From positions 6,718,850 through 6,782,849 of the forward strand of contig NZ_JACBZA010000001.1 of assembly GCF_013408535.1 (NCBI RefSeq): a stretch of DNA of 64,000 bases, written 5' to 3'. The notes under the pieces were generated by a model. That model had not been told where the DNA came from. It saw only the letters and a list, made by a program, of their open reading frames with translations, and searched no databases. Position numbers and translations under genes: made by a program. Of the stretch, positions 1 through 64,000 are shown one piece after another (the first letter of the stretch is position 1; each line of letters starts with the position of its first letter). This DNA is from Actinopolymorpha cephalotaxi. GTDB lineage: Bacteria > Actinomycetota > Actinomycetes > Propionibacteriales > Actinopolymorphaceae.

Positions 1-636
1 CAGGCCGGCCGGGAGGAGGACGCCGAACGCCCGCCGGAGATCCCGTACGACCGGCGGCCGCGCGGGATCGTCTACGTCGGCGGGCTGTCGGACCTGCGGG
101 GGCTGTCGGCGATGCTCGACGTGGCCCGGATCGCCGGCACCCGGCACGGCGAGCGGCTGACGCTGATCGGGACGTTCATGCCGGCGGAGCTGGAGGCGCG
201 GCTGGCCGAGCCGGAACTCGCCGGGCTGATCGAGTACGTCGGCGCGCAGCCGCCGAAGCGGGTCCGCGAGCTGCTGGGTGAGTCCCGCGTCGGCCTGATC
301 CTGCAGGTCGGGCCGGAGGCGTACAAGCGGAACCTCCCGACCAAGATGTTCGAGTACATGGCCGAGGGGATGCCGGTGGTGGCGTCCCACTTCCCGCTGT
401 GGAAGCAGATCCTCGACGAGGCCGAGGCCGGTGTCACCGTCGACCCCGAGGACGGCCGGGCGGCCGCGGAGGCGGTGTCGCGGCTGCTGTCGGACCCGGT
501 GGAGGCGGCGGCGATGGGCCGGCGCGGACGCAAGGCGGTGTACGAGAGGTACTCGTTCGGGCCGGAGGCGGCGAAGCTGCTCGCGTTGTACGACAGCCTG
601 CTGCCCGGCGACCTGCGCGCCGCCAGAGCCCGATGA
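1..636 (+). CDS. Glycosyltransferase family 4, C-terminal part (5' end outside window)
   Basis: The reading frame is open from the first base, so this is the C-terminal 211 residues of a longer protein. It transfers a sugar from a nucleotide-sugar donor, probably on the cytoplasmic face of the membrane during polysaccharide repeat-unit assembly. A Rossmann-like strand begins at VYVGGLSDLRGL, and the family's donor-binding E-x7-E region is seen as PTKMFEYMAEGMPVVAS near the middle of the visible part. This is the GT-B/GT4 C-terminal domain. Its stop overlaps the next start as ATGA, so it is translationally coupled to the flippase. The exact sugar cannot be read from the sequence. Confidence 0.85.
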   Translation, partial: QAGREEDAERPPEIPYDRRPRGIVYVGGLSDLRGLSAMLDVARIAGTRHGERLTLIGTFMPAELEARLAEPELAGLIEYVGAQPPKRVRELLGESRVGLILQVGPEAYKRNLPTKMFEYMAEGMPVVASHFPLWKQILDEAEAGVTVDPEDGRAAAEAVSRLLSDPVEAAAMGRRGRKAVYERYSFGPEAAKLLALYDSLLPGDLRAARAR

Positions 637-1952
637 GCGGCGCCGACCCCGCGACGACGACCGACGTGCTTCCGGCCGCGCCGCGCACGGCACCCCGGCG
701 GCCCGGCGCCCGGCGCGGGGTGGCGGAGATCGTGCTGGGCACGGTCCTCGGCCAGGGGCTGCTGATCGCGGCCGCTCCCGTCCTCGCCCGCCTCTACAGC
801 CCCGCCGACTTCGCCCTGCTGCAGATCTTCACCGGTGTCGTCTCCGTCGGCGCCGTGCTGGCCGGCCTGCGGATGGACCTCGCCGTTCCGTTGGCGCGCG
901 ACGTCACCGAGGCCCGCGCGGTGGTGCGGGCCGGGCTGGCCGGCACGGTCGTGGTGGCGGTCGCGATCTGGCTGCTGGGCCTGGCCGGCGCCGGGCTGTG
1001 GGCGGTCAACGCCACCCTGGCCGACCTTCGGGCGGCGTGGTGGCTGGTGCCGCCGACGGTGGCGGTGATCGCGGTGTTCCAGCTGCTGAGCGCGGTGCTC
1101 GTCCGCGCCGAGCGGTACCGCGACCTCGCCGGGCGCAACGCCCTGCAGGGTGTGGGCACGGCCGGCGCTCAGCTCGGCCTCGGGTTCGCCGGACTGGCCC
1201 CGCTGGGGTTGCTGCTCGGCATGGGCGTCGGCCGCGCCGCCGGACTCGCGTCGATCGCCCGCGGCGGGTTGTTCCCGCCGCCGGCCGCCGGCCGGCGGGA
1301 GCCGGTGACGGCCGGGCAGGTGTACGCCGCGGTCCGCCGATTCCGCAGGTTCCCCCTGGTGACCACGTGGACGGCGCTGCTGAACAACACCGGACAGTAC
1401 GCGCCGTACCTCCTGTTCTCGTTGACGTACGGCCAGAACCCCACCGGCTGGCTGGCGTTCACCAGCCGGCTGCTCGCGCTGCCGGCCACGGTGGTCGGCC
1501 AGGCGGTGGCCCAGGTGTTCCTCGGCCGGGGCGCGAGCGCGCGGCGGGACGCGACCGGCGACCTCCCGCGGCTGACCTGGCTGGCCGTGCGCCGGCTCGC
1601 GCTGGTCGGCGCCGGACCGGCGATCGCCTTGTCGCTGGCCGGTCCGTGGGTGTTCGGCTGGGTGTTCGGCGCACAGTGGGAACGCGCCGGGTCGTACGCC
1701 CAACTGCTGGCGGTGGCGTTCCTCGCGCAGTTCGTGGCCAGCCCGGTCTCCAACGTCCTGAACCTGGTGGAACGCCAGGGACTCGCTCTGGGCTGGGAGG
1801 CCGTCCGGTTGGTGCTGGTGGTCGGGGTGCCCTGGCTGGTGTGGGCGCTCGGGGGTTCGGACCTGGCCGGCGTCGCCGCCTACGCGGGGGTCCTGGTGCT
1901 CTCCTACGGCGGGGTTCTCGTGCTGGTCCGGTGGGTGCTGCGCCATGGCTAG
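633..1952 (+). CDS. Wzx-like oligosaccharide flippase
   Basis: This is a 439-residue polytopic membrane protein with about twelve hydrophobic segments after a basic, proline-rich N-terminus. The pattern near residues 30-75 (ALL-type segment, LARLYSPADFALLQIF) is typical of the polysaccharide/Wzx branch of the MOP flippases, which move lipid-linked repeat units across the plasma membrane. It overlaps the upstream glycosyltransferase by 4 bp and the downstream polymerase-like gene by 8 bp, giving a tight GT-flippase-polymerase-GT operon. The start ATG at 633 is fixed by the ATGA overlap. Substrate is unknown; assignment to Wzx rather than another MOP member rests on context. Confidence 0.8.
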   Translation: MSGADPATTTDVLPAAPRTAPRRPGARRGVAEIVLGTVLGQGLLIAAAPVLARLYSPADFALLQIFTGVVSVGAVLAGLRMDLAVPLARDVTEARAVVRAGLAGTVVVAVAIWLLGLAGAGLWAVNATLADLRAAWWLVPPTVAVIAVFQLLSAVLVRAERYRDLAGRNALQGVGTAGAQLGLGFAGLAPLGLLLGMGVGRAAGLASIARGGLFPPPAAGRREPVTAGQVYAAVRRFRRFPLVTTWTALLNNTGQYAPYLLFSLTYGQNPTGWLAFTSRLLALPATVVGQAVAQVFLGRGASARRDATGDLPRLTWLAVRRLALVGAGPAIALSLAGPWVFGWVFGAQWERAGSYAQLLAVAFLAQFVASPVSNVLNLVERQGLALGWEAVRLVLVVGVPWLVWALGGSDLAGVAAYAGVLVLSYGGVLVLVRWVLRHG

Positions 1953-3537
1953 CCGAGCGGTGACCGGGCCGCGGACGCCGGAGCGGAACACCCCCGGCCC
2001 GCGCACGTCCGGCCGGCACGTGCCCGGCCGGGACGCGGGCGGCCGGAACTTCCCCGGCCCGCGTACCAGGCGGGCGCGCGTCCCCCGGCGCCGCGGGCCG
2101 GCCGACCGGCCCCTCCCGCGGCGCGGCGTGGCCCGGGTCGGCGGCCGTACGGTGGCCTGGCTCGCGGTCTACGCGCTCGGCCTCGCGGCGTGTCACTACC
2201 TGGTGATCGCGCCGGCCTTCGCCTACCTCGGGTTCGAGAAGGTGCCACCCAACCCGCTGGTCGCGATCGTGGTGGCGCCGACCTACCTGCTGTGCGCCCG
2301 GCGGCTTCCGCTGTCCTGGGAACGCCCCTCCGCGATCGTGTACTGGATGCTGTTCCTGGTGGTGGTGGCGCCGGTGCACGTCCTGCCGATGTTCATCACC
2401 GACCGGTCCACGGCGGTGTGGCTGATGGTCGGCGGGGTGGCCGCGGCGTTCTGGCTGCTGGGCGGGATCTACTCCGTCCCGCTGTGGACGTTCCGCCCGC
2501 CGGCGATCCCGGCGCGGGTCTACTGGCCGGCGTACGCCCTGCTCTGGCTGGTGATGACCGGTGTCGTCGTCGGCTACTACGGCCTGCACCTGCGGCTGGT
2601 GAGCCTGTCGGAGATCTACGCGGTCCGCGACACCTACCGGAACTCCTTCGGCGAGGTGCCCAAGGTCGCGACGTACGTCGTCCCGTGGCTCGGCAACGTG
2701 ATCGCGCCGGTCGCCATCGCCCGCGGCCTGATGACCAGGCGCTGGAGCTGGGCCGCGCTGGGCGTGCTCACCGAGCTGTACCTCGTGTCGATCACCGGGT
2801 TCAAGCAGTTGCTGTTCTCCTCGCTGCTGGCCGCCGGAGTGGTGGTGCTGGCGCGGACGACCGACCTGGCCCGGATCGGCCGGCGGGTCGGTGTCCTCGC
2901 CGCCTGCGGGGTGTTCGCCGTCACTGTGATCGACTTCGCCCGCGGCGGCTGGGGCCTGTCGTCGATCCTGGTCCGCCGGCTGGTGCTCACCAGCGCGGTC
3001 AACACGGAGTACCACTTCGAGTTCTTCCTGCAGAACCCCAAGGGACATCTGGGCTACGGGGTGCTGTCGCACTGGGTGGCCTATCCGTACGACCTGAAGC
3101 CGCCGTTCCTGATCGGCCAGGTGTTCTACGGCAATCCGGAGATGAGCGCCAACGCCAACCTCTGGGCGGACGCCTACGCCAACTTCGGGCTGGTCGGGGT
3201 CTTCGTGTTCACCGGCATCCTCGCCGTGGTGCTGCACTTCGCCGACAGCGCCGCGCGTGGCCTGCCGGGCGGCCTGGCGCTGGCCGCGCTCGCCCAGTCG
3301 GCGTTCAGCGTGTCCAACACCGCGATGTTGACGGTCTTCCTCACGCACGGCATGTTGCTGGCGGTGGCGGTCGTCTACCTCATGCCGGCAGGCGACGACG
3401 CCACCCGGCGAAAGCCCCGCCGGCCGGGCCTGCGGCGGATCCGCCGTGGGCCACCGCGGACGGGCCGCACCCGCCGCCGGCCGCCCGGGGTGGGCCGGCC
3501 GCGACCACGCCTCTCGGGAAGCCGAGCACCCTCATGA
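1945..3537 (+). CDS. Wzy-like O-antigen/exopolysaccharide polymerase (membrane protein)
   Basis: A 530-residue membrane protein with a long Arg/Pro-rich cytoplasmic N-terminal extension (about residues 1-65), then ten or more hydrophobic helices and a short basic tail. The large loop with HFEFFLQNPKGHLGYG and the later segment containing NANLWADAYANFGLVG match the oligosaccharide-repeat-unit polymerase style, in which such polar loops carry the catalytic Arg and Asn/Asp residues. Gene order (after a flippase, before a glycosyltransferase) supports a Wzy role joining repeat units outside the membrane. Sequence identity in this family is low, so the call is partly contextual. The start at 1945 lies inside the flippase 3' end. 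Confidence 0.7.
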   Translation: MASRAVTGPRTPERNTPGPRTSGRHVPGRDAGGRNFPGPRTRRARVPRRRGPADRPLPRRGVARVGGRTVAWLAVYALGLAACHYLVIAPAFAYLGFEKVPPNPLVAIVVAPTYLLCARRLPLSWERPSAIVYWMLFLVVVAPVHVLPMFITDRSTAVWLMVGGVAAAFWLLGGIYSVPLWTFRPPAIPARVYWPAYALLWLVMTGVVVGYYGLHLRLVSLSEIYAVRDTYRNSFGEVPKVATYVVPWLGNVIAPVAIARGLMTRRWSWAALGVLTELYLVSITGFKQLLFSSLLAAGVVVLARTTDLARIGRRVGVLAACGVFAVTVIDFARGGWGLSSILVRRLVLTSAVNTEYHFEFFLQNPKGHLGYGVLSHWVAYPYDLKPPFLIGQVFYGNPEMSANANLWADAYANFGLVGVFVFTGILAVVLHFADSAARGLPGGLALAALAQSAFSVSNTAMLTVFLTHGMLLAVAVVYLMPAGDDATRRKPRRPGLRRIRRGPPRTGRTRRRPPGVGRPRPRLSGSRAPS

Positions 3538-4808
3538 ACCCGGACATGCGTTCGCCGAGTCCGCGGCCTTCGCGGCCGCCGCAGTCCCCGCAGGCCGCAC
3601 GGAACGCCGGCCGGCCGCGGCGGGTGCTGGTCCTCAACCAGTCCGCCCTGCCCCGGTCGCAGGGCGGGGGCACCCGCCACGTGGAGCTGTTCGGGCGGCT
3701 CAGGCGATGGACGCACCGCATCGTGGCCGGCAACCGCAACTACACCACCCGGGAGCGCTTCTCCAGCAGGTCGCCGGCGTTCGTGACCGTTCCCGTCCCG
3801 AACTACGAGTCCAACGGCTCCGGCCGGGTGCTGAACTGGCTGGCGTACGCCGTGGGAGCGGTGGCCGCCGGTGTCCGGTGGGGACGGTACGACGTGGTGT
3901 ACGCCTCGTCGCCACCCCTGCTGACCCCGCTGGCCGGCTGGCTGCTGGCGCGGCTTCGGCGGGTCCCGCTCGTCGTGGAGATCCGGGACCTGTGGCCGCG
4001 GTCGATGGTGGAGCTCGGCTACCTCGCCGACGGCTCCCGCACGCACCGGGCGCTGGTCGCCCTGGAGCGGTTCGTCTACCGGTCCGCGGACGCGATCGTG
4101 GCCGTCGCCGACGGCTGGCAGGACCACTTCGCGGCGTTCGGCGTACCACCGGAGAAGGTCGTGCTCGTGAGCAACGGCGCCGAGCCCGCCGACTTCGTAC
4201 CCACCGTGCCGCGGGACAAGGCGCGCGCCGAACTCGGCGCGGACGGATTCGTCGCGGTCTACGCCGGAGCCCACGGCCCGGCCAACGGCCTGGACCTGAT
4301 CCTGGACGTGGCCGGCGTACTGCCCGGCTGCACGTTCGTCCTCGTCGGTGACGGCCTGAACAAGGCGCGGCTGGTCACCCGGGCGGCTGAGGAGGCGATC
4401 GCCAACGTGCGGTTCCTGCCCGCGGTGCCGAAGGACCAGCTGGCGAACGTGTTCGTCGCCGCCGACGTGGGGCTGCACACGCTCGCCCAGGCGGAGTTGT
4501 TCAAGGAGGCGCTGAGCCCGAACAAGCTGTACGACTACCTCGCGGCGGGCCTCCCGGTCGTCACCAACGTCGGCGGCGACCTGGAACGCCGGCTGGTCGA
4601 GGCCGGCTGCGCGGTGCGCGGCTCGGCGGCGCCGGGCGAGTCCTCGTCGGCCGCGCTGGTCGCCGCGCTTCGCGAGCTGGGGGAGCGGGGTGCGGCCGAG
4701 CGGGCGCGGATGGGTGCGCGCGGCCGCGACTACGTGGAACGCAACGCCTCGCGTACGGCGATGGCGGCGCGCCTGGAAGCACTGCTGGACGAGGTGACCA
4801 GCCGCTGA
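3534..4808 (+). CDS. Glycosyltransferase family 4 (WbuB/WcaI-like)
   Basis: A 424-residue GT-B fold enzyme. The N-terminal domain starts at RRVLVLNQSALPRSQGGGTR and carries the ASSPPLL.PLAGWLLAR and EIRDLWPRSMVELGY segments typical of WbuB/WcaI-like GT4 enzymes. The C-terminal donor domain contains KLYDYLAAGLPVV, the E/D-x7 donor-binding region. It probably adds an N-acetylated amino sugar to the lipid-linked repeat unit. The ATGA overlap with the polymerase at 3534-3537 fixes the start. The last codons form the first copy of a 23-bp tandem repeat that runs past the stop. Confidence 0.85.
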   Translation: MNPDMRSPSPRPSRPPQSPQAARNAGRPRRVLVLNQSALPRSQGGGTRHVELFGRLRRWTHRIVAGNRNYTTRERFSSRSPAFVTVPVPNYESNGSGRVLNWLAYAVGAVAAGVRWGRYDVVYASSPPLLTPLAGWLLARLRRVPLVVEIRDLWPRSMVELGYLADGSRTHRALVALERFVYRSADAIVAVADGWQDHFAAFGVPPEKVVLVSNGAEPADFVPTVPRDKARAELGADGFVAVYAGAHGPANGLDLILDVAGVLPGCTFVLVGDGLNKARLVTRAAEEAIANVRFLPAVPKDQLANVFVAADVGLHTLAQAELFKEALSPNKLYDYLAAGLPVVTNVGGDLERRLVEAGCAVRGSAAPGESSSAALVAALRELGERGAAERARMGARGRDYVERNASRTAMAARLEALLDEVTSR

Positions 4809-4862
4809 GCGGCGACGTGACCAGCCGCCGAGCGGCGACGTGACCAGCCGCTGAGCGACGAC
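4794..4862 (+). repeat. Three tandem copies of a 23-bp repeat spanning a stop codon
   Basis: Copies lie at 4794-4816, 4817-4839 and 4840-4862, each beginning GTGACCAGCCGC and ending CGAC; they differ at only one or two bases. The first copy encodes the last residues and stop of the glycosyltransferase. Because 23 is not a multiple of three, extra copies cannot extend the protein in frame. Confidence 0.95.
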
Positions 4863-5112
4863 GCGGCCGTGCGCCGGTTTTCGTCGCCAGAAAGCGGAAA
4901 CAGGATCCTTCACCCGGACGCGGGGGAAGGGAAAACTACTTGACCCTGGGGGCGGTGCGTACCAACGCCCGGATACGGGGACCAGAGGAGTGGACGTTCA
5001 CGACCGGCCCGAACGGCCCCGGCTCGTCCACGGGAGGCGTCGCCGTCCGCAACCGCTCGGCCGGCTCGGCGATCCTGTCCGACCCGATCCCACCCCGGGA
5101 GGCTGAACGCGC
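4809..5112. other. Intergenic region between glycosyltransferase and DegT gene
   Basis: These 304 bases hold the rest of the 23-bp tandem repeats and then a less GC-rich stretch. TTGACC at 4939-4944 resembles a -35 box, but no convincing -10 box lies at the usual distance. A GGGAGG Shine-Dalgarno sequence lies about 11 nt before the ATG at 5113. No gene or terminator hairpin was recognised. Confidence 0.5.
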
Positions 5113-6354
5113 ATGTTCGCCACGTCTGGCACGTCCGCCACGTCCGGGGATGCTCTCGCGGTCGCGGGTGGGACCCCCGTCCGCACGGCGGCCTTCCCTC
5201 CGTGGCCGGTGTTCTCCGAGGACGAGATCGAGGCCGTGGTGCGGGTGCTGCGGTCGGGCCGGGTCAACTACTGGACGGGCGTGGAGGGACGGGCGTTCGA
5301 GCACGAGTTCGCGACCGCGGTCGGCGCGCCGTACGCCGTGGCGCTGTCCAACGGAACCGTCGCGCTCGAACTCGCCCTGCACGCGGTCGGGATCGGCCCG
5401 GGCGACGAGGTGGTCGTACCCGCGCGGACGTTCGTGGCCACCGCGAGCGCGGTGGTGGCGGTCGGCGCCCGGCCGGTGGTCGCCGACATCGACCCGGTGA
5501 GCCAGGCGCTCACCGCGGCCACCGTGGAGGCGGTCCGCACGCCACGGACCCGGGCGGTGATCCCGGTGCACCTGGGCGGCTGGCCGGCGCCGATGGCGGA
5601 GCTGATGTCCCTGGCCGCCCGGCACGACCTGGTGGTGATCGAGGACTGTGCCCAGGCGCACGGCGCGCGGCTGGCGGGCCGGTCGGTCGGAACGCTGGGG
5701 CACGTGGCCGCGTGGTCGTTCTGCCAGGACAAGATCCTCACCACCGCGGGCGAGGGCGGCGCGGTGACCACCGGCGACGAGGAGATCTGGCGCTCGGTGT
5801 GGGAACGCAAGGACCATGGCAAGAGCTTCGCCGCGGTGTACGAGCGGTCGCACGCGCCGGGGTTCCGGTGGCTGCACGAGTCGTTCGGCACCAACGCGCG
5901 GATGACCGAGGTGCAGGCCGCGCAGGGCCGGCGCGCCCTGGCCCGGCTGCCGAAGTGGTCCGAACGCCGGCGCGCGCACGCGGCCGTGCTGGACGAGGGC
6001 CTGGCCGACGTGCCGGGACTGCGGGTGCCGGTCCCGCCGCCGGACGTACGGCACGCGTACTACAAGTACTACGCGTTCGTCCGGCCCGAACGCCTCGCGC
6101 CGGGATGGGACCGGGACGCGGTGATGACCGCGATCGAGGCGGAGGGTGTGCCGTGCCTGCAGGGTGCCTGCGCGGAGATCTACCGCGAGAAGGCGTTCGA
6201 CGGCGTGGGCAGGCCCGAGCATCCGCTGCCGGTGGCGCACGAACTCGGCGGGACGTCGCTGATGTGGATGGTGCATCCCACCCTGACCAAGCGGGAGATC
6301 GACGACACCGTCGAGGCGATCCGGAAGGTGATGCGCGTCGCCGCCCCGGAATGA
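5113..6354 (+). CDS. DegT/DnrJ/EryC1/StrS family aminotransferase (first copy)
   Basis: A 413-residue PLP-dependent sugar aminotransferase of fold type I. Family landmarks are visible: SNGTVALELAL near residues 79-89 (phosphate-binding turn), PGDEVVVPARTFVATA at 96-111, the Asp of VIEDCAQAHGA near 178 that contacts the PLP ring nitrogen, and the Schiff-base lysine K207 in SFCQDKILTT followed by GEGG. Such enzymes aminate a keto sugar nucleotide with glutamate as donor. It heads a run of sugar-nucleotide modifying genes. A second DegT enzyme follows at 7020, so two different amino positions or two sugars are likely. Its substrate cannot be read from the sequence. Confidence 0.9.
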   Translation: MFATSGTSATSGDALAVAGGTPVRTAAFPPWPVFSEDEIEAVVRVLRSGRVNYWTGVEGRAFEHEFATAVGAPYAVALSNGTVALELALHAVGIGPGDEVVVPARTFVATASAVVAVGARPVVADIDPVSQALTAATVEAVRTPRTRAVIPVHLGGWPAPMAELMSLAARHDLVVIEDCAQAHGARLAGRSVGTLGHVAAWSFCQDKILTTAGEGGAVTTGDEEIWRSVWERKDHGKSFAAVYERSHAPGFRWLHESFGTNARMTEVQAAQGRRALARLPKWSERRRAHAAVLDEGLADVPGLRVPVPPPDVRHAYYKYYAFVRPERLAPGWDRDAVMTAIEAEGVPCLQGACAEIYREKAFDGVGRPEHPLPVAHELGGTSLMWMVHPTLTKREIDDTVEAIRKVMRVAAPE

Positions 6355-6365
6355 CGCGGGATGGT

Positions 6366-6371
6366 TACGCT
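6366..6371 (+). promoter_or_regulatory. Candidate -10 box TACGCT for a leaderless internal transcript
   Basis: TACGCT lies 8 nt before the ATG at 6380, the same geometry as other probable leaderless genes in this window. It would give the acetyltransferase-to-oxidoreductase part of the cluster its own promoter. Confidence 0.4.
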
Positions 6372-6379
6372 TCGGGTTC

Positions 6380-7018
6380 ATGGCAACACTTTCAGTCGCC
6401 GATACCGCCGACGTGCACGAGACGGCGCGGGTCGGCGACGGGACCGCGGTGTGGCACCTGGCACAGATCCGGGAGAACGCCGTGCTGGGCACCGACTGCA
6501 TCATCGGCCGCGGCGCCTACGTCGGCGCCGGCGTCCGGATCGGTGACCGGGTCAAGGTGCAGAACCACGCGCTGGTGTACGAGCCGGCCGTGCTGGAGGA
6601 CGGGGTCTTCGTCGGGCCCGCGGTGGTGCTGACCAACGACCAGTACCCCCGCTCGGTCGACCCGGACGGCACGCTCAAACGCGCCGCCGACTGGGAGGCC
6701 GTCGAGGTGACGGTCCGCGAGGGCGCCTCGCTCGGTGCTCGCTCGGTGTGCGTCGCGCCGGTGACGGTCGGCCGGTGGGCGATGGTGGCCGCGGGCGCGG
6801 TCGTCGTCCGCGACGTACCCGACTTCGCGCTGGTGGCCGGAGTGCCCGCGCGCAGGGTCGGATGGGTCGGTCGTGCGGGGGTACGACTGGAGGACAAGGG
6901 CTCCGGACGCTGGCTGTGCCCGCGTACGGGCGCCACCTACACCGAGCGCGGGGGTCTCCTGCGCGAGGACGGCACCCACGACAGCCACGAGAGAGACCAC
7001 GACCACGGGGGTCGATGA
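6380..7018 (+). CDS. Hexapeptide-repeat N-acetyltransferase, WbpD-like
   Basis: A 212-residue left-handed beta-helix acyltransferase. Imperfect hexapeptides run from about residue 8 to 165 (for example ENAVLGTDCIIGRGAYVGAGVRIGDRV). The catalytic-type His of QNHALVYEPAVLEDGVFVGP and the segment LTNDQYPRSVD match WbpD/WlbB-type UDP-sugar 3-amino N-acetyltransferases. The last 35 residues have a polar His/Asp-rich tail. Together with the following DegT and Gfo/Idh/MocA genes it forms a set like wbpD-wbpE-wbpB for UDP-2,3-diacetamido-2,3-dideoxy-glucuronic acid. No UDP-GlcNAc dehydrogenase (WbpA) lies inside the window. Confidence 0.82.
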   Translation: MATLSVADTADVHETARVGDGTAVWHLAQIRENAVLGTDCIIGRGAYVGAGVRIGDRVKVQNHALVYEPAVLEDGVFVGPAVVLTNDQYPRSVDPDGTLKRAADWEAVEVTVREGASLGARSVCVAPVTVGRWAMVAAGAVVVRDVPDFALVAGVPARRVGWVGRAGVRLEDKGSGRWLCPRTGATYTERGGLLREDGTHDSHERDHDHGGR

Positions 7019-7019
7019 C

Positions 7020-8159
7020 GTGAGCAACAACGAAGCGGTCCGCGAAGGGGCGCCGGGCGACGTGCTCCCCGACCCGATCCCGGCCGCGATGCCGATGATC
7101 GGTGCGGACGAACGCGCCGCGGTCGACCGGGTGCTCGCCAGCGGCATGCTGGTGCAGGGCCGGGAGGTCGCGGCGTTCGAGCAGGAGTTCGCGGCCCTGG
7201 TCGACGACCGGCCGTGCGTGGCGGTCAACGCGGGCACGAGCGCCCTGCACCTCGGCCTGCTGGCGGCCGGTGTCGGCCCGGGGGACGAGGTGATCGTGCC
7301 GTCGTTCACGTTCGCCGCCACCGCCAACTCCGTGGCGCTGACCGGGGCTACGCCGGTGTTCGCCGACATCGAGCCCGACCACTTCTGCCTGGATCCCGCG
7401 GCGGTCGAGGCCGCGGTGACCGCGCGCACGGTCGGGATCATGCCGGTGCACCTCTACGGCCACCCGGCGAACCTGACCGCGTTGACGCAGGTCGCCGACC
7501 GCTACGGGCTGGGAATCTTCGAGGACGCCTGTCAAGCCCACCTTGCGCGCTGGGGCGGGCGTCCGGTCGGCGCCTTCGGCACCTTCGGCGCGTTCAGCTT
7601 CTACCCCACCAAGAACATGACCACCGGTGAGGGCGGCATGGTGGTGTGCGCGGACGAGAACCTCGCCCGCACGGTCCGCCTGCTGCGCAACCAGGGCATG
7701 GAACGCAGGTACGAGAACGAGCTCGTCGGCTTCAACGCCCGGATGACCGACGTGGCGGCCGCGATCGGGCGGGTCCAGCTGGCCCGGGTCGAGGGCTGGA
7801 CCAAGCAGCGCCGGTCCAACGCCGGCTACCTCGACGCCCACCTGGCCGGGGTCGCCGGGCTCGTCACTCCGCCGGTCGCGGGGGACGCCGAGCACGTCTA
7901 CCACCAGTACACCGTGCGGGTGCCCGACCGGGACGGCGTGCAGGCGCGCCTCGCCCAGGCGGGGGTGGGCACCGGTGTCTACTACCCGATCCCGAACCAC
8001 CGGCTTCCGTCGTACGCCGAAGGCTCCGGACGTGGCGTCGACCTGCCGGAGACCGAGCGGGCCTGCCGGGAGGCGATCTCGCTGCCGGTGCACCCGGGCC
8101 TGTCCGACCGTGAGCTCGCCCAGGTCGCGGCCGAGGTGACCAGGGCGGTGTCGCGATGA
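7020..8159 (+). CDS. DegT family aminotransferase, WbpE-like (second copy)
   Basis: A 379-residue PLP aminotransferase starting at GTG 7020, one base after the acetyltransferase stop. NAGTSALHLGLLAAGVGPGDEVIVPSF (split around residues 70-95), the FEDACQAH Asp near 169 and the PLP lysine K198 in FSFYPTKNMTTGEGG identify the family. The C-terminal segment with GVYYPIPNHRLP and SLPVHPGLS is the style seen in WbpE, which installs the 3-amino group on UDP-2-acetamido-3-keto-glucuronate. It is flanked by WbpD-like and WbpB-like genes, the last overlapping by 4 bp. The WbpE assignment is by resemblance and context. Confidence 0.88.
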   Translation: MSNNEAVREGAPGDVLPDPIPAAMPMIGADERAAVDRVLASGMLVQGREVAAFEQEFAALVDDRPCVAVNAGTSALHLGLLAAGVGPGDEVIVPSFTFAATANSVALTGATPVFADIEPDHFCLDPAAVEAAVTARTVGIMPVHLYGHPANLTALTQVADRYGLGIFEDACQAHLARWGGRPVGAFGTFGAFSFYPTKNMTTGEGGMVVCADENLARTVRLLRNQGMERRYENELVGFNARMTDVAAAIGRVQLARVEGWTKQRRSNAGYLDAHLAGVAGLVTPPVAGDAEHVYHQYTVRVPDRDGVQARLAQAGVGTGVYYPIPNHRLPSYAEGSGRGVDLPETERACREAISLPVHPGLSDRELAQVAAEVTRAVSR

Positions 8160-9190
8160 GCGCGCTACGGGCCGGGCTGCTGGGCCTGGGCATGATGGGC
8201 CGCCACCACGCCCGGGTGCTGCGGTCGCTGGAGGGCGTGGAGCTGGTCGCGGTCGCCGACCCCGGCGGTGACCCGCACGGTGTGGCCGGCGGCCTGGACG
8301 TGCTGCCGGACGCGGAGAAGCTGATCACCGCCGGCATCGACCTGTGTGTGGTCGCCGTACCCACCGCGTTCCACGAGGAGGTGGGCCTGGTGCTCGCCGC
8401 CGCCGGTGTGCACGCGCTGGTGGAGAAGCCGCTGGCCAGCACGGTGGAGGGCGCGGAGAAGCTGGCCGCGGCGTTCGAGGCGCAGGGGCTGGTCGGCTGT
8501 GTCGGGCACATCGAGCGCTACAACCCGGCGCTGCAGAACCTCCGGGCCCGCCTCGACCACGGCGAGCTCGGCGAGATCTACCAGGTGATCACCCGCCGGC
8601 AGGGGCCGTTCCCCAACCGCATCGCCGACGTCGGCGTGATCAAGGACCTCGCCACCCACGACATCGACTCCACCGCGTGGGTCACCCGCGGGCGTTACCG
8701 GTCGGTGTCGGCGCGGACCGCGCACAAGAGCGGCCGGAAGTACGAGGACCTGGTGGCGGTCGTCGGCCAGCTCGACGACGGCACGGTGGTCAACCACCTG
8801 GTCAACTGGCTGTCCCCGATGAAGGAACGCGTCACGGTGGTCACCGGCGAACGGGGCGCGTTCGTCGCGGACACGATCGCGGCCGACCTGACGTTCCACG
8901 CCAACGGCGTCCGCCTCCTGGAGTGGGAGACGATGGCGTCGTTTCGCGGGGTGACCGAGGGCGACATGATCCGGTACGCCATCCCCAAACCGGAACCGTT
9001 GCGCACCGAGCTCACCGCCTTCCGGGACGCGATCCTGCGCAACCGGGACGGAACCGGTGCGGCCGTGGGCACGGATCCGGACGCGGGCGGCGGCGACGTG
9101 GTGGGGATGCGGGAGGGGCTGGCGATCGTCGAGGTCGCCGAGGCGATCCTGCGTTCGGCCGCGCAGGGCCGTACGGTCGGCCTCGGCTGA
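8156..9190 (+). CDS. Gfo/Idh/MocA family oxidoreductase, WbpB-like
   Basis: A 344-residue NAD(P)-dependent dehydrogenase. The N-terminal Rossmann motif GLLGLGMMGRHHARVL is at residues 8-23 and the family EKP motif appears as HALVEKPLAST near 90. The active-site region has GHIERYNPALQNLR and KDLATHDID, the latter carrying the usual catalytic His. In the Wbp pathway the matching enzyme oxidises C3 of a UDP-GlcNAc-uronic acid to supply the keto group for amination. The 4-bp overlap with the DegT gene supports coupled translation. It is the last gene of the polysaccharide cluster visible here. Confidence 0.85.
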   Translation: MSALRAGLLGLGMMGRHHARVLRSLEGVELVAVADPGGDPHGVAGGLDVLPDAEKLITAGIDLCVVAVPTAFHEEVGLVLAAAGVHALVEKPLASTVEGAEKLAAAFEAQGLVGCVGHIERYNPALQNLRARLDHGELGEIYQVITRRQGPFPNRIADVGVIKDLATHDIDSTAWVTRGRYRSVSARTAHKSGRKYEDLVAVVGQLDDGTVVNHLVNWLSPMKERVTVVTGERGAFVADTIAADLTFHANGVRLLEWETMASFRGVTEGDMIRYAIPKPEPLRTELTAFRDAILRNRDGTGAAVGTDPDAGGGDVVGMREGLAIVEVAEAILRSAAQGRTVGLG

Positions 9191-9217
9191 ACCTCCCTGC
9201 AAGGCGGGGTTGACGTG

Positions 9218-9223
9218 TAGCCT
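9218..9223 (+). promoter_or_regulatory. Candidate -10 box TAGCCT, leaderless small ORF
   Basis: TAGCCT is followed after exactly 7 nt by a GTG codon at 9231 that opens a 19-residue frame. This spacing places the transcript start at or next to the GTG. No good -35 was recognised. Confidence 0.4.
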
Positions 9224-9230
9224 CGTGGTC

Positions 9231-9290
9231 GTGACTGCCGGGTCGGCTGTATCCAGCCATGAGCGAGTGAGGCACCCGGCCATCTCCTGA
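9231..9290 (+). CDS. Possible 19-residue leader peptide upstream of the S1-domain gene
   Basis: GTG at 9231 opens a frame reading MTAGSAVSSHERVRHPAIS and stopping at TGA 9288-9290. It sits 7 nt after a TAGCCT box and ends 73 nt before the S1-domain start. The intervening RNA could pair with the downstream Shine-Dalgarno site. Expression is not proven; it could be chance coding potential. Confidence 0.35.
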   Translation: MTAGSAVSSHERVRHPAIS

Positions 9291-9315
9291 TCATCGCGCG
9301 GGCCCGAGGTCCGCC

Positions 9316-9356
9316 CCTCCCCTCCGGCGCGAGGCGGAACCTGCGCGGAGAGGAGG
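9316..9356 (+). promoter_or_regulatory. Potential ribosome-binding-site sequestering pairing
   Basis: CCTCCCCTCC at 9316-9325 can pair with GGAGAGGAGG at 9347-9356 at nine of ten positions. The latter is part of an unusually long Shine-Dalgarno match (AGGAGGTGAT, 9351-9360) 3 nt before the ATG at 9364. Between them a smaller GCGC-based hairpin is possible. This is a fold predicted by eye. Confidence 0.4.
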
Positions 9357-9363
9357 TGATTGC

Positions 9364-9615
9364 ATGTCCCGCCCTGAACATTCCAACGACGAGGCCGTCT
9401 GGGCTCGGTTCGTGGACCGGTACTCCGTCGGCGACGTGGTCGAGGGTGACGTCGTGAGCGTCGTCGCGTTCGGCGCCTTTGTCCGGATCGACGCGGTCGA
9501 CGGACTGGCCCCGAAGGCGACGTGGCCGACGCTGCCCGAGGTCGGTGCCCGGGTGCCCGCGCGGATCGAGGCGATCGACGCGGACAACCACCGGTTCGCG
9601 CTGAGCCCGGCGTGA
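9364..9615 (+). CDS. Small single S1 RNA-binding domain protein
   Basis: An 83-residue protein made almost wholly of one S1/OB-fold domain: VGDVVEGDVVSVVAFGAFVRIDAVDGLAPKATW matches the strand order and the GAFV motif of S1 domains, and RIEAIDADNHRFALSPA matches the last strand. It would bind single-stranded RNA, perhaps on the ribosome, but its specific role is unknown. The start ATG is fixed by the extended AGGAGGTGAT Shine-Dalgarno just upstream. A small upstream ORF and a pairing that could mask this site suggest translational control. It is monocistronic, followed by an inverted repeat. Confidence 0.85.
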   Translation: MSRPEHSNDEAVWARFVDRYSVGDVVEGDVVSVVAFGAFVRIDAVDGLAPKATWPTLPEVGARVPARIEAIDADNHRFALSPA

Positions 9616-9673
9616 TGTCTGGTACCGGCTCGTGACGTGAGTCGTGGCCGCGAGCCGGGGTGAGCGTGCCAAC

Positions 9674-9720
9674 GGCCGCCGGGGTTCGCAGAAGACACCG
9701 CCATCGGAACCCCGGCGGTC
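9674..9720 (+). terminator. Strong inverted repeat after the S1-domain gene
   Basis: Arms at 9674-9687 and 9707-9720 pair over 14 bp with one G-U pair, around a 19-nt loop. There is no T-tract, which is common for actinobacterial terminators. It ends just before the -10 box of the next gene. Confidence 0.6.
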
Positions 9721-9734
9721 GGGCTCCGGTGTTC

Positions 9735-9740
9735 TAGGGT
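9735..9740 (+). promoter_or_regulatory. -10 box TAGGGT for a leaderless DUF664 transcript
   Basis: TAGGGT lies 7 nt before GTG 9748, so the transcript probably begins at the start codon. No Shine-Dalgarno sequence lies in between. Confidence 0.55.
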
Positions 9741-9747
9741 CTCGCCC

Positions 9748-10263
9748 GTGAGCGAACCCTCCGAGCCCGACTACGCGCTGACCGATCCCCAGGACCTGTT
9801 GGCCGGCTTCCTCGACTACTACCGCGACGTGGTGCTCCGCAAGCTGGACGGCCTGTCCGAGGAGGAGTTGCGATCCAGCCGGCTCCCGTCGGGCTGGACG
9901 CCGCTCCAGCTGCTCAAGCACCTCACGCACGTGGAACGCCGGTGGCTGGTGTGGGGCTTTCTGGCCGAGCAGGTCGAGGACCCGTGGGCAGACGACGGCC
10001 CAGACGGGCGCTGGCGGGTCCGTCCGGAGGAGTCCGTGGACGATCTGCTGGCGGCGTTCCACGCGCAGGTGGCGCGTTCCAGGGAGATCGTGGCCGGCGG
10101 CGCGCTCTCGGACCTGTCCGCGCTCGGGGGCAGGTTTCCGGCGGACGTGGACGCCCAGCCGTCGTTGGGCTGGATCCTCTTCCACGTGCTACAGGAGTAC
10201 GCCCGGCACGCCGGTCACCTCGACGTCGCCCGCGAGCTTGCCGACGGCGCCACAGGGGAGTGA
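9748..10263 (+). CDS. DUF664/DinB-fold protein, possibly mycothiol-dependent
   Basis: A 171-residue four-helix-bundle protein of the DinB/DUF664 group. The metal-site histidines are seen in LLKHLTHVERRWLVWGF near residue 55 and in YARHAGHLDVARE near residue 155, with a third candidate at HVLQEY. Related actinobacterial proteins use a divalent metal and low-molecular-weight thiols, but the reaction of this one is unknown. The start GTG 9748 is chosen because a TAGGGT box lies 7 nt upstream. It stands alone, convergent with a TPR gene. Confidence 0.8.
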   Translation: MSEPSEPDYALTDPQDLLAGFLDYYRDVVLRKLDGLSEEELRSSRLPSGWTPLQLLKHLTHVERRWLVWGFLAEQVEDPWADDGPDGRWRVRPEESVDDLLAAFHAQVARSREIVAGGALSDLSALGGRFPADVDAQPSLGWILFHVLQEYARHAGHLDVARELADGATGE

Positions 10264-10301
10264 CGCCGTCGGCGGTGTCGCGTCACCTGTCGAGTACGCG
10301 G

Positions 10302-10751
10302 CTATGCGTCGGCGGTGAAGGCGTCCGCCCTGCGCAGCCAGGTCGCGGCCTCGTCAGGACGGCTCCGACGTTCCAGAACCCTGCCCAGCAACAGATGTGC
10401 GTACGGCTCGACCGGGTCCTGGTCGATCACGGCCCGCAGTTGCTCCTCGGCCCGGTTCAGCTGGGCCGAGTGGTAGTACGCCCGGGCGAGCAGCAGCCGG
10501 GCCGCGGTGTGGCGCGGGAACTCCTCCACCAGACCGGCCAGCAGTCGCGCGGACGCGATGTACCGGCGTTCGGCGAACATCAGGCCGGCGCGCTCCCACC
10601 GGTCCGCGGGCGCCTCCTCGGCCGGGGAGGCCACGCTGCCCCCGCCGGTCCCGGCGTTCTCGTCGGCCTGGTCGAAGAGGTGCAGCGCCCCGGCCCAGCG
10701 GTCGGCGGTGGCCTCGCCGTCGGGGCGAACGGTGTTGAACCTGTCGGTCAT
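10302..10751 (-). CDS. Small tetratricopeptide-repeat protein
   Basis: A 149-residue soluble protein with about two and a half TPR units between residues 50 and 145. Typical TPR positions are AGLMFAERRYIASARLLAGLVEEFP, then ARLLLARAYYHSAQLNRAEEQLRAVIDQDP and YAHLLLGRVLERRSRPDEAATWLRRA (each shown only in part here as the recurring A/G/Y pattern). TPRs mediate protein-protein contact. Its ATG overlaps the stop of the FMN reductase by 4 bp, so it is the third gene of the monooxygenase-reductase operon. Why a TPR protein is coupled to the flavin enzymes is not known. Confidence 0.8.
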   Translation of the reverse strand: MTDRFNTVRPDGEATADRWAGALHLFDQADENAGTGGGSVASPAEEAPADRWERAGLMFAERRYIASARLLAGLVEEFPRHTAARLLLARAYYHSAQLNRAEEQLRAVIDQDPVEPYAHLLLGRVLERRSRPDEAATWLRRADAFTADA

Positions 10752-11515
10752 CGCAATCCTCCGGAGGGCTCGTCGGTGGCTATCAGGTCTGGTGGCTGAT
10801 CGGGCCTCAGGGCGGCGAGGTACTGCTCGAACGGCACGAACGTCTCCTCGGCGGGTCGGCCATCGACGACACGGGCGTCGCCGTCCACCCGTGCGCCATT
10901 CGTCCGTACGCCATCCGCCCGTACGTCGACGGCGGCACGTGCGTCGCCGTGCACTCGGCCGGCCAGCAGGTCGGCCAGCTCGCCGGCAGCGCGTTCGATC
11001 CGGGTGGGCAGCCCCTCGGTCATGGAGTCGCCGCGCCCACCCCAGTCCTCGGCGGCGGCGTACACCGCGGTGGGTACGACGACCGCGCGCAGGAACGTGA
11101 ACAGCGGCCGGAGCGCGTGCTCCAGGGCGAGTGAGTGCCGCGCCGTCCCGCCGGTCGCCGCGGCGAGCACCGGCGTACCTGTCAACGCGTCGTTGTCGAC
11201 GACATCGAAGAACGACTTGAACAGCCCGCTGTAGGAGGCGGAGAACACCGGGGTGACGGCGATCAGGCCGTCCGCTTCCGACACAGAGGCGAGGGCGTCG
11301 GACAGCCGCCGCGACGGGAAGCCGGTCACCAGGTTGTTGGCGACGTCGGTGGCCAGGTCGCGGAGTTCGACCACCGTGACCTCGACCTCCCGGCCCCGGG
11401 CGGCCAGCGCCCGCCGGGTCGCGTCGGTGAGCCGGTCGGCCAGCAGCCGGGTGGACGACGGGACGCTCAGCCCGGCCGAGACGACCGTGAGCCGAAGAGG
11501 CGTACGTGTGGCCAT
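10748..11515 (-). CDS. NADPH-dependent FMN reductase, CE1759-like
   Basis: A 255-residue flavodoxin-like FMN reductase. The FMN phosphate loop is VSAGLSVPSSTRLLADRL (residues 11-28), and the flavin-contact segment VTPVFSASYSGLFKSFFDVVD near 95 is diagnostic for the SsuE/CE1759 type. The C-terminal 70 residues are a low-complexity Asp/Arg/Val extension. It lies 5 bp after a luciferase-like monooxygenase and would supply it with FMNH2. The ATG at 11515 is the natural start. The pairing of this reductase with its monooxygenase is a recurring actinobacterial gene pair. Confidence 0.85.
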   Translation of the reverse strand: MATRTPLRLTVVSAGLSVPSSTRLLADRLTDATRRALAARGREVEVTVVELRDLATDVANNLVTGFPSRRLSDALASVSEADGLIAVTPVFSASYSGLFKSFFDVVDNDALTGTPVLAAATGGTARHSLALEHALRPLFTFLRAVVVPTAVYAAAEDWGGRGDSMTEGLPTRIERAAGELADLLAGRVHGDARAAVDVRADGVRTNGARVDGDARVVDGRPAEETFVPFEQYLAALRPDQPPDLIATDEPSGGLR

Positions 11516-11520
11516 GGGAT

Positions 11521-12675
11521 TCAGCTCCTCACGATCTCGGCGTTCTCGGTGGAATGACTGGTCTCGTCGGTGGGCTCGGTGGGCTCGGCCGGCGCGGCCG
11601 ACTCGGTGCGGCGAGCCAGCAGGGCTGCGTGGGAGGGAGCCTCCGGCACGCCGGCCGGACGCCCCTTGGCGAACTCCTCCCGCAGCACCGGCACGACCTG
11701 TTCGCCGAGCAGGTCGAGTTGTTCCAGGACGGTCTTCAGCGGAAGGCCGGCGTGGTCCATCAGGAACATCTGCCGCTGGTAGTCGCCGAACGTCTCGCGG
11801 AAGGTCAGCGTCTTCTCGATGACCTGCTGCGGGCTGCCGACGGTCAGCGGGGTCTCCCGGGTGAACTCCTCCAGCGAGGGGCCGTTCCCGTAGACGGGCG
11901 CGTTGTCGAAGTACGGACGGAACTCCCGTACCGCGTCCTGGGAGTTGGCCCGCATGAACACCTGCCCGCCGAGCCCGACGATCGCCTGCTCCGGCGTGCC
12001 GTGCCCGTAGTGGGCGTAGCGCGTGCGGTAGAGGTTGATCAGCCGGCGGAAGTGGTCCTTCGGCCAGAAGATGTTGTTGGCGAAGAAGCCGTCTCCGTAG
12101 TAGGCGGCCTGCTCGGCGATCTCCGGGCTGCGGATCGACCCGTGCCAGACGAACGGCGGTACGCCGTCCAGCGGACGCGGCGTGGAGGTGAATCCCTGCA
12201 GTGGCGTACGGAACCGCCCCTCCCAGTCGACGACGTCCTCCCGCCACAGCCGGTGCAGCAACGCGTAGTTCTCCACCGCCAGCGGGATGCCCTGCCGGAT
12301 GTCCTGCCCGAACCACGGGTAGACCGGGCCGGTGTTGCCGCGGCCGAGCATGAGGTCCACCCGCCCGTCGGCCAGGTGCTGCAGCATCGCGAAGTCCTCG
12401 GCGATCTTCACCGGGTCGTTCGTGGTGATCAGCGTGGTCGACGTGGACAGGATCAGCTTCCGCGTCCGGGCGGCGATCCAGCCCAGCATCGTGGTGGGGG
12501 AGGACGGCACGAACGGCGGGTTGTGGTGCTCGCCGGTGGCGAAGACGTCGAGCCCGACCTCCTCGGCCTTGAGCGCGATCGCGGTCATCGCCTTGATCCG
12601 CTCGTGCTCGGTCGGTGCCCGGCCGGTGGTGGGGTCCACGGTCACGTCGCCGACGGTGAAGATGCCGAACTGCAC
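11521..12675 (-). CDS. FMN-dependent luciferase-like monooxygenase, CE1758-like
   Basis: A 384-residue bacterial-luciferase-fold (TIM barrel) monooxygenase. Family features are GIFTVGDVTVDP at the first strand, FATGEHHNPPFVPSSP near residue 60, TTLITTNDPVKIAEDFAMLQHLADGRVDLMLGRG near 100-130 (shown here as separate cues) and WHGSIRSPEIAEQAA. It uses FMNH2 and oxygen on an unknown substrate, fed by the adjacent reductase. The GTG at 12675 is preferred over an upstream frame start because GGGAGG lies 9 nt before it. A phased TTCARC repeat array lies 20-55 bp upstream, suggesting tight regulation. Confidence 0.85.
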   Translation of the reverse strand: MQFGIFTVGDVTVDPTTGRAPTEHERIKAMTAIALKAEEVGLDVFATGEHHNPPFVPSSPTTMLGWIAARTRKLILSTSTTLITTNDPVKIAEDFAMLQHLADGRVDLMLGRGNTGPVYPWFGQDIRQGIPLAVENYALLHRLWREDVVDWEGRFRTPLQGFTSTPRPLDGVPPFVWHGSIRSPEIAEQAAYYGDGFFANNIFWPKDHFRRLINLYRTRYAHYGHGTPEQAIVGLGGQVFMRANSQDAVREFRPYFDNAPVYGNGPSLEEFTRETPLTVGSPQQVIEKTLTFRETFGDYQRQMFLMDHAGLPLKTVLEQLDLLGEQVVPVLREEFAKGRPAGVPEAPSHAALLARRTESAAPAEPTEPTDETSHSTENAEIVRS

Positions 12676-12696
12676 GGCTGCCGCCTCCCTAGATCG

Positions 12697-12730
12697 TTCA
12701 ACTTTCAACTGATCTGCTTCAGCGTTCAGC
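12697..12730. promoter_or_regulatory. Phased TTCARC hexamer array upstream of the monooxygenase operon
   Basis: On the + strand TTCAAC occurs at 12697 and 12704 and TTCAGC at 12718 and 12725. The spacing is 7 bp within each pair and 21 bp between pairs, two DNA helical turns. The first pair also forms a GTTnAAnnTTnAAC dyad at 12696-12709. It is a probable operator for the operon starting at 12675 on the - strand. Confidence 0.5.
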
Positions 12731-12781
12731 ACCGTGGGTCTATTCCCGGTCCGCCGGCAGCCCGGCCGGCCAGAGGATTTG

Positions 12782-13909
12782 TCAGGTTTCGTACGTCACG
12801 GCAGCCTCCGCCAGTCCGCGGACACCGGCCATGCGATCGGCCTCCTCCGCGACGAGCGCTCGGTCGGCCTTGCCGATCCGGCCGAATCCCCGCACCGTCA
12901 CCGCCAGCCGTTTCCTGGCCGCCGTCTTCGCCCGCCACACCCCGGCGACGTCGCCGCGGACCAGGACCGCACCCGGGTTGCCGAGGATCTTCCAGACCTC
13001 CTTCTGCCGCGCCGGGTCGGGGACGAGCAGATCGCGGTCGCGTGACTGCAGGAACGGGTCCAGCGGCGGCAGCAGCCGCACGTGCTCCGGCGCGGTCGCC
13101 CCGCGCAGCGCGGCGAGGTCCTCCTCCGGCAGCCAGCACTTCCGGCCATCCGCGCGTACCTCGACCAGCCCGTCCGGCCAGCTGTGCCGGAGCTCGGTCT
13201 GCGAGGTGCCGAAGTAGCCCGCCGCGTCGGCTGCCGTCGCCGGGCCGTGCAGGCGGAGGTACGCACGGACGACGTCGGCGGTGCCGGCCGGCCTGGTGGG
13301 CACCGCGGGCCGCTTCTCCAGCGGCGCCAGCACCGGCGGGGAGGTGTCGAACTCCTGGCGTACGCCGGCGGGCAGGCCGACCTGCTGCAGCAGCCCGCCG
13401 TAGACGTGGCGGGCCTTGCAGCTTCGGCAGTCGTAGGAGTACGCGTCCGGCAGCTTCGCGGTGACCGCCGCGCTCACCTCACCCTTCGGCATCGGCCTGG
13501 TCACCACCGACCGCAGCGCCTTCGCCGCCGCGGCGAACGCCTCCAGCGCACCGATGCCGGACTCCTTGAGCGGCTTGCGCTCGGCGGCCAGCCGGGAGTG
13601 CGCGTCGGCCTCGCCGCGGGGCCACAGCGCCCGGGCCAGGTGAGCGAGGTCGGCGCGCCGGTGCAGGTGAGGCGCCCCGCGTACGGACCACAACACCGCG
13701 AACGCGCCCTCGTCGGCGAACGGGTCGGCGTCGCCGTCTGGCAGCCGGGGCAACCGGGCGGAGAGCGCCAGCCGGGCGGTGTGCGCGGCGCTGTGCTGCA
13801 CGCCGAGGTCGAGCACGCCCAGCTTGGCCGGGTCGTCGGTGGACCGGTCGAGACCCTGCGCGGCGGCGCGGTACGCCAGCACCTGATCCCGGTCGACGTC
13901 GAGCATCAT
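12782..13909 (-). CDS. Winged-helix DNA-binding protein of the AlkZ/YcaQ-like family
   Basis: A 375-residue protein of the HTH_42 (PF06224) type, tandem winged helices that in AlkZ/YcaQ form a DNA glycosylase for interstrand crosslinks. Seen here are the N-terminal GVLDLGVQHSAAHTARLAL, the linker AVPTRPAGTADVVRAYLRLHGPATAADAAGYFG (partly quoted) and the C-terminal LLPPLDPFLQSRDR and LVRGDVAGVWR segments. Whether the catalytic QxD/QxQ motif is kept is unclear; GVQHS is the nearest match. A tandem ATGATG lies at 13909-13904 behind GAGGAG; either could start. Function as repair enzyme or regulator is inference. Confidence 0.72.
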   Translation of the reverse strand: MMLDVDRDQVLAYRAAAQGLDRSTDDPAKLGVLDLGVQHSAAHTARLALSARLPRLPDGDADPFADEGAFAVLWSVRGAPHLHRRADLAHLARALWPRGEADAHSRLAAERKPLKESGIGALEAFAAAAKALRSVVTRPMPKGEVSAAVTAKLPDAYSYDCRSCKARHVYGGLLQQVGLPAGVRQEFDTSPPVLAPLEKRPAVPTRPAGTADVVRAYLRLHGPATAADAAGYFGTSQTELRHSWPDGLVEVRADGRKCWLPEEDLAALRGATAPEHVRLLPPLDPFLQSRDRDLLVPDPARQKEVWKILGNPGAVLVRGDVAGVWRAKTAARKRLAVTVRGFGRIGKADRALVAEEADRMAGVRGLAEAAVTYET

Positions 13910-13987
13910 CGGACTCCTCTCGTTCAGCCGTGTCCCCGGAGCGTTCTGCGGTGTCCCGGACCGTCGCTCGGCCGGCCGGGGGCGTGC

Positions 13988-14713
13988 CTACTCGCCTCGC
14001 AACGGAGTGTCGCGGTAGGTCCCGAACAGCGGCAAGGAGTCCAGCGCGGGTTCGGGGTCGCCGTCCCAGCTCAGGGCGCGCACCTGGTCACGGGTGCGCC
14101 GGCCGCCGACGGTGCGGAGCAGGTCGTACGCCGCCACCCGCAGTGTGGCCACCGGCTCCCCCGCTCCGATGGTCCGCGGCTCCTCGTCGTCGATCACCAG
14201 CCGGACCGCCGGGCCGCCGGACTCCCGCAGCCGCTGGTCGATCTGCTCCAGGGGCCGGGTGAGCCCGACCCGCACCGCGGGGTCGGTGCGCGCACCCGGT
14301 TTGTCCAGCGCGGTGCGCAGGTCCTGCTCGTGGGAGACGACCTCGGTCACCAGCACCGTGCCCATCGGCGAGGTCAGCAGCGGCTCGGCGTCGGCGCGGT
14401 GGCGCTCCCACTCCACGAGCGAGTCGGCCACCGACTGCCCGTCGCGTTCGCGCACGGTCCGCTCCCCGAAGTCGTCGCCGGAGGCCAGGTCGAACCGCTG
14501 GGCCGCGAAGTCGGCCAGCGCGCCCGCCAGGTGCGCGGCCAGCGCCTCGACGGTCCACCCGGGGCAGGCGTCGACGGGCGTGCCCGGGTCGGCGTCGCGC
14601 AGGAGGGCGGCGGTCCGGGCCATGGCGGCGTCGTACAACTCGGTGGCGGACTGGTCGGACTGGCCGGCGGACTGGGACTGCGCGGCCGATTCGGGCCGGA
14701 CGGTGTCGCTCAT
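13988..14713 (-). CDS. Maleylpyruvate isomerase-family mycothiol-dependent DinB protein
   Basis: A 241-residue protein with an N-terminal DinB four-helix bundle: PGWTVEALAAHLAGALADF near residue 50 and VTEVVSHEQDLRTALDKPG near 125 carry the metal-binding His residues of the TIGR03083-type family. The C-terminal third (LVIDDEEPRTIG to FGTY) resembles the SCP2-like second domain of actinobacterial maleylpyruvate isomerase homologues. The enzyme class uses mycothiol as cofactor; the substrate here is unknown. AGGAG lies 7 nt before the ATG at 14713. It may be co-transcribed with the upstream DUF3224 gene, 78 bp away on the same strand. Confidence 0.8.
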   Translation of the reverse strand: MSDTVRPESAAQSQSAGQSDQSATELYDAAMARTAALLRDADPGTPVDACPGWTVEALAAHLAGALADFAAQRFDLASGDDFGERTVRERDGQSVADSLVEWERHRADAEPLLTSPMGTVLVTEVVSHEQDLRTALDKPGARTDPAVRVGLTRPLEQIDQRLRESGGPAVRLVIDDEEPRTIGAGEPVATLRVAAYDLLRTVGGRRTRDQVRALSWDGDPEPALDSLPLFGTYRDTPLRGE

Positions 14714-14791
14714 CGTGGGGCTCCTTTGCTCCAGGCTTGCTGCGGGTTTGCTCCGGGGTGGACCGGTGGCTCGGTGGATCCGAATCCTGGG

Positions 14792-15310
14792 TCAGCGCTG
14801 CTGCTGCTGGTCGTCGAAGGCGTAGCCGAATGTGTACTCCACGGCACCGACACCGTGCTCGGCGACGAAGTTTCCCCGGCCGCGCAGACCGGCGAGCTCC
14901 CCGGTGGCCGACCCGGGAACGACGCTCCAGTCCGCGCGGACCGTCGTACCGGAGAAGCCGCCGTCGTGGGCGAGGACGAAGCTGCCGGTACGTCCGCCGA
15001 CGGTGCCGGTCACCTTCTCGTAGCCGTGGAAGTGGCCGGCGCCCCACTGGCCCTCGCCCGGTCCGTAGAACATCACGTGGTGGGCCTCGCCGGTGCCGTC
15101 GATCGCACCGGTGAAGGTGTTGGTGGTGTACGCGTGCGCCACCCGGGGGCACTCCTCGCCCGGCTCCGGCTGGGCCTCCTCCCACGTCGTGTAGGAGAAG
15201 GTGCCGTCCGGTCCGGTGGATCCGAGCCGGTCGCCGGCCGGGCTCGCGTCGGCGGTGGCCGCGTCGGCGGTGGTCGCGCCCGGGGTGCTGGGTGTCGAGG
15301 CGTTCGGCAT
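14792..15310 (-). CDS. DUF3224 domain protein
   Basis: A 172-residue protein whose residues 45-170 form a DUF3224 beta-barrel: FSYTTWEEAQ, TNTFTGAIDGTGEAHHVMFYG, GYEKVTGTVGGRTGSFVLAHDG and GELAGLRGRGNF follow the lipocalin-like pattern of this family. The first 40 residues are an Ala/Thr/Ser-rich linker. Function unknown; such proteins are often next to YafY regulators, as here. The ATG at 15310 is chosen over an upstream frame because a GGGAG sequence precedes it. The gene diverges from the regulator across a short region with a strong dyad. Confidence 0.78.
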   Translation of the reverse strand: MPNASTPSTPGATTADAATADASPAGDRLGSTGPDGTFSYTTWEEAQPEPGEECPRVAHAYTTNTFTGAIDGTGEAHHVMFYGPGEGQWGAGHFHGYEKVTGTVGGRTGSFVLAHDGGFSGTTVRADWSVVPGSATGELAGLRGRGNFVAEHGVGAVEYTFGYAFDDQQQQR

Positions 15311-15381
15311 GAGGTGGTTCTCCCTGGTTCGTCGCGGATGCTCATGCCCACGGCCGGGCACGCGGCTAACCCTTGCCGGGA

Positions 15382-15404
15382 TACCTGCCACGTACTGTCA
15401 GGTA
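15382..15404. promoter_or_regulatory. Candidate YafY operator between divergent genes
   Basis: TACCTGCCA and TGTCAGGTA form a dyad with one mismatch around a 5-bp centre (CGTAC). It lies midway between the divergent DUF3224 (start 15310) and regulator (start 15449) genes, where one site could control both. Confidence 0.55.
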
Positions 15405-15448
15405 CGTACGAGAAGATTCCAACGAACGGCCCGAGGAAGGGAGCGGAC

Positions 15449-16441
15449 ATGCGCGCCGGCAGGCTGCTGTCCCTGCTGCTCCTGCTCCAGGCCCGCGGCC
15501 GGATGACCGCACCCGAGCTTGCCGCGGAGCTGGAGGTGTCGGTCCGCACCGTCTACCGCGACGTCGAGTCGCTGTCCGCGGCGGGCGTTCCCGTCTACGC
15601 CGACCGCGGCCCGGCCGGCGGCTACCAGCTGCTCGGTGGGTTCCGGACCAAGCTCACCGGCCTCACCGGGGACGAGGCGGAGTCGCTGTTCGCCGGCATC
15701 CCGGGCGACGCGGCGGCCGAGCTCGGCCTCGGCTCGGTGCTCGCGGCCGCGCAGGTGAAGCTGCTGGCCGCGCTGCCACCGGAGCTGCGCTCGCGCGCCG
15801 GCCGGATCCGGGAGCGGTTCCACCTGGACGCGCCGAGCTGGTTCCGCGAGGTGGAGAGCTCCGAGCACCTGGCCGCGCTGGCCGAGGCGGTCTGGAACCA
15901 GCAGGTGGTGGAGGTGCGCTACGAGCCGTGGGGCCGGGAGGAGGTCACCCGCGTGCTCGAGCCGTACGGCCTGGTTCTCAAGACCGGGGTCTGGTACGTC
16001 GCGGCCCGCGTCGACGGCGACTTCCGCAGCTACCGCGTCGGGCGGATCCGCTCGCTCACCCGGCACCCGGACCACTTCGAACGCGCCGCGGACTTCGACC
16101 TCGCCGGCTACTGGGCGTCCTGGGCCGAGAACTACCGTGCCCGGCTGTTCCACTCCGAGGCCGTGGTGCGGCTGTCGCCGCTGGCCCGCGACCTCGTGCC
16201 GTACTACCTCGGCCCGCACGCGGCCCGGGCGTTGCGCGAGACGGCCGGGCCGCCGGACGAGCACGGGTGGGTGCGGGCGACGCTGCCGATCGAGACGCCG
16301 ACGCACGCGCGGATGGAGTTCTTCCGGTTCGGCCCGGATCTGGAGGTGCTGGAGCCCGCGGAGCTGCGCGAGCTGATGGTGCGCAGCGCCGCCGAGGTCA
16401 CCCGGCTCTACGCCGACGGCCCCGGCGAGTCGTCCGGGTGA
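15449..16441 (+). CDS. YafY/PafC-type transcriptional regulator with HTH_11 and WYL domains
   Basis: A 330-residue regulator. Residues 1-60 form an HTH_11 winged helix (MTAPELAAELEVSVRTVYRDVESLSAAGVP, quoted in part), followed by the GPAGGYQLL wing. The central part holds a WYL domain with RYEPWGREEVTRVLEPYGLVLKTGVWYVAARV around residues 150-185; the usual W-Y-L triplet is replaced by WYV. The C-terminal region is the WCX extension. WYL domains sense small ligands or nucleic acids. It is divergent from the DUF3224 gene, its likely target. GGAAGGGAG precedes the ATG at 15449. Confidence 0.88.
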   Translation: MRAGRLLSLLLLLQARGRMTAPELAAELEVSVRTVYRDVESLSAAGVPVYADRGPAGGYQLLGGFRTKLTGLTGDEAESLFAGIPGDAAAELGLGSVLAAAQVKLLAALPPELRSRAGRIRERFHLDAPSWFREVESSEHLAALAEAVWNQQVVEVRYEPWGREEVTRVLEPYGLVLKTGVWYVAARVDGDFRSYRVGRIRSLTRHPDHFERAADFDLAGYWASWAENYRARLFHSEAVVRLSPLARDLVPYYLGPHAARALRETAGPPDEHGWVRATLPIETPTHARMEFFRFGPDLEVLEPAELRELMVRSAAEVTRLYADGPGESSG

Positions 16442-16448
16442 GGCGGAA

Positions 16449-16466
16449 ATTCTTCCGCGGAAGAAT
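16449..16466. repeat. 18-bp perfect palindrome, copy 1
   Basis: ATTCTTCCGCGGAAGAAT is a perfect palindrome located between the convergent ends of the regulator and an aminotransferase gene. The identical 18 bp occurs again at 41165-41182, also between converging genes. It could act as a two-way terminator or be a dispersed element. Confidence 0.7.
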
Positions 16467-16505
16467 CTGCACCACTCGAGCGTGAGCTCCGAGGTCGAAT
16501 ACGGC

Positions 16506-17684
16506 CTAGCGCGGCCCGCCGGCCAGGCCGGTCCGCAGCCGGTCCACCGCCTCCGACAGCACCTCGTCCCGCTTGCAGAACGCCCAGCGCACCAGCGGCC
16601 GCCCGGCCTGCTTGTCGTCGTAGAACACCTCGTGCGGGATGGCGACCACGCCGCAGCGCTCGGGCAGCATCCGGCAGAACTCCACGCCGTCGTCGTACCC
16701 GAGCGGGCGTACGTCGGTGGTGACGAAGTACGTCCCACCGGGCACGAACACGTCCAGCCCCAGCGAGGACAGGCCCGCGCTGAGCAGGTCACGCTTGCCC
16801 TGCAGGGACGACCGCAGACCGGCGTAGTAGTCGTCGCCGAACGCCAGCGCCTTCGCGACCGCCGGCTGGAACGGCCCGCCGGAGACGTAGGTGAGGAACT
16901 GCTTGGCGGTGCGCACCGCGGCCACCAGCGGCGGAGTGGCGCAGACCCAGCCGATCTTCCAGCCGGTGACGGCGAACGTCTTCCCGGCGCTGGAGATGGT
17001 CACGGTGCGCTCGCGCATCCCGGGGTACGTCGCGAGTGGGATGTGCGGCGCACCGTCGTAGGACAGGTGTTCGTACACCTCGTCGGTCACCACCAGCAGG
17101 TCACGCTCGACGGCGAGCTCGGCGATCGCCGCCAGCTCGTCCGCGGTGAGCACGGTGCCGGTCGGGTTGTGCGGTGAGTTGACGAGCAGCAGCTTGGTGC
17201 GCGAGGTGACCGCGGCGCGGAGCGCGTCGACGTCCAGCCGGAAGTCCGGCGCCCGCAGGGTGACCGGCACGCGCCGCCCGCCGGCCATCGCGATCCCGGC
17301 CGCGTAGGAGTCGTAGTACGGCTCCAGCGCGACCACCTCGTCGCCCGGCTCGACCAGGGCCAGCAGCGCGGCCGCGATCGCCTCGGTCGCGCCCGCGGTG
17401 ACGAGCACCTCGGTGTCCGGGTCGTACTCCAGGTCGTAGAAGCGGCGCTGGTGCGCGGACACCGCCTCGCGCAGGGCGGCGATGCCGATGCCCGGTGGGT
17501 ACTGGTTGTGCTCACCGGACCGGATCGCGTCGACCGCGGCGTCCAGCATCGGCGTCGGGCCGTCGGTGTCGGGGAAACCCTGGCCGAGGTTGATCGAGGA
17601 GGTTCGCAGTGCGAGCGCCGACATCTCTGCGAAGATCGTCGTCCCGAGACCCTGCAGGCGGGCAGCCATCCGTGGGTGCGTCAC
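16506..17684 (-). CDS. Class I PLP aminotransferase, DapC-like
   Basis: A 392-residue fold-type I aminotransferase. INLGQGFPDTDGP (residues 31-43), the VNSPHNPTG motif with Asn173, DEVYEHL near 201 and the Schiff-base lysine K235 in SSAGKTFAVTGWKIGW are clear. It resembles the mycobacterial enzyme assigned as N-succinyldiaminopimelate aminotransferase and also kynurenine-type aminotransferases, so the substrate is uncertain. The GTG at 17684 is preferred because a TAAGGT box lies 8 nt upstream; a longer in-frame extension upstream lacks family similarity. It is monocistronic and convergent with the regulator. Confidence 0.83.
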   Translation of the reverse strand: MTHPRMAARLQGLGTTIFAEMSALALRTSSINLGQGFPDTDGPTPMLDAAVDAIRSGEHNQYPPGIGIAALREAVSAHQRRFYDLEYDPDTEVLVTAGATEAIAAALLALVEPGDEVVALEPYYDSYAAGIAMAGGRRVPVTLRAPDFRLDVDALRAAVTSRTKLLLVNSPHNPTGTVLTADELAAIAELAVERDLLVVTDEVYEHLSYDGAPHIPLATYPGMRERTVTISSAGKTFAVTGWKIGWVCATPPLVAAVRTAKQFLTYVSGGPFQPAVAKALAFGDDYYAGLRSSLQGKRDLLSAGLSSLGLDVFVPGGTYFVTTDVRPLGYDDGVEFCRMLPERCGVVAIPHEVFYDDKQAGRPLVRWAFCKRDEVLSEAVDRLRTGLAGGPR

Positions 17685-17692
17685 GGTCACCG

Positions 17693-17698
17693 ACCTTA
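17693..17698 (-). promoter_or_regulatory. -10 box TAAGGT for a leaderless aminotransferase transcript
   Basis: On the - strand TAAGGT is followed after 8 nt by GTG 17684. No ribosome-binding site fits between, which supports leaderless initiation. Confidence 0.45.
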
Positions 17699-17874
17699 CT
17701 GCCGGAGCCTTTCCGGAGACCGCCGGTGGCGCTTCCCGGCAGTCCGTTCCGGTGGGCATGGGCGGGGAGGCGTCCGGGGTCGGTCGCGCGCCGCGACCGC
17801 GGCCGATGGCAAGGTGGCAGTCGGTACGCGAACCCGTGTCGGCGAGGATGGGGACACACGACCAGGAGGTCCGC

Positions 17875-18444
17875 ATGAGCGAGACGAACCCACCCAGGCC
17901 CGGGACGTCCGGGACCTCCGGCACGTCCGGGACCTCGGGCATGTCCGGGATGCCGCCGATGCCCCACTGGCCTCGCGGTGAGGAGGACGCGTCCGCGCGG
18001 CCGACCGAACGTCCCCGCGTGGTCCAGATCGCGGTCTACCTCATGTACCTCGGTGCGGCGCTGTCGGCGGTCTCGGCGGTCGCGGTGTTCGGTTCGCGCG
18101 ACCGGCTCGCCAACGACGCCCGCGAGATGCTCCGCGGGCAGAAGCAGCCGCTCACCCCCGACAAGATCGACGCCACTGTCAACACCAGCCTGACGCTGTT
18201 CGTCGTGTTCGGCGCGCTGGCGGTGGCGTTGTGGATCCTGATGGCGGTGATGAACGGCAAGGGGAAGCCCTGGGCCCGCACGGTCGCGACGGTCCTCGCG
18301 GTCGCGAACGTCTTCAACTTCGTCGCGACCGGGATGTCCATCGTGGGGCTCGCCCTCCTCGCCACCGGCACGGTCGCCGCCGTACTCCTGTGGCTGCCGG
18401 CCGCCCGTCCCTGGTTCGCCACCACCCGGCGCCTGCGCGTCTGA
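17875..18444 (+). CDS. Membrane protein of unknown function with Gly-Thr-Ser repeats
   Basis: A 189-residue protein with a flexible N-terminus in which GTS/GMS tripeptides repeat (about residues 9-26, encoded by 9-bp tandem repeats), followed by three to four hydrophobic segments (around residues 55-75, 105-125, 140-160 and 160-178). The central loop reads SRDRLANDAREMLRGQ. I do not recognise a characterised family; related actinobacterial membrane proteins of this shape are uncharacterised. AGGAGG lies 4-9 nt before the ATG at 17875. An SDR gene follows 10 bp later on the same strand and may be co-transcribed. Confidence 0.72.
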   Translation: MSETNPPRPGTSGTSGTSGTSGMSGMPPMPHWPRGEEDASARPTERPRVVQIAVYLMYLGAALSAVSAVAVFGSRDRLANDAREMLRGQKQPLTPDKIDATVNTSLTLFVVFGALAVALWILMAVMNGKGKPWARTVATVLAVANVFNFVATGMSIVGLALLATGTVAAVLLWLPAARPWFATTRRLRV

Positions 18445-18454
18445 TTCGGAGATC

Positions 18455-19228
18455 ATGCCTACCGCTCTCGTCACCGGACCCACCGCCGGCCTCGGTCGCG
18501 CCTACGCCGAGGCGCTCGCCGCTCGCGGCTTCGACCTCGTGCTCGTCGCCCGCGACCGGGCCAGGCTGAGGTCCCTCGCCACCGAACTCTCCGGCCGGTT
18601 CGGGGTGAACTGCGAGGTCCTGCCGGCCGACCTCGCCGACAAGGCGGACCTTCGTACGGTCGAGGAACGCCTGCGGGCCGGCGAGCAACCGGTCGACCTG
18701 CTGATCAACAACGCGGGCTACGGCATGGGCGAGGGCTTCCTCGACAGCACTTCCGACGACGAGGAACGCCTCCTCGACGTGCTCGTCGTCGCGGTGCTGC
18801 GGCTCACCAAGGCCGCCCTGCCCGGCATGCTGGCCCGTCGTACCGGCGCGGTGGTCAACGTCTCCAGCGTTGCCGGGTTCGCGCCCTATGGCACCTACGG
18901 CGCGGCGAAGGCGTGGGTAACGACCTTCACCGAGGGCGTCGCGAACGACCTGGTGGGCACCGGTGTCCGCGCGTTCGCGGTGTGCCCGGGCTACGTGCGC
19001 ACGGAGTTCCACCAGCGGTCCGGTCTGAGGGTGCGGGGTCTGCCGGACTTCATGTGGCTGACGCCTCCGGACGTGGTGGACGCCACCCTGCGCCACCTGG
19101 ACTCCGGCCGGGCCGGCCCGGTGGTGGTGCCGACGACCCGCTACCAGGTGGTCGCGGGTGCCGCGAGGTACGCGCCGCGGCCGTTGGTGCGGGCTGCCGC
19201 CCGCGGTGTGCGGATGCGCCGCCGCTGA
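18455..19228 (+). CDS. SDR-family NAD(P)-dependent oxidoreductase
   Basis: A 257-residue classical short-chain dehydrogenase. The cofactor motif is VTGPTAGLGRAYAEAL (residues 6-21), LINNAGYG is the NAG stabilising motif near 87, and the catalytic Ser/Tyr/Lys appear in VVNVSSVAGFAPYGTYGAAKAWV (around 130-152, in part). It reduces or oxidises a small carbonyl compound; the C-terminal region with YVRTEFHQR and FMWLTPPDVVDATL resembles ketoacyl/steroid-type SDRs. The substrate is unknown. It follows the small membrane protein by 10 bp. Confidence 0.87.
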   Translation: MPTALVTGPTAGLGRAYAEALAARGFDLVLVARDRARLRSLATELSGRFGVNCEVLPADLADKADLRTVEERLRAGEQPVDLLINNAGYGMGEGFLDSTSDDEERLLDVLVVAVLRLTKAALPGMLARRTGAVVNVSSVAGFAPYGTYGAAKAWVTTFTEGVANDLVGTGVRAFAVCPGYVRTEFHQRSGLRVRGLPDFMWLTPPDVVDATLRHLDSGRAGPVVVPTTRYQVVAGAARYAPRPLVRAAARGVRMRRR

Positions 19229-19278
19229 ACCCGTCCGTGCTGAGCCTGTCTCCACACGGGCGGGCCCGGGGCGTGTCC

Positions 19279-19284
19279 TAAGCT
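19279..19284 (+). promoter_or_regulatory. -10 box TAAGCT for leaderless pyrE
   Basis: TAAGCT is separated by 7 nt from GTG 19292, again with no room for a ribosome-binding site. Confidence 0.55.
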
Positions 19285-19291
19285 TGCCGCC

Positions 19292-19837
19292 GTGCCCAGT
19301 GAGCGTTCGCAACTCCTCGACCAGATCACGTCCAAGGCGATCGTCCGCGAGACCGTCACGTTGTCGTCGGGAAAGACCGCCGACTACTACATCGATCTGC
19401 GCCGGATCACCCTCGACGGTGCGGCCGCGCCGCTGGTGGGACGGCAGATGCTGGAGCTCACCGGCGACCTCGACTTCGACGCCGTGGGCGGCCTGACGCT
19501 CGGGGCCGACCCGCTGGCGACCGCGATGCTGCATGCCGCGGCGGCGCAGGGGCAGCGGCTGGACGCGTTCGTCGTCCGCAAGGAGGAGAAGCGGCACGGC
19601 CTGCAGCGCCGGATCGAGGGGCCCGACGTGGCCGGCCGGCGGGTGCTCGCGGTGGAGGACACCTCGACCACCGGCTCGTCGGTCCTCACCGCGGTGGAGG
19701 CGCTGCGCGAGGCGGGCGCCAACGTGGTCGCGGTGGCGGTCCTCGCCGACCGGAGCACCGGTGCGCAGGCGAAGGTCGAGGCGGCCGGGCTGCCCTACCG
19801 GTACGTCTACGGACTCACCGACCTCGGCCTGGGGTAG
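19292..19837 (+). CDS. pyrE: Orotate phosphoribosyltransferase
   Basis: A 181-residue type I phosphoribosyltransferase catalysing orotate + PRPP to OMP in pyrimidine synthesis. The PRPP loop is VLAVEDTSTTGSSVLTAV near residue 125, and the orotate-binding segment FSSGK-like motif appears as LSSGKTADYYIDLR at 23-36. The mobile-loop segment VVRKEEKRHGLQRRIEG near 92 contains the catalytic lysines. Length and motifs match actinobacterial PyrE. The GTG at 19292 is chosen by a TAAGCT box 7 nt upstream. A LemA gene follows 10 bp later. Confidence 0.93.
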   Translation: MPSERSQLLDQITSKAIVRETVTLSSGKTADYYIDLRRITLDGAAAPLVGRQMLELTGDLDFDAVGGLTLGADPLATAMLHAAAAQGQRLDAFVVRKEEKRHGLQRRIEGPDVAGRRVLAVEDTSTTGSSVLTAVEALREAGANVVAVAVLADRSTGAQAKVEAAGLPYRYVYGLTDLGLG

Positions 19838-19847
19838 TGGGGTCCGC

Positions 19848-20447
19848 GTGATCTGGATTGCCGCCGCCGTCGTCCTCGTCGTGCTGGTCGTCGCGGGCGG
19901 GGTGGTGTCGTACAACCGGTTCGTCAGCCAGCGCAACCTCGTCCAGGACTCCTGGCGGCAGGTGGACGTCGAACTCCACCGCCGGTACGACCTGGTGCCC
20001 GGCCTGCTCGAATCGGTCCGCACCCACGAGCACGGTGAGGGGCCGGTGTTCGCCGAGGTCGCCCGGCGGGCCGAGGTGGCGGCGCGAGGCGGCGGCGACC
20101 TGTCCGTCCGGGCCGGCCGGGAGGCGGCGCTCGCGGAGGGGCTGCGGCGGCTGTTCGCGCTGGCCGACCGGCACCCGGCGCTCGCCGGGGACGAGGAGTT
20201 CCTGAACCTCCAGCGGCAGGTGGCCGAGACCGAGGACCGGATCGCGGCCGGCCGGCGCTTCTACAACGCGAACGTACGGGCGTACAACACCCGCGTCGAG
20301 GCCTTGCCCTCCAGCCTGCTGGCCGCCCGCTGCGGCTTCGAGAAGGCGGAGTACTTCGAGGTCGAGGAGGCGCAGGTGCGCGCGGCGCCGGCGATCGACT
20401 TCGGTGCGCTGGGAACGCCGTCCCAGATCCCGCCCGGCGACCAGTAG
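19848..20447 (+). CDS. LemA family membrane-anchored protein
   Basis: A 199-residue protein with one N-terminal transmembrane helix (VIWIAAAVVLVVLVVAGGVV, residues 1-20) followed by a long helical region. YNRFVSQRNLVQDSWRQVDVELHRRYDLVPGL (partly quoted) and the later RFYNANVRAYNTRVEALPSSLLA are the two hallmark LemA segments. LemA proteins are membrane-anchored helical bundles of poorly known function. It starts at GTG 19848, 10 bp after pyrE, so it is probably co-transcribed with it. Confidence 0.88.
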   Translation: MIWIAAAVVLVVLVVAGGVVSYNRFVSQRNLVQDSWRQVDVELHRRYDLVPGLLESVRTHEHGEGPVFAEVARRAEVAARGGGDLSVRAGREAALAEGLRRLFALADRHPALAGDEEFLNLQRQVAETEDRIAAGRRFYNANVRAYNTRVEALPSSLLAARCGFEKAEYFEVEEAQVRAAPAIDFGALGTPSQIPPGDQ

Positions 20448-20486
20448 CGGGAGCAGCGGTCAGCCGTGCACCTCGAGGTGCACGGG

Positions 20487-21206
20487 TCAGCTGCGCCGGT
20501 CGGCCTGGGGCGTCTCGGTCTCCGCCTCCGGCGTCGGCGTGGCCGGCTGCTGGTTGCGATGGGTCGCCCGCATGCGGAGGTACTCCAGGCCGATCGGGAC
20601 CACCGACACCAGGACGACCGCGACCAGCATCAGCTCGATGTTGGTCCGGACCACCTCGATCCGGCCCAGGAAGAAGCCGAGGACGGTGACCCCGGCGCCC
20701 CAGACGACCGCACCAATCGAGGTGTAGGTGGCGTAGCGGCGGAAGTCCATCTTCGCCACGCCCGCGGTCACGGTGATGAACGTCCGCACGATGGGTACGA
20801 AGCGGGCCAGCACGATGGCGCGGGCGCCGTACTTGCCGAAGAAGTCCTGCGTCTTGTCGACGTACTCCCGTTTGAAAAGCCGTGAGTCCTCCCGCCCGAA
20901 CACCCGTGGCCCGGCGCGGAAGCCGATGCCGTAGCCGACCAGGTTTCCCACGGTCGCGGCGACGGCGACGAGAACGCACACCAGCCACAGCGGCGTGCCG
21001 ATGGAGCCCGTCGCCACCAGCAGACCGGCGGTGAACAGCAGTGAGTCGCCCGGGAGGAAGAAGCCGACGAGCAGCCCGCACTCGGCGAAGATGATGAGCA
21101 ACACCCCGACCAGCGCGTAGGGGCCGAGCGTGTCCAGGATCTTCTGGGCGTCGAGCCAGGAGGGAAGCAGCGCGAGTGTGGTGGCGAGTGTCGTCGTGGG
21201 TGGCAC
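20487..21206 (-). CDS. DedA family membrane protein
   Basis: A 239-residue DedA/VTT-domain protein with about five hydrophobic segments. The family signature E-x-G-x(n)-F-x-PG is seen as FAECGLLVGFFLPGDSLLF (residues 40-58), and FGKYGARAIVLARFVPIVRTF near 125 is the second conserved stretch with its functional Arg residues. DedA proteins are half-channel lipid transporters/scramblases thought to recycle undecaprenyl phosphate or phospholipids. The last 30 residues form a Pro/Thr/Glu-rich cytoplasmic tail. The GTG at 21206 lies 6 nt after a TACGCT box. Confidence 0.92.
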   Translation of the reverse strand: MPPTTTLATTLALLPSWLDAQKILDTLGPYALVGVLLIIFAECGLLVGFFLPGDSLLFTAGLLVATGSIGTPLWLVCVLVAVAATVGNLVGYGIGFRAGPRVFGREDSRLFKREYVDKTQDFFGKYGARAIVLARFVPIVRTFITVTAGVAKMDFRRYATYTSIGAVVWGAGVTVLGFFLGRIEVVRTNIELMLVAVVLVSVVPIGLEYLRMRATHRNQQPATPTPEAETETPQADRRS

Positions 21207-21212
21207 TCAGAG

Positions 21213-21218
21213 AGCGTA
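21213..21218 (-). promoter_or_regulatory. -10 box TACGCT for a leaderless dedA transcript
   Basis: TACGCT on the - strand is 6 nt before GTG 21206. Confidence 0.45.
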
Positions 21219-21431
21219 GCTGGCCAACCCCGGAACTTCTCCGGCCGTACGACCTCGTGCCGGCGGTGGTTCGGCCGGCCCGCGCCGGAATGGGATCGAA
21301 TGCCCGTCCCGCCCGGGTACGCGAGGTCGGCCCGGATGTGGGTGGGACGGCATGGCGCGGGCGGTGCCCGACACGGTGCCCGGGACGGGGGCCGCGGGCC
21401 GGAGTCGCGACGTCCCGTCGAAGATGGTGCG

Positions 21432-22193
21432 GTGCGACTTCGTGACGACTCCGGGCTGCCCGGCCACCGCGACGAGCCCGACGGGGCCGACAGGCCGGAC
21501 GGGACAGACGAGCCCGGCCTGTCCGACGCGCCGGTCGGCGTGGGCCCGTGGGAGGGGCCCTGGCCCGACGACCCGCGCTACGACCCCGAGCTGCTGGAGC
21601 AGGGCGACCGGCGAAACGTCGTCGACCGCTACCGCTACTGGCGCCGGGAGGCGGTGGTCGCCGACCTGGACACGCACCGGCACGACTTCCACGTCGCGGT
21701 GGAGAACTGGCAGCACGACCTGAACATCGGCTCGGTCGTGCGTACCGCGAACGCGTTCCTCGCCCGGGAGGTCCACGTGGTAGGCCGGCGGCGCTGGAAC
21801 CGCCGCGGCGCGATGGTGACCGACCGGTACCAGCACGTACGCCATCATCCCGACGTCGACGCGCTGGCGGCGTGGGCCGCGGAGCGCGACCTGCCGTTGC
21901 TCGGCGTGGACAACCTGCCCGGTGCCGTCGAACTGGAGACGTACGAACTGCCTCGGGCGTGCGTGCTGCTGTTCGGGCAGGAGGGCCCGGGCCTGTCCGA
22001 GCCGGCGCGGCGGGCGTGCACCGACGTACTTTCCATCGCGCAGTACGGCTCGACCCGCTCGGTCAACGCGGGCGCGGCCGCGGCGGTGGCGATGCACGCG
22101 TGGGTACGCCGGCACCGGTACGGCCAGCAGACCTCGCCTCAGACCTCGTCCACCAGGTCGGCGACGGAGTCGACCACCAGCGACGGGCGGTAG
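21432..22193 (+). CDS. TrmH/SpoU family RNA methyltransferase
   Basis: About 253 residues, a SPOUT-class 2'-O-methyltransferase acting on rRNA or tRNA with SAM. The three TrmH motifs are present: [12 protein letters not shown] (motif 1), [15 protein letters not shown] (motif 2) and [21 protein letters not shown] (motif 3, in part), which form the knotted SAM site. The N-terminal 55 residues are polar and low in complexity. The GTG start at 21432 is uncertain; a GAAGAT box lies 6 nt upstream, but the same frame runs open further upstream. Its 3' end overlaps the converging HAD gene by 55 bp. Confidence 0.85.
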
Positions 22194-22918
22194 GGGTAGC
22201 GCCCGATGTCCTCGCGCCGGGTGACCCCGGACAGCACCAGCACGGTACGCAGCCCGGCCTCGATGCCGGAGATGACGTCGGTGTCCATCCGGTCGCCCAC
22301 CATCGCGGTGGTCTCCGAGTGCGCCTCGATGCGGTTGAGCGCGCTGCGCATCATCAGCGGGTTGGGCTTGCCGACGAAGTAGGGCTCGACGCCGGTCGCC
22401 TTGGTGATCAGCGCGGCCACCGCGCCGGTCGCCGGCAGCGGGCCCTCCGGCGAGGGGCCGACCGTGTCGGGGTTGGTGGCCAGGAACCGCGCGCCGCGCT
22501 CGACCAGCCGGATGGCGGTGGTGATGGTGGAGAAGCTGTACGTGCGGGTCTCGCCGAGTACGACGTAGTCGGGGTTGCGGTCGGTGAGGACGTACCCCAT
22601 GCCGTGCAGGGCGGTGATCAGCCCCGCCTCGCCGATCACGAACGCGCTGCCCCCGGGCGCCTGGTCGGCGAGGAACGCGGCGGTCGCCAGCGCGGACGTC
22701 CAGATCAGGTCCTCGCTGACGTCCAGCCCCACCGCCTGCAGCCGGGCGCTCAGGTCGCGCGCGGTGTAGATCGAGTTGTTGGTGAGGACGAGGAACCGTT
22801 TGCCCGACTCGCGCAGCCGGGAGATGAACTCCGGTGCGCCGGGGACGGGATGGCCCTCGTGGACGAGCACGCCGTCCATGTCGGCGAGCCAGCACTCGAC
22901 CGGCCTGCGTTCGGACAC
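22139..22918 (-). CDS. HAD-superfamily IIA hydrolase (NagD/4-nitrophenylphosphatase-like)
   Basis: A 259-residue HAD phosphatase. The nucleophile motif is [13 protein letters not shown] (residues 9-21), motif II is FLVLTNNS, and motifs III/IV appear as [13 protein letters not shown] and [17 protein letters not shown]. The subclass IIA cap lies between. Such enzymes dephosphorylate small metabolites such as UMP, GMP or p-nitrophenyl phosphate. The GTG at 22918 is supported by GGAGGT 6 nt upstream and by family length. It converges on and overlaps the TrmH gene. Confidence 0.88.
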
Positions 22919-23030
22919 CTCGCCACCTCCGGATCGGGGACCCCGCGCGCCTACCGTAGCCGGAGCGGACCGGCCCGGGGCGCGCCGAGGTCCTCCGATC
23001 ACGACCGGCCCCGTACGGCTCAGCTCCCGA

Positions 23031-24203
23031 TCAGCTCTGCCCGCAGGTCCGGCAGGTGCCGCGCCGGCGCAGGTGGTACGCCAGCGTGGCGGCGGCGAGC
23101 CCGGCGCCCCACAGCGGCCACAGCAGTTCGGGGCCCAGGGTGGCCCACCACTGCTGGGAAAACTCCGGACGCCAGATCAGCCGCCAGTACGCCAGCCCGG
23201 CCGCGGTGACGATCACCGACACCAGCGTCGCGGGGACGATCGCGACCTTCGGCGGCACGGTCCGTCCGGCCCGGAACCACAGCCAGCGCGGGTAGATCTC
23301 GCCCCAGCGCTGGACGAGCCCCAGGGTGAGGGCCGCGCCGAGGATGCCGAGCGAGCCGAGCGCAGCGCCCGCCATCCACAGGCCGTCCTCCTTGCCCTGG
23401 CGGTAGAACTCCTGGTCGATGCCGAGCGGCAGGCCGAGCGCCCACGCCCACCGGGTGCCGGCGTAGACGAGGGGAACGACCACGGCCAGCCCGACCGCCC
23501 AGCGCCCCCACCTCGCGGCGGTCGCGGGCGTGGTCCAGCGGGAGACCCGCCCGGCCGTACGCCCACAGGCCAGGCAGGCGGCGCGGTACCGGCGGGCGGT
23601 GGCCAACGCCAGCCCGGCCCAGGCCAGGCCGCCGAGCACGAACACCGCCTGCTGGGTGACGGTCCACAGCCCCGGGTCGCCCAGGTGCGGCATCGAGGAG
23701 CCGGTGACCAGGACGTAGAGGCCGACCCCGGTGAGGATCGGCGCGTACGCCACCAGCATCAGCACCCGCCGGTCGGGGACGACCACCAGCAGGGCCAGCG
23801 CGGTGACCGCGGCGTACGCGACGAACGCCGGCGCGGCCCGGCCGAGGGTGCGATCGGCCGCCAGGAACCGGGTGGCCACCAGGCCGAGCACCGCGCCGAG
23901 GATCCCGAAGGCGGCCAGGGCGGGCGCGGCGACGCCGGCCGGCACCGAACCGAGGGCCGACTCGTACGGCACGGGGTCGTGGCCGGGCCCGAACGGGAAG
24001 CCGGGTCCGCCGGCGGTCCAGAACAGACCGAGTACGGCGTAGAGGGCGGACCAGGCGGTGGCGGCGTACCCCAGCCGGACCGGCCAGGCCACGGGCATGC
24101 CGCCCGAGGCCGACGTCGAGCCAGGTGCTGCTGCAGGGGCGGGTGCGCCCGAAGCCGGGCCGGGTGCGGGTGTGAACGCCGGTGCGGGCGGTCGTCTGCT
24201 CAT
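23031..24203 (-). CDS. Polytopic membrane protein with two cysteine pairs, function unknown
   Basis: A 390-residue protein with an Ala/Pro/Gly-rich N-terminus (residues 1-35) and about nine hydrophobic segments. A CLACG motif lies near residue 207 in a cytoplasmic-looking loop and a CRTCGQ motif closes the C-terminus, so the two pairs might bind one zinc or form a redox pair. The segment [27 protein letters not shown] is one of the clearer helices (quoted in part). I do not recognise the family. The ATG at 24203 is the only good start. Codon use is like its neighbours. Confidence 0.72.
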
Positions 24204-24309
24204 GCCGTCCAGCCTCGTCGCGCGGACGGCCCGGCACCTCTGCCGAACGGCCGACCGAGTGGGCCCGCAGGTGGCCCGGCATCAGCCGAAGGTCGTAGCG
24301 GCGGGCGCG

Positions 24310-24360
24310 ATCTCCCCGGACCGGCCGGCGTGGTGGACCGATGGCCGGTCCCGGGGAGAT
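24310..24360. other. Long inverted repeat, 17 bp with one bulge
   Basis: ATCTCCCCGGACCGGCC at 24310-24326 pairs with 24343-24360 (GGCCGGTCCCGGGGAGAT) apart from one extra base, around a 16-nt loop. It could be a terminator or part of a structured RNA. Confidence 0.65.
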
Positions 24361-24366
24361 CGGTAT

Positions 24367-24405
24367 GCGCCGGAGCGGATCCGCCTCCGAAATCCGCTCC
24401 GGCGC
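24367..24405. other. Perfect 14-bp inverted repeat
   Basis: GCGCCGGAGCGGAT at 24367-24380 pairs perfectly with 24392-24405 around an 11-nt loop, only 6 bp from the preceding inverted repeat. Confidence 0.65.
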
Positions 24406-24777
24406 CGGGCCGGCGGAGGTCCCCCGCACCACCGGCCGGCAGCACCAGCACGACACTCCGGGGCCTGCGGTCGCCCCCTCCAGCGATCGCGTGGCTCGTC
24501 GGGCGTACGGCATGGTGCTCGGCGAAATGTCAGTTCGGCGCGGGCCGTCGTTTCGAACCGGCAGTGGCCGCTGCCAGGGGCCCGGGCGGCTGCCGCGATG
24601 GCCACCTTCGGCCATCGCGAGATGACCATAGCGGTCCGGTAGCGGTGCCGGAACCCGGGGTTACCGGATTGTCGGACAAAAAGTGACCTTCTCGTTTCGG
24701 AACGTCACCTTTCGCCTCCCGGCAGTCCTCCCTCGCCGCGTGGCCGGTCCGGTGGCGACAGGCCGGACGATCAGGTC

Positions 24778-24783
24778 TAACGT
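24778..24783 (+). promoter_or_regulatory. -10 box TAACGT for the leaderless ANTAR gene
   Basis: TAACGT lies 7 nt before ATG 24791; the frame continues upstream but without family similarity, so this box decides the start. Confidence 0.55.
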
Positions 24784-24790
24784 GTGCGCA

Positions 24791-25606
24791 ATGCGGACAG
24801 TGACCGAGCGGGAACTCATAGCGGCGTTCGTGGCGCTCGCGGGGTCGCCGGACGACCAGGGCGCCGCCGACCGGGGGACCGACGACCGGGACGCCGACGG
24901 CCACCTCGGGTCGCTCGTCCGCGGTGCCACGTCGCTGCTGGACGTCGGCGCGGCCGGGGTCCTGCTCGCCGACGACGACGGGACGCTGGGCGTCGCCGCC
25001 TCCTCCGACGACGTGGTCGCCCAGGTCGAGGCCGCCGCGCTGGCCGGGCCGGACGGTCCGGGCGTGGACTGCTACCGCACGTTCGCCGCGGTCGGCACCC
25101 CCGACCTGGGCTCGGCTCTGGACCGGTGGCCGCGGTTCGCGGCGCTGGCGCTCGGCGCCGGATACACCGGTACGTACGCCGTGCCGTTGCGGGTGCCGGG
25201 CGCGGTGATCGGCGCCGTCACCCTCCACCGCACCGCATCCGCGACCGAGCTCGCGACCGGTTCTGCGACCGCGACCTGGCCCGGCGACGACGCGCTGACG
25301 CTCGCCCAGGGGCTGGCCGACGTCGCCGCCGCCACTGTCGTACGCGAGCGGGCACTGCGGCACTCCGGCGTGCTGGCCCAGCAGCTGCGGTCGGCGCTGG
25401 ACAGCAGGGTGGTGATCGAGCAGGCCAAGGGCATCCTCGCCGAGCGCGGCGGGTTCGGGGTGGACGCGGCGTTCACCCAGCTGCGTGGGTACGCCCGGCG
25501 CAACCGCATCCGGCTGGCAGACCTCGCCGACGGGATCGTCGACGGCACGGTCGACACCCGCCCGGTGCTGGGACGCCCGGCGACGGCGGTGCGCGGGCGG
25601 AAGTAG
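24791..25606 (+). CDS. GAF-ANTAR transcription antitermination regulator
   Basis: A 271-residue sensor with a GAF domain (about residues 30-170; SLLDVGAAGVLLADDDGTLGVAASS and YAVPLRVPGAVIGAVTLHR, each in part) and a C-terminal ANTAR domain (about 200-255; LRSALDSRVVIEQAKGILAERGGFGVDAAFTQLRGYARRNRIRLADLA, in part). ANTAR domains bind paired RNA hairpins and let RNA polymerase pass terminators. The GAF ligand is unknown. It ends 22 bp from the converging Erm-type gene. Its RNA targets are not obvious; the hairpins just upstream have larger loops than classical ANTAR sites. Confidence 0.85.
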   Translation: MRTVTERELIAAFVALAGSPDDQGAADRGTDDRDADGHLGSLVRGATSLLDVGAAGVLLADDDGTLGVAASSDDVVAQVEAAALAGPDGPGVDCYRTFAAVGTPDLGSALDRWPRFAALALGAGYTGTYAVPLRVPGAVIGAVTLHRTASATELATGSATATWPGDDALTLAQGLADVAAATVVRERALRHSGVLAQQLRSALDSRVVIEQAKGILAERGGFGVDAAFTQLRGYARRNRIRLADLADGIVDGTVDTRPVLGRPATAVRGRK

Positions 25607-25628
25607 GCGACCGCTCACCGCCACCGCT

Positions 25629-26477
25629 TCACCGCCGGGACAGGCCGAGCGCCGAACGCGCGACGCCGGCCCAGCGGTCGGCCGGGACCGCACCCGCGCG
25701 AACTCCCCGGTCCAGGCCCGACTCACCGAGGATCCGGCCGGCCGCCGACCTGCCCGCCACCTCGGCGACCACGGTGCGCGCCGGTTGGTCCGGGCACCGG
25801 AACGCCTCGGCCAGCATGGCGTACAGCAGCCGCCGAACGCGCCGCCCTGTGAGCCCGGGGCGGGGCCGCACCCGCAGATGCGCGGAGTCCACCGACGGCG
25901 CGGGCGTGAACGCCGCAGCCCGGACCCGGCGTACGACCCGCAGTTCGTACGCGGCCCCCCACCAGGCGGTCTCCAGGTCGCGGGGCGCCGCACGGCTGAC
26001 GCGCTGGGCGAAGCCCCACTCGATCACCAGGTCGGCGGCGGCCAGGCTGCTCCCGCCGCCGTTCGCGTCCGTCAGCAGCCGGCGCAACAGCAGGGTGGAC
26101 AGGTCGTACGGAATGGACGCGACCACCTGGAACGGCCGCCCTGGCAGCGGCACTCTCGTCAGGTCGCCGGCCACCACCCGGACGTTCGGATGGTCGCCGA
26201 ACCTGCGCTCCAGCCGGGCGAGGAATCCGGGGTCGCGTTCGATGGCGAGGACCCGGGCGCCGGTGCGCGCGAGTGGGGCGGTGAGCGTGCCCGGGCCGGC
26301 GCCGAGGTCCAGGACGAGGGAGTCCGGCCCGAGGGCGGCGGACTCGACCAGGCCGCGCACCGCCGTACCGGACCGCAGCAGGTGGATCCCGTGGTGGTTG
26401 GCGGTGGACGGACGGCGGTCGGTACGACGGTCGGTACGACGGGCAGGGGTGGACGAGCGGGGCGTGCGGGCAGGCAT
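25629..26477 (-). CDS. Erm/KsgA-type rRNA adenine N6-methyltransferase
   Basis: A 282-residue Rossmann-fold RNA adenine methyltransferase. SAM motif I is LDLGAGPGTLT (residues 56-66), motif II ends in AIERDP, AGDLTRVPLP is motif III and the catalytic motif IV reads SIPY (121-124) where the family usually has NIPY or NxPF. The remaining length fits Erm enzymes, which methylate A2058 of 23S rRNA and give macrolide-lincosamide-streptogramin resistance. The ATG at 26477 follows GAGGAC. The upstream leader holds a small ORF with an RLR motif and a terminator-like hairpin, strongly suggesting drug-inducible expression. Resistance itself is inferred, not shown. Confidence 0.82.
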   Translation of the reverse strand: MPARTPRSSTPARRTDRRTDRRPSTANHHGIHLLRSGTAVRGLVESAALGPDSLVLDLGAGPGTLTAPLARTGARVLAIERDPGFLARLERRFGDHPNVRVVAGDLTRVPLPGRPFQVVASIPYDLSTLLLRRLLTDANGGGSSLAAADLVIEWGFAQRVSRAAPRDLETAWWGAAYELRVVRRVRAAAFTPAPSVDSAHLRVRPRPGLTGRRVRRLLYAMLAEAFRCPDQPARTVVAEVAGRSAAGRILGESGLDRGVRAGAVPADRWAGVARSALGLSRR

Positions 26478-26527
26478 GACGTCCTCGAGATGTGCGCTGC
26501 GGATGGGAGCCTTGGGAAGAGGCCCCA

Positions 26528-26541
26528 CCGAGAGCTCTCGG
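26528..26541. repeat. 14-bp perfect palindrome in the Erm leader
   Basis: CCGAGAGCTCTCGG lies 51 bp before the methyltransferase start and could form a second leader hairpin. Confidence 0.6.
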
Positions 26542-26572
26542 GAGGTCGGAAAACACCTGGTCGGCCTGAGAC

Positions 26573-26604
26573 CAGAAGGCCAGAAGGCCGGATGGCCAGA
26601 TGGC
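26573..26604 (+). repeat. Four imperfect 8-bp tandem repeats in the Erm leader
   Basis: CAGAAGGC, CAGAAGGC, CGGATGGC and CAGATGGC follow each other without gaps on the + strand. On the leader RNA these give repeated GCCTTCTG/GCCATCTG units. Confidence 0.7.
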
Positions 26605-26631
26605 AGGGTCGGGCCGAAGACGCCGGCCCGG

Positions 26632-26664
26632 AAAAACGCCCAGGTCAGCGTGCGGACGCCTGGG
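26632..26664 (-). terminator. Attenuator-like hairpin with U-tract after the leader ORF
   Basis: On the - strand CCCAGG (26664-26659) pairs with CCTGGG (26644-26639), with an inner GCGT/ACGC pairing, followed by CGTTTTT (U5 at 26636-26632). It begins 9 nt after the stop codon of the leader ORF, so a ribosome stalled in the ORF could change its folding. Confidence 0.6.
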
Positions 26665-26672
26665 TCAGACCG

Positions 26673-26735
26673 TCACCGAGAGGTCGGCGGGGCGGTGAAC
26701 CGCAGGCGGACGAACAGCGCGTTGAACGCACACAT
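26673..26735 (-). CDS. Leader peptide with RLR macrolide-arrest-like motif
   Basis: ATG 26735 opens a 20-residue frame, MCAFNALFVRLRFTAPPTSR, ending at TGA 26675-26673. It lies exactly 7 nt after a TAGGGT box, so it would be read from a leaderless mRNA. The RLRF segment at residues 10-13 matches the R-x-R (+x+) motif at which macrolide- or ketolide-bound ribosomes stall, as in the ErmD leader with its MRLRF start. A terminator-like hairpin follows at once and the Erm-type gene lies 195 bp downstream. Translation is inferred from this architecture. Confidence 0.6.
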   Translation of the reverse strand: MCAFNALFVRLRFTAPPTSR

Positions 26736-26742
26736 GGGCGCG

Positions 26743-26748
26743 ACCCTA
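26743..26748 (-). promoter_or_regulatory. -10 box TAGGGT for the leaderless Erm leader transcript
   Basis: TAGGGT on the - strand lies 7 nt before the leader-peptide ATG at 26735. Confidence 0.6.
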
Positions 26749-26769
26749 GTGCGGGTACGCGACGGCCCG

Positions 26770-26787
26770 CGACCGAATATCCGGTCG
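26770..26787. promoter_or_regulatory. Dyad at the -35 region of the Erm leader promoter
   Basis: CGACCGAATATCCGGTCG is an 18-bp dyad with one mismatched pair, about 22 bp upstream of the -10 box, with an AT-rich centre. It could be a regulator site. Confidence 0.4.
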
Positions 26788-26855
26788 AGGGCCAAGGCGA
26801 TCCGCCGGCGCTCCAGGGGTACCAGGCGTTCAAGGTGTACGAGAGGGACGAGACC

Positions 26856-27899
26856 TCAGCCCGCGTCGGTCTGGGTGACCTTGGACAGCCCGCGCGGTGC
26901 GTCGGGGTCCAGGCCGAGCCGGCGGGCGAGGCTCTCCACCATCAGCTGCCCGGGCACGACCGTGGCCAGCGGCGCCACCATCTCCGGCAGGTCGGGGCCC
27001 GGGACCGACAGCGCGCACGCGGCGCCGAACGCCGCGTCGCCGCCGATCCCGATCGTGGTGGCGCCCCGGCGGGCGAGGTCGGTGGCGACCTCGGTGAGGC
27101 CGCCCACCACCGGGCCGTCCTTCGCCGCGACCACGATCGCGGCCACGTCGGCGTCGACGACCGCGATCGGGCCGTGCCGCAGATCGGCGTACGACAGACC
27201 GCGGACCGGCCGCAGGCAGGTCTCCTCCAGCTTCAGCGCCACCTCCAGCGCGGTGCCGAACAGCAGCCCGCGCCCGGACACCAGCGTCTCCGCCGACTTC
27301 GCGAGCTGGGCCGCCGCCGCGTCCACGCCCTCCCGCCGCTCGACCAGCGCGGACATCTGCGCGGGCACCCGGGCCAGGTCGGCGTCCAGGGAGGTCGGGT
27401 CCGGCGCCAGGGCGGTGGCCAGGACGGCCATCGCGGTGAGCTGGGTGGTGTAGGTCTTGGTGGCGGGTACGGCGAGCTCGCGGCCGGCGTCGGTGGCCAG
27501 GGTCAGGTCGGCACCCCGGGCCAGCGAGCTCTCGCCGTCGTTGGTCACCGCGACCGTCCGGGCGCCGCGCCCGGCCGCCCACTCCTGGGTCTCCACGATC
27601 TCGCGGGTCTCACCGGACTGCGAGACGCACACGACCAGCGCGTCGGTGAGGTCGACCTCGGCGTGGTAGTGGGTGGCGATGCTCGGCGCGGCCAGTCCCG
27701 CCATCCGGTGGGCGTGGGTCTCCACCAGGTAGCGGCCGTAGACGCAGGCGTTGTCGGAGGACCCGCGGGCGACGAACAGGATGTGGCGGGTGCCCTCAGC
27801 GAGGCGGTGCAGCTCGCCGCGCAGCGGACGGAGACCGTCCAGGGTCCGGGCAACCGCCTCCGGCTGCTCAGCGATCTCCCGGGCCATCTGGGTGGTCAT
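26856..27899 (-). CDS. SIS-domain sugar isomerase/deaminase-like protein
   Basis: A 347-residue protein with two SIS domains as in the isomerase half of GlmS and in AgaS/FrlB proteins. Domain 1 includes FVARGSSDNACVYGRYLVE (about residues 42-60) and VVCVSQSGETREIVE (88-102); domain 2 includes GRGLLFGTALEVALKLEET and SYADLRHGPIAVV. SIS domains bind phosphosugars; the likely role is isomerisation or deamination of a hexosamine phosphate. GGAG precedes the ATG at 27899. It diverges from a GntR/UTRA regulator that probably controls it in response to a phosphosugar. Confidence 0.87.
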   Translation of the reverse strand: MTTQMAREIAEQPEAVARTLDGLRPLRGELHRLAEGTRHILFVARGSSDNACVYGRYLVETHAHRMAGLAAPSIATHYHAEVDLTDALVVCVSQSGETREIVETQEWAAGRGARTVAVTNDGESSLARGADLTLATDAGRELAVPATKTYTTQLTAMAVLATALAPDPTSLDADLARVPAQMSALVERREGVDAAAAQLAKSAETLVSGRGLLFGTALEVALKLEETCLRPVRGLSYADLRHGPIAVVDADVAAIVVAAKDGPVVGGLTEVATDLARRGATTIGIGGDAAFGAACALSVPGPDLPEMVAPLATVVPGQLMVESLARRLGLDPDAPRGLSKVTQTDAG

Positions 27900-28047
27900 G
27901 CGGCGGCTCCGAAATCATCAGCGAGGCTCGTGTGTGGGCGTACCCCGTGATGGCGCCGTCGTGGCACGATGCTCGCGACGATGCTGCTCACGGTGTCGGA
28001 GCGACCCTAGAACGCCTCGTGGGCGGCCCGGACGGGAGGTGCCGACG

Positions 28048-28815
28048 GTGGACGAACGTCACCGGGTGGTCACCGACGGTCCGGTGCCCAAACACGCGCA
28101 GCTGCGGCGGATCCTGGAGTCGCTGATCGAGGCCGAGCTCGCCCCGGACGCGCCGATCCCGTCCGAACGCGACCTGATGGCCCTGCACCGGGTGTCCCGG
28201 ATGACGGTGCGGGAGGCGATTGGCCAGCTGGTCACCGAGGGCCGTCTCTACCGAGTCCGGGGCAAGGGCACCTTCGTCGCGGCACCCCGGGTCGACTCGA
28301 TGCTGGAGCTCACGTCGTTCACCGAGGACATGCGCCGGCGTGGCCACGAGCCGGCGACCGTGGTGCTGCGCTCGATCGAGGCCGTTCCGCCGGCCCCGGT
28401 CCGCCGCGCGCTGGGGCTGACCGCGGCCCAGACGGCCTACCGCGTCGAACGCCTGCGGATCGCCGACGGCGTGCCGATGGCGCTGGAGGACGGGTGGTAC
28501 GCCGCCGACCGGGCGCCCGGCCTGCTCGACCGTGACCTGTCCCAGTCGCTGTACGCCGTACTCTCCCGGTCCTACGGCGTGGTGATCGACGCGGCCAAGC
28601 AGACCCTGCGCTCGGAGGTGGCCGACGCGCAGACCGCCCGGATTCTCGGCGTCACCGTCGGCGCCCCGCTGCTGGCGCTGGACCGCACCTCCACCGCCGG
28701 CGGCCGTCCGGTCGAACAGATCACCTCGTGGTACCGCGGCGACCGCTACCAGGTGCACATCGACCTCGCCCGGGCCAGTGACGCCGGCCGGGTGCCCTGG
28801 CAGCCGGCCCGCTGA
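28048..28815 (+). CDS. GntR family regulator with UTRA domain (HutC subfamily)
   Basis: A 255-residue regulator. Residues 20-85 form the GntR winged helix (LPSERDL-like motif seen as IPSERDLMALHRVSRMTVREAIGQLV, quoted in part, then RVRGKGTFV). The UTRA ligand domain follows from LELTSFTEDMRRRGHEP to the C-terminus. In DasR/NagR relatives UTRA binds amino-sugar phosphates. The GTG at 28048 is chosen over an in-frame GTG 9 bp upstream because GGGAGGT is then correctly spaced. It is divergent from the SIS gene across 148 bp. I saw no clear dre-type operator there. Confidence 0.9.
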   Translation: MDERHRVVTDGPVPKHAQLRRILESLIEAELAPDAPIPSERDLMALHRVSRMTVREAIGQLVTEGRLYRVRGKGTFVAAPRVDSMLELTSFTEDMRRRGHEPATVVLRSIEAVPPAPVRRALGLTAAQTAYRVERLRIADGVPMALEDGWYAADRAPGLLDRDLSQSLYAVLSRSYGVVIDAAKQTLRSEVADAQTARILGVTVGAPLLALDRTSTAGGRPVEQITSWYRGDRYQVHIDLARASDAGRVPWQPAR

Positions 28816-28941
28816 TCCGCGCCCGGGAGGCGTCCCGGCACGCGCCGCGACGCGCTGAGCCGGAGGGTGGCCTGCCCGGGCACGGTCGGCTCGGCGATAC
28901 TTGGCGTGAGCAGGACCGACAGACCAGTTCGAGGAGCGCCC

Positions 28942-29967
28942 ATGCCTGTTGCCACGCCTGAGGCCTACGCCGAGATGCTCGACCGCGCCAAGGAGGGCGC
29001 GTTCGCATACCCGGCCATCAACGTCACCTCGTCGCAGACGCTGAACGCAGCGCTCCGAGGGTTCGCCGAGGCGGAGAGCGACGGCATCGTCCAGGTCTCC
29101 ACCGGCGGCGCGGAGTTCCTGTCCGGTTCCACGGTGAAGAACATGGTCACCGGCGCGGCCGCGTTCGCGGCGTACGCCCGTGAGGTCGCCAAGGGCTACC
29201 CCGTCAACATCGCCCTGCACACCGACCACTGCCCGAAGGACAAGCTGGACAAGTTCGTCCGGCCGTTGCTCGAGCTGTCGGCGGAGCGGGTGAAGCGCGG
29301 CGAGGAGCCGCTGTTCCAGTCGCACATGTGGGACGGCTCGGCCGTGCCGCTGGAGGAGAACCTCCAGATCGCCAAGGACCTGCTGGCCAAGGCCGCCGCG
29401 GCCCGGATCATCCTCGAGATCGAGGTCGGAGTGGTCGGTGGTGAGGAGGACGGCATCGTCGGCGCGATCGACGACAAGCTCTACACCACGGTCGGCGACG
29501 GCATGCGCACGGCCGAGGAGCTCGGCCTGGGCGAGCACGGCCGCTACATCACCGCGCTGACGTTCGGCAACGTGCACGGCGTCTACAAGCCGGGCAACGT
29601 CAAGCTGCGCCCGGAGATCCTGAAGGAGATCCAGGAGGCGGTCGGCGCGAAGTACGGCAAGGACAAGCCGTTCGACCTGGTCTTCCACGGCGGCTCAGGC
29701 TCGCTGCTGGAGGAGATCCGCTCCGCGCTCGACTTCGGCGTGGTGAAGATGAACATCGACACCGACACGCAGTACGCCTACACCCGCGGCGTGGTCGACC
29801 ACATGTTCCGCAACTACGAGGGCGTGCTGAAGATCGACGGCGAGGTCGGCGACAAGAAGGCGTACGACCCGCGTGCGTACGGCAAGGCCGCCGAGGCGAC
29901 GATGGCCAAGCGGGTCTCCGAGGCCTGCGAGAACCTCCGCTCGACCGGTACGACGCTCGGGAAGTGA
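28942..29967 (+). CDS. fbaA: Class II fructose-bisphosphate aldolase
   Basis: A 341-residue zinc-dependent aldolase of glycolysis/gluconeogenesis cleaving fructose-1,6-bisphosphate. The zinc and catalytic residues sit in NIALHTDHCPKDKLDKFV (about 90-107), with later zinc ligands in the HGVYKPGNVKL and LVFHGGSGS segments, and the substrate-binding GVVKMNIDTDTQYA near the end. The class IIA long form with the EEDGIVG loop is present. GAGGAG precedes the ATG. It is followed by two hairpins that probably end its transcript. The neighbouring DUF3151 and purA genes are typical for actinobacteria. Confidence 0.95.
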   Translation: MPVATPEAYAEMLDRAKEGAFAYPAINVTSSQTLNAALRGFAEAESDGIVQVSTGGAEFLSGSTVKNMVTGAAAFAAYAREVAKGYPVNIALHTDHCPKDKLDKFVRPLLELSAERVKRGEEPLFQSHMWDGSAVPLEENLQIAKDLLAKAAAARIILEIEVGVVGGEEDGIVGAIDDKLYTTVGDGMRTAEELGLGEHGRYITALTFGNVHGVYKPGNVKLRPEILKEIQEAVGAKYGKDKPFDLVFHGGSGSLLEEIRSALDFGVVKMNIDTDTQYAYTRGVVDHMFRNYEGVLKIDGEVGDKKAYDPRAYGKAAEATMAKRVSEACENLRSTGTTLGK

Positions 29968-29975
29968 CGCCGCCG

Positions 29976-29999
29976 GGCCGGCCCTTCGCCGGGCCGGCC
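29976..29999 (+). terminator. First hairpin after fbaA
   Basis: GGCCGGCCC at 29976-29984 pairs perfectly with 29991-29999 around a 6-nt loop, 8 bp after the stop codon. There is no T-tract. Confidence 0.6.
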
Positions 30000-30011
30000 G
30001 AGTAGGTGTGT

Positions 30012-30049
30012 GAAGGAGCCGGGAGGGTGTCCACCGTCCTGGCTCCTTC
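30012..30049 (+). terminator. Second hairpin after fbaA
   Basis: GAAGGAGCC at 30012-30020 pairs with GGCTCCTTC at 30041-30049. It probably reinforces the first hairpin. Confidence 0.55.
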
Positions 30050-30355
30050 GCGTTCCGGGCCGGTGTGGCGCGGGCTGGGGCGGTGGCCGGGAGGCCACCT
30101 TCGCCGCGCCGTGTCACCTTCTTGTCGCCGTGGGATGCAACGTTTACCGTGCCGTTTGATCAACGTTTACCGGCAGCGTGGTACGACGGCCGCATCCGGC
30201 CACGATTACCGGGAACTCTCCCCGCTTGGAGTATTGCGCGCGTTTCGTCAGGTCCGCGAAACTTAATGGACAGCGGCGACGCTTCGGACGACCCGGTAAT
30301 CCCGGGCCTACGAGGGGCGTCGCCGCGACTATGTCCACGTCGTCTTCGTTGCCGG

Positions 30356-30402
30356 AGCGTGAAGACCCGCGGTGGTCAGGGCCACCCGGTCCTTTCACGC
30401 TT
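30356..30402 (+). repeat. 47-bp palindromic element, copy A
   Basis: Outer arms AGCGTGAAG and TTCACGCTT enclose an inner GGTGG/CCACC pair followed by the conserved CCACCCGG. Copies B, C and D have the same length and layout. Copy B starts exactly 74 bp later. Confidence 0.85.
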
Positions 30403-30429
30403 CGCGTGGGAGGGGTGCGCGCGGGGGGA

Positions 30430-30476
30430 AGTGTGAAGCCCGGCGGTGGTCAGGGCCACCCGGAAGATTCACGCTT
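30430..30476 (+). repeat. 47-bp palindromic element, copy B
   Basis: Same layout as copy A, with outer arm AGTGTGAAG. Its central 17 bases are identical to copy A. The 27 bp between A and B are unrelated to those between C and D. Confidence 0.85.
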
Positions 30477-30593
30477 TCCGGGACCGGCGCGAATGATCCT
30501 GGTGTCGTGCGGCACCGGTCCCTGGCTACCCGGGTAGGGCGCTCGGACCGGGCAGGCGGACCGGGCGGCGCGGGCAGGCACCCACGCAGACGG

Positions 30594-30599
30594 CAGGAT
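30594..30599 (+). promoter_or_regulatory. Candidate -10 box CAGGAT for the leaderless DUF3151 gene
   Basis: CAGGAT lies 6 nt before ATG 30606; no ribosome-binding site is present. Confidence 0.4.
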
Positions 30600-30605
30600 G
30601 GGCCC

Positions 30606-31022
30606 ATGAGCATGAACCTGCTGGGCGAGCCGCCCGCCACCGAACTCCCGGAGGACACCGCCGCGCGCGCCGCCCTGGACGAGGGCACGGAAGCCGCCGA
30701 CGTCGCCCGCGCCCACCCGACGTACTCCCTTGCCTGGGCGATCCTCGCCGAGCGTGCGCTCGCCGAGGGGCGCGACCTGGACGCCTACGCGTACGCCCGG
30801 GTCGGCTACCACCGCGGCCTGGACTCGCTGCGGCGCAGCGGGTGGCGCGGCCACGGTCCGGTGCCGTGGGAGCACGTGCCCAACCGCGGCTTCCTCCGCG
30901 CGCTCGGCGCGCTGGCCAAGGCGGCGGGTTCGATCGGCGAGAGGGACGAGGCCGAACGCTGCTCGACCTTCCTGGCCGAGTCCAGCGCCACCGCCGCCAA
31001 GGAACTCGGCCTGGCCGGCTGA
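30606..31022 (+). CDS. DUF3151 family protein
   Basis: A 138-residue helical protein. LLGEPPATELPED at the N-terminus, AHPTYSLAWAILAERAL, YAYARVGYHRGLDSLRR and the GPVPWEHVPNRGFLRALGALAKAAG segment match DUF3151, a conserved actinobacterial family normally found near fba and purA, as here. Two TPR-like helical hairpins can be seen, but the function is unknown. The ATG at 30606 is preferred over the one at 30612 by the CAGGAT box. The twin 47-bp elements lie 130-250 bp upstream. Confidence 0.87.
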   Translation: MSMNLLGEPPATELPEDTAARAALDEGTEAADVARAHPTYSLAWAILAERALAEGRDLDAYAYARVGYHRGLDSLRRSGWRGHGPVPWEHVPNRGFLRALGALAKAAGSIGERDEAERCSTFLAESSATAAKELGLAG

Positions 31023-31031
31023 CCCGTCAGG

Positions 31032-31904
31032 TCAGGAAACGCCGACGGCCTCGTCGAGCGCGGCCTGCTCGTCCGCGGTGAGCACCAGATCGGCCGCTGC
31101 CGCGGAGTCGCGGGCGGTCTCCGGGCGGCTGGAACCCGGGATCGGGAACACCACCGGCGAGGTGGCCAGCATCCACGCCAGGCAGACGCGCTGCGGGCTG
31201 ACGTCGTGCGCCCCGGCCACTTCCTCGAACGCCGCGAACTTGTCGCCGAGGTCGGCAGCGCCGCTGATGCCGCCGAGCGGGCTCCACGGCAGGAACGCGA
31301 TGCCGATCTCGTCGCACAGGTCCAGCTCGGGCCGGCTGCTGACGAACGCGGGGGAGTACTGGTTCTGCACCGAGGCCAGCCGCCCGCCGAGGATCTCCTG
31401 GGCCTGCCGGATCTGGTCCGGGTCGGCGTTGGAGATCCCGGCCATCGCGATCTTGCCGGCGTCCAGCAGGTCGCGGAGCGCGCCGACGGACTCCGCGTAC
31501 GGCACCTTGGGGTCCGGCCGGTGGAACTGGTACAGCCCGATCGCGTCCACGCCCAGCCGGCGCAGCGACGCCTCGCAGGCCTCGCGAAGGTGTTCGGGTG
31601 AACCGTCCAGCGTCCAGGAGCCGTCGCCGGGGCGCAGGGCGCCGCCCTTGGTGGCCACCAGGACGTCGGAGGCGTTGCCGCCGTACGACTTCAGGGCCTT
31701 CGCGATGAGCGACTCGTTGTGACCCACCTCGTCGGCGTGCTGGTGGTAGGCGTCGGCGGTGTCGATCAGCGTGACGCCCGCGTCCAGGGCCGCGTGGATG
31801 GTGGCGATGCCGCGAGCCTCGTCGGGGCGGCCCTCGATGGACATCGGCATTCCGCCGAGCCCGATGGCGCTGACCTGGACGTCGCCGAGTTGACGCAGTT
31901 GCAT
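31032..31904 (-). CDS. Aldo/keto reductase
   Basis: A 290-residue NADPH-dependent TIM-barrel oxidoreductase. The catalytic tetrad is recognisable: Asp in TLIDTADAYHQ (about residue 48), Tyr in the same segment, Lys in VATKGG (about 85) and His in YQFHRPDP (about 124). GNSNADP-like GISNADPDQIRQAQ and the C-terminal PIPGSSRPE cofactor loop complete the pattern. It reduces aldehydes or ketones; the substrate is unknown. GGAAGG precedes the ATG at 31904. It converges on the DUF3151 gene and may be co-transcribed with the upstream lipid-kinase-like gene, 55 bp away. Confidence 0.9.
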   Translation of the reverse strand: MQLRQLGDVQVSAIGLGGMPMSIEGRPDEARGIATIHAALDAGVTLIDTADAYHQHADEVGHNESLIAKALKSYGGNASDVLVATKGGALRPGDGSWTLDGSPEHLREACEASLRRLGVDAIGLYQFHRPDPKVPYAESVGALRDLLDAGKIAMAGISNADPDQIRQAQEILGGRLASVQNQYSPAFVSSRPELDLCDEIGIAFLPWSPLGGISGAADLGDKFAAFEEVAGAHDVSPQRVCLAWMLATSPVVFPIPGSSRPETARDSAAAADLVLTADEQAALDEAVGVS

Positions 31905-31959
31905 GTGTGACCTTCCGCTGTCTTCGGGTGGGGGTGTGGCCGGTGAGAGGGGCGCGCCG

Positions 31960-32964
31960 TCAGCTGCTGGCGGGGACGATCACCCGCAGGCGCTGGGGTA
32001 CGACGTTCCAGGTGCACCGGCGTTCGGAGCCGCTGTCCTGGCCGTCGGAGTTGAGCCGGAAGCGCTGGCCCGCCACGCTCACCCGGCGCGCCCGCACCGT
32101 CACCGTGTCGTTGTTGTCGCCGGTGTTGTCGTGGCCGAGCTTCAGTGCCCTGCGGGCCCGGGCGATCGGATCGACCGCGAAGTTGACCACCACGTCGACG
32201 TACCCGTCGGCGCGCTCGGCATCCGTAGCCGACCGGTCCGGGTCCGGCCCGCCGCCCGGGCCGGCAGCGCCCTCGGCCGCTCCGTCCGCCGACGTGTAGT
32301 TGGTGACGGCGACCTGGAGTACGGGCCGGTCGAAGTCGGTGACCACCCGGTCGTCGGCCTCGATCCGGACGTGGAACGGCCGGGCCCGCGGGTGGTCCGC
32401 GTCGTGCAGGGCGTGCAGCGCGGACAGCACGGGAATCCCGGCCAGGCCCGCCCCGTTGGCGCCGCCCGGGCCGTCGGTGGCGGCCTCCCCGCTCGCGGAC
32501 CGCATCGGCCAGATCCGCGGCCGGTGGGACCGTCCGCTGACGCCGAGGTGGACGGTGCTCACCACGATGTCGCCGCGGCAGTCCTCCAGCAGGTCGAACC
32601 GGCGTTCCACACCGTGGAGCACGACGTCGGCGGCTCGTGCCGGGTCGCCGGGAATGCCCGCCGACCGCGCGAAGTCCGATTCCGGACCGTCCGGGAGGAT
32701 CGCGAGGACCGCGGCGTCGAGTTCGTTGCGCTTGTGCAGGGCGCCGACCACGGTGTGCAGGTCGCTGTCGCCGCCGGCCACCACGATCTTGCGGCCGCCG
32801 CGGCGGTGCAGGGCGCCGTCCAGGTCGCCCGGCATGGATACCTTGCAGACATGGACGTCTGCCTGTCTGCGCAGGACGCCGATGGCCTCCATGATCGCGT
32901 CCGGGATCCCCTGTCCGCCCGAACCATCACCGTCCGGGTTGGTCACCACGAGCAGGGACTCCAC
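31960..32964 (-). CDS. Diacylglycerol kinase-like protein with degenerate catalytic motifs
   Basis: A 334-residue protein with the DAGK/NAD-kinase fold. The first strand is SLLVVTNPDGDG; the nucleotide motif usually read GGDGT/S is here VVAGGDSDLHTVV, and the usual LPxGTxNDFAR is LPDGPESDFARSAGI. The fold and positions are clear, yet two key places are changed, so kinase activity is doubtful. The C-terminal half has the beta-sandwich typical of YegS-like lipid kinases, with a Pro/Gly-rich insertion (about 205-235). The GTG at 32964 is chosen because a TAGGGT box lies 7 nt upstream; GTG 32973 is the alternative. Confidence 0.75.
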   Translation of the reverse strand: MESLLVVTNPDGDGSGGQGIPDAIMEAIGVLRRQADVHVCKVSMPGDLDGALHRRGGRKIVVAGGDSDLHTVVGALHKRNELDAAVLAILPDGPESDFARSAGIPGDPARAADVVLHGVERRFDLLEDCRGDIVVSTVHLGVSGRSHRPRIWPMRSASGEAATDGPGGANGAGLAGIPVLSALHALHDADHPRARPFHVRIEADDRVVTDFDRPVLQVAVTNYTSADGAAEGAAGPGGGPDPDRSATDAERADGYVDVVVNFAVDPIARARRALKLGHDNTGDNNDTVTVRARRVSVAGQRFRLNSDGQDSGSERRCTWNVVPQRLRVIVPASS

Positions 32965-32971
32965 GTCCGGC

Positions 32972-32977
32972 ACCCTA
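32972..32977 (-). promoter_or_regulatory. -10 box TAGGGT for the leaderless lipid-kinase-like gene
   Basis: TAGGGT lies 7 nt before GTG 32964 and overlaps the alternative GTG at 32973, arguing against that longer start. Confidence 0.5.
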
Positions 32978-33094
32978 CCGTCACTGCCTCGAAGAGGCTG
33001 GCCTTGCGGATCATGGCCCGGATCCGCGAGATGCCGCCCGGGCCACCGGTGGCGCCCGGCGGCCCTACTGCCGGGGCCTCGTCCGAGCGTCGAC

Positions 33095-33114
33095 TACCCT
33101 TGCCCGCGCAAGGG
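33095..33114 (+). promoter_or_regulatory. Candidate purA promoter with overlapping dyad
   Basis: TACCCT at 33095-33100 resembles a -10 box. CCCTTGC (33097-33103) and GCAAGGG (33108-33114) form a perfect 7-bp dyad that overlaps it and the expected transcript start. The purA leader would be about 110 nt. Confidence 0.4.
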
Positions 33115-33216
33115 CCGTGATCTGCGATTGTGCGTGCCCGCACCGCGATGTTCAAGACCTGCGTACAACCCCCGCGGTGCCCGCAGCCCGAGTACCGCCA
33201 CCGGAAGGACCACCTG

Positions 33217-34500
33217 ATGCCCGCGATCGTGCTAGTCGGCGCCCAGTGGGGTGACGAGGGCAAGGGAAAGGTCACCGATCTGCTCGGCGGATCGGTCGAC
33301 TACTGCGTGCGCTACCAGGGCGGCAACAACGCCGGCCACACCGTGGTCGTCGACGGCGAGTCCTACGCCGTCCACCTGCTGCCCTCCGGTGTGATCACGC
33401 CCGACTGCGTGCCGATGATCGGCAACGGCGTCGTCGTCGACCCGGCCGTGCTGCTGGACGAGATCGCCATGCTGGAGTCGCGCGGCGTGAGCTGTGACCG
33501 GCTGCTGATCTCGGCCAACGCCCACCTCATCGCGCCCTACCACGCGACGGTCGACAAGGTGACCGAACGCTTCCTCGGCAAGAACCAGATCGGCACCACC
33601 GGCCGGGGCATCGGCCCGACGTACGCCGACAAGGTCAACCGGGTCGGCGTCCGCGTGCAGGACCTCTTCGACCCGCACATCCTCCGCCAGAAGGTCGAGG
33701 GTGCGCTGGAGCAGAAGAACCACCTGCTGGTGAAGGTCTACAACCGCCGCGCCATCACGGTGGACGAGATCGTGGAGGGCTTCCTGCGGTACGCCGACGA
33801 GCTGCGGCCCAAGGTGACCGACACCTCGGCGGTGCTCAACAGGGCGCTCGACGACGGCAAGGTCGTGCTGCTGGAGGGTGCGCAGGCCACGATGCTGGAC
33901 GTCGACCACGGCACCTATCCGTTCGTCACCTCGTCCAACCCGACGGCGGGCGGTGCGTGCATCGGCGCCGGTGTCGGCCCGACCCGGATCGACCGGGTGG
34001 TCGGCGTGCTCAAGGCCTACACGACGCGGGTGGGTGCGGGGCCGTTCCCGACCGAGCTGCACGACGCCGACGGCGAGCACCTGCGCAAGGTCGGCGGGGA
34101 GTACGGCGTCACCACCGGACGCGCTCGCCGCTGTGGCTGGTTCGACGCGGTGATCGCGCGCTACTCCACCCGGATCAACGGCTTCACCGACTACTTCGTC
34201 ACCAAGCTGGACGTGCTGTCCGGCTTCGAGCGGGTGCCGGTGTGTGTGGGGTACGAGGTCGACGGGGTACGCCACGACGAGATGCCGATGACGCAGACCG
34301 ACTTCCACCACGCCCGGCCGATCTTCGAGTACCTCGACGGCTGGTGGGAGGACATCTCCGGCTGCCGGACGTTCGACGACCTGCCGAAGGCGGCGCAGGC
34401 GTACGTCCACCGGCTGGAGGAGCTGATCGGCGCCCCGGTCGCCGGCATCGGTGTCGGACCGGGCCGGGACGAGGTCATCTCGCTCCGCCCGCTGGTCTGA
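33217..34500 (+). CDS. purA: Adenylosuccinate synthetase
   Basis: A 427-residue GTP-dependent ligase converting IMP and aspartate to adenylosuccinate, the first step from IMP to [20 protein letters not shown] at residues 6-22 is the GTP-binding signature, [11 protein letters not shown] (34-44) the IMP site, [14 protein letters not shown] the second IMP segment and [12 protein letters not shown] the Arg-rich aspartate site. Length and motifs are complete. GGAAGGACC precedes the ATG at 33217. It is followed within 40 bp by a small NYN-domain gene. Confidence 0.97.
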
Positions 34501-34539
34501 GCACGCAGGGCCTGTCCTAGCCCAAGGGGGACTCAGCTG

Positions 34540-34944
34540 ATGGGCGGCGACCTGCCCGCGCTGGTGGTGGTGGACGCCGCCAACGTGATGGGCTCGGTGC
34601 CGGACGGCTGGTGGCGGGATCGCTCCGGTGCGGCCGGCCGGGTCCGGGACGCGCTGTCCGGCGTCGCCGCGGCCGGGCTGCCGGGTGTGGTCGACCCGCC
34701 CGCGGAGGTGGTGCTGGTCACCGAGGGCGCCGCGCGGGACGTGCCGGGTACGCCGGCGGTCCGGGTCGTTGCGGCGCGCGGCTCCGGCGACGACGCGATC
34801 GTGGACCTGGTGCGTTCGGCCGAACCCGGCACGAGACGCGTCGTGGTGGTGACCGCCGACCGCGAGTTGCGCGCCCGCGTCCGCGCACTCGGCGCCGAGG
34901 TGACCGGGCCGCGCTCGGTCTACCCGCCGCCCGGCCACGACTGA
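34540..34944 (+). CDS. Small NYN/PIN-like domain protein
   Basis: A 134-residue protein with a PIN/NYN nuclease-like fold. The acidic residues expected at the metal site are seen in LVVVDAANVMGSVPDGWW (Asp near residue 11), GSGDDAIVDLV (near 87) and VVTADRELRARV (near 107). Such domains often cleave RNA, but activity here is not shown. AAGGGGG precedes the ATG at 34540. It sits 39 bp after purA and 39 bp before purD, and may be co-transcribed with purA. Confidence 0.75.
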   Translation: MGGDLPALVVVDAANVMGSVPDGWWRDRSGAAGRVRDALSGVAAAGLPGVVDPPAEVVLVTEGAARDVPGTPAVRVVAARGSGDDAIVDLVRSAEPGTRRVVVVTADRELRARVRALGAEVTGPRSVYPPPGHD

Positions 34945-34970
34945 CCGGAAGCCCGCCTCGAGCCATGCCC

Positions 34971-34976
34971 TAGGGT
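34971..34976 (+). promoter_or_regulatory. -10 box TAGGGT for leaderless purD
   Basis: TAGGGT is 7 nt before ATG 34984, which selects this ATG over the in-frame GTG at 34978. Confidence 0.6.
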
Positions 34977-34983
34977 CGTGGCC

Positions 34984-36252
34984 ATGGACGTACTCCTCGT
35001 CGGGTCCGGTGGCCGTGAGCACGCGCTCGCTCTCGCTCTGTCGCGCGATCCGGAGGTGTCGGGCCTGCACGTGGCGCCGGGCAACGTCGGCATGGAGCCG
35101 TTCGCCGGAATCCATCCGCTGGACCTCGCCGACAACGCCGCGATCGCCGACCTCGCGGCGCGGCTGGGGGTCGACCTGGTGGTGATCGGGCCGGAGGCGC
35201 CGCTGGTCGCCGGCGCCGCCGACGCCGTACGCGAGCGCGGGATTCCCTGCTTCGGCCCGTCCGCCGCGGCCGCGAGGATCGAGGGGTCGAAGGCATTCGC
35301 CAAGGAGGTGATGGCCGCCGCCGGTGTGCCGACCGCGATGGCGCACGTGTGCGAGAAGCCCGAGGAGGTGGCCGCCGCGCTGGACGCGTTCGGTCCGCCG
35401 TACGTCGTGAAGGACGACGGGCTCGCGGCCGGCAAGGGTGTCGTGGTCACCGAGGACCGGGACGCGGCGCTCGCGCACGCGGCCGGGTGCGACCGCGTGG
35501 TGGTCGAGGAGTACCTCGCCGGTCCGGAGGTGTCGCTGTTCGGCATCTGTGACGGCACCACGGTCGTACCCCTGGTACCCGCGCAGGACTTCAAGCGCGC
35601 CGGCGAGGGCGACGCCGGGCCCAACACCGGCGGGATGGGCGCGTACGCACCGCTGGACTGGACGCCGCCCGGGTTCGTCGACGACGTGGTGGCCCGCGTT
35701 TTGCAGCCCACCGTCGACGAGCTGCGGCACCGGGGCACGCCGTTCGTCGGTGTTCTCTACGCCGGGCTCGTGCTCACCGCGCGCGGCATCCGGGTGATCG
35801 AGTTCAACTGCCGGTTCGGCGACCCGGAGACCCAGGTCGTGCTGTCGCTGCTCAGGTCACCGCTCGGCCGGCTGCTGTACGCCGCGGCGACCGGCGGGCT
35901 CGCCGACGCGGAGCCGCCGCGCTGGCGGGACGGCGCCGCGGTCACCGTGGTGATCTCCTCCGCCGGATACCCCGAGACCGCCCGGCGCGGCGACCCGATC
36001 GAGGGCGCGGAGGAGGCCGACCGGTTGGAGGGCGTGGACGTCATCCACGCGGGTACGGCGCGAAACGACCACGGCCGGCTGGTCACCGCCGGCGGGCGGG
36101 TGCTCGCGGTGACGGCGTACGGGTCGGACCTGCGACTGGCGCGGGACCGGGTCTACGACGCGGTCGCCCGGATCTCGGTCGAGGGCGGTCACCACCGCAG
36201 TGACATCGCCGCCAGGGCGGCGCTGGGCGAGATCGCCGTACCCACGGCGTAA
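34984..36252 (+). CDS. purD: Phosphoribosylamine-glycine ligase
   Basis: A 422-residue ATP-grasp enzyme of de novo purine synthesis joining phosphoribosylamine and glycine. VLLVGSGGREHALA (residues 3-16) is the N-terminal signature, KDDGLAAGKGVVV the ATP-grasp lysine loop, QDFKRAGEGDAGPNTGGMGAY (in part) the diagnostic PurD motif, and RVIEFNCRFGDPETQ the metal-binding segment. The domain order is complete (N, ATP-grasp, C). The start is set by a TAGGGT box 7 nt upstream. Confidence 0.97.
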   Translation: MDVLLVGSGGREHALALALSRDPEVSGLHVAPGNVGMEPFAGIHPLDLADNAAIADLAARLGVDLVVIGPEAPLVAGAADAVRERGIPCFGPSAAAARIEGSKAFAKEVMAAAGVPTAMAHVCEKPEEVAAALDAFGPPYVVKDDGLAAGKGVVVTEDRDAALAHAAGCDRVVVEEYLAGPEVSLFGICDGTTVVPLVPAQDFKRAGEGDAGPNTGGMGAYAPLDWTPPGFVDDVVARVLQPTVDELRHRGTPFVGVLYAGLVLTARGIRVIEFNCRFGDPETQVVLSLLRSPLGRLLYAAATGGLADAEPPRWRDGAAVTVVISSAGYPETARRGDPIEGAEEADRLEGVDVIHAGTARNDHGRLVTAGGRVLAVTAYGSDLRLARDRVYDAVARISVEGGHHRSDIAARAALGEIAVPTA

Positions 36253-36285
36253 CGGCGGCGCCGGACGAGACGTGTCGTGCGGGCG

Positions 36286-36570
36286 CTACGCGCGCTGGTA
36301 CGTCATGCACTCCGCGGAGTCGTGCAGACGGCCGACGCTGATGCCCGGCGCCTGGCACTCCAGGTCGACGTTGTGCTGGCAGTCGTCCATCTTGCAGGCG
36401 CCGACCTGGCCGGCCGGCATCGGCACCCCGCCCTTGCGGGGAATGCCGAAGAAGGTGTCGCAGGCGGCCATCTGCGAGTCGCCGATGGTGATGGCCAGCG
36501 CGTGGCAGGCCTGGTCACGGTTGTAGGCGCAGGAGTCGGCCGCGCAGTTGTGCACGACGGGCATGTCCAT
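36286..36570 (-). CDS. DUF1540 cysteine-rich protein
   Basis: A 94-residue protein with two copies of the DUF1540 motif: C-x4-C-x-YN-x4-C-x-A-x3-I-x-IG-x6-CxTF (residues about 9-42, CAADSCAYN and CHALAITIG) and C-x4-C-x-HN-x4-C-x-A (about 59-88, CKMDDCQHN and CQAPGISVG). Four cysteines per copy probably bind a metal. Function unknown; the family is widespread in Gram-positive bacteria. The ATG at 36570 fits the first motif spacing. Confidence 0.85.
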   Translation of the reverse strand: MDMPVVHNCAADSCAYNRDQACHALAITIGDSQMAACDTFFGIPRKGGVPMPAGQVGACKMDDCQHNVDLECQAPGISVGRLHDSAECMTYQRA

Positions 36571-36742
36571 GGTGGCCCCCGGTTCCGGTCGTCTTCGGGT
36601 TGTCGTCCGGCCGGCGCGGCAGGTCCGCGTCGTTCACCGTTCGCTTCCGGCGTACCCGCCCCACGCTACGGATGCACCACCCACCGGAACCGGGATTGGC
36701 GTGTTCGCGGAATTGCCCATCACACAAGAGGCTGGACGCACC

Positions 36743-36775
36743 GCGGTCCCGGCGCCTGCTGGGCGCCGGGACCGC
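36743..36775 (-). terminator. 14-bp perfect hairpin after the F420 oxidoreductase gene
   Basis: GCGGTCCCGGCGCC at 36743-36756 pairs perfectly with 36762-36775 around a 5-nt loop. It lies 37 bp beyond the stop of the oxidoreductase at 36813. Confidence 0.75.
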
Positions 36776-36812
36776 TGTGGGTTGTGTCTGTCCTCGTCGA
36801 ACCGTGCCGTGC

Positions 36813-37604
36813 TCAGCTCGCGGTGAGCTGCTTGTTGTGGTCGTCGCGCCAGGCGATCCAGTCGCGGACCTCGGCGAGGTCGTAGTCCGGGCCGGACACC
36901 CCGACCGTGAACTGCGTGATCCCCGCGGCCACCATGCCCTCGGCCACCTCGTCGGGGGAGCCGCTGACGCCGGCGGAGCGCTCGATCGCGGCCGGGTCAC
37001 GGCCGACCTCGCCGCACCAGCGGTCCAGCACCTCGCGCTTGTGGCTGAGCGTCTCGGCGTCACCGAAGCCGTGCCAGATCGAGGCGTACTCGGCGGTGTA
37101 GCGCAGGGTCTTCTTCTCCCCGCCGCCACCGATCAGGATCGGGATGTCGCGGGTCGGCTTCGGGTTGAGCTTCGCCCACCGCGCGGTGATCCGGGGGAGC
37201 GCCTCGGACAGCTCGTTCAGCCGGCTGCCGGCGGTGCCGAACTCGTAGCCGTACTCGTTGTAGTCACGCTCGAACCAGCCGGCGCCGATGCCGAGGATCA
37301 GCCGGCCGTCGCTGATGTGGTCCACCGTGCGGGCCATGTCGGCGAGCAACTCGGGGTTGCGGTAGCTGTTGCAGGTGACGAGCGCGCCGATCTCGACCCG
37401 GGAGGTCGCCTCGGCCCACGCGCCGAGCATGGTCCAGCACTCGAAGTGCAGGCCGTCCGGCTCACCGGACAGCGGGAAGAAGTGGTCCCAGTTGTAAACG
37501 ACGTCGACCCCGGCCTCCTCGGCGGCCGCGACCGCCCGCCGGATCTGGGCGTAGTCGGCGTGCTGCGGTTGGATCTGAACGGCGACACGTGCGGGTGTGG
37601 TCAT
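36813..37604 (-). CDS. LLM-class F420-dependent oxidoreductase
   Basis: A 263-residue luciferase-like TIM-barrel protein. [25 protein letters not shown] at the N-terminus, [13 protein letters not shown] near 35, the [38 protein letters not shown] stretch (60-110, quoted in part) and [14 protein letters not shown] match the F420-dependent branch. F420 is a deazaflavin hydride carrier found in many actinomycetes. The substrate is unknown. The ATG at 37604 is confirmed by a TACGCT box 7 nt upstream. It diverges from purB. Confidence 0.88.
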
Positions 37605-37611
37605 GGCGGCC

Positions 37612-37617
37612 AGCGTA
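37612..37617 (-). promoter_or_regulatory. -10 box TACGCT for the leaderless F420 oxidoreductase gene
   Basis: TACGCT on the - strand is 7 nt before ATG 37604. Confidence 0.55.
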
Positions 37618-37773
37618 TGCCGCCCGGCTGGTACTCACCGGACGGCGTCCTCCGGGTGCGGCGGCCGGCCCGTAGGCGCCGGGTTCGGGCCCGGTTCGCA
37701 CCGGTTCGCGGAGGTTCGCTCGGGTTCGCTGGGGTTCCGCGGCACCGGCAGATCGCCGGCAGCCGACCCGGTA

Positions 37774-37779
37774 GACAAT
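37774..37779 (+). promoter_or_regulatory. -10 box GACAAT for leaderless purB
   Basis: GACAAT lies 7 nt before GTG 37787. The in-frame ATG at 37778 overlaps the box, so the GTG is the better start. Confidence 0.5.
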
Positions 37780-37786
37780 GGGTGGC

Positions 37787-39217
37787 GTGCCGCAGCCTGT
37801 GATCCCCGACGTCCTCGCCGCCCGCTACGCCTCCGCCCCGCTGGCCCACCTGTGGTCGCCGGCGCACAAGATCGTGCTCGAACGCCGGCTCTGGCTGGCC
37901 GTGCTCCGGGCCCAGCAGGAGCTGGGTGTCGAGGTGCCCGACGGAGTCGTCGAGGCGTACGAACGCGTCGTCGACCAGGTGGACCTGGACTCCATCCGGG
38001 AGCGGGAGAAGGTGACCCGCCACGACGTGAAGGCCCGGATCGAGGAGTTCTGCGCCCTGGCCGGCCAGGAGCACATCCACAAGGGCATGACCAGCCGCGA
38101 CCTCACCGAGAACGTCGAGCAGCTGCAGGTGCGCGCGTCGCTGGAGCTGGTCCGCGACCGCGTGGTCGCCACCGTCGTACGCCTCGCCGACCGGGCCGCG
38201 GAGTACTCCACGCTGGTGATGGCCGGGCGCAGCCACAACGTCGCGGCGCAGGCCACCACGCTCGGCAAGCGGTTCGCCTCCGCGGCCGACGAGCTGCTGG
38301 TCGCGCTGGAACGCCTGGAGGATCTGCTCGGCCGCTACCCGCTGCGGGGCATCAAGGGGCCGGTCGGCACCGCGCAGGACCAGCTGGACCTGCTCGACGG
38401 GGACGCCTCGCGGTTGGCCGAACTCGAGCGCCGGGTCAGCGAACACCTCGGCTTCGAGCGCGTGCTCACCAGCGTGGGCCAGGTCTATCCGAGGTCGCTG
38501 GACTTCGACGTGCTGTCCGCGCTCGTCCAGGCCTCCGCCGCGCCGTCCAGCTTCGCCACCACCGTCCGGCTGATGGCCGGGAACGAGCTGGTCACCGAGG
38601 GCTTCCGGCCCGGCCAGGTGGGCTCGTCGGCGATGCCGCACAAGATGAACACCCGCTCGTGTGAACGCGTGAACGGCCTGGCCGTGGTACTGCGCGGCTA
38701 CCTGTCGATGGTCGGCGAACTCGCCGGCGACCAGTGGAACGAGGGTGACGTGTCCTGTTCGGTGGTCCGCCGGGTCGCCCTGCCGGACGCGTTCTTCGCC
38801 GCGGACGGGTTGTTCCAGACGTTCCTCACCGTGATCGCCGACTTCGGTGCGTTCCCCGCCGTCGTGCAGCGCGAGCTCGACCGCTACCTGCCGTTCCTCG
38901 CCACCACCAAGATCCTGATGGCGGCGGTACGCCGAGGTGTCGGCCGGGAGACCGCGCACGAGGTGATCAAGGAGCACGCGGTCGGGGTCGCGCTGGAGAT
39001 GCGGGAGAAGGGTGTCGACCGCAACGACCTGTTCGACCGGCTCGCCGACGACGGCCGGCTCGGCCTGTCCCGGGGCGAGCTGGACGCCCTGGTCGACGAC
39101 CCGCTCTCCTTCACCGGCGCGGCGTCGGCGCAGGTGGCCGAGGTCGTCCGCCGGGCGCAGGAGGTGGCCGAGCGCTATCCGGAGGCGGCGGCGTACGCAC
39201 CCGAGGCGATCCTCTAG
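37787..39217 (+). CDS. purB: Adenylosuccinate lyase
   Basis: A 476-residue fumarase/aspartase-superfamily lyase that removes fumarate in two purine steps (SAICAR to AICAR and adenylosuccinate to AMP). The signature loop GQVGSSAMPHKMNTRSCERV (near residue 283) carries the catalytic serine; MTSRDLTENV near 100 and AGRSHNVAAQATTLGKRF near 145 with the catalytic His are also clear. The long form with about 475 residues is common in actinobacteria. Start chosen by the GACAAT box. Confidence 0.96.
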   Translation: MPQPVIPDVLAARYASAPLAHLWSPAHKIVLERRLWLAVLRAQQELGVEVPDGVVEAYERVVDQVDLDSIREREKVTRHDVKARIEEFCALAGQEHIHKGMTSRDLTENVEQLQVRASLELVRDRVVATVVRLADRAAEYSTLVMAGRSHNVAAQATTLGKRFASAADELLVALERLEDLLGRYPLRGIKGPVGTAQDQLDLLDGDASRLAELERRVSEHLGFERVLTSVGQVYPRSLDFDVLSALVQASAAPSSFATTVRLMAGNELVTEGFRPGQVGSSAMPHKMNTRSCERVNGLAVVLRGYLSMVGELAGDQWNEGDVSCSVVRRVALPDAFFAADGLFQTFLTVIADFGAFPAVVQRELDRYLPFLATTKILMAAVRRGVGRETAHEVIKEHAVGVALEMREKGVDRNDLFDRLADDGRLGLSRGELDALVDDPLSFTGAASAQVAEVVRRAQEVAERYPEAAAYAPEAIL

Positions 39218-39298
39218 GGCGCTTCTCTGGATTCCCGCCGCGCCCGGGCCGATCCTGGAGCGGAACCTCTGCGGGGAGGCGGGAGGGAGGCGCCGGCG

Positions 39299-39964
39299 AT
39301 GAGGCGGTGGACCAAGGTCTGCGCGGGCGTGGTCGCGGCCGCGGTGCCGGCCGGTGTCGGCGGCGCGCTCGGCGCCCTGGCGGGCGGACGCTCCGGACTG
39401 GTCGCGGGACTGGCGGCCGGTGGCGTGCCCGGCGCCGCGTTCGGGTGGGCGGTCGCGGCGTTCGAGCCGTACGACCTCACCTCCGTCCGTGGGATCACGC
39501 GGTACGTCGCCGACCTCACCTGGAGCCTGCCGAACACCTGGCTGGGGGCGGTCCTGCTCACCGGCAACCTGCTCGCCGGAAACCGCGTGGTCGCGGAGCT
39601 GAGCCGGCACGGCGGCACCGTGCACCTGGCCGGGAGAACGCTGCCGGCGATGAACGGCGTCAGGTACGTCACCACGGTCGGCACGGTGGTCGCCGGCATC
39701 GCCGCCCCCGCCGCGACTCCGGCCGCCCGTGCGCTGCTCGCCCACGAACGCGGCCACGTCCTGCAGGCCCGGCTGTTCGGTCCGGCGTACGTGCCGTCGG
39801 TGCTCGTCAACTACGCGGCGGCGACGGTGCTGCCGCTCTGGTGGCTCTGGCACGACCACGCGAGGTACCCGATCCGCTCGGTCGCGGCGTACTTCCAGTA
39901 CGGCGTGTATCCGCACGTCTGGAACGAGGAGTGGTGCTACCGCGTGTACGGGCCGAGGCGCTAA
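39299..39964 (+). CDS. Membrane protein with HExxH-like metal motif, function unknown
   Basis: A 221-residue protein with Gly/Ala-rich hydrophobic segments at residues 7-55 and about 85-100 and 165-185. Residues 149-153 read HERGH within LLAHERGHVLQARLF, which fits the zinc-binding HExxH helix of metallopeptidases. No second ligand motif is obvious; the C-terminus has HDHARYP and a Trp/Tyr-rich end (YPHVWNEEWCYRVYG). I do not recognise a family. GGGAGG precedes the ATG at 39299. It lies between purB and an oxidoreductase on the same strand. Confidence 0.7.
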   Translation: MRRWTKVCAGVVAAAVPAGVGGALGALAGGRSGLVAGLAAGGVPGAAFGWAVAAFEPYDLTSVRGITRYVADLTWSLPNTWLGAVLLTGNLLAGNRVVAELSRHGGTVHLAGRTLPAMNGVRYVTTVGTVVAGIAAPAATPAARALLAHERGHVLQARLFGPAYVPSVLVNYAAATVLPLWWLWHDHARYPIRSVAAYFQYGVYPHVWNEEWCYRVYGPRR

Positions 39965-40068
39965 CCCAGTCGGTGATGGTGACCCCGCTCACCCGCTGAT
40001 CCACGGTCGGCGCGGCCGCCTCCGGGTAGGACCTACCGGAACGGCGACCCCGACAGCTTGGAGCAGCG

Positions 40069-40950
40069 ATGCCCGACACGAACCTCCCGAAGGTGGCCTT
40101 CCTCGGACTGGGCCGGATGGGCGCGCCGATGGCCCGGCACCTGCTGGCCTCCGGGCACGACCTGGCGGTGTGGAACCGCACCCGCGACAAGGCCGAGCCG
40201 TTCGGGCGCGACGGCGCGCGGGTTGCCGACACCCCGGCGCACGCGGCGGCCGGCCGGCAGGTGGTCGTCCTGATGCTGGCCACCCCCGATGCCGTACGCG
40301 AGGTGCTGTTCGACCCCGACGACGGTGTGGTGACCACCGCCGAGCCCGGCACCCTGGTGATCGACTCGAGCACCATCGGACCCACCGCGGCCCGCGAGGT
40401 CGCGGCCCGGCTGGCCGAGCACGACCTGCGTTACGTCGACGCGCCGGTCTACGGTTCGGTCGCCCCGGCCACCGAGGGGACGCTGCGGGTCTTCGCCGGC
40501 GGGGATCCCGCGGACTTCGAACGGGCCCGTCCGCTGCTCGGCCTGTGGGGCGACCCGGACCGGGTGGAGCTGGTCGGCCCGGTCGGCACCGGCAGCGCCG
40601 CGAAGCTGGTCGTCAACCTCACCCTGGGCACCTCGATCGCCGCCATCGGGGAGGCGCTGCGCCTGGGCCGGCAGCTGGACCTCGAACAGTCGCTGGTCGA
40701 CTCCCTGATCGAGGCCAGCCCGCTCGGTACGGCGTTCCCGCCGATCCGGGCCATCATGCAAAGCGGCGAGGCCCAGCCGGCGAACTTCGAACTCGGTCTG
40801 CTGCGCAAGGACCTCGACCTGTGCCTGGCCGAGGCCGACGACCTCGCCCTGACCGGTGCGGCGCGCGAAGCCTGCCAGCGGGCGATGGGCGCGGGGCACT
40901 CCGCCGACGACGCCCGGGCACTCGCGGTGGTGATGGCCGGCCTGATGTGA
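40069..40950 (+). CDS. NAD(P)-dependent oxidoreductase, 3-hydroxyisobutyrate dehydrogenase family
   Basis: A 293-residue beta-hydroxyacid dehydrogenase. The dinucleotide motif is VAFLGLGRMGAPMARHLL (9-26), VIDSSTIGPTAAREVA (about 107-122) is the substrate segment, VDAPVYGSVAPATEGTL the second signature and GTGSAAKLVVNLTLG (about 172) holds the catalytic lysine. In the usual DAPVSGG motif the sequence here is DAPVYGS. It oxidises or reduces a small hydroxyacid or semialdehyde, substrate unknown. GGAG lies before the ATG at 40069. Confidence 0.9.
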   Translation: MPDTNLPKVAFLGLGRMGAPMARHLLASGHDLAVWNRTRDKAEPFGRDGARVADTPAHAAAGRQVVVLMLATPDAVREVLFDPDDGVVTTAEPGTLVIDSSTIGPTAAREVAARLAEHDLRYVDAPVYGSVAPATEGTLRVFAGGDPADFERARPLLGLWGDPDRVELVGPVGTGSAAKLVVNLTLGTSIAAIGEALRLGRQLDLEQSLVDSLIEASPLGTAFPPIRAIMQSGEAQPANFELGLLRKDLDLCLAEADDLALTGAAREACQRAMGAGHSADDARALAVVMAGLM

Positions 40951-40975
40951 GCCGGGTCGGGGCGTCTCGCGGCGA

Positions 40976-41022
40976 AGTGTGAAGACTTGCGGGGCGTATG
41001 CCCACCCGGGGTCTTCACGCTT
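40976..41022 (+). repeat. 47-bp palindromic element, copy C
   Basis: Same layout as copies A and B. Its inner stem is GGGC/GCCC instead of GGTGG/CCACC, a paired change that keeps the hairpin. It starts 26 bp after a stop codon. Confidence 0.85.
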
Positions 41023-41049
41023 TCGGGGGAGCAGCCGGCCCGAGCCGTA

Positions 41050-41096
41050 AGCGTGAAGGTTCACGGTGGGTATCGCCACCCGGCCTCTTCACACTT
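41050..41096 (+). repeat. 47-bp palindromic element, copy D
   Basis: Starts exactly 74 bp after copy C. Outer arms are AGCGTGAAG and CTTCACACTT, inner pair GGTGG/CCACC. Confidence 0.85.
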
Positions 41097-41164
41097 CGCC
41101 ACCCCCCCGGCCGCCCGCATCGGCTCCGGCAGCTCGGCCATGTGCTGGGCGATCTTCCGCGGCG

Positions 41165-41182
41165 ATTCTTCCGCGGAAGAAT
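41165..41182. repeat. 18-bp perfect palindrome, copy 2
   Basis: Identical to 16449-16466. It is preceded at 41152-41162 by a half copy (ATCTTCCGCGG). It lies between converging genes, just right of the twin 47-bp elements. Confidence 0.7.
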
Positions 41183-41233
41183 TCCGGGCCGGGACTGCCG
41201 CTGCGCGCGGCGGTCCCGCACTCCTCGGGCGAG

Positions 41234-42286
41234 TCAGGTGCTCGAACCGTGCTCCCGGGCCAGCTGTGCGCTGGCGGCCACCGTCTCCTCGGTCTGGCGC
41301 CGGCGGAGTGCGGTGTACGCGGAGAAGGCGGCCGCGGGGTCGGGGTGCTCGCGCAGCGCCGCGGCCAGCGCGACCGCGTCCTCCAGCGCCATCGACGCCC
41401 CCTGGGCAGCTGCCGGTGACGCGGCGTGCGCGGCGTCGCCGACCAGCACCATCCGGTCGTCGTGCCAGTGCGGCGTGGTCCGGATGTCGTACGAGTCACC
41501 GCCCACGACCTCCCCGAGGCCGGTCGCCTCGATGATCGCCGCGGCGGGGGTGGCGTCGTCGCGTACCGCCGCGAGGGCGAGGTCGCGCGACTGCTCGGCG
41601 GTGGTATCGCCGGGGCCGCGCTCGCCGGTGACGCGGGCGAACCACCACGTACGCCCGTCGCCGGGTGCGGTGAACCCGAAGAACGCGCGGGTGCCGAACA
41701 CCATGTGGTACGCGTCGGGCGCACTGCCGACCGGGTTGCCGTCGGCGTACCCGTAGACGACGTGCTGGCCGGTGTAGCGCGGAGTCGGTGCCTGCCGATC
41801 GATGAGGTGCCGGGTACGGGAATGGATGCCGTCGGCCCCGACCAGGATGTCGCCCTCGGCGTGGTCGCCGTCCGCGAACCACACCTCGACACCGCTACCG
41901 CCGTCGGCCGGCCGGGCGTCCGTCATGCGTTTTCCGTGCGCGACCCGGATGCCGCGGGCCGCCGCGAGGTCCTGCAGTACGCGATACAGCGTGGCCCGGC
42001 GGAGCGTGCGGGCCGGTCCCTCGATCGCCCGGTGCCGCAGGTGCCGTCCCTCGGCGTCGAAGAGTTCCACCGCGCCGGCGGGGTAGGAGGCGTCGACCAC
42101 GCGACGGCCGGCGCCGATCGCTTCCAGGGCGGCCATGCCGTTGGCCATCACGGTCAGGAAGGCACCGGCGTCGTCGCCGCCGGACGGGTGCGCCTCGTAC
42201 ACCACCGCCGGGATGCCTGCCTGGTGGAGCGCGAGCGCGGTGGCGCAGCCGGCGACGCCTCCGCCGGCGACGAGAACCTTCGTCAT
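41234..42286 (-). CDS. FAD-dependent monooxygenase (PHBH-like)
   Basis: A 350-residue flavoprotein hydroxylase. The FAD motif GxGxxG is VLVAGGGVAGCATALALHQAGI (residues 4-25, in part), DG-type motif appears as ILVGADGIHSRTR near 147 and the GD motif as MVLVGDAAHAASPAAAQGASMALEDA near 283 (in part). The enzyme uses NAD(P)H and oxygen to hydroxylate an organic ring or similar substrate; the substrate is unknown. GGGGGAG lies before the ATG at 42286. A VOC gene lies 105 bp upstream on the same strand. Confidence 0.9.
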   Translation of the reverse strand: MTKVLVAGGGVAGCATALALHQAGIPAVVYEAHPSGGDDAGAFLTVMANGMAALEAIGAGRRVVDASYPAGAVELFDAEGRHLRHRAIEGPARTLRRATLYRVLQDLAAARGIRVAHGKRMTDARPADGGSGVEVWFADGDHAEGDILVGADGIHSRTRHLIDRQAPTPRYTGQHVVYGYADGNPVGSAPDAYHMVFGTRAFFGFTAPGDGRTWWFARVTGERGPGDTTAEQSRDLALAAVRDDATPAAAIIEATGLGEVVGGDSYDIRTTPHWHDDRMVLVGDAAHAASPAAAQGASMALEDAVALAAALREHPDPAAAFSAYTALRRRQTEETVAASAQLAREHGSST

Positions 42287-42300
42287 GAGTTCGACTCCCC

Positions 42301-42322
42301 CTGTCGAGTTCCTGTCGAGTTC
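42301..42322 (+). repeat. Two tandem 11-bp repeats
   Basis: CTGTCGAGTTC occurs twice in a row, just upstream of the monooxygenase start. Confidence 0.7.
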
Positions 42323-42391
42323 CCTGCCGGGCGTGCGGTCGTACGTTCTGTCTGGCGTTCTGGCGAGCGTCGCACACCAGCAGCGGGCCGG

Positions 42392-42817
42392 TCACCCGGC
42401 GGCGACGAGTTCCACCTCGAATCCCTGGCCGTCCTCGAGGTACGCCGCGTAGTGCTCGGGGCCACCCGCATGCGGATGCCGGTCGGCGAACATCAGCGTC
42501 CACCCGTGCGCCGGCGCGGCCGCGACCAGCCGGTCGACCTGGCCGCGGTCGGCGACGTGGAACGCCAGGTGGTTCAGGCCCGGGAGCCGCCGGTCGTGCG
42601 GACCGGGGCGCAGGGCGGGCGACTGCTCGGCGACGAGGTAGGTCGGGCCGAGCCGCCAGCTGATCCCGGCAGCCCAGTCCTGGAAGACGGTCCAGCCGAG
42701 CTCACCCAGCAGCCAGCCCAGGCTCTCCTTGGTGGCGGCCAGGTCGGCGACCCAGAGTTCGACGTGGTGCAGCTGCCCGGGCTGCTCGGTCCGGTCGGGC
42801 TGTCCAGGTGCGGTCAC
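42392..42817 (-). CDS. VOC-family (glyoxalase/dioxygenase fold) protein
   Basis: A 141-residue protein with one vicinal-oxygen-chelate module. LHHVELWVADLAATKESLGWLLGELG starts the first beta-alpha-beta-beta-beta unit and LNHLAFHVADRGQVDRLVAAA the second (each quoted in part); YAAYLEDGQGFEVELV ends it with the acidic ligand. The His and Glu positions expected for metal are present, but the reaction is unknown. The GTG at 42817 is set by a TAACGT box 7 nt upstream. It diverges from the sulfatase. Confidence 0.83.
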   Translation of the reverse strand: MTAPGQPDRTEQPGQLHHVELWVADLAATKESLGWLLGELGWTVFQDWAAGISWRLGPTYLVAEQSPALRPGPHDRRLPGLNHLAFHVADRGQVDRLVAAAPAHGWTLMFADRHPHAGGPEHYAAYLEDGQGFEVELVAAG

Positions 42818-42824
42818 CCGGCCG

Positions 42825-42830
42825 ACGTTA
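42825..42830 (-). promoter_or_regulatory. -10 box TAACGT for the leaderless VOC gene
   Basis: TAACGT on the - strand is 7 nt before GTG 42817. Confidence 0.55.
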
Positions 42831-42880
42831 TCGCCGTTCCCGTTGGGTGATCGCACGACGTCGGCGGGAGGATGGCGGCC

Positions 42881-44311
42881 ATGGCCTCAGCTTCTGGACC
42901 CGCGCCGGCTCCGACGTCCCGGCGGCCGAACGTCGTGCTCATCGTGTCCGACGACCACGGGTATGCCGACCGCGGCGCACTCGGCATCGACCCGCGGGTG
43001 CGAACTCCCGCCCTGGACCGGCTGGCGGCCACCGGTGTCACCTGCGGCCAGGCGTACGTCACCGCGCCGATCTGCAGCCCGTCCCGCGCCGGGCTGATCG
43101 GCGGGCAGTACCAGCAGCGGTGGGGCGCCCGGTGGTTCGACACCAGCGCGTTCCCCGACCACCTGCCCTCGCTGGCCGAACGCTTCGCCGGCATCGGCTA
43201 CGCCACCGGCTACCTGGGCAAGGTGCACTACGGCAAGGAGGGACGCGGGGACCGTGCCTGCCCGCCGCACCACGGTTTCGCCGAGAGCTGGTACGGCCTG
43301 GCCGGTCAGCAGATGGGCCGGCTGAACTACCTCCACCACTCCCGGGAGGCGGTGGAGCGGTACGGGCCGGAGGCGTCGTGGCGGATGGCCGTGCAGCCGA
43401 TGCTCGACGGCGACGAGGAGTCGGAGCTGGACGGCTTCCTGACCGACGAGATCGGCGCCCGGGCGCGTGACTTCGTGGCCCGGCACGAGGATGAGCCGTT
43501 CTTCTTGATGATGGCCTTCAACGCGGTGCACAACTTCTGCTTCCAGCTGCCGGAGGAGGAGCTTGTCAAGCGCGGGTTGACGAAGGTCGACGACTGGGAT
43601 CCCAGGGTGTCGGAGTACGTCGACTGGTACGACGGCGCGATCTGGCCCGGTCTGCCCGACGGTCGGGCGTACTACCTCGCCCAGCTCGAGCTCATGGACG
43701 CCCAGATCGGCCGGCTGCTGGACGAGCTGGAAAGCCGCGGCCTGGCCGAGGACACGATCGTCGTCTACACCACCGACAACGGCGGATCCACCTGCAACTT
43801 CGGTGTCAACGCACCCTTGCGCGGAACGAAGTACACGTTGTGGGAGGGCGGGATCCGGGTGCCGTTCCTGGTCCGCTGGCCGGCCGGAGAGGTCGGGGGT
43901 ACGCCGGGCGAGCGACGGAACGACCGGCTGGTGAGCACGCTGGACCTGTATCCCACCTTGTTGTCCGCCGCGGGTGCCGACCCGTCCGCGTGGGAGCACG
44001 GCGACGGCGTCGACCAGCTGCCCGCGCTGCGGGGTGAGCCGGCCGCGCCCGGGCACGACGCGCTGCACTGGGACTGCGGTTTCCAGTGGGCGGTCCGCCA
44101 CGGCGACTGGAAGCTCCGGCACGCCGACGACGGACCGCACGCGCAGGCGCTGCTGCGGACCGAGCACGCCGAGGTCGGGGTCGGTGACCGGCTCACCCAC
44201 CTCGGCGAGGACGTGGGCGAGGAACGCGACCTCGCCGCCGAGCACCCCGAAGTCGTCGCCGAGCTCACCGCGCGGCACCGGGCCTGGCAGGTCGAGATGG
44301 GTATCGGGTAG
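42881..44311 (+). CDS. Sulfatase (alkaline phosphatase superfamily)
   Basis: A 476-residue type I sulfatase. NVVLIVSDDHGYAD near the N-terminus gives the metal-binding Asp pair, and ICSPSRAGLIGG holds Cys65, the residue oxidised to formylglycine in the C-x-P-x-R motif. KVHYGK and VYTTDNGGSTCNFG complete the active site pattern. It hydrolyses a sulfate ester, possibly of a sugar; no signal peptide is evident, so it looks cytoplasmic. The ATG at 42881 is preferred to 42872 because GGGAGG lies 9 nt upstream. A dedicated formylglycine-generating enzyme is not in the window. Confidence 0.9.
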   Translation: MASASGPAPAPTSRRPNVVLIVSDDHGYADRGALGIDPRVRTPALDRLAATGVTCGQAYVTAPICSPSRAGLIGGQYQQRWGARWFDTSAFPDHLPSLAERFAGIGYATGYLGKVHYGKEGRGDRACPPHHGFAESWYGLAGQQMGRLNYLHHSREAVERYGPEASWRMAVQPMLDGDEESELDGFLTDEIGARARDFVARHEDEPFFLMMAFNAVHNFCFQLPEEELVKRGLTKVDDWDPRVSEYVDWYDGAIWPGLPDGRAYYLAQLELMDAQIGRLLDELESRGLAEDTIVVYTTDNGGSTCNFGVNAPLRGTKYTLWEGGIRVPFLVRWPAGEVGGTPGERRNDRLVSTLDLYPTLLSAAGADPSAWEHGDGVDQLPALRGEPAAPGHDALHWDCGFQWAVRHGDWKLRHADDGPHAQALLRTEHAEVGVGDRLTHLGEDVGEERDLAAEHPEVVAELTARHRAWQVEMGIG

Positions 44312-44314
44312 CGC

Positions 44315-45073
44315 ATGTCGCCGCGAACCGTCGCCGTCCTGTCCGACATCCACGGTGTGCTGCCCGCGCTGGAGGCGGTGCTGGCCGAGCCGGACGTCGG
44401 CGCGGCCGACCGGATCGTGCTCACCGGTGACCTCGCCGCCGGCCCGCAGCCGGTGGAGACCCTCGACGCGCTGGCAGCCCTCGGCGACCGTGCGCTGTGG
44501 GTACGCGGCAACGCCGACCGCGAGCTGGTGGAGTACGCCGCCACCGGCACGATGGCCACCGACGACCCGGTGGCCCGGTGGGCCGCCGGGCAGTTGCGCA
44601 AGGACCAGTTGACACGGCTCGCGGAGCTGCCCACGTCGGTGCTGCTGGAGATCGACGGTCTCGGGCCGGTGGTGTTCTGCCACGCCACCCCGCGCGACGA
44701 CGAGGAGGTCGTCGTGGTCGACTCCCGGCTGGACCGGTGGACCGAGGTGCTGGCCGGCCTCGACCCCGGCGTACGCACGGTGGTCTGCGGCCACACCCAC
44801 ATGCCGTACGCCCGGCTCGCGCACCGCCGGCTGGTCGTCAACCCCGGCAGCGTCGGGATGCCCTACGGCGGGGCGGGTGCGCACTGGGCGCTGCTCGGTC
44901 CGGGGGTGAGCCTGCGGAGGACGGAGTTCGACGTGGACGCCGCGAGCGAGCGGGTGGCCCGCGAGTCCGGCTACCCCGACGCGGCCGAGTGGGCCGACTA
45001 CTACCTGCGTTCCCGGGCCTCCGACGCGGACGCGCTCGAGGTGATGGCACCGCGCGACGGCCGCCGCCCCTGA
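44315..45073 (+). CDS. Calcineurin-like metallophosphoesterase (YfcE-type)
   Basis: A 252-residue phosphoesterase with all five blocks: VLSDIHG (residues 8-14), VLTGDLAAG, VRGNADRE, FCHATPRDD and VVCGHTHMPY followed by NPGSVGMP. These bind two metal ions and hydrolyse phosphodiesters or monoesters; the natural substrate is unknown. It starts 3 bp after the sulfatase stop, so both are co-transcribed. The C-terminal 70 residues are an added helical domain. Confidence 0.9.
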   Translation: MSPRTVAVLSDIHGVLPALEAVLAEPDVGAADRIVLTGDLAAGPQPVETLDALAALGDRALWVRGNADRELVEYAATGTMATDDPVARWAAGQLRKDQLTRLAELPTSVLLEIDGLGPVVFCHATPRDDEEVVVVDSRLDRWTEVLAGLDPGVRTVVCGHTHMPYARLAHRRLVVNPGSVGMPYGGAGAHWALLGPGVSLRRTEFDVDAASERVARESGYPDAAEWADYYLRSRASDADALEVMAPRDGRRP

Positions 45074-45115
45074 TCTCGTGACGTACGCCCAGGCGGGCTC
45101 TGGAAGGATCGGGTC

Positions 45116-45976
45116 ATGAGCGAGCCCGTACCGCCGCCCGGCCTCACCCACGTCTACTCGGGCAAGGTCCGTGACATCTACACCGACGGCGACGACCTGA
45201 TCCTGGTCGCCTCGGACCGGATCTCGGTCTACGACGTCGTGCTGCCCACGCCGATCCCGGACAAGGGACGGATCCTCACCGCCCTGTCGCTGTGGTGGTT
45301 CGAACGGCTGGCCGACCTCGCCCCCAACCACGTGCTGTCCAGCACCGACGTCCCGGCGGAGTTCGCCGGCCGGGCGATCCGGTGCCGGCGGCTGTCGATG
45401 GTGCCGGTGGAGTGCATCGCCCGCGGCTACCTCGCGGGTTCCGGCCTGGTGGAGTACGCCGACCGGGGCACCGTGTGCGGCGTACCGCTCCCGCCCGGAC
45501 TCGTCGACGGGTCCAGGCTGCCCGAGCCGATCTTCACCCCCACCACCAAGGAGGCGGTGGGCGCGCACGACCAGCCGATGACGTACGCCGAGGTGGAGGG
45601 CAAGGTCGGTGCGGACACCGCGAGCGACCTGCGCGACCTCACCGTCGACATCTACCGTCGGGGCGCGCGGATCGCCGCCGAGCAGGGCATCGTCATCGCC
45701 GACACGAAGGTCGAGTTCGGCTTCGCGCCGGACGGCACGCTGACGATCGGGGACGAACTGCTGACGCCGGACTCGTCGAGGTTCTGGCCGGCCGACTCCT
45801 GGGAGCCGGGCCACCCGCAGTTCGCCTACGACAAGCAGTTCGTCCGCGACTGGTCGACCTCCACCGGCTGGAACAAGCAGCCCCCGGCTCCCGAGGTGCC
45901 CGCGGACGTCGTGGCCGTGACCCGGCAGCGCTACGTCGAGGCGTACGAACGCCTGACCGGCAACACCTGGTCCTGA
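45116..45976 (+). CDS. purC: SAICAR synthetase
   Basis: A 286-residue enzyme condensing CAIR with aspartate in purine synthesis. YSGKVRDIYTDGDDLILVASDRISVYD (about residues 14-40, quoted in part) is the N-terminal ATP site, VECIARGYLAGSG the central signature and IADTKVEFGFAPDGTLTIGDE the metal/nucleotide segment (quoted in part). Length fits the family. GGAAGGA lies 7 nt before the ATG at 45116 (AAGGAT could also serve as a -10 box). It converges on the sigma/anti-sigma-like gene with 13 bp between stops. Confidence 0.96.
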   Translation: MSEPVPPPGLTHVYSGKVRDIYTDGDDLILVASDRISVYDVVLPTPIPDKGRILTALSLWWFERLADLAPNHVLSSTDVPAEFAGRAIRCRRLSMVPVECIARGYLAGSGLVEYADRGTVCGVPLPPGLVDGSRLPEPIFTPTTKEAVGAHDQPMTYAEVEGKVGADTASDLRDLTVDIYRRGARIAAEQGIVIADTKVEFGFAPDGTLTIGDELLTPDSSRFWPADSWEPGHPQFAYDKQFVRDWSTSTGWNKQPPAPEVPADVVAVTRQRYVEAYERLTGNTWS

Positions 45977-45989
45977 GCCCGGCCGCGCA

Positions 45990-47738
45990 TCAGGCCGGCG
46001 CGTCCGGCGGCGGTGTCGCCGGGGTCGTCGGGACCGGCTCGCTGGTCGGCGGCGGGGACGGATCGCTGGTCGGCGGGGGTGACGGCTCCGAAGTCGAGGT
46101 CGGCGTCGGCTCCGGCGCCGGGTGGCTGGGCGGCGGAGGTGGGGGCGTGCTCGTCCGGCTCCGGCCGGTGTCCGGGCCGGGCACCGGAGCCGACGTCGCC
46201 GTACGGCTCGGCGTGGGCGCGGGGGCCGTGGCCAACGGGCCGTCCGTCACGGTCGGTTTCGTGCGCGGGGTCGGCCGGCGGTCGACGGTGACGTCGGACC
46301 GCGCCGCCGGCCGGGCGGCCTCGACCACCTCGGGGGTCACCGCGGCCGTCGGCGGAGTCGTCGGACGTACGGGACCCGTCCCCGGCGCGGCCGGTGAGTC
46401 CTGTACGAAGCCCATCCAGTCGTCCCGCGGTGGCCCGTCGGCTTCGGCCGCGTTGCCGGCCGCGTTGCCGGGCACCCGGACCCGGTCGGCGTCGGAGACG
46501 GGAGTGGTGCCGCCGAGCATCGCCACCGTCCCCCAGGCCAGCGCGGCCACCGACCCGGCGGCCAGTGTGCCGACGGCGGCGAGGCCCGCGCTCCGGCCGC
46601 GGAGGGCGGCCGAACCGGCCAAGGAGCCGGCGGAGGTGGCGCCGGTGGCCCACGCACCGGCCCAGAGCTGCCGTCCGGACGAGGCGATGCGTTCGGTCCA
46701 GGAGGGGGTCACCGGCTGCGGGCCCAGCGGACGGGCGGCCGGGTCGACGAGCGCGAAGGCGGGCGGGCCCGACCGTCGCAGGGCGGCGAGATAGCCGGGC
46801 GCGTACGGCCCGAGGACGAGTCCGGCCAGCCGCTCCCGCAGGGCGGCCCCGGCCGCGACCAGCCGCTGATGCAGGTCGGCGCAGGTCTCGCAGGTCCGCA
46901 GGTGGTCGGTGACCACCTCGGCCTCGTTGTCGTACAGGCCGTCGAAGGTGTGCCGGCCCAGCGCCTCGAGGATCTCCCGGCACCGCGCCGGGGTGTCCGC
47001 GCGCTCGTCGAGCAGGTGGCGTACGTAGACCCGCCGGTACGCCGCCTCCGCCCGGTAGCCCGCGACGGCCGCGTCCGCGGCTTCGGTGCCCAGCACGACG
47101 GCGAGACGGTCGGGGGAGTCGCGCTCGACGGCGATGTGCCACAGGGCGGTGAGCACCGACTCCGGCAGGTGCGCGAGCGCGGTGTCAGCAGGGTCGGCAG
47201 GCTCAGCCGGGTCCTGCTCGGAGCGGCGCAGGCCGTTGCCGGCATCCAGCGGCGTGGACGTGGAGACGCGCAGGACCGCCCGCAGGAAGAACGGCCGGAA
47301 CGCCACCCGCGGCCCGGTGCCGGCGTGGACGGTGCCGAGCACCTGGTCGCCGGCCGCCCGCAGCCGGTCCTCGGCTGTCGGCGCGGCGGCGTCGCGGACC
47401 CGGGAGTCGCGGCCCGGGGAGCCGTCGGGGAGTGAGGCGAGAAGGAGCCGGCCGGCGGGTTCGTGCCTCCGGAGGAGTTCGGCGTAGGCGTCGGCGTCCC
47501 CGGAACGCGTGGCCGTGAGCAGGACGGCGTCCGGGCGCGGGCTGCCCGGATTCGACGGGAGCTGCGCCAGCAGGGTGCGCAGCCGGTCGTGGCCGACGTG
47601 CCGCCCGGCCGGGTGTGGCTGTGCCTCCCAGCGGCCGGGAAGCAACGGATGGCTCTGCGCGGTCAGAGGGTGCTGTGGGACCGGCTCGGCTGATCTCGGA
47701 TCGTGCTGATCGTGCGGATCATTCGGGCCTGCCCCCAT
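45990..47738 (-). CDS. Fusion of sigma-factor-like region, zinc-finger anti-sigma domain and membrane anchor
   Basis: A 582-residue protein. Residues 70-105 (LLTATRSGDADAYAELLRRHEPAGRLLL, in part) look like ECF sigma region 2, and 190-245 (LPESVLTALWHIAVERDSPDRLAVVLG..AAVAGYRAEAAYRRVYVRHL, in part) like a region 4 helix-turn-helix. Residues 279-286 give H-x3-C-x2-C, the zf-HC2 anti-sigma zinc motif (HLRTCETC). A transmembrane helix follows at about 385-409, then a Pro/Thr/Ser-rich, probably extracellular tail of 170 residues ending in PPPT/PTSEP repeats. A sigma-like part fused to its own membrane anti-sigma part is unusual; the sigma part may be degenerate. Confidence 0.7.
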   Translation of the reverse strand: MGAGPNDPHDQHDPRSAEPVPQHPLTAQSHPLLPGRWEAQPHPAGRHVGHDRLRTLLAQLPSNPGSPRPDAVLLTATRSGDADAYAELLRRHEPAGRLLLASLPDGSPGRDSRVRDAAAPTAEDRLRAAGDQVLGTVHAGTGPRVAFRPFFLRAVLRVSTSTPLDAGNGLRRSEQDPAEPADPADTALAHLPESVLTALWHIAVERDSPDRLAVVLGTEAADAAVAGYRAEAAYRRVYVRHLLDERADTPARCREILEALGRHTFDGLYDNEAEVVTDHLRTCETCADLHQRLVAAGAALRERLAGLVLGPYAPGYLAALRRSGPPAFALVDPAARPLGPQPVTPSWTERIASSGRQLWAGAWATGATSAGSLAGSAALRGRSAGLAAVGTLAAGSVAALAWGTVAMLGGTTPVSDADRVRVPGNAAGNAAEADGPPRDDWMGFVQDSPAAPGTGPVRPTTPPTAAVTPEVVEAARPAARSDVTVDRRPTPRTKPTVTDGPLATAPAPTPSRTATSAPVPGPDTGRSRTSTPPPPPPSHPAPEPTPTSTSEPSPPPTSDPSPPPTSEPVPTTPATPPPDAPA

Positions 47739-47774
47739 GTACGCGTCCCCTCGTACTGATCATCTGTCGCGCCG

Positions 47775-47780
47775 ACCCTA
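47775..47780 (-). promoter_or_regulatory. Candidate -10 box TAGGGT of the fusion gene
   Basis: TAGGGT on the - strand lies about 37 nt before ATG 47738. GAGGGGA then forms a ribosome-binding site, so this transcript has a leader. No clear -35 was found. Confidence 0.4.
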
Positions 47781-47836
47781 GTGCGTGATCGGCACACTCG
47801 CCACGAGGCGGAAGCGGCCCGGGCGCCGCCCCTCGC

Positions 47837-47842
47837 TAGGCT
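47837..47842 (+). promoter_or_regulatory. Candidate -10 box TAGGCT of purSQ
   Basis: TAGGCT lies about 35 nt before the purS GTG at 47877, leaving room for the GAGGGAG ribosome-binding site. Confidence 0.4.
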
Positions 47843-47876
47843 TGGCCGCAGTTGTCGCTCGAGCAGAGGGAGCACC

Positions 47877-48137
47877 GTGGCCAGGGTCGTCGTCGATGTG
47901 ATGCCGAAACGGGCGATTCTGGACCCGCAGGGCCGAGCGGTCGCGGGGGCGCTGGAGCGGCTGGGGTTCGGTGGCGTCGCGGACGTCCGCCAGGGCAAGC
48001 GGTTCGAGCTCGAGATCGACGGTGAGCTGACCGAGGAGCGCCTCGCGGAGCTGCGCCGGGCCGCGGAGACGCTGCTCGCCAACACCGTGATCGAGGACTT
48101 CACCGTCCGGGTCGAGCACGTCACCACGCAGGCCTGA
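47877..48137 (+). CDS. purS: FGAM synthase small subunit PurS
   Basis: An 86-residue protein. [31 protein letters not shown], with [16 protein letters not shown] after it (both quoted in part), is the PurS pattern. PurS links PurQ and PurL in the three-part formylglycinamidine synthase of Gram-positive bacteria. The GTG at 47877 follows GAGGGAG at a good distance. It is separated from purQ by one base. Confidence 0.94.
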
Positions 48138-48138
48138 C

Positions 48139-48813
48139 ATGCGCATCGGAGTGGTGACCTTCCCCGGCTCGCTGGACGACCGGGACGCCGCCCGCGCGGT
48201 GCGGATCGCAGGCGGCGAGGCCGTCGCTCTGTGGCACGGCGACGCCGACCTGGCCGGCGTTGACGCGGTGGTGCTGCCCGGCGGTTTCTCCTACGGCGAC
48301 TATCTGCGGTGTGGAGCGATCGCGCGGTTCGCGCCGATCATGGGACCGATCATCGAGGCGGCCGAGAAGGGCCTGCCGGTGCTCGGCATCTGCAACGGCT
48401 TCCAGATCCTGTGCGAGTCGCACCTCCTGCCGGGCGCGCTGGTCCGCAACGACCGGCGCAAGTTCGTCTGCCGCGACCAGCGGCTGCGGGTGGAAAGCGA
48501 CAGCACCGCCTGGACCTCCGCCTACTCCGCCGGACAGGAGATCGTCGTTCCGCTGAAGAACGGCGAGGGCGGGTACGTCGCCGACGAGGACACCCTCGAC
48601 CGGCTGGAGGGCGAGGGCCGGGTCGTCGTCCGCTACCTCGGCGGCAACCCGAACGGCTCCTACCGCGACATCGCCGGCATCACCAACGCGGCCGGCAACG
48701 TCGTCGGCCTGATGCCGCACCCCGAGCACGCGGTGGAGACGCTGTGCGGGCCGACCAGCGACGGGCTCGGCTTCTTCGCCTCGGTCCTGGGCCGGTTGGC
48801 CGCCGCCCGCTGA
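48139..48813 (+). CDS. purQ: FGAM synthase glutaminase subunit PurQ
   Basis: A 224-residue class I glutamine amidotransferase that gives ammonia to Pur[18 protein letters not shown] begins the domain; [20 protein letters not shown] is the oxyanion region, the nucleophile is Cys85 in [10 protein letters not shown], and the His/Glu pair is in [10 protein letters not shown] near the C-terminus. The gene directly follows purS. Unlike in most actinobacteria, purL is not next: a two-component system on the opposite strand intervenes. Confidence 0.96.
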
Positions 48814-48862
48814 CGCCGGGTCCGGCCGGCAACTCGGCGCCTGGCACCGGGCTCCGGAGGGT

Positions 48863-49501
48863 TCAGCGGCGCAGGTACGCCAGCACGGCCTGCACCCTGC
48901 GATGCCCTGCCTCGTCCGGGTGCAGGTCGAGCTTGACGAAGATGTTCCCGACGTGCTTGTGCACCGCGCGTTCGGTCACCACGAGGCGTCGCGCGATGGC
49001 CGCGTTGCCGTGCCCCTCCGCCATCAGGGCGAGCACCTCGCGTTCGCGCGGGGTGAGCGCCTCGAGCGGGTCGTGCCGGCGGGTCAGCAACTGGCGTACG
49101 ACCTCGGGGTCCATCGCGGTGCCGCCGGCGGCCACCCGGCGCAGGCTGTCGAGGAACTCCTCCACCCGGGCCACCCGGTCCTTCAGCAGGTAGCCGACGC
49201 CGCCACGCCCGTCGGAGAGGAGCTCGCCGGCGTAGGTCTCCTCGACGTACTGCGAGAACACCAGCACGGGAAGGCCGGGACGATCCTTGCGGGCGCGCAG
49301 GGCGGCGTGGATGCCCTCGTCCCGGTACGCCGGCGGCAGGCGTACGTCGACGACACACACGTCCGGTGCGTGCTCGGCGACCGCGGCGAGGAACCCCGGC
49401 GCGTCGCCGGCCCGGGCCGTGACCTCGAACCCCGCGCTGGCGAGCACCAGCGTGAGGCCCTCGGCCAGCAGCACGTTGTCCTCGGCGATCACGACCCGCA
49501 C
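48863..49501 (-). CDS. NarL/LuxR-type response regulator
   Basis: A 212-residue two-component regulator. The receiver domain has the acidic pair in VIAEDNVLLAEGL (7-8), the phospho-acceptor Asp52 in VCVVDVRLPP and the conserved Lys in YLLKDR. The C-terminal LuxR helix-turn-helix is LTPREREVLALMAEGHGNAAIARRLVVTERAVHKHVGNIFVKL (about 150-190, quoted in part). The start GTG overlaps the end of the histidine kinase gene by 13 bp, so the pair is coupled. Target genes are unknown. Confidence 0.93.
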   Translation of the reverse strand: MRVVIAEDNVLLAEGLTLVLASAGFEVTARAGDAPGFLAAVAEHAPDVCVVDVRLPPAYRDEGIHAALRARKDRPGLPVLVFSQYVEETYAGELLSDGRGGVGYLLKDRVARVEEFLDSLRRVAAGGTAMDPEVVRQLLTRRHDPLEALTPREREVLALMAEGHGNAAIARRLVVTERAVHKHVGNIFVKLDLHPDEAGHRRVQAVLAYLRR

Positions 49502-50769
49502 GGCAACTCCACCAGCACGCTGGACGGCCCGCCGACGGGACTGTCCACCCGCACCTCACCGTCCAGGGCGTCCACCCGGCGACGGATCCCGGCGACCCCG
49601 GTGCCCAGCGTCTCGTCGATGCCGCCGAGCCCGTCGTCGGTCACCTCCACGACCAGCCGGTCGGCGTCCCGGGCGACCCGGACGTCCGCCAGGGTGGCCG
49701 CGCTGTGCTTCGCGACGTTGGTGAGCGCCTCGGCGACCACGAAGTACGCCGCCGCCTCCACCGGCGCGGGCACCCGGCCGAGGTCGCCGACGTCCATCGT
49801 GGTGGGAACCGGGCAGCGGGCGCCGAGCGCGGCCAGCGCGCCGTCCAGGCCCCGGTCGGCCAGGATCGGCGGGTACATCGTGCGGATCACGTCCCGAAGC
49901 TCCTGCATCGCGTCCTCGGCGCCGCCGCGCGCCTCGCGGATCAGCTTCGCGGTCAGCTCCGGCTGGTCGGCGCCGAGCTGTTCGGCCACCCCGAGTCGCA
50001 TGGCGATCGACACCAGCCGGGCCTGGGTGCCGTCGTGCAGGTCGCGCTCGATCCGGCGGAGCTCGGCGTCGTGGGCGTCCAGGGCGCCGGCCCGGGTCTG
50101 GGTGAGGACGTCGACGCGCTTCGCCAGCCGAGCCGCCTCGAGGTCGGCAGGTGAGAGACCGAGCCCGCGCAGCGTGAGCCGCGCGTCCCAGCGGGCGAGC
50201 GCGGGCACGGCCCACCAGAACATGGCGACGGTCAGGGCGACCTGGACGGTGGCGCCCGGGACGGCTACCCACAAGCGCGGCACGGAGCTCACAAAGAGTG
50301 CCCCGGGGAGCGGGATCGCCCACCCGCCGACCATCTGCACCAGGAGGCCGGGGACGGTAAGTATGGCGACCAGTCCGGCGAGGCCGTACGCCGTGCCGGC
50401 GAGCGCGTGCACGCACAGCCCCTGCAGAGCCCGCCGGGTGGCGGGGTCGGCGACGGATCGCCGGAAGCGGACGAGCGTTCCGGTGGCGGGCTCGCCGACG
50501 CCGGAGCCGTCCGGATCGAGTCCGTGCAGCGTCGGCAGTTCCACACCGAGCAACGCCGCCGCGCGCCGGCTCTCCCAGTCCGCCCACCGGCGTACGGCGT
50601 TCAGCGCCGACGGGAACAGCACCAGGCCGAGCCCGCCGACCGCGACCGTCACCGCGCTCACCGCCACCAGCCCGAGGCCGACCATCGCCGCCATGCCGGT
50701 CACCAGGGAGACGAGGAGGTACGTCCCGGCGCGAGCCCCCCGCGTCGTCCGGTCCCTGATCCCACTCAT
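49489..50769 (-). CDS. Sensor histidine kinase of the HisKA_3 (DesK/NarX-like) class
   Basis: A 426-residue membrane sensor. Hydrophobic segments lie at about 17-55 and 120-190 (four helices with a short sensor domain between). The phospho-acceptor His245 is in RIERDLHDGTQARLVS, and the HATPase_c domain shows the N box VVAEALTNVAKHS and G box VTDDGLGGI and GVAGIRRRVDALDG. AAGGAG precedes the ATG at 50769. It is partner to the response regulator that follows. Both sit between purQ and purL on the opposite strand. Confidence 0.92.
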   Translation of the reverse strand: MSGIRDRTTRGARAGTYLLVSLVTGMAAMVGLGLVAVSAVTVAVGGLGLVLFPSALNAVRRWADWESRRAAALLGVELPTLHGLDPDGSGVGEPATGTLVRFRRSVADPATRRALQGLCVHALAGTAYGLAGLVAILTVPGLLVQMVGGWAIPLPGALFVSSVPRLWVAVPGATVQVALTVAMFWWAVPALARWDARLTLRGLGLSPADLEAARLAKRVDVLTQTRAGALDAHDAELRRIERDLHDGTQARLVSIAMRLGVAEQLGADQPELTAKLIREARGGAEDAMQELRDVIRTMYPPILADRGLDGALAALGARCPVPTTMDVGDLGRVPAPVEAAAYFVVAEALTNVAKHSAATLADVRVARDADRLVVEVTDDGLGGIDETLGTGVAGIRRRVDALDGEVRVDSPVGGPSSVLVELPCGS

Positions 50770-51057
50770 CGGTCGCTCCTTCGTCGTGAACACCGTCGCG
50801 CCCGGCCCCGGTGGGCCGGCTGTCCCCAAGTCTTCTTTCTCGGCCGGCCCGGCACAGTGGTGCGAGCTACACCTTAGGGACGGGTGGGGAGGCCACCCAC
50901 CGGGCGACAGGCCGGGGCTGCCAGGGGCTGCCGGACCGTCCGGGTGGCCGCGCTCGGTACGGTTGGGCCTGTCGTGCCCACCTCGCCGCCGGTGCCCAGC
51001 CGCCGGGCGCGCGTGAGGATCCGGGCCGAGGACGAAAGCGGACAGGAGAGCGCCCCG

Positions 51058-53349
51058 GTGAGCGTCGACACCGTGAAGCAGGCCGGGGACAACCCGGACG
51101 CCCCCCAGCCCTACGCCGAACTCGGCCTGAAGGACGACGAGTACGCCCGGATCCGGGACATCCTCGGCCGCCGGCCCACCAGCTGCGAGCTGGCGATGTA
51201 CTCCGTGATGTGGAGCGAGCACTGCTCCTACAAGTCCTCCAAGGTGCACCTGCGCAAGTTCGGTGACCTGCCGGCGGAGACACACCGGGGCAAACTGCTC
51301 GCCGGCATCGGCGAGCAGGCCGGGGTGGTCGACGTCGGCGAGGGGTACGCCGTCACGTTCAAGATCGAGTCCCACAACCACCCGAGCTACGTCGAGCCGT
51401 ACCAGGGCGCGGCGACCGGTGTCGGCGGGATCGTCCGGGACATCCTGGCGATGGGCGCCCGCCCGGTCGCGGTGATGGACTCGCTGCGGTTCGGCCCGGC
51501 CGACGCGCCGGACACCCACCGGGTGCTGCCCGGCGTGGTGGCCGGTGTGGGCGGCTACGGCAACTGCCTGGGCCTGCCCAACGTCGGCGGCGAGGTCGTC
51601 TTCGATCCGTCGTACGCCGGAAACCCGCTGGTCAACGCGCTGTGCGTGGGTGTCCTCCGGCACGAGGACCTGCACCTGGCCAAGGCCGCGGGCGTCGGCA
51701 ACCAGGTGATCCTGTACGGCGCCAAGACCGGCGGCGATGGCATCGGCGGGGTGTCCGTACTCGCCAGTGAGACCTTCGACGCGTCCACCGGCGAAGGTGG
51801 CGGCGGACCCGCGAAGCGGCCCGCGGTCCAGGTCGGCGACCCGTTCATGGAGAAGCTGCTGATCGAGTGCACGCTGGAGCTGTTCGCGGCGGGCATCGTG
51901 GTCGGCATCCAGGACCTCGGCGGCGCGGGCCTGTCCTGCGCGACGTCGGAGCTGGCCTCGGCCGGCGAGGGCGGCATGCACGTCTGGCTGGACCGGGTGC
52001 CGCTGCGCGACTCCTCCCTGGCGCCGGAGGAGATCCTGATGAGCGAGTCGCAGGAACGCATGATGGCGGTGGTGGCGCCCGCCGACGTCGAGCGGTTCCT
52101 GGAGATCTGCGCGAAGTGGGACGTCCCGGCGACGGTGGTCGGTGAGGTCGACGACTCCGGTCGGCTCACCGTGGACTGGCACGGCCAGACGGTGGTCGAC
52201 GTTCCCCCTCGTACGGTCGCCCACGAGGGCCCCGTCTACGAGCGCCCGTACGCCCGGCCGGAACGGCAGGACGCGCTGCAGGCCGACCTCCCCGACCACC
52301 TGCCCCGGCCCTCGTCCGGCGTGCAGCTGCGGGAGACGCTGCTCGCCCTGGCCGGCTCGGCCAACCTCGCCGACCGGTCCTGGGTCACCGACCAGTACGA
52401 CCGCTACGTGCTCGGCAACACCGTGCAGTCCCAGCCCGACGACGCCGGCATGATCCGGGTGGCCGACGACTCCACCCTCGGCGTGGCCGCCGCGACCGAC
52501 TGCAACGGACGGTTCGTCCAGCTCGACCCGTACGCAGGGACCCAGCTCGCGCTGGCCGAGGCCTACCGCAACGTCGCCGTGTCCGGCGCCCGCCCGCTCG
52601 CGGTGACCAACTGCCTCAACTTCGGCTCGCCGGAGGACCCGGGGGTGATGTGGCAGTTCGAGCAGGCCACCCACGGCCTGGCCGACGGCTGCCGCGAGCT
52701 CGGCCTGCCCGTGACCGGCGGCAACGTGAGCTTCTACAACCAGACCGGCACGCAGCCGATCCTGCCCACCCCGGTGGTCGGCGTGCTCGGCGTCACCGAC
52801 GACGTGACCCGCGCGATCCCGCAGGGCTGGCGTACTCCGGGTGCGGCGCTCTACCTCCTCGGCACCTCCGCCGCGGAGTTCGGCGGCTCCGAGTGGGCGC
52901 ACGTGGTGCACGGGCACCTCGGCGGACTGCCACCGCGGGTCGACCTGGCCGCCGAGCGCCGGCTGGCGCAGGTGCTCGCCGAGGCCGGCGACGCGGGCCT
53001 GGTGCTGGCCGCGCACGACCTGTCCGACGGTGGGCTCGCCCAGGCGCTGGTCGAGGGCAGCCTGCGGGCCGGGTTCGGTACGCGGGTGAGCCTGCCGGGC
53101 GACGTCGAGCCGTTCGTCGCGCTGTTCGGCGAGTCCGGTGCGCGGGCCGTGGTGAGCGTGGAGGCGGACGACGAGGCGGAGTTCGGGCGGCTGTGCGAGC
53201 GGGCCGGCGTACCCGCCTCCCGGATCGGCACGGTCGGCACCGGCGGTGCGGACGCGGCGCTGGTGGTCGAGGGGGAGTTCGAGGTGCCGCTGGCGGAGCT
53301 GCGGGCCACCTGGACGGCGACCCTGCCCGGGTTGTACGAGGAGTCCTGA
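51058..53349 (+). CDS. purL: FGAM synthase large subunit PurL
   Basis: A 763-residue small-type PurL, making formylglycinamidine ribonucleotide with PurS and PurQ. Early signature [19 protein letters not shown] (about 43-61) and the ATP/FGAR segment [31 protein letters not shown] (about 100-130, in part) are clear; the second half shows [14 protein letters not shown] and [10 protein letters not shown]. Domain pairs A1/B1 and A2/B2 are complete. The GTG at 51058 with AGGAG upstream is preferred; the frame is open further upstream without similarity. It diverges from the histidine kinase across 288 bp. Confidence 0.95.
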
Positions 53350-53398
53350 GCCGAGCGGAGCGAGGGGACGCCGCCCGCCGGGGGTCACTCCGGCGGGG

Positions 53399-53791
53399 TC
53401 ACTCCGGCGGCGGCGCGAACAGCCAGCTGGACAGCAGGTAGAGCAGGAACAGGATCAGCAGCACCGCGGGCAGGGCCTGCACCAGCCCGGGCCACCTGCG
53501 CGCACCCAGCCGGCGGATCCCCCACACCACGGCCCAGCTGAGCAGGAGCACGACCACGGCGGCCGGGATCACGATCAGCAGCGAGATGGCGAAGGTCCAC
53601 CCGCCCGCGCGCACCAGGTCGACGCCCGGCACGGAGAAGAAGCCGAAGGCGATCAGTCCCATCGCCGCCAGCAGCACGATCCCGACCAGCACGGCGGCCC
53701 AGTGGTAGCCCTTCTTGCTCGCGGGCAGCGGCGGCCCGAGCGGGCGCAGCGTCGAGTGCCCGCTGCTCAGCCTGGAATCGTGGTGCGTCAT
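53399..53791 (-). CDS. Small membrane protein with three hydrophobic segments, unknown
   Basis: A 130-residue protein. After a polar N-terminus with Ser/His residues, hydrophobic segments run at about 32-50 (WAAVLVGIVLLAAMGLIAF), 60-90 and 100-125 (LVQALPAVLLILFLLYLLSS). It ends in PPPE. I do not recognise a family. GGGGAAG lies before the ATG at 53791. Another small membrane protein lies just upstream on the same strand (53923-54345), perhaps in the same transcript. Confidence 0.65.
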   Translation of the reverse strand: MTHHDSRLSSGHSTLRPLGPPLPASKKGYHWAAVLVGIVLLAAMGLIAFGFFSVPGVDLVRAGGWTFAISLLIVIPAAVVVLLLSWAVVWGIRRLGARRWPGLVQALPAVLLILFLLYLLSSWLFAPPPE

Positions 53792-53922
53792 CGGTTCTTC
53801 CCCCTCGAAGGTCTGTGTCGATGGTAGCCGCGGCCACTCCCCGACGTGCATCCCGTCGACGGACGGCGTTGTACCGAGGTTGCACGCCGCGGACCGAGCG
53901 GGTCGCGCGGACGGCCGGAGAT

Positions 53923-54345
53923 TCAGACCAGGGGGTACGCGCGGTAGAGCGCGACCAGGGCGACGAGGAACAACACCAGCGCGGCGCCCAGCGCACCCTG
54001 CGCGGAGCCGGACCAGCTCCTGGTCGGCCCCCGGCGCAGCAGCAGGACCACCAGCCAGGCGACGCCGGTGGCCAGCGCGGCGAACGGCGCGGAGATGAAG
54101 GTGAGCAGGACCGCACCCTCCCGGCGGGTGAGGGTGCAGCCGAACCCGATCCCCTCGCACTGCCCGGTGGGCAGGGAGTTGTGTGGCCAGCTCCAGGCCA
54201 GCAGGGCCAGGATCGCCACGAGGTAGGGGCCGAGCACGAACGCCGTGCACCACTGCAGGCCGCGGCTGGCGGCGGGTCGGCGTTCGGTCTTCACGTGGTC
54301 AGCTTCCGCGCCGAGCGCGTCCGGAGCATCCGCGCGGATACTCAT
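53923..54345 (-). CDS. Small membrane protein with a cysteine pair, unknown
   Basis: A 140-residue protein with three or four hydrophobic segments (about 34-50, 78-100 and 115-135). The external-looking loop between the first two contains GQCEGIGFGCTLTRREG, where two cysteines could form a disulfide. I do not recognise a family. The start codon lies inside a perfect inverted repeat (54335-54361) with a GATACT box 8 nt upstream, so the gene may be leaderless and repressible. Confidence 0.65.
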   Translation of the reverse strand: MSIRADAPDALGAEADHVKTERRPAASRGLQWCTAFVLGPYLVAILALLAWSWPHNSLPTGQCEGIGFGCTLTRREGAVLLTFISAPFAALATGVAWLVVLLLRRGPTRSWSGSAQGALGAALVLFLVALVALYRAYPLV

Positions 54346-54361
54346 CCGCCGTGAGTATCCG
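54335..54361. promoter_or_regulatory. Perfect inverted repeat over a promoter and start codon
   Basis: CGGATACTCA (54335-54344) and TGAGTATCCG (54352-54361) flank a 7-bp centre. The repeat contains the candidate -10 (GATACT on the - strand) and part of the start codon of the gene beginning at 54345. Confidence 0.55.
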
Positions 54362-54433
54362 GCGGATTCCGCGACCGTCCGGAACCACTTGGGCCGACGG
54401 GAGTCTGCGAGTGAGGCGGGGAGATCCCCCGCG

Positions 54434-54464
54434 GCGGGAGGGGCCGGGACGGGGCCCCTCCCGC
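54434..54464 (+). terminator. 12-bp perfect hairpin upstream of lon
   Basis: GCGGGAGGGGCC (54434-54445) pairs with 54453-54464 around a 7-nt loop and is followed by GGGGTTTG. No + strand gene ends nearby, so it may terminate an unknown RNA or be part of one. Confidence 0.5.
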
Positions 54465-54645
54465 GGGGTTTGCTGTGCGGCCGATCGGGTGGGGGCCCTG
54501 GCCGCCGCAGCGGGTTTGCGCGGGCCGTCGGGGGGACGGGAGGGATACGGCCTCCGCGCTCCGGTCACCCAGGTGATTCACCCGGTAACCGATATGTACG
54601 ACGTTAGTCGCTCGGCTGCCTGCCCGGACCCGGTCCGGGCAAGTC

Positions 54646-54654
54646 TGTGGACAA
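54646..54654 (-). promoter_or_regulatory. DnaA box TTGTCCACA
   Basis: The + strand reads TGTGGACAA, the exact complement of the actinobacterial DnaA box. It lies 16 bp left of the 13-bp iteron array. Confidence 0.5.
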
Positions 54655-54669
54655 GTTTTCCCCGTACAT

Positions 54670-54732
54670 CCGGAATTCCCGCCCGGAATGCAAATCTGGA
54701 ATGCCCAACCGGAATCCGGAACTGCTGGAATG
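54670..54732 (+). repeat. 13-bp iteron array upstream of lon
   Basis: C(C/T)GGAAT units begin at 54670, 54683, 54696 and 54709, exactly 13 bp apart, with two more related units at 54716 and 54725. The array ends 100 bp before the lon start. Confidence 0.7.
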
Positions 54733-54833
54733 CCGGCCCTGCCGGGTGGCGTTGCGGCCGGCGAGGGCGAGCTTCACCCGAAGAATCTTCCGCAGCTGGG
54801 AATGCCTGTAAGCGTGTAATCAGTTGAGTGGGC

Positions 54834-57230
<2,397 letters not shown>

Positions 57231-57637
57231 TCTTCGGCGCGAAGGGACCGCGTAGGTGAAGGCGTAGGGGAAGCGGAGAGCCGTTGTCCGGGGCGGGCCA
57301 CGAGGTGGTCGAAGGATCGGGCTCGCCCCGGACCGGCCACCGGTGAGCCCGCGCGCCGGGGGGCGACCAAGCAACGGCGTCGGCGGGGACCGGCGGTTCG
57401 GGACGGTCCCAGGGGTGTCCTGGTGGTGCCGCGGGTGCGTCTGCTGCGTTCGCGGCGCTGGTTCGAGAATGATCGCCCCGCCGGGCGAAGTGGATCAGTG
57501 TGCGTACTCAAGCTTCGCCGCTCCGGCACTCAGTGCCTGCCTGAGTGTCGGGTCCGCAGGTGCCGGCACCGCCCTTCCCTCGGCCGATGGGGTACGTACC
57601 CTTGCGGTTACGTACCCGATCGGTTACGTTCTCGGTC
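57231..57637. other. 407-bp intergenic region between lon and the ArsR gene
   Basis: No convincing protein gene. CACTCAG (57527-57533) and CTGAGTG (57541-57547) form a perfect dyad with a 7-bp centre, and three 16-bp repeats occupy 57590-57633 next to the ArsR start. Confidence 0.6.
57590..57633 (+). promoter_or_regulatory. Three 16-bp iterons over the ArsR-gene promoter
   Basis: GGGTACGTACCC (57590), GGTTACGTACCC (57606) and GGTTACGTTCTC (57622) start exactly 16 bp apart. The first is a perfect palindrome, and the last contains the -10 box TACGTT (57625-57630), 7 nt before ATG 57638. They are probable autoregulatory operators. Confidence 0.6.
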
Positions 57638-57955
57638 ATGGACGCGGTGCTGCAGGCGTTGGCCGACCAGAGCCGACGTACGGTCCTCGAAATCCTCAGG
57701 GATCACCCGGCGACGGCCGGCGAACTCGCCGAGGCGTTGCCCATCGCACGTCCGGGCGTGTCCCGGCACCTGCGGGTTCTGCGCGAGGCCGGGCTGGTCG
57801 ACGTCCGCCAGGAGGCGCAGCGGCGCATCTACAGCCTGCGGCCGGAGGCCCTCGTCGAGGTGGACGACTGGCTGGAGGGATACCGCGCGCTGTGGCGGAA
57901 TCGGCTCGACGCGCTGCACACGGAGATCGCACGAGGAAAGAGGGCGCGGAAGTGA
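57638..57955 (+). CDS. ArsR/SmtB-family transcriptional regulator
   Basis: A 105-residue winged-helix repressor. MDAVLQALADQSRRTVLEILRDHP starts the domain, ATAGELAEALPIARPGVSRHLRVLREAGLVDVRQEAQRRIYSLRP is the helix-turn-helix and wing (both quoted in part). No cysteine metal site is present, so it is of the metal-independent type often paired with SRPBCC (AHSA1) proteins, as here. The leaderless ATG at 57638 is set by the TACGTT box 7 nt upstream. Its stop overlaps the next GTG. Confidence 0.9.
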   Translation: MDAVLQALADQSRRTVLEILRDHPATAGELAEALPIARPGVSRHLRVLREAGLVDVRQEAQRRIYSLRPEALVEVDDWLEGYRALWRNRLDALHTEIARGKRARK

Positions 57956-58476
57956 AGACCACCGGGACGATGCGGGCACTCGACGAGACCCGTGGAGCGG
58001 TGCGCGTCGAGGACGTGTACGACACCGACATCGACGATCTGTGGAAGGCGTGCACCACGCCCGAACGGCTGGCCCGGTGGATCGCCGAGGTCTCCGGTGA
58101 TCTGCGCGAGGGCGGGACCGTGCAGGCCGTCATGACCAGCACGTGGAGCGGCCCGATGCGGATCGAGGTCTGCGACGCTCCGTACCACCTGCTGCTGACC
58201 TCGCTGCCCGGGACCGACGAGGAGGCTCAGCTCGAGGCCTGGCTCACCGCCGAGGGGCCCGCCACCCGGTTGGTGGTCGAGGAGCGCGGACTGCCGGTCG
58301 GCTCGCTGCACTTCTACGGAGCCGGCTGGCAGGTCCACCTGGAGGACCTCGGCCGCTCGCTCGCCGGTGACGCCACCGCACACCCCGGCGGATGGTCGGA
58401 GCAGGCGCCGGCCCCGGCCTGGCGCGCGCGCTGGACCGAACTCACTCCCGCCTACGAACACCTCGCGGTGGGCTGA
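57952..58476 (+). CDS. SRPBCC/AHSA1-domain protein
   Basis: A 174-residue START-like (Bet v1 fold) protein. VRVEDVYDTDIDDLWKACTTPERLARWIAEVSGDLREGG (in part) is the classic AHSA1 start, followed by the beta strands to LHFYGAGWQVHLEDLGRSLAG, where the long C-terminal helix begins. These proteins bind hydrophobic ligands. The GTG at 57952 overlaps the ArsR stop; ATG 57970 is the alternative. The ArsR-SRPBCC-VOC order suggests a small ligand-responsive operon. Confidence 0.87.
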   Translation: MKTTGTMRALDETRGAVRVEDVYDTDIDDLWKACTTPERLARWIAEVSGDLREGGTVQAVMTSTWSGPMRIEVCDAPYHLLLTSLPGTDEEAQLEAWLTAEGPATRLVVEERGLPVGSLHFYGAGWQVHLEDLGRSLAGDATAHPGGWSEQAPAPAWRARWTELTPAYEHLAVG

Positions 58477-58865
58477 TGCCGGACCGCATCAGGCTGGGCG
58501 GGACCACGGTGAACGCGCCGGACGCGCTCGCCCTCGCGCGGTTCTACGCCGAGATCACCGACGGCGTCGCCAGAGGCGACTCGCACTGGGCGGCGGTCAC
58601 CGGCCCGAACGGATTCGTCGCCTTCCAGCAGGTCGAGGACTTCCGGCCGCCGGTGTGGCCGGGGAACGACGTACCGATGCAGATGCATCTCGACTTCCTC
58701 GTCGACGACCTCGAGGCGACCGGAGCGCGGGTTCTCGCCGCCGGGGCCACGCTGCTGGAGTTCCAGCCCAACTCCGATCACTGCTTCGTGTACGCCGATC
58801 CGGCCGGGCACCCGTTCTGCCTGTCCACCTGGGACGGCCGGGAGCTGGCCGAGAGGTTCGGGTAG
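58476..58865 (+). CDS. VOC-family protein (glyoxalase/bleomycin-resistance fold)
   Basis: A 129-residue single VOC module pair: TVNAPDALALARFYAEITDG is the first beta-alpha unit, MQMHLDFLVDDLEATGARVLAAGATLL the second (quoted in part) and YADPAGHPFCLSTW the closing motif typical of glyoxalase-like domain proteins. The enzymatic reaction is unknown. The ATG at 58476 overlaps the SRPBCC stop by one base, so it is the third gene of the ArsR operon. Confidence 0.87.
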   Translation: MPDRIRLGGTTVNAPDALALARFYAEITDGVARGDSHWAAVTGPNGFVAFQQVEDFRPPVWPGNDVPMQMHLDFLVDDLEATGARVLAAGATLLEFQPNSDHCFVYADPAGHPFCLSTWDGRELAERFG

Positions 58866-59219
58866 TCCGATCGGTGGGTGCTCGGGCGCGACGTCCCACC
58901 CCGAGGTAGGGGCCGGGCGAGACCCACGGACGACGCCCGGTCCGGTGTCGGCGGCCTACGGTCGGAACCGGCGCGGGCGTACCCCCGCGACTCTCGTTCG
59001 AGGGTGCCGCGTCGACCCGTCGTGAGTGACGGGCATCTGGTCCGGTTGCTCCCATCCCGGCCGGTCCGCCCCTTATTCCGGGCGGATCCCGGCCGGCGGT
59101 GCCGGGTACGTGACGGGTGTGCCTGAGCAGCGTCGCCGAGGGGGAGCGGGCATGCCTTCGGACGACCCCGGACGACCCCGGACCAACCCGGGACGAACCC
59201 GCGGAGGAGTGGGGAACAC
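58866..59219. other. 354-bp intergenic region before the PAP2 gene
   Basis: No convincing protein gene. Right after the VOC stop there are interleaved complementary segments (58873-58905) that could form a pseudoknot-like terminator. At 59161-59201 there are four 10-11 bp tandem repeats of the GACGACCCCG type. GGAGG lies before the start at 59220. Confidence 0.55.
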
Positions 59220-59996
59220 ATGAGCCTCGTGGGTGCGCAGGTGGCGGTGGTCGCGGACAGCCCGGTAATGACGCCGGGGGTGGACGCCGGGTGGTACCGC
59301 CAGGTGACGGAGTTCGCCGCGACCGCGCCGGGCTGGCTGTCCCGGGTCGCCGAGGCCGCCACCGACGCCGGGCTGGCGGCGTTCGTGCTGCTGTTCGTGT
59401 TCGCGTGGTGGCGGTCCCGGCGCGGTGACCCCCGCGGTGTCGCCCTCGCCGTGCTGGCGCCGGTCGTCACGGTCGTGGCGTACGCCGTCAGCGAGGTCGT
59501 CAAGTCCTTCCTGCGTGAGGAACGCCCCTGCCGCGCGGTCGCCGGAGTCGTCACGCTGGCGCCCTGCCCGGCGACCGGCGACTGGTCGTTCCCGAGCAAC
59601 CACGCGACGATCGCGGCCGCGGCCGCCGTCGCGCTCGTGCTGGCCTGGCGCCGGCTGGCGTGGCTGGTCGTTCCGCTCGCGCTCCAGCTCGGGGCCACCC
59701 GGGTCTACCTCGGCGTGCACTACCCGCACGACGTGGCCGCGGGCCTGGTGCTCGGCGGCGGCGTGGCACTGCTTCTCGGTCTGGTGCTCGCCGGCCCGCT
59801 GGTGCCGGTGGTACGGCGCATGCGGGTTCTTCCCCTGGTCGGCGTGTTGCTGGTCGCGGGCGGCGCGGCGGTCGGGGGTACGCCGAAAGCCGTCGGGCCG
59901 CGGGCGCAGGTCGTGCGGGGTCCGGCCCGGCCGGTGTCCCGGACGTCCACCGGCTCCGACCGTACGGACGGCAGCCGCTCGCGTGGCCGCGGCTGA
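59220..59996 (+). CDS. PAP2-family membrane phosphatase
   Basis: A 258-residue integral membrane phosphatase with about five transmembrane helices. The three motifs are KSFLREERP (K-x6-RP), FPSNHATI (PSxH) and TRVYLGVHYPHDV (in place of SRxxxxxHxxxD). Members dephosphorylate undecaprenyl diphosphate or phosphatidate on the outer face. The cytoplasmic C-terminal 60 residues are Arg/Gly/Ser-rich. The ATG at 59220 fits GGAGG about 15 nt upstream, which is rather far; another start is possible. Confidence 0.88.
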   Translation: MSLVGAQVAVVADSPVMTPGVDAGWYRQVTEFAATAPGWLSRVAEAATDAGLAAFVLLFVFAWWRSRRGDPRGVALAVLAPVVTVVAYAVSEVVKSFLREERPCRAVAGVVTLAPCPATGDWSFPSNHATIAAAAAVALVLAWRRLAWLVVPLALQLGATRVYLGVHYPHDVAAGLVLGGGVALLLGLVLAGPLVPVVRRMRVLPLVGVLLVAGGAAVGGTPKAVGPRAQVVRGPARPVSRTSTGSDRTDGSRSRGRG

Positions 59997-60050
59997 CCGG
60001 GTTGGCGCGAGGTGACGCGGGTGGACCTCGCGAGGCGGCGCGCCACACCC

Positions 60051-60056
60051 TAAGCT
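60051..60056 (+). promoter_or_regulatory. -10 box TAAGCT for the leaderless sterol carrier gene
   Basis: TAAGCT is 6 nt before GTG 60063. Confidence 0.5.
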
Positions 60057-60062
60057 CACCCG

Positions 60063-60467
60063 GTGCCCGCACGACTGCGTCCCGCCGACCCGACCGACGT
60101 GGCCGCCGCGCTCGCCCGCGTCCTGCGGGCCCACGAGGCGGGGGAACCCCCACCGGCCGAAGACCTGCGACTGCTGGTGCGGCACTCCCTCGCGCTGCTG
60201 CTGGCGCGGGCGCCGGGGCGTTCGGTGGAGGTACGCGTTCCGCCGTACGCCGCGATCCAGTGCGTCCCCGGCCCCCGCCACACTCGCGGCACGCCCCCCG
60301 GTGTCGTGGAGACCGACCCACTGACCTGGGTACTCCTCGCCGCCGACCGGATGACCTGGACGACGGCTCGGGAGTCGGGAACGCTGGCCGCGAGCGGGGA
60401 GCGCACCGACCTGTCCGCCTACCTCCCGCTCCTCCCACTCCTCCCGCCGGGTGATGGAGCCCGCTGA
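60063..60467 (+). CDS. Sterol carrier family protein (SCP_3-like)
   Basis: A 134-residue protein. AALARVLRAHEAGEPPPAEDLRLLVRHSLALL forms the N-terminal helices and VEVRVPPYAAIQCVPGPRHTRGTPPGVVETDPLTWVLLAADRMTW the sheet (both quoted in part), the pattern of a small actinobacterial sterol-carrier-type family (PF17844) usually encoded near purF or purL. It may bind a hydrophobic ligand; function unknown. The GTG at 60063 is set by the TAAGCT box. Confidence 0.82.
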   Translation: MPARLRPADPTDVAAALARVLRAHEAGEPPPAEDLRLLVRHSLALLLARAPGRSVEVRVPPYAAIQCVPGPRHTRGTPPGVVETDPLTWVLLAADRMTWTTARESGTLAASGERTDLSAYLPLLPLLPPGDGAR

Positions 60468-60580
60468 CCTGCGGTTGTACGGCACGTGCCAGCTGGGGAG
60501 AAAAAGTCGTGGAAATTTGCGACCGGATGGAACCGAACCGGGATCCATCCCGTCTGATCGCCGGTGGTCCGAAGCCATCT

Positions 60581-60621
60581 GAAGAAGCCCTCGCGATACC
60601 CCCCGACGCGGGGGCTTCTTC
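60581..60621 (+). terminator. 15-bp hairpin, probable terminator
   Basis: GAAGAAGCCCTCGCG (60581-60595) pairs with CGCGGGGGCTTCTTC (60607-60621) with one G-U pair and an 11-nt loop. Confidence 0.7.
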
Positions 60622-60745
60622 ATGCCCGGATTCGGGCGGGGTTCAGCGCCTCACCTTTGGCCTTGGCGCATGCCTTGGCGCATGCCCGAACTCGTGTCTC
60701 CGGTCCCCGGCCGAGCGCGCGGTGCCGGCTGTCGGCGCGGTCCAC

Positions 60746-60751
60746 TAGCGT
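60746..60751 (+). promoter_or_regulatory. -10 box TAGCGT for leaderless recQ-like gene
   Basis: TAGCGT is 7 nt before GTG 60759. Confidence 0.55.
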
Positions 60752-60758
60752 CGGCCAG

Positions 60759-63092
<2,334 letters not shown>

Positions 63093-63135
63093 CCGGCGTC
63101 GGGACTCGGCGCCGACGAGACCGCCCGCGCCAAGA

Positions 63136-63169
63136 GTGAAGCCCCGGTCCAGGAAGGACCGGGGCTCAC
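63136..63169. terminator. Bidirectional terminator hairpin between converging genes
   Basis: GTGAAGCCCCGGTCC (63136-63150) pairs with GGACCGGGGCTCAC (63156-63169) apart from one bulged A, around a 5-nt loop. Confidence 0.75.
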
Positions 63170-63215
63170 CCACAGGTACGTGCTCAGCCGCCGACGAGCG
63201 CGGGCTCCTCGGCGC

Positions 63216-64000
63216 TCAGGCCGCGACCGGCGCCGACTCCTCGGCCTCCGCGTCGAGCTCGGCCTTCTCGGCTCGGTGGGCCCGGAGCGACCACGCGACG
63301 GCACCCGCCCACAGCACCGCGATGATCACGTAGGCCACGGTGCGCGTGCCGGCGGCCGCGTCCACCAGGTCCGACTTCAGGATGGTGCGGACGTTGGTCA
63401 GCACGATGACGCCGCCGACCAGCGAGCCGAGGATACGGCCGGGCAGGTGCCGGACCAGCCAGGCGGCGATCGGTGCCGCGACCAGGCCGCCGACCAGCAG
63501 CGCGGCGACCGCGCCGAACGGGATGCCCGCGGAGCCGAGTGCGAGGAGGAAGCCCAGGCTCGCCGCCACGGAGACCACGAACTCGCTGGTGTCGACCGAG
63601 CCGACCACCCGGCGCGGCTCCATCCGGCCACTGGCGAGGAGGGCGGGGGTGGCGACCGGTCCCCATCCACCGCCACCGGTGGAGTCGACGAAGCCGGCGA
63701 AGATGCCGAGCGGCGCCAGGAACCTCTTTCGCACCGGCTTGCCGAGCTGCCCGCGCGGGGTGCCCCAGGCGGTGAACCGGATCAGGATGTAGATGCCGAG
63801 CGCCAGCAGGATGCCGGACATGACCGGCGCGGCGGAGTCGGTGGACAGCGAGCTGAGGAAGGTCGCGCCCGCGAAGGAGCCGATCGCTCCGGGGATCGCG
63901 ATCCGGCCGACGACCTTCCAGTCGACGTTGCCGAACCTCCAGTGCGAGGCGCCCGAGGCCAGCGTGGTGCCGATCTCGGCGAGGTGCACGGTCGCCGACG
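63216..64000 (-). CDS. TauE/SafE-family permease, 5' end outside window
   Basis: At least 261 residues of a membrane permease with six or more hydrophobic helices in this part. SATVHLAEIGTTLASGASHW at the edge is a conserved internal segment of the family, and the frame remains open to the window end, so the true start lies beyond. The inverted-repeat second half shows FVDSTGGGGWGPVATPALLASG with the typical TGGGGWG loop. Members export sulfite, sulfoacetate or other organosulfur anions; the substrate is unknown. The C-terminus is Glu/Ala-rich. Confidence 0.87.
   Translation of the reverse strand, partial: SATVHLAEIGTTLASGASHWRFGNVDWKVVGRIAIPGAIGSFAGATFLSSLSTDSAAPVMSGILLALGIYILIRFTAWGTPRGQLGKPVRKRFLAPLGIFAGFVDSTGGGGWGPVATPALLASGRMEPRRVVGSVDTSEFVVSVAASLGFLLALGSAGIPFGAVAALLVGGLVAAPIAAWLVRHLPGRILGSLVGGVIVLTNVRTILKSDLVDAAAGTRTVAYVIIAVLWAGAVAWSLRAHRAEKAELDAEAEESAPVAA

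Follow-up and report, generated by a model that had tools for sequence, protein, structure and literature searches.

What controls the Erm-type gene carried on the chromosome of Actinopolymorpha cephalotaxi? The DNA shown above lies in a stretch of 64,000 nucleotides, here called the window, from a complete genome of 6.86 Mb in the order Propionibacteriales (closest named relatives Actinopolymorpha rutila, A. pittospori and A. alba). From the parts found upstream of the gene, their order and spacing, and their conservation, we consider it likely that this erm gene is governed by a ribosome-mediated transcription attenuator that responds to macrolides or ketolides.

Organization of the leader region

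All features described below lie on the minus strand. The -10 box TAGGGT (26743..26748) was read directly and stands 7 nt 5' of the ATG, at 26735, of a 20-codon leader ORF, MCAFNALFVRLRFTAPPTSR (26673..26735), which is probably translated in a leaderless manner. No -35 box was recognisable upstream of TAGGGT at this locus. Within the ORF the codons CGC CTG CGG (26700..26708) encode Arg-Leu-Arg, the candidate stall site. A hairpin, CCCAGG...CCTGGG with CG-TTTTT ending at 26632 (26632..26664), begins 8 nt past the leader stop, and 195 nt separate that stop from the ATG (26477) of the gene for an Erm-type rRNA adenine methyltransferase of 282 aa (25629..26477). Its Shine-Dalgarno sequence is GAGGA (26482..26486). 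Box, spacing, R-L-R ORF, hairpin with a U5 tract and Erm-type gene had all been listed in a preliminary description of this DNA, and direct reading confirmed each of them. The GTG at 26528, which an ORF finder listed as a longer erm start, is an unlikely start codon; it falls inside a conserved hairpin (see below).

Just 5' of the leader promoter, at 26755-26795, lies an inverted repeat, GGCCCGCGACCG...CGGTCGCGGGCC. The repeat is imperfect in the window but plain to see in A. rutila and its near congeners, and it might serve as an operator or terminate the SIS-domain gene. A WhiB7-type promoter, though evident in another family of the order (f3, see below), was not seen at the window locus.

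The Erm-type methyltransferase

The top NCBIfam match of the 282-aa product was Erm23S_rRNA_broad (E 1e-43), with a Pfam match to RrnaAD, and Erm(38) was the best match among solved structures. The product scored 149.2 bits against Erm23S_rRNA_broad and 95 bits against ksgA, which places it nearer Erm than KsgA; since 149.2 bits is under the curated NCBIfam Erm cut-off of 212 bits, we call the gene Erm-type and give it no named Erm class. A separate KsgA-like gene is present in the same genome. In a KsgA-rooted tree the Erm-type proteins formed a single clade (support 0.99) with the window protein on the Erm side. This clade has two main branches, one with the canonical Erm proteins and the other with the window's family, family f23, Kibdelosporangium, Pseudonocardia, others and the short Erm of family f3. 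Throughout the genus the erm gene sits after the same SIS-domain gene, and it is therefore an old chromosomal gene. Taken by similarity, its product is a putative Erm 23S rRNA methyltransferase. Erm proteins usually have N-I-P-Y at a site where all 8 members of the window's family have S-I-P-Y (VVASIPY, window 26060-26140).

Conservation of the leader in the genus and family

The window locus was compared with seven orthologous loci of the genus and family, giving eight loci in all. Absence of the ORF and RLR from relatives with the methyltransferase had been named beforehand as a refuting outcome, and it did not occur: box, spacing, ORF and R-x-R are retained, together with the methyltransferase, in 7/7 orthologous loci (six RLR, one RPR). 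The leaders of these orthologs begin MCAFAFFVRLRF..., MCMCACAFFIRLRL..., MCACAFFVRLRL..., MFGFTACFFCRLRS..., MCAFYFIRLRS..., MVAGSFAACFFIRPRS... and MCMQFSCAFFVRLRS..., and in 8/8 loci a TANNNT box stands 6-8 nt from the leader start.

The reading frame is intact as far as the R-x-R in all eight loci. The distance from ATG to R-x-R varies between 21 and 36 nt and is in every case a multiple of three, and one-base indels 3' of RLR shift the leader stop among frames. Hence the frame is of importance only as far as the stall site, as expected if translation counts up to that site and RNA alone counts beyond it. When further copies of the leader were sought in the same genome and its relatives, the strong matches were all at the erm locus and the remainder were weak. 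Comparison with Rfam gave no match for any of ten erm loci with E values up to 1, nor did the window region match a model when gathering scores were applied.

RNA segments and the proposed mechanism

Four RNA segments can be drawn between the stall codons and the erm gene. Segment 1 (CCCCGCCGA, family form CCCCACCGA; 26684..26692) can pair with segment 2 or 4. Segment 2 (CTCGGTGACGGTCTGACC; 26663..26680), near-invariant in the eight loci, contains the leader stop codon and can pair with 1 or 3. Segment 3 (GACCTCCCGAG; 26537..26547) can pair with 4, in a terminator-like hairpin, or with 2; and segment 4 (CTCGGTGGGG; 26515..26532), with a short pyrimidine tail, CCTCTTCC, is the candidate attenuation point. 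Hairpin 1:2 encloses the leader stop, and 2:3 and 1:4 are the alternative pairings. Hairpin 3:4 (26547-26523), about 46 nt 5' of the erm start and about 40 nt 5' of its Shine-Dalgarno sequence, is predicted in 8/8 loci, mostly with one bulge or mismatch. The U tail behind it is variable: weak in the window genome (CCTCTTCC) and in several species, and near-absent in A. pittospori.

In the window's family, 94% of the cells in the 1:2 plus 3:4 arrangement and 92% of those in the 1:4 plus 2:3 arrangement were paired, as against 23-54% in slid controls; the sequences are few and too similar to one another, and as they show no compensatory change, the evidence for this pairing is sequence conservation. 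Family f23 has a different sequence in the corresponding position; it folds into a hairpin followed by a U tail and displays covariation, five pairs having changed on both sides (12 cells; 0/500 shuffles). When folding was predicted with a ribosome masking the RNA, a stall (mask to +14) gave P(3:4) of 0.00-0.11 in 8/8 sequences, and a ribosome at the stop gave a higher P(3:4) than the stalled one in most of them. A mask to +17 brought 3:4 back in most sequences, so that the outcome shifts with 1-3 nt of the assumed footprint and folding counts as support, not proof, for a switch.

The mechanism that we propose would run as follows. Transcription would start at the leader ATG or within one base of it, so that a ribosome could bind directly to the exposed 5' end and follow RNA polymerase closely as it translates the 20 codons. 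When no drug is present, this ribosome would reach the stop codon and thereby cover segment 2, since the stop lies within it; hairpin 3:4 would then form, and transcription would halt before erm. A ribosome that has bound a macrolide or ketolide would stall when the middle codon of Arg-Leu-Arg, that for Leu, occupies its P site; segment 2 would be free to pair with 3, and 1 with 4, no terminator would arise, and erm would be transcribed. What we infer here is where transcription starts, which drug induces, and that termination and antitermination take place.

A leader signature across Actinomycetes

Erm-type genes were sought in 395 genomes of Actinomycetes, and 110 loci were read, namely 90 erm loci and 20 ksgA controls. 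A leader was defined as an ORF of 5-35 aa with [RK]x[RK] whose start lies 5-8 nt from a TANNNT box. Such a leaderless-spaced R-x-R leader was found upstream of 65/90 erm loci, as against 0.85 of 90 loci expected (maximum 3) from dinucleotide shuffles of the same regions; these figures count loci, which are not independent events because related genomes share leaders, though the loci span at least ten families and encode diverse peptides. Split by the Erm cut-off, 44/69 loci above it and 21/21 lower-scoring ones carry the leader. None of the 20 ksgA controls had a leader of this kind. The gap histogram of all R-x-R ORFs peaked at 7 nt (49 ORFs) and 6 nt (13), with about 0.2 expected for each.

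With families f1 and f3 added and slightly wider limits, a leader was present in 104/119 loci; the other 15 lacked one inside the widest limits, and a few more have one still farther off. Among 93 distinct leaders the middle residue of R-x-R was Leu in 25, Pro in 24, Ile in 18, Ala in 10, Met in 6 and others in 10, and an SD-like motif preceded just one. Hence a single signature, TANNNT, 6-8 nt, a start codon and R-x-R, precedes most of the actinomycete erm genes examined. The preliminary description had read the window locus as a leaderless start and an R-x-R leader serving attenuation upstream of erm, and that reading is strongly supported by the conservation seen both within the family and class-wide.

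Two groups have leaders of a particular form. A group of erm genes from one large genus (g33; loci L072, L074 and L076-L079) has long, conserved, GTG-started leaders of the form VAANNAIIxTGLGRGxxHSVRMRRGPGALTGPG, which are leaderless-spaced too. In family f3, of the same order as A. cephalotaxi (L016-L036), every one of the 21 short erm genes has its start overlapped by a leaderless ORF, for example MITYFVMVRRARLRAGEGCLGMASAR, and the erm frame is +1 relative to the leader in 21/21. That frame opens only at leader position +19 or +22, and its sole candidate start is a GTG at +28/+31 with no clear Shine-Dalgarno sequence; frameshifting or an internal start could couple stalling to erm translation there. 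A WhiB7-like promoter pattern (GAAAATGCTTTGA ... TAGGGT) lies about 25-45 nt 5' of the leader ATG in nearly all f3 loci.

Alternative explanations

Arg codons are frequent in window DNA of 73% GC, and a short ORF with R-x-R could be a meaningless product of such composition. Only two R-x-R ORFs with leaderless spacing occur on both strands of the 64 kb, however, and RLR is found solely in MCAFNALFVRLRFTAPPTSR; together with its presence in 8/8 family loci and the class-wide excess over shuffles, this leaves chance an almost negligible probability, already contradicted by conservation. It is quite improbable as well that the leader senses not macrolides but a lack of amino acids or translation stress in general. 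Leaderless sORF attenuators for cysteine are reported for mycobacteria (Canestrari 2020, cited in PMC9094748), several leaders here contain Cys, and actinobacterial whiB7 responds to many stresses (PMC12421871). Yet Cys is not constant among the leaders, and the sole feature common to these diverse peptides is R-x-R with a middle L, P, I, A, M or D, as in +X+ arrest.

The remaining alternatives keep the leader and move the point of control. Termination might take place at the U5 hairpin (26664-26632), in this genome only or besides the conserved hairpin. In favour of the U5 hairpin are its UUUUU, which no other U tract of the region equals, and a predicted energy of -11.0 kcal/mol. Its z score against shuffles is only -0.76, however, and its stem is private to the window genome: the homologous stretch folds with -6.5 kcal/mol or otherwise in the three closest relatives and is absent farther out. 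As a conserved terminator, the role that the preliminary description gave it, the U5 hairpin was therefore rejected, not being kept even in congeners, and we think it unlikely that termination occurs there. The leaderless R-x-R leader of that description stands; its choice of hairpin does not, and the conserved hairpins, at the leader stop and at 26547-26523, were not described in it. Control could instead be translational, as is classic for ermC and ermB, with the stalled leader switching the RNA so as to expose the erm ribosome binding site rather than blocking termination. The weak U tail of 3:4 in several species would suit such control, but the conserved hairpin stops about 40 nt short of the Shine-Dalgarno sequence. 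For 7/8 sequences the three states (stalled, at the stop, free) do not differ in the predicted accessibility of Shine-Dalgarno sequence and AUG, and in A. pittospori stalling raises that of the Shine-Dalgarno sequence from 0.03 to 0.22 while that of the AUG drops. With so little difference among states, the model of a sequestered Shine-Dalgarno sequence was set aside, and translational attenuation seems to us a doubtful reading.

Comparison with known systems

A close likeness to the proposed attenuator is ErmDL, the leader of Bacillus ermD. Its translation arrests at R-L-R while Leu is in the P site, and the need for the motif is strict with telithromycin and less strict with erythromycin (PMC8298421). 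ErmDL and the window leader are both short R-L-R leaders before an erm gene, and the same stop with Leu in the P site is proposed here. ErmDL belongs to another phylum. The window leader is leaderless-spaced, and its drug response is a proposal.

The Erm(X) leader of corynebacteria, MLISGTAFLRLRTNR, likewise contains RLR and precedes an erm gene of actinobacteria. In Corynebacterium striatum pTP10 (L167:660-760) we read TTGACC, 18 nt, TATAAT, exactly 7 nt and ATG, so that this known clinical leader is leaderless by its spacing. Unlike the window gene, Erm(X) is mobile and has an AT-rich promoter with a TTGACC -35 box and a different RNA after the leader. The Streptomyces erm genes ermSV and tlrA combine a leader peptide with transcription attenuation, as proposed for this actinomycete erm gene too.

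The polycysteine leaderless short ORFs of mycobacteria are ribosome-mediated attenuators, as is proposed for the window leader; they are reported to sense cysteine and control sulfur genes, and are not known to carry R-x-R (Canestrari 2020; PMC8764745, PMC9094748). The resistance regulator whiB7 has an upstream ORF and a conserved terminator, but its ORF is led by a Shine-Dalgarno sequence about 10 nt upstream and controls a regulator instead of a methyltransferase (PMC4128351).

Implications for erm regulation in actinomycetes

Drug-sensing erm leaders and the +X+ motif were already known; the interesting part is leaderless spacing as a class-wide signature of erm genes. Among open-access papers we found none that links leaderless translation to erm leaders; most subscription papers lie outside this set, which makes priority uncertain. 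A 2024 survey of erm upstream regions reported uORFs without a universal pattern (PMC11264731), and a standard uORF finder has a Shine-Dalgarno search among its steps (PMC10219788). Such a search may overlook leaderless leaders.

Leaderless +X+ leaders occur on each of the two deep Erm branches, and that of Erm(X) conforms to the pattern. We therefore lean towards the view that such leaders are both ancestral and predominant as antibiotic sensors of erm genes in actinomycetes, with leaderless initiation as part of the sensor. Such initiation would let the first ribosome load once the 5' end emerges from RNA polymerase. If this is true, inducible macrolide and ketolide resistance in actinomycetes, that of corynebacterial Erm(X) included, would depend on leaderless translation. 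Predictions would also follow about the inducing drugs and about the effect of initiation inhibitors on induction, and there would be a simple means of annotating inducible erm genes.
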